Shown piece after piece: positions 1 to 21,983 of a stretch of DNA of 21,983 bases (positions are counted from its first letter, which is position 1; each line of letters begins with the position of its first letter). This DNA comes from a virus, in IMG/VR virus record IMGVR_UViG_3300002180_000051, positions 961-22,943 of that record, one strand, 5' to 3'. The notes under the pieces were generated by a model. That model had not been told where the DNA came from, did no database searches, and saw only the letters and a list, made by a program, of their open reading frames with translations. The position numbers and the translations under genes were made by a program.

Positions 1-653
1 TCCCTGTCTCCAGCAACAGATAGAAGTAGAGTGTCTCGGTGAATGCCTCTAAGCCCTTCGAGGGGAATATTCTTACTGGCTCTTTTTTTCCAAGTCACCC
101 CCGGGAATACGCACATTACTGCTCCGGGGGTTGGAATTCCTCTCTCACTTGCAAGCGCAGCCATGTTAGCTGAGATGATACCTCCGGCGGAGTGACCTAC
201 CACAGCAAACTTGGATAAGTCAGGGGTAACATGTCCCGCCCCTGTCTGTAAAATAGAGATTGCATTTTTTACCGATTCAATCGCATTATGCGTGAAGTCT
301 TTCGGCAACGTTAAAAGCCCTCCCTGATACCTGGGGAAGATCACAATGTTTCTGCGCTTTACAATGTGATCGATCCATGCTCCGTAATTCCCTGGCGTCA
401 TCGCTGACCATCCGTGGTTGAACACTACAACAGGCGCTTTGTCGGGTTTCGGTTCATCTGGCTCGAAAATCCAGAACTCGTCCTTTCCTTTGTTGTAGTG
501 AAACATCGCAACAGCATTGTGCTTGAAACCATTGTCGACTATCGGTGTATTCGGTTGTTCCGGTTGCTGCTCCTGTCTGGCTTCTGCGTAAACAGCGGGC
601 AGCATCACTAACGCTGCAAAAACTATAAGACTAATAACAATTAATTTTTTCAT
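1..653 (-). CDS. Secreted alpha/beta hydrolase (dienelactone hydrolase/chlorophyllase/lipase-like), 3' end outside window
   Basis: An open frame of 217 codons starts at ATG 653 and runs off the left edge, so the C-terminus is missing. Residues 1-24 form a classic signal peptide (MKK, then a hydrophobic run ending PAVYA before EARQ), so the protein should be exported. A Gln/Pro/Glu-rich linker follows (about 25-37). The alpha/beta-hydrolase core shows the oxyanion-region motif NHGW (79-82) and the nucleophile elbow GHSAGG (153-158) with Ser155. The strand ending LLLSVAGDR (209-217) is where this family usually carries its acidic triad residue; the catalytic His would lie beyond the edge. Likely an esterase or lipase; the substrate cannot be told. 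AGGAGG sits 7 bases before the start and the upstream gene ends 17 bases away, so it belongs to the same transcription unit as the lysis genes. It is either a phage accessory gene or the first host gene beside a prophage. Confidence 0.85.
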   Translation of the reverse strand, partial: MKKLIVISLIVFAALVMLPAVYAEARQEQQPEQPNTPIVDNGFKHNAVAMFHYNKGKDEFWIFEPDEPKPDKAPVVVFNHGWSAMTPGNYGAWIDHIVKRRNIVIFPRYQGGLLTLPKDFTHNAIESVKNAISILQTGAGHVTPDLSKFAVVGHSAGGIISANMAALASERGIPTPGAVMCVFPGVTWKKRASKNIPLEGLRGIHRDTLLLSVAGDR

Positions 654-660
654 AAAATTT

Positions 661-667
661 CCTCCTC
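661..667 (-). promoter_or_regulatory. Strong ribosome binding site of the exported hydrolase
   Basis: The minus strand reads GAGGAGG with a 7-base A/T spacer before ATG at 653. It is one of the best Shine-Dalgarno matches in the window and fixes the start, giving a complete signal peptide. It suggests efficient translation of a gene at the end of the lysis operon. Confidence 0.8.
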
Positions 668-670
668 TGT

Positions 671-1210
671 TTAATCGGGTATAAACCGCATATACACGCG
701 GTAAACGTGATTGTTTTTCTTTGTGTAGTCGTTAACTTCGGTTGGAGAAGGATGCTCTAAATCATAATTTTCATCTACCAATCGCAGAACCGAAGCATAA
801 TCGCTGCAAATCCTTGACCTGCCAGGTATCTGAAGCCATCGCAAACCTACTGCCAAACCAACAATTTGTAGCGGGTCGTACAGTCTCTTGTACCAGGGTC
901 TGCCCACCTCAGAGTTAAGATACCTTTTAATTAACCCTCGCTCGTGAATATTCCACGCAGGATTGGTTATAAGTTTTACCCTGTGATTTCCGGATAAATA
1001 CTCTTTTGCCGGCACTCGACGTAAAGTCCAATCCTGAGAAATAAATACATTGGGCGCAACATACCACATTAAATGGTTATAGGAACCTTTCTCATGAAGC
1101 TTGATGCCGGCAGAAAAAAAAGATTGCATATTGTCCGTCAGCGCCAGAAAGGGAAAATCTTTCTCCGGAATCCTTATCACATCTAAAGCATCAGTTGTTA
1201 ATGAATCCAC
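671..1210 (-). CDS. Permuted papain-fold (YiiX/NlpC-P60-like) cysteine hydrolase candidate
   Basis: 179 residues starting at a GTG codon at 1210, with GAGG four bases upstream. I see no signal peptide or membrane segment. The order of likely catalytic residues is that of circularly permuted NlpC/P60 (YiiX/YebB, LRAT-like) proteins: a His early, in YNHLMWYV (His46), and a Cys late, in RICSDYA (Cys135), preceded by VGRPWYKRLYDPLQ (about 102-115), which resembles the G-x-x-Y-D segment before the catalytic Cys. Members of this superfamily cleave amide or thioester bonds, including in peptidoglycan or lipids. It lies 12 bases after the 63-residue gene and 17 bases before the exported hydrolase. 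It could be a second cell-wall enzyme, or a displaced tail peptidase, since none sits between the hub and tip genes here. The fold call is from motifs only. Confidence 0.55.
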   Translation of the reverse strand: MDSLTTDALDVIRIPEKDFPFLALTDNMQSFFSAGIKLHEKGSYNHLMWYVAPNVFISQDWTLRRVPAKEYLSGNHRVKLITNPAWNIHERGLIKRYLNSEVGRPWYKRLYDPLQIVGLAVGLRWLQIPGRSRICSDYASVLRLVDENYDLEHPSPTEVNDYTKKNNHVYRVYMRFIPD

Positions 1211-1222
1211 AGTACCTCGCTA

Positions 1223-1414
1223 TTAATCTTCTTGCTTCTGTTTTTGATGTTTAACGTCAAGAACTAAACGGGTTGCCTTAGCTGCAGCCCTGACCCTTGG
1301 ATCAGGGGAGACCGAAGCCATATTGATAATGATATCTTCTACCTTTCTAAACTCTTCACTTGTTGTTGTTGCTTTTACCTTTTTTAACAGACAGGTTAAA
1401 ATTTGTGTTTTCAT
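1223..1414 (-). CDS. Small helical protein of the lysis cassette, unknown function
   Basis: 63 residues starting at ATG 1414, overlapping the amidase stop by four bases (ATGA), which predicts translational coupling. The sequence is lysine-rich at both ends (CLLKKVK near the start, KHQKQKQED at the end) with an amphipathic helix-forming middle, and has no clear membrane span or signal peptide. I do not recognise a family. Its place between the endolysin and the papain-like enzyme suggests a lysis-related or regulatory role, but that is inference from position only. Confidence 0.6.
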   Translation of the reverse strand: MKTQILTCLLKKVKATTTSEEFRKVEDIIINMASVSPDPRVRAAAKATRLVLDVKHQKQKQED

Positions 1415-1947
1415 ATGCTTAAAGTTATCCCTTGTTTAATTGCTTGCGCTAATTCCCTCTGATTCTCGGCCTCTTTTAAAAAACCTCTCTCAATGTTATT
1501 TGATAAGAAACCACACTCGATTAGGACTGCTGGCATCCTGGTATTCCCTAAGACATAAATGTCCGACTTCCTGATGTCCCTGTGCCTCATCTTAGGGAAT
1601 CTCTTTACCAGTTGAGAATCGATTGATTCCGCAATGACCGCGGACATTAACGAGTGCGTTGTGAAGGTGTGGACTGTCATCCCCTGCGCTTCCGGGTCTG
1701 TAAAAGCATCGCAGTGAATAGAGATAAATAAATCTGCCTTTGCCATATTGGCAGTGAGCGCAACCTGATATAAAGAGAAATATTCGTCCTTATTCCTGGT
1801 TAAAAGCGTCCGGTACCCGTTTAGATGAAGCTCATAATCTAAATAAAAGGCAATCGCAAGGTTTATGTCATCCTCGTCCACTCCATGATATGAGGCACCG
1901 TCATCATAGCCACCATGCCCGGGGTTTATGCAAATAAGTTTACTCAT
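1411..1947 (-). CDS. N-acetylmuramoyl-L-alanine amidase (Amidase_3), phage endolysin
   Basis: 178 residues forming one complete Amidase_3 domain. Zinc ligands and catalytic residues are visible: His11 in NPGHGG, Glu25 in the EDDINL helix, His78 in SIHCDA, and Glu144 in MPAVLIECGFLSN. The enzyme hydrolyses the bond between N-acetylmuramic acid and L-alanine of peptidoglycan. There is no signal peptide and no separate cell-wall-binding domain, so it should accumulate in the cytoplasm and need a holin for release, consistent with a small Gram-negative-type endolysin. Its ATG overlaps the stop of the upstream membrane protein by four bases (ATGA), and its own stop overlaps the next gene in the same way, making a tightly coupled lysis cassette. 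Confidence 0.93.
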   Translation of the reverse strand: MSKLICINPGHGGYDDGASYHGVDEDDINLAIAFYLDYELHLNGYRTLLTRNKDEYFSLYQVALTANMAKADLFISIHCDAFTDPEAQGMTVHTFTTHSLMSAVIAESIDSQLVKRFPKMRHRDIRKSDIYVLGNTRMPAVLIECGFLSNNIERGFLKEAENQRELAQAIKQGITLSI

Positions 1948-2261
1948 TGTTTGTTAATATCCGCAATAGCCTCTTCTATTATCGATTTAAACTCGTCCTT
2001 CGTGATTAAAGACCGCTTAAGGTTTATTATCTCGATTTTGTTTTCGCTGGATAACACGGTATTAGTCATGATTTGAGATTCCTTCTCCATCACCCTGGAA
2101 AACGAGTCTTGCATGACATAGCCGTAAACAGCGACAACAGATCCAATACAGAGTGTAGTGACCCCTGCAACGAGCGTAAGTGTTGACAGGGACACCTTTC
2201 TCTTTAAACCCGACTTAACTTCCTTTATTTTTGCACAATCATCTCCGAGACAGTTATCCAT
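1944..2261 (-). CDS. One-pass membrane protein of lysis cassette (class III holin or inner-membrane spanin candidate)
   Basis: 105 residues with one clear hydrophobic span (about 26-50, LTLVAGVTTLCIGSVVAVYG). The N-terminal segment carries several lysines and arginines just before the span (KSGLKRK), so the positive-inside rule predicts N-in, C-out with a helical, charged C-terminal domain of about 55 residues in the periplasm. This topology fits a T4 T-type (class III) holin or an Rz-type inner-membrane spanin; an outer-membrane spanin lipoprotein partner is not seen nearby. The N-terminus has two cysteines, C4 and C9, without a lipobox. It sits directly upstream of, and translationally coupled to, the amidase, the usual holin-endolysin arrangement. 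The Shine-Dalgarno region lies partly inside a hairpin. Confidence 0.65.
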   Translation of the reverse strand: MDNCLGDDCAKIKEVKSGLKRKVSLSTLTLVAGVTTLCIGSVVAVYGYVMQDSFSRVMEKESQIMTNTVLSSENKIEIINLKRSLITKDEFKSIIEEAIADINKQ

Positions 2262-2263
2262 TT

Positions 2264-2285
2264 CCTATTCCTTTTTCTGAATAGG
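2264..2285 (-). promoter_or_regulatory. Hairpin overlapping the ribosome binding site of the lysis membrane protein
   Basis: A perfect 7-bp inverted repeat (CCTATTC / GAATAGG) with an 8-base loop lies 2 bases before the ATG at 2261. The AAGGA Shine-Dalgarno core straddles the loop and the start-proximal arm, so folding of the mRNA would partly hide it. No T-rich tract follows, so it does not look like a terminator. A role in delaying or limiting holin synthesis is inference. Confidence 0.5.
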
Positions 2286-2306
2286 CACATTCAAAGTTTT
2301 ATCCTG

Positions 2307-2714
2307 TTACGAAAAAATTACCCTTAGTGTGCCTGGATCAAATTTCGGTGCATCATCTCCGGAATCTATGATTAAAGCAACAGCAAGCTGATGACTAAAA
2401 AAAAGATTTCCTGATTGATCCCAAATCCCAAAACCTACAACTGTACCCCATGCGTCCCCCGACGGTGCAGGAAAAAGAATTGTTGATATGTTACTCGATA
2501 TGCCATCGCCTGATTGGGGTTCCGTCCAGTAAGAAGCTCCGGGTCCGTACAGAACTCTCTCATATTCAGCCGCAGATGGCTCGACACCACCGACACCGTA
2601 CTCATTAGGCATCGTTGTGAATAGGCTTATGTGTATCTCTGTTGGCGCAGTAAGAGATACCGACCTAAAAATATAATTAGCTATAGCTGACTCTAAAAAG
2701 TTTGATGCTGACAT
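2307..2714 (-). CDS. Tail-fiber-associated small structural protein (Gp80-like family)
   Basis: 135 residues with a pattern seen in a widespread small phage protein family: an N-terminal helix (NFLESAIANYIF), a TAPTEIHISLFTTMP strand, a G-rich VGGVEPSAAEYERV segment, and a C-terminal strand set with FPAPSGDAWGTVVGFGIWD and a closing GTLRVIFS. Such genes usually follow the tail tip or fiber genes, as here, and are thought to be minor virion or tail-fiber-associated proteins. The ribosome binding site is weak (GGT about 11 bases upstream). Forty-four bases separate it from the tip protein gene. No transmembrane segment is visible. Family assignment is by pattern recognition; the precise role is unknown. 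Confidence 0.7.
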   Translation of the reverse strand: MSASNFLESAIANYIFRSVSLTAPTEIHISLFTTMPNEYGVGGVEPSAAEYERVLYGPGASYWTEPQSGDGISSNISTILFPAPSGDAWGTVVGFGIWDQSGNLFFSHQLAVALIIDSGDDAPKFDPGTLRVIFS

Positions 2715-2758
2715 ATCTATCTATTACCAAGTTTAAAAGTTTATGACAAGTCAAATGT

Positions 2759-5185
2759 TTAACTTCTTGCTGTTGTCCAGTCATGAGTTTGCAAGCATGT
2801 GTACCCATCGCGGCTGCTGGTCAGTGTTACTCTTAACCCTGGAGGAAGCGTAACCCCTCCATTATCTGCCAGTTGATCCGCCTCGGTGTAGGTATAACTT
2901 AGACCAGTTAAACCAGATTCCGTGCGCAACAGCCCACCACCGCTTGTGTTATAAAATTTTAATTCATAGGTTGTTCCTGCTTCAGCGGCACCGACATCCG
3001 TATCAGTCTGGTACCAGGTTTCAATTGTGTTAAGTTTCCGATTCCTGTGGTTCCAGCTAACAGACAAATCACCTGTAAAATTAACAGGATAATACTCGTT
3101 CTCCAATCTCCAATTTCCGGGGGGATACGGTTTTAAACCCCTTGAATCAAACGTTATCAACCGGGGTGTGCAAAGGGCTAAATCCAGGGTGCCGCCTGTT
3201 GACTCCGGCTGCGCTACGGTCGTAACAGTGCCACCAGCAGCTGGACATCTCTTGCTCAACTGAGCTGCCCACTGAACACTCCAAATGCGGGTTCCGATAG
3301 AACTGTGTACAGCGGGTACAGTGTCCAACAATCCTCTATGAATATTATTAAAGGTTATATAAACTCCACCTGTTATAGTGGATGTTTCATAGGACATGAA
3401 TTCTCCGTCACAATAAAGCAACCCGCTAAGTTCACGCGCGTTTGCATCTTCCTCTTCCCATAAAGACAATCCGGACTCGATCTCAACTGTAAAAGAAGAT
3501 GTAGAAAACTCTTGTACCAATCCAGGTGCTTCGTAAATAATTGCCGTGGGTGCAAAACCATTGTCGTCTACGTGCAGTGCGTGACTGTTACTGTACTTGT
3601 CGTAAAAATCATACCCTTTTGAATAATTTGATGGAGCCACAGCCAAATACAGCTGGGTTGCCATATCCGCCTCTTCTGCGGATGCTTCCACATACCCCAG
3701 AATACTACGTAAGGCATAAGGAGCCTCAATCTGCAGGTAAGTAACAATATCCACAGGGCTGTCGTCATACACAGCAGCGCCCGATGTACCACTGCTGTCG
3801 TAAATAGTAGCGTTCCCACTGCTCACATCTTCAACAGCATCGATATAAATTCTGCTATCAGTTAAGGACCCAAGGTCAATCTCAATAACCCTGAGAACGG
3901 CTTCGGTAATACCGCGATCGGCCCAGGAAAACCTAAAGGGATCTCCGGGTGTAAGATTAAAAGCATCTCTGTCGCAATAAAAACTAACCTTTAACACAGG
4001 AGCGGCCAATACATTCATATCACGGATTGCTACCCGCCCTGCGACATCATGAGTACAGATCCCAATGTATTTCTTTTCAATGCTGATGATCGCGCCCTGC
4101 ATCTGCAAATTACCTGTATCGTGGGCAACAACAGTCCGCTCTTTTCGAGCAACGGCATCGTAATATACCACATGCAATTCATTAGCAGTTTCCTCGTAAC
4201 TTGGCTTAGAACACTCTGTAAGGGTAATTATATTCGATTCATCAAACAGAGGTAATGCCGCGGGCGTATAGTCTGGTCTCAACAATTTAAGCTTAAATAA
4301 ACCTGTAAGAATATCGTAATACAGCACTCCATCTACATGCCTGAGAATTTCTTCGATCAAATCCTCGTACGATTTTCGGTTATCCCACTGCAAGCTAAGA
4401 CCAAAATCTTCATCATAAAGTGTTTCTGCTACCTCGTTAAAACTATCCATACCAATAAGCGATGCCGACAACGCAGCTCCCCAATCCTTGTTGGTAACAA
4501 TTTCATAGATCATATTGGCTGCATTCGCGTAACCGCCAATATCAGCGTAAGCTGCGGAAGGTGCTATTGGAAGCCTGCGCACAAAGAAAGACATCCTCAA
4601 AAGTGTAGAGCTATTCCCGATATACATGTGCTCAAAAATAACTGCTGTAGTCCCGTAATGGTCTGGATACTCAGGGCTAACAATGTTCAAGAGATAATTG
4701 TTCTGAGTGCTTACGTTAGGATCACCGGGTTTGAAGGAAAAGGTACCAGTAACACCTCCGGCATCATCCCCCTTGTGGAAATTTGGCTCATTTATTTCGT
4801 AGGATGTGTCAGAATCAGCAGTCCCCTCCCATAAGGAACGTTCATCAAAAAAAATCGCCTCCATAACCGACTTACCGGAACACAACGCGGCGTGCATCCC
4901 TATGTAATACTTGTATCCTATGGTTACTTTTTTGTCCGAAAACCATCCAGTTTTGATTTTCTTCTTGATAGGAACTACCTCTAAATCACCGTACCAAATT
5001 ACATTCGGCGCTTTTAACTCAACTAAGCCCCAAACACAAGGAACTGGTCTGGCCTCAGAAACAGTGGGAAAATTAAAGTCCCCCAGACCAGATGCCTTAG
5101 CATCCTCTATGTCTGGTTTCGGCCTTAAAAGTTCTGAAACTACAGCCAAAACTAATGAAACTAAAAAAGAAATTAAAATCGACAT
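2759..5185 (-). CDS. Central tail tip / host specificity protein (gpJ- and GTA megatron-like)
   Basis: 808 residues. A hydrophobic N-terminal helix (2-20, SILISFLVSLVLAVVSELL) is followed by RPKPDIEDA and the segment LGDFNFPTVSEARPVP (34-49), then VWG and NVIWYGDL (61-68), a signature I associate with tail tip proteins of siphoviruses and gene transfer agents. The middle should hold the lambda J-type hub domains (phage-tail_3-like), and the last 100-150 residues resemble a fibronectin-like beta domain. It should form the trimeric tip, contact the receptor and guide DNA passage. It starts three bases after the hub gene stop, with AGGATT upstream. At 808 residues it is shorter than lambda gpJ or GTA megatron proteins (over 1100), so distal receptor-binding functions may sit on other proteins. 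The N-terminal hydrophobic helix probably acts inside the tail complex rather than as an export signal. Confidence 0.8.
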   Translation of the reverse strand: MSILISFLVSLVLAVVSELLRPKPDIEDAKASGLGDFNFPTVSEARPVPCVWGLVELKAPNVIWYGDLEVVPIKKKIKTGWFSDKKVTIGYKYYIGMHAALCSGKSVMEAIFFDERSLWEGTADSDTSYEINEPNFHKGDDAGGVTGTFSFKPGDPNVSTQNNYLLNIVSPEYPDHYGTTAVIFEHMYIGNSSTLLRMSFFVRRLPIAPSAAYADIGGYANAANMIYEIVTNKDWGAALSASLIGMDSFNEVAETLYDEDFGLSLQWDNRKSYEDLIEEILRHVDGVLYYDILTGLFKLKLLRPDYTPAALPLFDESNIITLTECSKPSYEETANELHVVYYDAVARKERTVVAHDTGNLQMQGAIISIEKKYIGICTHDVAGRVAIRDMNVLAAPVLKVSFYCDRDAFNLTPGDPFRFSWADRGITEAVLRVIEIDLGSLTDSRIYIDAVEDVSSGNATIYDSSGTSGAAVYDDSPVDIVTYLQIEAPYALRSILGYVEASAEEADMATQLYLAVAPSNYSKGYDFYDKYSNSHALHVDDNGFAPTAIIYEAPGLVQEFSTSSFTVEIESGLSLWEEEDANARELSGLLYCDGEFMSYETSTITGGVYITFNNIHRGLLDTVPAVHSSIGTRIWSVQWAAQLSKRCPAAGGTVTTVAQPESTGGTLDLALCTPRLITFDSRGLKPYPPGNWRLENEYYPVNFTGDLSVSWNHRNRKLNTIETWYQTDTDVGAAEAGTTYELKFYNTSGGGLLRTESGLTGLSYTYTEADQLADNGGVTLPPGLRVTLTSSRDGYTCLQTHDWTTARS

Positions 5186-5188
5186 TTT

Positions 5189-5986
5189 TCACAATCCTAT
5201 AACAAATGGATTCCGGTTAGGTACAAAAGGATACCCTCCATACCTGCGAGAGTTTGAAAACTTATCCACACAGGTGTCAAAAGTATGGCTGCATCCAGCA
5301 CTAACAGTTATTGAGGAGCTACTTGTTAGCTGATCTATCAGAGCAGTAACAGTAATCTGGTCTCCTATATGGGAAGTAATCATACGGTATTTATTATTGA
5401 ACCTGAAATAGCCACCACTAAACCAGCCGTCATCGTAGCTTGCAAGTGCTGTCGAATAAAGATTCAATCCTGAAATAGAATAAAGAGTTGTATTTACAGA
5501 GAACGTTGTTTCGGAAATACCACAAGGGATTCCGTACAAAACATGATTGCACATGTACTGGTATTGAAGTCTGGGCCCTGTTTTATTCAATGTCGTGGCG
5601 AAACTATCACAAGATAAGACTGCTTTGTCCTCTTGCCACGAGGCACTCCTTACTCGCCCTGCCCATACAATAACGGATTCTTCATCCACATCCGTTACGT
5701 GATACCTGTAGATGGTTAAGCTAACTGGGGTTTCTGGCGGAAAACCATCAAAAAGCAAAGCTATAGGAAAATCTACAGGAACGTCTATAAGTAATTTTCC
5801 CCCTGTAAGCTTCGTTGTCCAGCGAACCTTTGTTCTTTCTATAGGCGTTGGTACATAGAGTTGAGATGCGACTGTTAAGGCTCTCGTCGCACTCGTGTAA
5901 CCGTACACTTGCCCGCCATGACTAAAAAGATAAAGCTCGGCTGGAGCCCCGCTATGAACCGAAGTTTCTACTGCACTATAAGACAT
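5189..5986 (-). CDS. Tail hub protein, lambda gpL / DUF2163 (phage BR0599) family, likely iron-sulfur protein
   Basis: 265 residues. The N-terminal two thirds match DUF2163 (TxTRALTVASQLYVPTPI followed by beta strands and WAGRVRSASW), and the C-terminus ends in the BR0599 signature with GGYPFVPNRNP (250-260). Four cysteines stand in the conserved arrangement: Cys146 and Cys155 in MCNHVLYGIPCG, and Cys232 and Cys239 near the C-terminus, that is CX8C and CX6C. This is the pattern known to bind a [4Fe-4S] cluster in lambda gpL, and hub proteins of gene transfer agents share it. It would form the trimeric hub between distal tail and central tip protein. The ATG overlaps the preceding gene by 11 bases and has AGGTG upstream. 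In gene transfer agents an NlpC/P60 peptidase gene follows; here the tip gene follows directly. Confidence 0.88.
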   Translation of the reverse strand: MSYSAVETSVHSGAPAELYLFSHGGQVYGYTSATRALTVASQLYVPTPIERTKVRWTTKLTGGKLLIDVPVDFPIALLFDGFPPETPVSLTIYRYHVTDVDEESVIVWAGRVRSASWQEDKAVLSCDSFATTLNKTGPRLQYQYMCNHVLYGIPCGISETTFSVNTTLYSISGLNLYSTALASYDDGWFSGGYFRFNNKYRMITSHIGDQITVTALIDQLTSSSSITVSAGCSHTFDTCVDKFSNSRRYGGYPFVPNRNPFVIGL

Positions 5987-7733
5987 TTATCACCTGCACT
6001 GACATCGAGCAAACAGCCTCGTCTGCATTTGTATATTGGATATTCACTTCATCACCTGCTAACCGAACTGAATTCAGAAAAGATATAAGCGTAAAATCTC
6101 CAACATTAATATCAAAACCCCAAGAAGTATCCAGCGTGATTGTTTCCTCAGCGCTGCTGAGTTCCTCGCTATCAATGATCTGAGCAATATAATCTAAACC
6201 ATTGGTATGCTTCAGATACAGATGTGTTCTGTATGGATTCTGATTAATGAGCCTACTGTACCCAATGTTACGGACTGTCATAACCGTCTGGCTTTGGGGT
6301 AGAACATCAGTCATTGTGAAATCATTACGCCACGTAGGAACCCAAAAAGGTTTCACTTTTCCTGCTAAACTCGCAAGCCAACCCTTGAAATCCCAAATCT
6401 TAGTCCGACCGTTGAGATGAAAAGAAAGGGGAAAAATTTCATCGGGGTAACCGAAACGATCTCTATAGGCAACAACCCCGGTTAACGGATCTAAAAGATG
6501 CATTAACCGTTCAGACCTTTCTGTCCAGCCCGCTGTTACTGCTGGCCGCATTTCCACTACATCATAGGTTTTGTACTGGGTAAACGCTGTGAACGCATGC
6601 TCATATGTATCAGGATAGTAATCAAAAAATACTTTGTTTTTTGAGAACCCAGACACGAATGTAGTTCGTTCAAAATTCGGTTGCAATTTGCAAAGATGAA
6701 GGGGTGTGACCGTGGCGCCATTTGCATAATTGTTGGTTAAAGAATACCCTGTCTCTAAGGTAATAGACCCAACGCCCACGCTTGTGATATTAAGCGCCTC
6801 AAAGTTCTGGAGACTGTCAATAATAAATGCTGACCACCCAACACTAAAATCTCCGTAATCTGTATTGACTGTGATTACACTATCCCCTGCGTTGTGTGCA
6901 ACCGCTGTTTTTCTTTCTTCACTCCAAACGGGAACACCAAACAAACTCGGTTGCCAACCGGCAAGTAATTGGTTGAGCGAAGATTGGTCAAACAAGGTGG
7001 TAGGAAACGCTGTTATTTCTTTAGTAATTCTCGGGTCCAACCTATTCCTTATCCGCTGCTCTTTACCATCGTATTTCCGCAATACGCTGGTAAGCCAGGA
7101 GTATGTTTCAGTGTAAACTGCATCAGTTTGAGGGGGGTAAGGAAAGACAAGAACCCTCGTTCCGGTAACAAGGAAAACAACAGTATCTCCGTTCGAAAAT
7201 GTAAATGTAACCGTGTTGTTAATAGTGGGGGCGCCAAGCAAGCTGAGTACAGTTGAAAAGGTTATCTCCTCTGTAGGGGAAAAATCGTCGGTCTCAACAA
7301 GCCCCACAATAGAAGTCCCTCCCGCTCCAGTGGTTGTAATATCGTCAACAGTTAAAACAGGTTCGATATAGGCATTCCACATGTAAGTATCTTCTGCTAT
7401 ATCTGCAACTACGAATTCTGCATCAAACGGGTTTGGTTCAATCCAGATCCGGTTGTAAACAAAATCCATAGCGAAATTGGGTAAATCAGACGAGGCCACA
7501 ACGGTCTGGAGATCCGTACTCTCGCGGTTACCGTAACCATTCTCCACCTTATGGTTAAAAGACCCGCACACAACCTCAAGGTCCACAGCGGAATCAACAG
7601 CTAAAGGTAAAGATTCTCCCGCTAATAAGAATATACCAAAAACGTCAGAAAAATACGAGTTGGGTACACGGGTTAAAAAACTAAGCTTTGATAGAGAATC
7701 GGAAGTAACGCTGAATGTAATATCCCCATCCAT
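5976..7733 (-). CDS. Large distal-tail-like protein
   Basis: 585 residues. The N-terminal part holds beta-rich segments, including RIWIEPNPFDAEF and YMWNAYIEPVLTVDD (118-131), which look like an Ig/fibronectin-type module. The middle has WLTSVLRKYDGKEQRI followed by RNRLDPR (213-235), a motif typical of DUF2460-like distal tail proteins of lambda-like phages and gene transfer agents. The C-terminal third carries the paired pattern GRTKIWDFKGWLASL and a closing beta region ending in RLAGDEVNIQYTN. Its position directly before the gpL-like hub is that of the distal tail protein, but it is far longer than the usual 200-250 residues, so it may combine the distal-tail ring with side domains. ATG 7733 has AGGA six bases upstream. 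Function is inferred from order plus motif. Confidence 0.6.
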   Translation of the reverse strand: MDGDITFSVTSDSLSKLSFLTRVPNSYFSDVFGIFLLAGESLPLAVDSAVDLEVVCGSFNHKVENGYGNRESTDLQTVVASSDLPNFAMDFVYNRIWIEPNPFDAEFVVADIAEDTYMWNAYIEPVLTVDDITTTGAGGTSIVGLVETDDFSPTEEITFSTVLSLLGAPTINNTVTFTFSNGDTVVFLVTGTRVLVFPYPPQTDAVYTETYSWLTSVLRKYDGKEQRIRNRLDPRITKEITAFPTTLFDQSSLNQLLAGWQPSLFGVPVWSEERKTAVAHNAGDSVITVNTDYGDFSVGWSAFIIDSLQNFEALNITSVGVGSITLETGYSLTNNYANGATVTPLHLCKLQPNFERTTFVSGFSKNKVFFDYYPDTYEHAFTAFTQYKTYDVVEMRPAVTAGWTERSERLMHLLDPLTGVVAYRDRFGYPDEIFPLSFHLNGRTKIWDFKGWLASLAGKVKPFWVPTWRNDFTMTDVLPQSQTVMTVRNIGYSRLINQNPYRTHLYLKHTNGLDYIAQIIDSEELSSAEETITLDTSWGFDINVGDFTLISFLNSVRLAGDEVNIQYTNADEAVCSMSVQVINVL

Positions 7734-7769
7734 ATTTATCCTAAGTTTTAGTTTAAATTTGAGTTTGAA

Positions 7770-8861
7770 TTATTGTATTCTTATGGCAAACCATCGATCT
7801 GACTCCAGAGTCCCATCAGGAAGAATCAAAAATTTATCATTTCCGTACTCAAGAATTGTTCCAGGGGTTTCACCTACACAATTACAGCTATAAAAAGGTG
7901 TTGTTGCGAAAGGTTGAATGTAGCTGTCCGCAGGTCTCATCACTGAGTAAACAGTTTTCATGAGATGGTAACGACCCCCAATTGTTCTCGATATCTTTAA
8001 ATCTTCAAAGTTCGGATACGAAAGTTCTGACCCTGAGTGATCTGATCCCTTTGTCCAGTAGTGATTCTCGTAAACAGGGTCTAAGTGTTCATCCCCCCAT
8101 ACTATTTTTCCTGCCGACTGCTGTGTTGTTGTCCCTTGCTCGTAGAAAAAAAGAGAAGTATAGGGTTTAGTTGAATAAGGAGCTGCAAATGTTCTGTACA
8201 CCTCCCATGGGTAACACGTGGTAGAGGCACTGTTGTTTATAGGCGAAAAACACCTTAAGATCAAGTTTCCATCAATCGGCATTGTTGCGTCTAACGGAAC
8301 AACAGAGCCAAAGCAAAAATGTTGGTGATAGAAATTATCGTGTGTTATCGCCATCCAAATAAACTTATCATCTCCAAACAAGTACATCTTAGGGATAGCC
8401 AAGTCATGTGTTATCCGAATCCCCCCCGTACCAGTCTGGTAACTACCACACGCTTCAAAAGAGTTATTGGAATCCTGGTGCCACGGAGCATACCGATTCC
8501 CTGTGGCGTCATAAGTTGTATTTTTTACAGCTCCCAAACCAAGAGCATAATCCGTAGGATCATGCCCCGCCACCCCCCCGCGAGGGTTGTAAGTGCTGAC
8601 ACTTTGGTGGAAATTATGCAACATGAACTGAAAGATAAGGTTCTGTGCCCCTCCCCATCCGGGAGAACTTAGGTGAAAAAAAGAATAGTATGAATCCGGG
8701 GTTCCCTGGAATCCATAAGGTTCTTCGAACTGTTCATAGCGTTCACCAGAACGAAAACCTGATTCTGTCCAACCTGCGGCCACTGCAAATGCTCGGAGTT
8801 TCGCAACAACGTCTGTTATTCCGCTTACATTCGTATGTATTTCATAGTTAGGATAAAGCAC
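7770..8861 (-). CDS. Virion structural protein, tail tip region (start at GTG 8861)
   Basis: The open frame extends to an in-frame ATG at 8951, but that start would overlap the upstream gene by 86 bases and has no good ribosome binding site. A GTG at 8861 gives 363 residues, leaves a 4-base gap after the upstream stop at 8866, and has GGAGGAGG nine bases upstream, so I choose it. The N-terminus (VLYPNYEIHTN, then AKLRAFAVAAGWTESG) resembles a family of phage virion proteins that begin with a 'helix-then-NGWT' segment. The C-terminus ends in a short NDKFLILPDGTL...DRWFAIRI closing pattern. It looks like a relative of the C-terminal half of the preceding gene product. No catalytic motif is recognised. 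Probably a tail tip or side-fiber component exposed on the particle; that is inference from context. Confidence 0.65.
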   Translation of the reverse strand: MLYPNYEIHTNVSGITDVVAKLRAFAVAAGWTESGFRSGERYEQFEEPYGFQGTPDSYYSFFHLSSPGWGGAQNLIFQFMLHNFHQSVSTYNPRGGVAGHDPTDYALGLGAVKNTTYDATGNRYAPWHQDSNNSFEACGSYQTGTGGIRITHDLAIPKMYLFGDDKFIWMAITHDNFYHQHFCFGSVVPLDATMPIDGNLILRCFSPINNSASTTCYPWEVYRTFAAPYSTKPYTSLFFYEQGTTTQQSAGKIVWGDEHLDPVYENHYWTKGSDHSGSELSYPNFEDLKISRTIGGRYHLMKTVYSVMRPADSYIQPFATTPFYSCNCVGETPGTILEYGNDKFLILPDGTLESDRWFAIRIQ

Positions 8862-8865
8862 TATT

Positions 8866-10638
8866 TTATACCTCCTCCACGGCGTAAAAGTTATAAACCC
8901 CACCGTTTGCCCCACCGTAGAAAATTCGATACGTTTTGCTCCCCTGAACAAAGGTGCTTTCCGCTGTCAACGACTGCCCCCGCGCAACGAAGATACCATC
9001 TAATTGGGTGAGTAAAACGTCGTTTGCCTCCTCTTTTACGTAGACTGGCCATGTCATTAGTAACCCATCATACGTAGAAGCAACCGGCTGTATGTTGATA
9101 TCACCCTGTTGGGGAGCCATAAACAATTCGTTATATTTATAAACACCACTTGTAGAACGCAAAAGCATATAAGTCCCAAGAGACGAAGAATTGTAACCTC
9201 TATGGACAGAATACCTATTCGAAGCGTAAAGGTAATCGTACACATCCCCTCGTTCTCCGATGGCCATGTTCGGCCTCGGATAGCTGGACGGTGGATCTAA
9301 ACGGTAAGCAAATCCAGTATACGCCGATGTGTAGCTTGAGTCCGAGCATCTCGCGACCATAAAAATCCTCTGTTTATTAGCGTATAGCCACATAGGAAGA
9401 ATCGAATCGGAAAACGGAGCTGTAGGCAACTTCGAAAAACATTGGTTACTTGTGTCATATGTCCCCATACCAAACCCATCGAGATTCACATGCCAAAGTG
9501 TTAATGGATCGCTGTGGTAAACATTTAACGCCCACCCCCACTTTGACGTAGAGGTATTCTTCCACTCCCTTATACCTATAAGTATTTCTTCTACCCCTGA
9601 AATCCCTGTACTTTTCAAAACACAAGCACGTGTTTCGTCTCCGTGAGTAGTTTCTACATTAGATATGTTTCTCGCATTATCCCACAACCTGACTTCCCAA
9701 TCGCCCCTGTCAGGATCTGTTACATACTCTTTATAGTTCATTACCAATGTGGTACCTGTTGCAGGGGCTGCATCAAACTCCAAAGACCATGTACCATCCT
9801 TTGCTACGGAACCGGCAGTCACCCCAGTTCCAGTAATAACACCGTCAGCATCAGCGTAAGCTACGTACTGATTGGCCCAAAGATCATGGCCTTTGGTCAC
9901 TACAAAATCGTCAACTGTCACAGATACTCCAGAATCAATTGCCCGATGAAGCTCAATATCAACAGTAACTTCACGCCCATTACGCAAAGGGAAACTCCCT
10001 ACAAGCGTATAGGAGCCCGCTCCATCTTTTCCATAAAATTCAACAACAGTGTTTATTCTTTTTAATTTCAACCCACCATAAGCTGAAGTACGAGCAGAGG
10101 CAACGATAGATGACAGGTTATCACTGAAATTAGACTGACCAAAAAACTTAGCGCCGTCGTAGACCCCGGCATAACATTCCACGTAATTATCCGCATCAAC
10201 TGAGAACCGTAGACCTACACCATCGGCGTCATCTGCCAACCCCGATAGGCTGCTGAAATCGAAAGATATTTCACAATCATCAAGGACTCTAAAGTTACTG
10301 GATAACACAACGGAATCTGCGGAACCAGTAGCAGCTATCGCTAATGCTAAATCTCCCGCAGCAGATGAAGAACCATCCGTCCCGTTGTCAACTGTCCATC
10401 TCGTAGTATTCAGCGTCGCAAAATCATCATCAGCCGAAGCAGGTGAAACTGTGGTCCCGTGAATTACAGCAGCTCCATACCGGTGCACACTTGTGTTAGA
10501 CAAAGTTCCAGAGAAGCCGGTCTCACTACTGTCTGGTGTTCCAAGTGACTCCCCTTCCACTACAGTACCCGTAGCATAATCAACTAAGGCATCCAAAGCG
10601 CCACAAAAATCAAAAGCTGTTTTGGTTGTGAATGACAT
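8866..10638 (-). CDS. Tail structural protein with concanavalin-A-like jelly-roll domain
   Basis: 590 residues. Residues about 71-249 read like a ConA-like lectin/glucanase or laminin-G-type jelly roll: DDFATLNTTRWTVDNG at the start, alternating strands with VGLRFSVDADNYVECYAG (141-158), and a closing VSVTVDDFVVTKG (238-250). A small beta module (about 258-306) follows, then a C-terminal region (about 315-590) with NKQRIFMVAR and YPRPNMAIGE, like a virion protein family whose relative is encoded next. Carbohydrate or surface-polysaccharide binding is therefore plausible, and the product is a receptor-binding candidate. No glycosidase acid pair could be identified. Its ATG overlaps the tape measure stop (TAATG). 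The N-terminal 70 residues may anchor it to the tail. Role in adsorption is inference. Confidence 0.65.
   Translation of the reverse strand: MSFTTKTAFDFCGALDALVDYATGTVVEGESLGTPDSSETGFSGTLSNTSVHRYGAAVIHGTTVSPASADDDFATLNTTRWTVDNGTDGSSSAAGDLALAIAATGSADSVVLSSNFRVLDDCEISFDFSSLSGLADDADGVGLRFSVDADNYVECYAGVYDGAKFFGQSNFSDNLSSIVASARTSAYGGLKLKRINTVVEFYGKDGAGSYTLVGSFPLRNGREVTVDIELHRAIDSGVSVTVDDFVVTKGHDLWANQYVAYADADGVITGTGVTAGSVAKDGTWSLEFDAAPATGTTLVMNYKEYVTDPDRGDWEVRLWDNARNISNVETTHGDETRACVLKSTGISGVEEILIGIREWKNTSTSKWGWALNVYHSDPLTLWHVNLDGFGMGTYDTSNQCFSKLPTAPFSDSILPMWLYANKQRIFMVARCSDSSYTSAYTGFAYRLDPPSSYPRPNMAIGERGDVYDYLYASNRYSVHRGYNSSSLGTYMLLRSTSGVYKYNELFMAPQQGDINIQPVASTYDGLLMTWPVYVKEEANDVLLTQLDGIFVARGQSLTAESTFVQGSKTYRIFYGGANGGVYNFYAVEEV
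8871..8878 (-). promoter_or_regulatory. Ribosome binding site that decides the GTG start at 8861
   Basis: GGAGGAGG on the minus strand lies in the last codons of the preceding gene (Val-Glu-Glu-Val then stop) with 9 bases to GTG 8861. It is a near-perfect Shine-Dalgarno sequence, and nothing comparable precedes the ATG at 8951. Confidence 0.8.
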
Positions 10639-13600
10639 TACGCAAGCGCTCCTTTGTTCTCTCTCATGATATTTACGATTAGTTTTTCACCCTCTCTTGT
10701 GCTAAGGTAACTCTTTGTCATCGCGGGGTCAAGAACATTTACTATTTTTGTTCCCCCTTGGCTTGGAGCGGGGCTAATTCTATCGGCTATCTTATCCATG
10801 GCTTTGTCCATGCTACTCCCCAAACCCTCAATCCGTGCGGGGATTGATCTACCGTCCGGAAGGGGGACAATCGCTTCTGGATATTGGCCTTCCCCTATAA
10901 GACCGACTGTCGGCTTGCTTATATTTGTAGCGCCTGAAGCAAACCCCTGTAGAGGTTGAAAATGCCCATCCCATATTGCACCGTTTGCTGCAGCAGAGCT
11001 ACTGAGTACAGAAGCTCCTATAGATACCAGGCTCCCAACCCAACCACTACCGCCCTCTGTACCGCCGCTGTCACTACCCAACGCAGCTTTCATGACCTTA
11101 ACCATAGTCAGGTGGATCATCATCTGCGCTGCATCAGCAATAATAGATTGGAGTAGGGAATTGAAATCCATCTTTCCAGTGGCGACGAACTCAGAAAGAG
11201 ACTCTGTCATCTTCTCAAAAGAGGAGGAAGCGAACTCGGAGGCCTGAGAAAAAACATCCGAGGCATTTTCTAAGTAACTGTTTACTCCGTTATCAAGACC
11301 ACCCCAAAAATCCTTACTGGCCTCGGCTTGCTGCTCAAAACTCTTCTCTGCATTTTCTGTTATCTTAGCATACGCCTGGTCTACCTTTTCCACCGCAGCA
11401 TCTAACTCTTTACCTTCGTATATGCTACCAAGCTCGGCCTTTTTCTGATCCCTTTCTAAGTTTATACCTCTTAGCTCTCTGCTTTGGTCTTGCTTCTTCG
11501 GGGCTTGAGTTCGAATGGACAGATCAAACTCAACATCAGTCATTTTTTCGTTTGAAGCTTTGACTATTTTTTCCAGTTCCTTGCGCAACCCCTCGGCTCT
11601 ACCTATATCTTCTAAACTAATCAGTTCATTGAAAACCTCACGCTTTGCTTCTACCGCAGCCAAAGAAGCGACGACACCGGAAATACTGTCATCCATCTGA
11701 CGAAGCTGAGTATCAGTTTTCTCGACCCCAGGAATCTTCAGCATCTCGGCACGTTTGTCTTTTAGCCGACCCACTTGCTTGGTAAGAGCTACTTCCTCCG
11801 CGTCGAACTCTTCTTCCTGAAGCTTCCTTTTTTCGTCTATGAACTCAGATTCAGCAATCAAACCGGCTTTTTTCTTGGCCTCAAGCAAGCGTCCTTCCTG
11901 CTTAATTGAGGCCATTGTCAAAGTCTTTTCCCTGTCTATTTGGCTTTTACGTAGGTCAAGAGATGTCGCAATATATTCCTTTTGCTTTGTTACATCCGTA
12001 ACAATCTTATCAGAAAGACGCAGTGTAGTCAGCTGGCTAAATCTCTTTTGTGCAATGTTTAACTGAGAGTTAAGAGAAGCGACCTCGTCCCTCGCTTTTT
12101 CCGCGGCTCCTTCTGCGCCTGGTACAGCTAAATCCTGTCCAGCATGGATCTCTGCCTCGTTGAATATTTCAACTGCGGCATCCCTCTCCATGGTTAGAAG
12201 ATCAATGTTGTCTCTAACCGCTTGGCGTTTTATCTGATAAACCTTATCCTTGTAATCTTCCTCGGCAATCTGCTTGGACTTATGCAGGTCTCCCAACATC
12301 TGCAGTTCAAAAGAATCCTGTTCTTTCTTCTCATTCTGTAGCAGCTTAGCCTCAGTTATCGCATCCAAATCACCTACTCTGTAAGCCTTGGCCATTGCAG
12401 CTTTTGTTTTCTTGACCGCGGATTCAGCAGCCTCCTGCTCGGCTTTCCAGGCTCCGGGATCACTCAGCATCCTCGCTTTTTCTGCACGTAATTCCCTGAA
12501 CTCTTTTTTTAAAGAAAAAGCCGCCTCTCTGCTTCGCTTAAAATTTTCAACCATTTCAGAGTTATTCGGGTGTTTCTTTACATTCTTTGCCAACTCTAAT
12601 GTTTGCTCGTTTAAATCCGCTAACGTTTCAGTAACCTTGGCTATTTTCTTATCAAACGGAGCAGCCATTACAGCAACTTCTAAACTACCGTAAACACTTT
12701 CTAATCTGGTAACATCTTGAGCTTCCTGCAAAAGTGCTTTACTTTGCGGCGTACCGAACCAACCTTTAGTCCAGTCCTGTCCCTGCCTGGGGTTTTTTCC
12801 TAATGTACCGGCCTTCTGCTTTTCATAAAGCTCTGCTGCATTTAAAGAAGCCAGCACAGTTTCGTCAACGTCGACAATAACATCTTTTAGACCCACATAA
12901 ATATTTTCTATCGTTTTGGCAACAACTGCGGGGGCTGAAAATAAATCCACAAGATCCTCTGCTGCACCCATTAAAAATCCAGAAAGCCCGGAAAGACCCC
13001 TTGACAGCGTTTCAACTGTTCCACTATCAGCGAGATCCCTGAGAGAAAGGATAAGGCTTTTTAAATCTTCGGTCCCAGTTCCTTTTATTGCCGCTTTTTG
13101 CCAAGCAGCTTTAGTTTCATCCCAGAGAATCTTGTTAGTTTTAGCGAGATCCTTGTACATACTTGCTACAAATGATCCTTCTTTTTGAATCTCCTTGAGA
13201 ATCTCAGCCCTCTTAGCTAAAGAAAAATTCCCCAACTGCATCTGTTCGTCGATTCTTTTTAGATCATCGATGCTAATGGCCGTGAGCATGGAACCCGCCG
13301 AAGCAGCGCGAAGAGAAAATACGCTGGTCAGAACTTTCATCCTATCTGAATCAGGAAGGTCTTTTATTGTAGCTGAGAAATTGGAAAACAATTCTGTTAG
13401 CGTAAGCAAGCTTCCATCTTTAGCGAACAAACCGAAATCTATGTGCATGTCTTTAAAAAGCTTTCTGGTTTTTCTCGTTGGGTTTTGTAGCTGTCTTATC
13501 GCGGTTCTAAGGGACGTTGCTGCTTTAGTCCCCTTAATACCCATATCACTCATAATACCAAGACCAGCAGCAATCTCAACAAATGAAGCTCCCGATAACT

Positions 13601-15191
13601 TAGCAAGCTCAGATGTATATTTGAACTGGCTCAACATCTCTTTGATATCAAGTGTTGCATCCAGAGAAGCATAGCCAATAATATTTGCTGCATCTGCTAA
13701 TGATCGCAACCCCCGATCTGTGCCCACCATTTCAACAGACCAAGCCCTGTACTGAGACATAAGCGCGGAGGTAACTTCGCCCAGGCCTTCTTCCGCAACT
13801 GTCGCTAATTGCGCAATTGTCTTGACTTCTTCCAGTGCTGTTGACGCATCGAAACCAGCTTTCATTAAGACCTTAACACTATCTGCCAACTCGTTTGGAC
13901 CTTGAGCCACCCCACCTATTGCTAAGATACCGTCATACAGATTTCCATAGGTCGCAGTGGTATCCTTGGTCGCTTTCCCCAAAGAAACCATATATTCAAG
14001 TTGGTATTCAAATGAGGACGCCGACTTTAACCCTTTTACAGCAGAGGTAACAGCAGCAAAAGTAGCCAACATAGGTAACATCGAACCGTAGGTTAACCAT
14101 AATGCGCCCAAACCTCCGGAAACACCTCTAAGAGCACTGGTAAACTTATTCGCAGAGAACGCAGCCTGATTTGTTGACGCAGTAAACACCTTCTGCGCCG
14201 TTATCGTTTTGTACTCTTCCTTCGTTATAAGCCCTAACCTCCGTGCTTGCGTGGCCAGAGCCTTGTTATTTGCGTGTATAGCTGCTAACTTCTTATCAGA
14301 GCTGCTGATCCCCAGTGCTTTAATCCGTACTCCCTCAGCAAGCGCCCGATTACGTGTCTCTAACGCCGCTGCTTCCGCCCTCGCATTCGTAACAGAATCA
14401 AGACTCGCAGGGGTTAACTTAGTCCTTTTCTCGATTCTGGTTGCTCCTAATTGTGCAGCCATATTAGAACGTAAAGAAACAGTACTCTCTTGTTCAGCTA
14501 TAGCAAGTTTAGTATAGCTTGCAGCCAGGACATCTACCGCAGGGATTTCTTTCTGAATTCCAGCGATGTCAGCGTAACGAGCTTCACTTATCAGCCCTTT
14601 TTCAAGAAGAAGTCCGGCAGCCGCGACGGTTTCGGCCTTCATCGAAGCAATAAGTGCACTCTTAGAAGCCGCTTCTACAGTGGCAAGCTCAACTTGAACT
14701 GCCATTTCTTTATTGAGAAGATTTGTAACTCCGATTAAAGCCTGATCTGTAACAAGCTGCTGCCTTTTAACTGCGGAAAGCGTCTCCATTGAGATCAGCA
14801 ATTCTTTCGCCGATGCCTTTTGTTTAGCGTGGGCGGCATTCACTTTCTCAACCTGGGCGCTACTTCCAGACAGTGCTTTTGCATACGCGGAGAAACTGGA
14901 GGTTAGCACATTGAGGACAGCTTTATTTTTTGCCAGACTACCTGTAAGGTTGGCAACATCTTGCGAAGTTTTGACACTTTTTACAGAAAGGCTATTGAGG
15001 TTCACCTGCATACTCGCTGCAGATAAACTTGCTTCTTTAGCTTCTTTATCCAGAGCAGCTACTTGAGCAGTCAGCTTAGACAGATCGGCTTTTGTTGGTC
15101 TGGAGAGTACAGACTCAATGCGATCAAGGAGGGTTTCAATTTTTTGAAGGTCTCCATCCTCCGCTTTTATCGTCAGGAGTAATCCGCTCAT
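10638..15191 (-). CDS. Tail tape measure protein
   Basis: 1517 residues, the longest gene here, directly after the frameshifted chaperone as in lambda-like phages (ATGA overlap). Residues 1-340 are helical and Ala/Lys-rich. A hydrophobic stretch (about 363-385) opens a TP901-type tape-measure core (about 385-650, with SASSFEYQLEYMVSLG and AAGLGIMSDMGIKGTKAAT). A long coiled-coil region runs to about 1290. The C-terminus carries the lambda-type signature: FEKMTESLSEFVATGKMDF (1324-1342) and GLIGEGQYPEAIVPLPDG (1429-1446). The protein sets tail length and is ejected with the DNA; at about 0.15 nm per residue the tail would be roughly 220-230 nm. No lysozyme or peptidase insertion is seen. Short G-L-I-x-x-x-x-[YF] helical hairpin motifs recur near 199, 320, 974 and 1110. 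Confidence 0.95.
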   Translation of the reverse strand: MSGLLLTIKAEDGDLQKIETLLDRIESVLSRPTKADLSKLTAQVAALDKEAKEASLSAASMQVNLNSLSVKSVKTSQDVANLTGSLAKNKAVLNVLTSSFSAYAKALSGSSAQVEKVNAAHAKQKASAKELLISMETLSAVKRQQLVTDQALIGVTNLLNKEMAVQVELATVEAASKSALIASMKAETVAAAGLLLEKGLISEARYADIAGIQKEIPAVDVLAASYTKLAIAEQESTVSLRSNMAAQLGATRIEKRTKLTPASLDSVTNARAEAAALETRNRALAEGVRIKALGISSSDKKLAAIHANNKALATQARRLGLITKEEYKTITAQKVFTASTNQAAFSANKFTSALRGVSGGLGALWLTYGSMLPMLATFAAVTSAVKGLKSASSFEYQLEYMVSLGKATKDTTATYGNLYDGILAIGGVAQGPNELADSVKVLMKAGFDASTALEEVKTIAQLATVAEEGLGEVTSALMSQYRAWSVEMVGTDRGLRSLADAANIIGYASLDATLDIKEMLSQFKYTSELAKLSGASFVEIAAGLGIMSDMGIKGTKAATSLRTAIRQLQNPTRKTRKLFKDMHIDFGLFAKDGSLLTLTELFSNFSATIKDLPDSDRMKVLTSVFSLRAASAGSMLTAISIDDLKRIDEQMQLGNFSLAKRAEILKEIQKEGSFVASMYKDLAKTNKILWDETKAAWQKAAIKGTGTEDLKSLILSLRDLADSGTVETLSRGLSGLSGFLMGAAEDLVDLFSAPAVVAKTIENIYVGLKDVIVDVDETVLASLNAAELYEKQKAGTLGKNPRQGQDWTKGWFGTPQSKALLQEAQDVTRLESVYGSLEVAVMAAPFDKKIAKVTETLADLNEQTLELAKNVKKHPNNSEMVENFKRSREAAFSLKKEFRELRAEKARMLSDPGAWKAEQEAAESAVKKTKAAMAKAYRVGDLDAITEAKLLQNEKKEQDSFELQMLGDLHKSKQIAEEDYKDKVYQIKRQAVRDNIDLLTMERDAAVEIFNEAEIHAGQDLAVPGAEGAAEKARDEVASLNSQLNIAQKRFSQLTTLRLSDKIVTDVTKQKEYIATSLDLRKSQIDREKTLTMASIKQEGRLLEAKKKAGLIAESEFIDEKRKLQEEEFDAEEVALTKQVGRLKDKRAEMLKIPGVEKTDTQLRQMDDSISGVVASLAAVEAKREVFNELISLEDIGRAEGLRKELEKIVKASNEKMTDVEFDLSIRTQAPKKQDQSRELRGINLERDQKKAELGSIYEGKELDAAVEKVDQAYAKITENAEKSFEQQAEASKDFWGGLDNGVNSYLENASDVFSQASEFASSSFEKMTESLSEFVATGKMDFNSLLQSIIADAAQMMIHLTMVKVMKAALGSDSGGTEGGSGWVGSLVSIGASVLSSSAAANGAIWDGHFQPLQGFASGATNISKPTVGLIGEGQYPEAIVPLPDGRSIPARIEGLGSSMDKAMDKIADRISPAPSQGGTKIVNVLDPAMTKSYLSTREGEKLIVNIMRENKGALA

Positions 15192-15538
15192 GATAGGTTT
15201 CCCTCACTCTTTTGCTTTTTAAAGAAGTTGGCTAAGTAAACGTCATCCATTGCTGCTACAAACCTGAGTAGTCTCGAAAAGTAGCGTGGACCGTGGACAA
15301 AGTCTAATCTAGCATATGATTCAATTTGGGGAATACTCAGAGGCTGTGGTCCAGTGTATGCGAACTGCCTTCTTTTATGCAGCATAGAAAAAGCAGACCA
15401 ATATGTTACTAATCTCGGGGGGATAACTGGACGCCCTTTTTCAGCCGACGGGCCAAGTTTCTTCCCTCTCTTTTTTAACTCAGAAAAGAAGGAAGATGAC
15501 TCTCCCCACGACAGATCGTAAGCCAAGGCCTCTGTTAG
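15188..15538 (-). CDS. Tail assembly chaperone, frameshift extension (gpT-like part of gpG-gpT)
   Basis: This frame is entered by a -1 slip at the A AAA AAC heptamer ending at 15538 and adds 116 residues to the 133-residue upstream product, giving a 249-residue fusion. Its features fit the C-terminal domain of lambda gpGT-type chaperones: LVTYWSAFSMLHKRR, then PQPLSIPQIESYARL and FVAAMDDVYLANFF, a pattern common in the second frame of pre-tape-measure genes. The only in-frame start after the slip is a TTG at 15526 with no proper Shine-Dalgarno sequence, so independent initiation is unlikely. The stop overlaps the tape measure ATG by four bases. The fusion would bind the tape measure protein and recruit tail tube subunits, and be absent from the finished virion. 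Confidence 0.85.
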   Translation of the reverse strand, partial: LTEALAYDLSWGESSSFFSELKKRGKKLGPSAEKGRPVIPPRLVTYWSAFSMLHKRRQFAYTGPQPLSIPQIESYARLDFVHGPRYFSRLLRFVAAMDDVYLANFFKKQKSEGNLS

Positions 15539-15936
15539 TTTTTTTCGTCCCTATCCTCCAACTCAACCTTATAATTGGCTATATCAGAAGCATGTTCCAT
15601 AACCATTTTGCGGAAATCCTTGTGACTTAAGATCATAACAGCGTTTTCAGTGTTGTATTCCAACTGCTTTCCCTTGTAAGATAAGTTTTTCCACCCAAGA
15701 AGAATTGTTCCCGCCAGAATTTTGATTAAGATATCTTTATCTGCCTTTTCGTAAGCCTCAGCTGATAAACCCTGAGAACGTATAGCGAACGCATCGGCCT
15801 CTTCCTGAACCAACTTGAGATAGTTATCGTTATCCCTTCGGGCAACTAAAAGACTTGCGCCTCCGCCGAGATCAACAGTAATACCCTCAGTTTCTTTTCT
15901 CTCATCCGTGGCGAACTCGCTAAATATATCTAACAT
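15535..15936 (-). CDS. Tail assembly chaperone, zero-frame product (gpG-like)
   Basis: 133 residues from ATG 15936. An upstream in-frame ATG at 16002 would add 22 residues, but that segment is encoded across a strong hairpin and lacks a Shine-Dalgarno sequence, whereas AAAAGGA precedes 15936, so the shorter start is preferred. The product (MLDIFSEFATDERKE, then VDLGGGASLLVARRDNDNYL) matches the N-terminal domain style of siphovirus tail assembly chaperones, where G-rich beta strands and an 'R-x-N-x-x-Y' turn are common. It ends at a stop overlapping a canonical -1 frameshift site, from which a fraction of ribosomes makes the longer fusion. Position between tail tube and tape measure genes is the classic one. 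Confidence 0.85.
   Translation of the reverse strand: MLDIFSEFATDERKETEGITVDLGGGASLLVARRDNDNYLKLVQEEADAFAIRSQGLSAEAYEKADKDILIKILAGTILLGWKNLSYKGKQLEYNTENAVMILSHKDFRKMVMEHASDIANYKVELEDRDEKN
15538..15559 (-). promoter_or_regulatory. Programmed -1 ribosomal frameshift site with upstream Shine-Dalgarno-like stimulator
   Basis: On the minus strand the zero frame reads GAA AAA AAC TAA, giving the heptamer A AAA AAC (15544-15538) in the correct X XXY YYZ phase immediately before the stop. GGAGG (15559-15555) lies ten bases upstream of the heptamer, the spacing used by the dnaX frameshift stimulator. A -1 slip leads straight into an open frame of 116 codons with gpT-like sequence. A weak downstream stem (ACAGA 15535-15531 with TCTGT 15515-15511) is possible but not convincing. 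Confidence 0.88.
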
Positions 15937-15960
15937 AATAAACAGAATCCTTTTAATTGT

Positions 15961-15999
15961 GTGGCTTCGGTTCTTTCTTTCAAAGAACACTAAAGCCAC
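15961..15999 (-). promoter_or_regulatory. Long hairpin between tail tube and tail chaperone genes
   Basis: The transcript can fold as GTGGCTT / AAGCCAC (7 bp) and GTTCTTT / AAAGAAC (7 bp), separated by a 4x2 internal loop and closed by a 5-base loop. It fills the 83-base gap between the tail tube stop and the chaperone start and ends 24 bases before the chaperone ATG. No U-tract follows on the coding strand, so it is not a standard intrinsic terminator. It may stabilise the tail tube message, serve as a processing site, or lower downstream expression. Confidence 0.7.
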
Positions 16000-16019
16000 C
16001 ATGTTAAGTCATTGAGCTA

Positions 16020-17198
16020 TTAAGCAGGAGCAGTACCGAATCTATCGATATAGACAACCTTATCTGTAGCCCCAGGAGCAATAGCCTTGAAATCTGTAGA
16101 AAGCATAACATCGGCATCTTTGCCAGAAGCCTGTATTGTGGGTATCCCGAGTTTACACTTATTGAATACAAAAGCGTACCCATTCCCCAACACATCCTGG
16201 ACAGGAAACTCAATTGATACAGTCGTGTTTGCTAATGCCTTATCGTAAATATCCCCGTCGTTTAGATAAATCTCTAATGTCCCCTCTACAGCATACGTAC
16301 TCCGACCGATTCCTACATTCCCCAAAACACTTAATCCTGCCTGCCCCCTTAGTTTTGCGTCAATCGATACGTTCGCAGATTTTACGAATGTGTTCGCAAG
16401 AGGATCTCCATCAAGCAGTATGTTACCAACACCTGTTACAGCGTTCATGATGCCGTAAGCATTCGCAGCATCAGCAGCGCCACCAAAATGGGTAGCGTCA
16501 CTCCTCAAGGCATCAGAGCCCATAAAGTCAAGACTACCTGTTAAAAGCGCACCTGTAGCCAGCGACAGTGACAGCTTGGAAGCCGCCATTCCCCTGTAGG
16601 CAAAAAACTGTGAAACATCGGAAAAATTCTTCTGAACAGTGAATGTCTTTAGTGCTGCAGATCCCAAAGTCAATCTGGAGCCAGTGATACTGTAAGTCGT
16701 GTCAGTTTCGTCAACAACTGGATAATCAGTATCAAAGGTAAGAACATCCGATGTGGCAGTGGCAATCCTGAAAACTCCCAGATTCAGCTCTGTTCCGTCA
16801 CCAATAAAAGAAACCCACTGGCCGTCAACAAAATCATCGAAATCACCCGCTGTACCCGTTGCGGTATTCCCGGCCTCTGCAAAAGTTACAGTTGCCAAGG
16901 CCACAACGCCATCTGTACCCGCCTCTGTGTAGGTATTGGCGAGTAAGGCCTCAAAAAAAGGATCATACTCTCTGTACTGGAGCTCAAGGTTTACCCCTCC
17001 CTGGGCGGTCGCACCGACGGGGACCAGATCAGAAACCTGCATTGTAGAATTAATCTCTTTGGACTCTTCTAACGTAATATCGTAAGCAAGAGACTCTCCT
17101 GTCATTCTTAAATTTTTAGGCGTACCTACTGAATCGATAACCCCGAAGGTCGCCTCTTCCAGGTACGATAACTGAGTTGAACTTGTGCCTGCCAGCAT
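16020..17198 (-). CDS. Major tail (tube) protein
   Basis: 392 residues. The N-terminus (YLEEATFGVIDSVGTPKNLR, then MTGESLAYDITLEESKEI and LELQYREYDPFFEALL) matches the long tail tube family of siphoviruses (Phage_tube_2 type), in which R/S/E-rich strands precede a Y-x-x-Y-D-x-x-x-E helix. Residues about 100-175 look like a separate small beta domain (TVTFAEAGNTATGTAGDF through DTDYPVVDETDTTYSI) inserted between the two halves of the tube fold; such surface domains occur in this family. The second half ends with KLGIPTIQASGKDADVML and a 20-residue tail. The start ATG 17198 has AAAGGGGGAA upstream. It would form hexameric rings stacked around the tape measure protein. It lies 20 bases after the terminator gene and is followed by a long hairpin. 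Confidence 0.88.
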   Translation of the reverse strand: MLAGTSSTQLSYLEEATFGVIDSVGTPKNLRMTGESLAYDITLEESKEINSTMQVSDLVPVGATAQGGVNLELQYREYDPFFEALLANTYTEAGTDGVVALATVTFAEAGNTATGTAGDFDDFVDGQWVSFIGDGTELNLGVFRIATATSDVLTFDTDYPVVDETDTTYSITGSRLTLGSAALKTFTVQKNFSDVSQFFAYRGMAASKLSLSLATGALLTGSLDFMGSDALRSDATHFGGAADAANAYGIMNAVTGVGNILLDGDPLANTFVKSANVSIDAKLRGQAGLSVLGNVGIGRSTYAVEGTLEIYLNDGDIYDKALANTTVSIEFPVQDVLGNGYAFVFNKCKLGIPTIQASGKDADVMLSTDFKAIAPGATDKVVYIDRFGTAPA

Positions 17199-17218
17199 AA
17201 CAATTTCCCCCTTTGCAA

Positions 17219-17635
17219 TTAAGTGATGGAATCAAACTGGAAAGGCACTGTGGTAAACCACGACTGCCACCCCACCGCTGGTTCCTGTTTTCTGCATGTA
17301 ATCCCGTACAACCGAATCTCGCCAACAATTTGAATAGCAAATGCAGCTCGCACGACATCAAGCATATCAAACAAAGGCTTAGACCCCTTCCCGTTTCTGG
17401 CGTACAGATCAGTGTGAATCTCTCCGAATCCTCTCTGCAGAGGGTTGGTCCCGTTCATATCTCCTTGCTTAAAGCCAGATAAGCCGACAGAAAATAGAGC
17501 AAAAGGCTCTACCTGTTGGAGTAAATCCGGCTCTTGAACACCCTCTCTAAACAACTCAGCCGTCCCCGCTTGAGCAGTCCATACAGCCTCTATTCGGCTG
17601 CTTAAAATTACCCTTACTGAATCTGATGTTGTCAT
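17219..17635 (-). CDS. Tail terminator protein
   Basis: 138 residues. The order (tail completion, this gene, tail tube) and the internal pattern fit tail terminators of lambda gpU type: an N-terminal helix beginning DSVRVILSSRIEAVW, strands around VEPFALFSVG, then LYARNGKGSKPLFDML (77-92), where families of this kind carry a 'Y-x-R-x-G-x-G-S' turn and helix, and a final strand WFTTVPFQFDSIT. It would cap the tail tube ring at the head-proximal end and set the final length. ATG 17635 follows the upstream stop by one base (TAAAATG). Assignment rests on motif pattern and synteny. Confidence 0.72.
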   Translation of the reverse strand: MTTSDSVRVILSSRIEAVWTAQAGTAELFREGVQEPDLLQQVEPFALFSVGLSGFKQGDMNGTNPLQRGFGEIHTDLYARNGKGSKPLFDMLDVVRAAFAIQIVGEIRLYGITCRKQEPAVGWQSWFTTVPFQFDSIT

Positions 17636-17636
17636 T

Positions 17637-18239
17637 TTATATCAATTCCATTATTCCAGAGTCTGATAGCTTAGCAATGACAAGCTGCCGTTGCTGCGCC
17701 TCGCTTAATATAGCCATCCTTGAATTAAACCAACCAACAGTTCTCATTACCATATGCCCCGGCCTATTAACCCTTCTTAAATAATTATTGGGGTTTTCCT
17801 CAAGCATCTCGACATAGGAACCTTCAAACAGATCTTCAGCATTATTACTCAAAAAAATAACTTTATCAAGAGCAATCTGTAGGACTTTATCGCTATTACG
17901 TTTTTTGGCTTCGTCAACAGCCGTTGGGTGAGCTTTGCATTTTATCTGTTTTGATAGCTTAGTTTCGGAAACCGGTCCGTCATCGTCAAAGATATCTGAG
18001 ATGCCAACCCTATCGTCAATGAATAGACTACTCTTCGACATGTCCAACATGTTCACCCCAATATTCCACTGAGCTGCCGCATGTCCTGTCCACTGCGGAG
18101 TTTCATCAACCAACATGTTAAAGGCCACAGTCACGTAACCCTTGAAAACATCGGTCATTTCCTTCCTAAGTTTGGCTTTTGTTACCTTAACCGCACGCTT
18201 AAACCTAAGTTTTTCAGCAGCTGAAACAGAAAAAAACAC
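17637..18239 (-). CDS. Neck / tail completion protein (HK97 gp10-like)
   Basis: 200 residues starting at GTG 18239 two bases after the upstream stop, with GGAGGG upstream. The segment LVDETPQWTGHAAAQWNIGV (43-62) is the hallmark of HK97 gp10-type proteins, in which a long N-terminal helix leads to 'TPxxTGxxxxxW'. The first 35 residues are basic and helical. The C-terminal half contains charged helices and NPNNYLRRVNRPGHMVMR, longer than the roughly 120-150 residues of many relatives. It probably joins the neck to the tail terminator. The gene sits between the stopper-like and terminator genes, the expected place. Confidence 0.8.
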   Translation of the reverse strand: MFFSVSAAEKLRFKRAVKVTKAKLRKEMTDVFKGYVTVAFNMLVDETPQWTGHAAAQWNIGVNMLDMSKSSLFIDDRVGISDIFDDDGPVSETKLSKQIKCKAHPTAVDEAKKRNSDKVLQIALDKVIFLSNNAEDLFEGSYVEMLEENPNNYLRRVNRPGHMVMRTVGWFNSRMAILSEAQQRQLVIAKLSDSGIMELI

Positions 18240-18241
18240 GA

Positions 18242-19105
18242 TTATACCCTCCGTAAATGAAGCTCCCAGCTGGTCCCTGCGGCATCATCCTGTGCAGAAA
18301 TAACTCGATAAGACGTCCCTTTGGCCGTGCAGATATCGGCTGGTTCCGGCTGAGCAACATCTGATTTCTTTACCGTAACTATCCGATCACTGGCCTTATA
18401 CTTTGCTGCGTCTAAATTGCTGAACCTATAGTTCGTCTGCACCAACTCAAGAATTGCAGGGAAATCTTCCGGTGTTCCTGCCGTTAAGGTGTCTGTATTG
18501 ACATCGTATACCCCTTGTGCAGTATATGTTACATTTACAAGCGAGTCATCCCCCAACTCGCTGCAAACCGCAGCGTTAAAACCAGCCTCTAAGCTTTCAA
18601 CAGACTGGATTCTGTAGAGAATACCGGCTGAGGACAGTATTAGATTGTCTCTTGTTGACCGAGGTTCGGTAGGAGACATATAAATATTACAGAAATTAAA
18701 AAATAGAGTGGACTCCATCTCGTCTTTATCAATCTTTCTCCAAACAGCATCCCCGTAGAAAGGAGTAACGGTACCCGGAATCGGATCTGTTAAAAAATCA
18801 ACAGCAGAAGCCTCCCGATAACTATCACCACAAGGGTGGATAACTACATTTTCTCGAACAGCATCCCCCTGGAAAAAATCAATGGCAACTCTTCCAGTTA
18901 TAAACCTATCGTCGCCAACCCTTACGATACCTCTGTCCGGAAGGACAACCGTTGATGCCGAAATAAACTTTCTCCAGCTCGCCACACTGTCACGAACACT
19001 ACCGTCATATGGGTTTGTCTGCCCTAAAAAGAGCAACTCGCCAGTATAACCGTCGTAAACTGGTAACTTTTTGTGAGATGAAACAATAGCCGCTAAGTCT
19101 ACCAT
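18242..19105 (-). CDS. Head-tail joining (stopper/head-closure-like) protein
   Basis: 287 residues. I recognise no single family, but the strand-rich pattern fits a head-closure or neck protein: VRVGDDRFITGRVAIDFFQGD and VIHPCGDSYRE in the N-terminal half, SSAGILYRIQSVESLEAGF (about 168-186), and a C-terminal module with SDRIVTVKKSDVAQPEP and TSYRVISAQDDAAGTSWEL-HLRR. The last pattern, 'I..kG..YrV.......G..W.L..rR', is typical of stopper barrels, and a similar one occurs in the middle of the protein, so it may hold two related barrels. Usual stoppers are near 110-130 residues, so this is long. Its place between the adaptor-like and gp10-like genes supports the role. ATG 19105 has AGGT upstream. 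Confidence 0.58.
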   Translation of the reverse strand: MVDLAAIVSSHKKLPVYDGYTGELLFLGQTNPYDGSVRDSVASWRKFISASTVVLPDRGIVRVGDDRFITGRVAIDFFQGDAVRENVVIHPCGDSYREASAVDFLTDPIPGTVTPFYGDAVWRKIDKDEMESTLFFNFCNIYMSPTEPRSTRDNLILSSAGILYRIQSVESLEAGFNAAVCSELGDDSLVNVTYTAQGVYDVNTDTLTAGTPEDFPAILELVQTNYRFSNLDAAKYKASDRIVTVKKSDVAQPEPADICTAKGTSYRVISAQDDAAGTSWELHLRRV

Positions 19106-19112
19106 TAGTTAC

Positions 19113-19607
19113 CTATGTTCCTGTTATTGGGTCAGAAGATGGTGTCGACACCTGCAACACGTTCCTTGTGGTTGCTGCTGCTGACGTTACCGCATCCGGC
19201 AGATAATCTACATACGCGTCCAATAATGCTGCCCTTGCACGGTCATACTCCGTGTCAATCCTCGGGATGGCATTATCGAACGATGTTGACGTATGCCTGA
19301 GAAACGATGCCTTTCCTTCTGTGGAAGACCGAACCGCAAATTGCGGAAGTGCTGCAAGACATACCTTAGCCACTGCATAAGTAGCAAAGAGACTCACAGC
19401 ATCTGCAAAACGCGCTGCACCAGCGTCGGTATCAACAAGAGCATCAGCCGTAGCGTAATCCTCCACTATGGTCGCACAAACACGGTACAGGTCTGCTTTT
19501 AATGCCAGTGTATAAAAATGATCGTTTAATACAACGTTCGGGAGTTCGTTAGCGCTAACCCCCAACAGAACCCGTACACTGTTTGGTGTGGTATAATCGC
19601 CTAACAT
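19113..19607 (-). CDS. Head-tail adaptor-like protein
   Basis: 164 residues, mostly helical. It begins TTPNSVRVLLGVSANELPN, resembling the first helix of gp6/gp15-type adaptors, followed by Ala-rich helices (DAVSLFATYAVAKVCLAAL) and RAALLDAYVDYL, and ends in a Ser/Thr-rich tail. Such proteins form a ring below the portal. The gene overlaps the 80-residue upstream gene by seven bases, has GGGGAT upstream of ATG 19607, and leads into the stopper-like gene seven bases later. The assignment is by synteny and helical pattern, with no decisive motif. Confidence 0.62.
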   Translation of the reverse strand: MLGDYTTPNSVRVLLGVSANELPNVVLNDHFYTLALKADLYRVCATIVEDYATADALVDTDAGAARFADAVSLFATYAVAKVCLAALPQFAVRSSTEGKASFLRHTSTSFDNAIPRIDTEYDRARAALLDAYVDYLPDAVTSAAATTRNVLQVSTPSSDPITGT

Positions 19608-19843
19608 TTTTGTATCAATCCCCGTTTAAGCTGGACATCTATCCACGATCCCAATTCAACCAAAACTCCGTGCCCATCCTCAGGAATCATAATGCCATCA
19701 AAAGGAGCATACATAGGTCGAATAACAGCCCTAACCCTGATAACCCCATCAGGAATCACCTCCGGTGCTGCTTCAACAGGAACCTCGACTACTGGTGCAG
19801 CTTCGATAACAGAAGCCGCACTATCTTTCTTTTTCTTCGACAT
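19601..19843 (-). CDS. Small Ala/Val-rich phage protein between capsid and neck genes
   Basis: 80 residues. A lysine-rich start (MSKKKKD) and an Ala/Pro/Val/Glu low-complexity stretch (10-30) precede a compact C-terminal segment (IRVRAVIRPMYAPFDGIMI ... GSWIDVQLKRGLI, 35-78). That order of strand, loop, strand and 'W-x-D-x-Q-x-x-x-G-x-I' helix appears in small head-region proteins of many phages whose role is unknown. It has a clear GGAGG nine bases before ATG 19843, lies 37 bases after the capsid gene and overlaps the adaptor gene. It may assist head completion, but that is inference. Confidence 0.65.
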   Translation of the reverse strand: MSKKKKDSAASVIEAAPVVEVPVEAAPEVIPDGVIRVRAVIRPMYAPFDGIMIPEDGHGVLVELGSWIDVQLKRGLIQKC

Positions 19844-19880
19844 AAAAATTTCCTCCGCTACATTCAGGATCGACCTTTAA

Positions 19881-21038
19881 TTATATTGTGAGAGAGAGTA
19901 CGTCAAAGGCTTCATCCCTTAAACGATAGGCGATCTCAGAAAAGTCAAACCTAAGCGCACTTGACCGTCTTAGGACAAACTGTTCAACAGCAGAGTAAGC
20001 CGCGGCGCTATTCCTGATTCTTACGATAGCACTACGGGCATCCAAACCCATAAGCGTATTTGCAGTCCAACCGGCAGAATCATCAACAATAAATAACTGT
20101 ACATTTTCCAAGAGTCTGTTCATCAAGGAAAACTGAGGTGTCAGCGACCCGGGGACATGCTGGTTCGTATTTGTAGTCTGCAGTGCTGCTTCCATCGACA
20201 GCATACCATCGATATCCGTTACGACATGGGTGAGGTGCCTCTTGTAATAATTATTCACCAGCCACTTAACAAGAGCTTTCTTTGTGACATCCCCTGCCAC
20301 TGTAATTGCCGCATCATATGAATCAGCCTGTGTTACAGCAAGAGCCGACTGACCCATATCCTCATCGCCGTTTAAACAACTCAAGAGATAGTCATAAGTA
20401 CGAGCATTCCTCTCAACAGCCAACTGACGCTCAACAACCATAGACACGAAATCCAGCGTAGTCGAACTAAGCGCCTGGTCAGAAACTTCCATACCTATGG
20501 ACATTGTGGGCAGTGACCTGGCTGTGTCGGCAGTTGTGATGGATAGCATTGTCTGGGGCGGTGCAAGCTGTGAGATAACTTTGGCCCGAGTCTCGGCACC
20601 CGTAACGTCAACCACTGGCTGCTCGACACGGTTACTTGTGACATTAATATCTGAGGCAACCATCTTATCAAATGCCATGGGATCGGTCTCCCTATCCACA
20701 GCAATTTCGCTCTCAATAAGTTCGAGTATAACAGCTGGATACAGAATACGTGATGCGGGATTTGCATCGGCAACTGCTGCCGCATTCAGTTCTGCTCTCC
20801 CGGAAAGTATATCATCCAATGTTGGGGATTTCAAGCCGAATTCCTTATTCCCACCAACCAGTAAACCAGAGCTCGCACACATCTGCTCAAAGGTAGATGA
20901 TTTGGCCTCAGACCCCGTAGGATAAGTTCGATTAATATACTGGGGCACGGATAATCCCTTATCAACCGCTGCTTTGTAAATACTTGGTGATAATACAGCC
21001 TCAACACGCTGGCCATCAGCGTTTGTAAAAGTTGGCAT
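19881..21038 (-). CDS. Major capsid protein
   Basis: 385 residues, placed after the decoration gene and before the neck genes. The sequence has the look of an HK97-fold capsid protein: a charged N-terminal helix and arm, a long segment with EQPVVDVTGAETRAKVIS and LPTMSIGMEVSDQAL (E-loop to spine-helix region), the helix VERQLAVERNARTYDYLL, and a C-terminal SALRFDFSEIAYRLRDE (360-376) typical of the last strand and helix. There is no long N-terminal delta-domain visible, so a separate scaffold or a protease-linked scaffold upstream is likely. The ATG 21038 follows AAAAAAGGAT. It would form the icosahedral shell. No frameshift or insertion is seen. Confidence 0.85.
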   Translation of the reverse strand: MPTFTNADGQRVEAVLSPSIYKAAVDKGLSVPQYINRTYPTGSEAKSSTFEQMCASSGLLVGGNKEFGLKSPTLDDILSGRAELNAAAVADANPASRILYPAVILELIESEIAVDRETDPMAFDKMVASDINVTSNRVEQPVVDVTGAETRAKVISQLAPPQTMLSITTADTARSLPTMSIGMEVSDQALSSTTLDFVSMVVERQLAVERNARTYDYLLSCLNGDEDMGQSALAVTQADSYDAAITVAGDVTKKALVKWLVNNYYKRHLTHVVTDIDGMLSMEAALQTTNTNQHVPGSLTPQFSLMNRLLENVQLFIVDDSAGWTANTLMGLDARSAIVRIRNSAAAYSAVEQFVLRRSSALRFDFSEIAYRLRDEAFDVLSLTI

Positions 21039-21085
21039 AATACAAATCCTTTTTTCTTTGATTTAGGTTATTCAAAAACAATAGA

Positions 21086-21099
21086 CAGTAAACAGTAAA
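21086..21099. repeat. Tandem CAGTAAA repeat in the decoration-capsid gap
   Basis: Two perfect 7-base units (CAGTAAA twice on the plus strand; TTTACTG twice in the transcript) lie in the 67-base gap between the decoration stop and the capsid start. No promoter-like hexamer pair with proper spacing stands out beside it. Confidence 0.6.
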
Positions 21100-21105
21100 C
21101 CGACT

Positions 21106-21582
21106 TTAACAGACGCGTTCAATCACGCAAGTGTCGCCTACTGCGCCGGCAACTCCAAGAGAAATAACTCTCCACGAAAAGAAAGTAATGTCCTGTGAGG
21201 TTGCCTTGCAAACCTTTGGTCCGGAAGTTGTTAGAGCTGTACCCGCTGCAACAGGGGTACCGACTACAACATAATCACCGAGTACAATTGTACCAGTCCC
21301 GGCCGTTGCTTGCAAACCATCGCAGATACAAGCCATACGATCATTCGTTTTCACAGATCCAATGGTGAAACCATCCTGTGTCGCGGGCTCAATAGCGACA
21401 ACGCAACCCTCAATCTGGGCACCTGCAGCAGACAACGCATACTCAGATTCAGCCGTAAGACCCACCAGCTTTCCTTTGTCGTTATCAACAAGGTAATTTG
21501 TTTTTGTCCCATCCTGTGTTAAACGAGCAACGATAATATCCGAAGCAGCATTAACGTCAACCCCCATTTTAAACTTGGCCAT
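21106..21582 (-). CDS. Head decoration protein (DUF2190-like)
   Basis: 158 residues, predicted all-beta. Features: MAKFKMGVDVNAASDIIVAR at the start, a strand-rich centre with GDYVVVGTPVAAGTALT (102-118), then VCKATSQDITFFSWRVISLG and a closing VGDTCVIERV, a pattern found in capsid decoration proteins encoded just upstream of the major capsid gene. It probably binds the outside of the shell and stabilises the packed head. The start has AAGGGGGAA seven or so bases upstream and a purine-rich microsatellite leader, consistent with high expression. Six cysteines, mostly in the second half, are unusual for its size. The precise fold cannot be assigned by eye. Confidence 0.72.
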   Translation of the reverse strand: MAKFKMGVDVNAASDIIVARLTQDGTKTNYLVDNDKGKLVGLTAESEYALSAAGAQIEGCVVAIEPATQDGFTIGSVKTNDRMACICDGLQATAGTGTIVLGDYVVVGTPVAAGTALTTSGPKVCKATSQDITFFSWRVISLGVAGAVGDTCVIERVC

Positions 21583-21594
21583 AACGCTTCCCCC

Positions 21595-21643
21595 TTATTC
21601 TTATTCCTATTATTATTATTATTATTCTTATTCTTGTTCTTGT
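21595..21643. repeat. Trinucleotide microsatellite in leader of decoration gene
   Basis: About 49 bases of TTATTC/TTATTA-type repeats on the plus strand, read as AAC AAG AAT AAT... in the transcript, with an uninterrupted core of six ATT/TTA units. It lies after the stop of the upstream gene (21657) and just before the AAGGGGGAA ribosome binding site of the decoration gene. It is not coding in the supported frames. Confidence 0.85.
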
Positions 21644-21656
21644 TTACTCAGTTGTT

Positions 21657-21983
21657 TTAGCCGTTCAAAGGAACAACCACCTGTTTACTCCGTGCCGCTT
21701 CAAATCTGGACGGCGCAGTAGGTTTTTCTTTTTCTTCCTCTTCTATAGAAGCAACACCTCCTGCTGGACACAAAGCCGCAAACAGCTCTACCTTTTCATT
21801 ATAAACAGAAAGAATCACATCAGGTTCGGAATCTTCTTTCAAAGGATTCTCGGTGTTTAACGCGATACACATGTTGCCTACGGCCTTTTCCACAATAGCC
21901 GACAGTTTTCCTATAAGCTCAGATGCCGCGGCTATTTCCCTGTCTTTCTCCTCAATCAAGGCAATATTGGGATCAGGGGTATT
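21657..21983 (-). CDS. 3' end of head gene upstream of decoration protein (protease/scaffold candidate), partial
   Basis: The frame is open to the right edge of the window, so 108 visible residues are the C-terminus of a longer protein; the TTG at 21959 is probably an internal Leu codon rather than a start. The visible part is helical and charged, with IEEKDREIAAASELIGKLS near the beginning, an acidic block IEEEEKEKPT, and SRFEAARSKQVVVPLNG at the end. In this gene order the upstream neighbour is often the capsid maturation protease or a protease-scaffold fusion, whose scaffold tail is helical and charged, so that is the working guess. No protease catalytic residues are in view. Alternatives include a separate scaffold protein. 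Confidence 0.6.
   Translation of the reverse strand, partial: NTPDPNIALIEEKDREIAAASELIGKLSAIVEKAVGNMCIALNTENPLKEDSEPDVILSVYNEKVELFAALCPAGGVASIEEEEKEKPTAPSRFEAARSKQVVVPLNG

Follow-up and report, generated by a model that had tools for sequence, protein, structure and literature searches.

A predicted -1 ribosomal frameshift at a stop-adjacent heptamer in the tail assembly chaperone gene of an uncultured phage

In phage lambda, the tail assembly chaperone gpG and its fusion product gpGT are encoded between the tail tube and tape measure genes, with a -1 slippery heptamer near the end of the first open reading frame (ORF) and a product ratio of about 30:1 (PMC5009743). The lambda heptamer, G_GGA_AAG, lies 15 nt before the stop codon and has no Shine-Dalgarno (SD)-like stretch upstream. 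Sites that directly abut the stop codon were previously published for Burkholderia phage KL1 (gp18/gp19) and Acinetobacter phage Loki (gp12/gp13). Caulobacter phages phiCbK and CcrColossus are described (PMC3556154) as having a pre-tape-measure chaperone gene with an AAAAAAC or GGGAAAC site. In Escherichia coli dnaX (NC_000913), an SD-like AGGGAG precedes the A-rich heptamer A_AAA_AAG with a spacer of exactly 10 nt, and the shift truncates the product.

The window analyzed here, a 21,983-nt stretch of virus record IMGVR_UViG_3300002180_000051, carries the gene order tail tube, chaperone, -1-frame ORF and tape measure on its minus strand (Table 1). The locus shares with lambda this placement, a heptamer late in the first ORF and a predicted fusion product, but its A_AAA_AAC touches the stop codon and a GGAGG lies 10 nt upstream. 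It belongs to the same chaperone family as KL1, which differs in its G-type heptamer, its weak SD complementarity and an additional gene that precedes the tape measure gene. The stop-adjacent site is also that of Loki, whose chaperone model is matched in BFVD, although Loki lacks the upstream SD-like motif. The dnaX arrangement proposed for GGAGG in the initial annotation stands, since spacer length and the A-rich heptamer agree; the final base of the heptamer differs, and the shift here would extend the product rather than truncate it. PhiCbK and CcrColossus differ from this phage in being large prolate phages. On the evidence set out below, a programmed -1 ribosomal frameshift of the lambda G/GT type in the tail assembly chaperone gene is, judged from sequence, the very probable reading. 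It draws strong support from conservation across the family, from codon periodicity in each of the two frames and from the failure of an alternative-start explanation.

Table 1 Features of the chaperone locus (coordinates are those of the window).
Feature	Position	Strand	Evidence or remark
Tail tube protein	16020..17198	-	PF18906 Phage_tube_2, E 7.7e-38
0-frame tail assembly chaperone (gpG-like), 133 aa	15535..15936	-	PHROG 313, E 1.9e-17; PHROG 8233, E 4.6e-14
GGAGG, candidate internal SD stimulator	15555..15559	-	10-nt spacer to heptamer; anti-SD pairing -9.3 kcal/mol
Slippery heptamer A_AAA_AAC	15538..15544	-	Phase X_XXY_YYZ; in-phase heptamer in 93/97 related loci
0-frame stop TAA	15535..15537	-	Directly after heptamer; nested in -1-frame Leu codon CTA (15538-15536)
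Small hairpin (tentative)	15505..15522	-	15 nt 3' of heptamer; one pair changed on both sides; 3-sequence alignment fold
Long purine/pyrimidine hairpin (tentative)	15460..15496	-	Kept in 3 sequences; far from slip site
-1-frame ORF (gpT-like half)	15188..15550	-	PF23812 Phage_TAC_18, E 3.2e-8, above its cut-off; PHROG 3817, E 1.8e-14
Tape measure protein	10638..15191	-	PF09718 and PHROG tape-measure matches

The 0-frame gene begins with ATG, comprises 133 codons and ends GAG TTG GAG GAT AGG GAC GAA AAA AAC TAA, which confirms the in-phase heptamer placed against the stop by the initial annotation. Because a TAG at 15553-15551 closes the -1 frame upstream, so that it opens only at 15550, the frame switch is confined to 13 nt, and the heptamer makes up 7 of these. 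After the slip, 116 further codons can be read in the -1 frame before the TGA at 15188, which would give a fusion of 133 + 116 = 249 aa; this length and the gpT-like character suggested earlier are borne out by the coordinates and by the matches to PF23812 and PHROG 3817. In the window's genes, in-phase heptamers of the form XXXYYYZ (Y = A/T) take up 40 of 6,697 codon phases, and the 0-frame chaperone gene is the only one of 20 genes to end in one. Further in-phase copies of A_AAA_AAC are found at 6642 and 12798 on the minus strand, within a tail protein gene and the tape measure gene and far from their stops; given these two copies, A_AAA_AAC alone is insufficient.

In the proposed mechanism, most ribosomes would terminate at TAA and release the 133-aa chaperone, while a minority would slip back by one base on A_AAA_AAC, probably at a low level, and produce the 249-aa fusion with its C-terminal half read in the -1 frame. 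GGAGG would pair with the 3' end of 16S rRNA and thereby pause or tension the ribosome. By analogy with lambda, the short form may coat the tape measure protein and the fusion may recruit the tail tube protein. The tape measure ATG overlaps the stop codon of the -1 ORF (TCATGA, 15188-15191, minus strand), and given this overlap its translation may be coupled to frameshifted ribosomes. Tandem slippage predicts the junction peptide E-K-N-L-T-E. The peptide named in the initial annotation, E-K-K-L-T-E, would require slippage of the P-site tRNA ahead of AAC decoding, an event made possible by the seventh A.

Both halves of the predicted fusion fall within a single known protein family: PHROG 8233 covers them in register over 271 positions, and its C-terminal half matches the -1-frame ORF. 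AlphaFold models of the two halves are confident (pLDDT 90 for the first and 88 for the second). The best BFVD matches of the first half are annotated chaperones, with CcrColossus as the top match and Loki among them. A Foldseek search of the PDB with this first-half model (15535-15936) gave no match at E<=0.001, leaving only the BFVD chaperone models, and the PDB yielded no useful match by fold or by sequence; the lack of a match does not imply a new fold. A comparison with Rfam likewise returned no match. Elsewhere on the minus strand, at 7770-10638, two adjacent structural proteins (one of 590 aa and the next ORF) share matches to PHROG 687; for the second, GTG 8861, preceded by GGAGGAGG, is a more probable start than TTG 8951.

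Similarity to the 0-frame protein brought in most of the 97 related loci that we assembled, and similarity to the -1 half brought in the others; none was retrieved by its heptamer. An in-phase heptamer within the stretch where the -1 frame is open is present in 93 of the 97, so the heptamer conservation in related phages that the initial annotation named as a check is found, while four loci (L053 and L097-L099) retain both frames with no standard heptamer. The 3' ends of these four read CAG GGG GAA GCC TAA in L053 and GCA AAG TCG TAA, with an A_AAG tetramer, in L097-L099. Heptamer types and gaps were counted in 74 non-redundant loci. The heptamer alternates across the family between A-type and G-type, and its final C is almost always kept: G_GGA_AAC occurs in 35 loci, A_AAA_AAC in 33 and G_GGA_AAG in 3, alongside three singletons. 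The stop codon follows directly in 42 of the loci and after 3 nt in 20. Only two close relatives of the window emerged, L002 and L003, which share 76-77% protein identity with it in the first half and 88-89% in the second. A DNA-level search in named phages found none. One relative from a bacterial genome lies on a Variovorax contig, and records that already join the two ORFs are those of Erwinia phage AH03, Sonora and KL1.

Asn-ending heptamers (A_AAA_AAC and G_GGA_AAC) are weak in E. coli according to published work (PMC4066793), and the fusion yield may for that reason be very low. A weak heptamer fits the low fusion ratio that would be wanted.

Substitutions among the closest relatives point to coding in both frames. 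In the -1 ORF, differences at codon positions 1, 2 and 3 number 9, 8 and 44 between the window and L003, and 16, 7 and 42 between the window and L002; this third-position excess means that the -1 ORF is protein-coding in its own frame. Toward the junction, synonymous sites in the final 0-frame codons are frozen among the closest trio (23/24 against 160/269 in pairwise comparisons; by codon, 7/7 against 36/84, p = 0.004), and the four comparable codons that precede the heptamer give p = 0.04 by themselves. Conserved -1-frame residues begin at the first codon past the heptamer, with the pattern L-x-E-x-L-x-W. To judge by these patterns, both frames are under protein-level constraint, each in its own frame.

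The leucine that opens this pattern overlaps the stop codon in 66 of 74 relatives and forms an invariant column in an alignment of 37 sequences. Its codon consists of the base before the stop followed by the first two bases of the stop (C-TR or T-TR), so that a single YTRA string terminates the 0 frame while encoding the needed Leu in the -1 frame. At loci with no gap the Leu is automatic, because AAC is followed by the stop. At loci with a 3-nt gap it is not automatic, yet 19 of 20, on inspection, encode Leu. Slippage may also be aided by a U immediately after the heptamer, as in E. coli work on A_AAA_AAG. The stop-adjacent heptamer, which the initial annotation singled out as noteworthy in combination with an SD stimulator, is thus present but typical of the family; with KL1 and Loki already in print, it characterizes the family rather than this window in particular.

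Could the second ORF instead encode a separate protein with its own start, such as TTG 15526? This codon is in frame, five codons past the slip, and has AGAGG just before it, but only 2 nt separate the two, the TTG is replaced by CTG in L002 and by CTA in L003, and the conserved -1-frame residues begin upstream of it. Across the family, the first in-frame ATG lies more than 20 codons in or is absent in 61 of 74 relatives, and the same holds for any ATG, GTG or TTG at more than 15 codons in 49 of 74. Nor does GGAGG serve such a start: no start codon stands at initiation distance from it, a role as an initiation signal was rejected on this ground, and just 6 of 56 relatives have any ATG, GTG or TTG between 4 nt before the heptamer and its end. 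Two independent proteins are therefore a very improbable reading. We give equally little credence to a fusion mRNA made by transcriptional slippage at the A7 run. Seven A's do occur in the window and its two closest relatives, but half of the family has GGGAAAC, most A-type members have six A's, and what is conserved is phase and position rather than run length; with G-type relatives that have no long A run, this candidate was rejected. The programmed frameshift itself, as initially annotated, is strongly supported by its conservation in the family, by coding in both frames and by the absence of a conserved second start.

A weightier question within the frameshift reading is whether GGAGG stimulates slippage or is an incidental by-product of Glu codons, with slippage promoted instead by RNA structure on the 3' side or by the adjacency of the stop. 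The motif is exact in L002 and L003, recurs at the same spacing in L050, L058 and L091, and its anti-SD pairing ranks with the few strongest found among 55 relatives. In 56 relatives below 60% identity, comparison with synonymous shuffles limits the extra anti-SD affinity to 5-10 nt upstream of the heptamer; 0 of 200 shuffles reach the same strength, and the rest of the gene holds no comparable stretch. The signal is clear in A-type loci and weak in G-type loci. However, permuted pyrimidine-rich oligos produce nearly the same codon-level signal (n = 40, mean z -2.4, with 7/40 reaching the value of the true anti-SD), so the upstream signal is an enrichment of G and purines that is not demonstrably SD-specific. 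No SD-like motif is found upstream of the heptamer in Loki, L025, L029 or L085. Stable structure just downstream is enriched at the family level, with a mean best z of -2.79 against -1.19 in a control stretch 150 nt further and with 44% against 7% of loci below -3 (Wilcoxon p 1e-5). Downstream structure in the window itself is modest, at z about -1.7 to -1.8, and stronger in L002 (z -3.25). Both hairpins, placed tentatively from three sequences, are kept throughout the closest trio, with two pairs changed on both sides. On balance, we lean toward GGAGG pairing with the 16S 3' end mattering for slippage; an incidental GGAGG is a serious contender to which we assign somewhat less than an even chance. 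Downstream structure may also contribute to slippage. The initial annotation had set an SD stimulator in place of structure: the strong GGAGG, kept in the closest relatives, is there and its stimulation is predicted, while the conserved hairpins and the family-wide enrichment leave room for a role of structure as well.

More doubtful, though possible, is the wider proposal that PHROG-313-type chaperones share a compact recoding cassette that tunes a low fusion ratio. Such a cassette would combine a heptamer that is weak in E. coli (A_AAA_AAC or G_GGA_AAC, almost always with a final C), a stop nested in an obligatory -1 Leu, an anti-SD-pairing stretch 5-10 nt upstream and 3' RNA structure.

With these results, the frameshift can be annotated with good support in an uncultured phage and in many relatives whose two ORFs are recorded separately. 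The family alignment also turns two matters into testable questions: how bacterial ribosomes shift to the -1 frame at heptamers that end in an Asn codon, a class weak in E. coli, and how far internal SD sequences contribute in phage tail operons.
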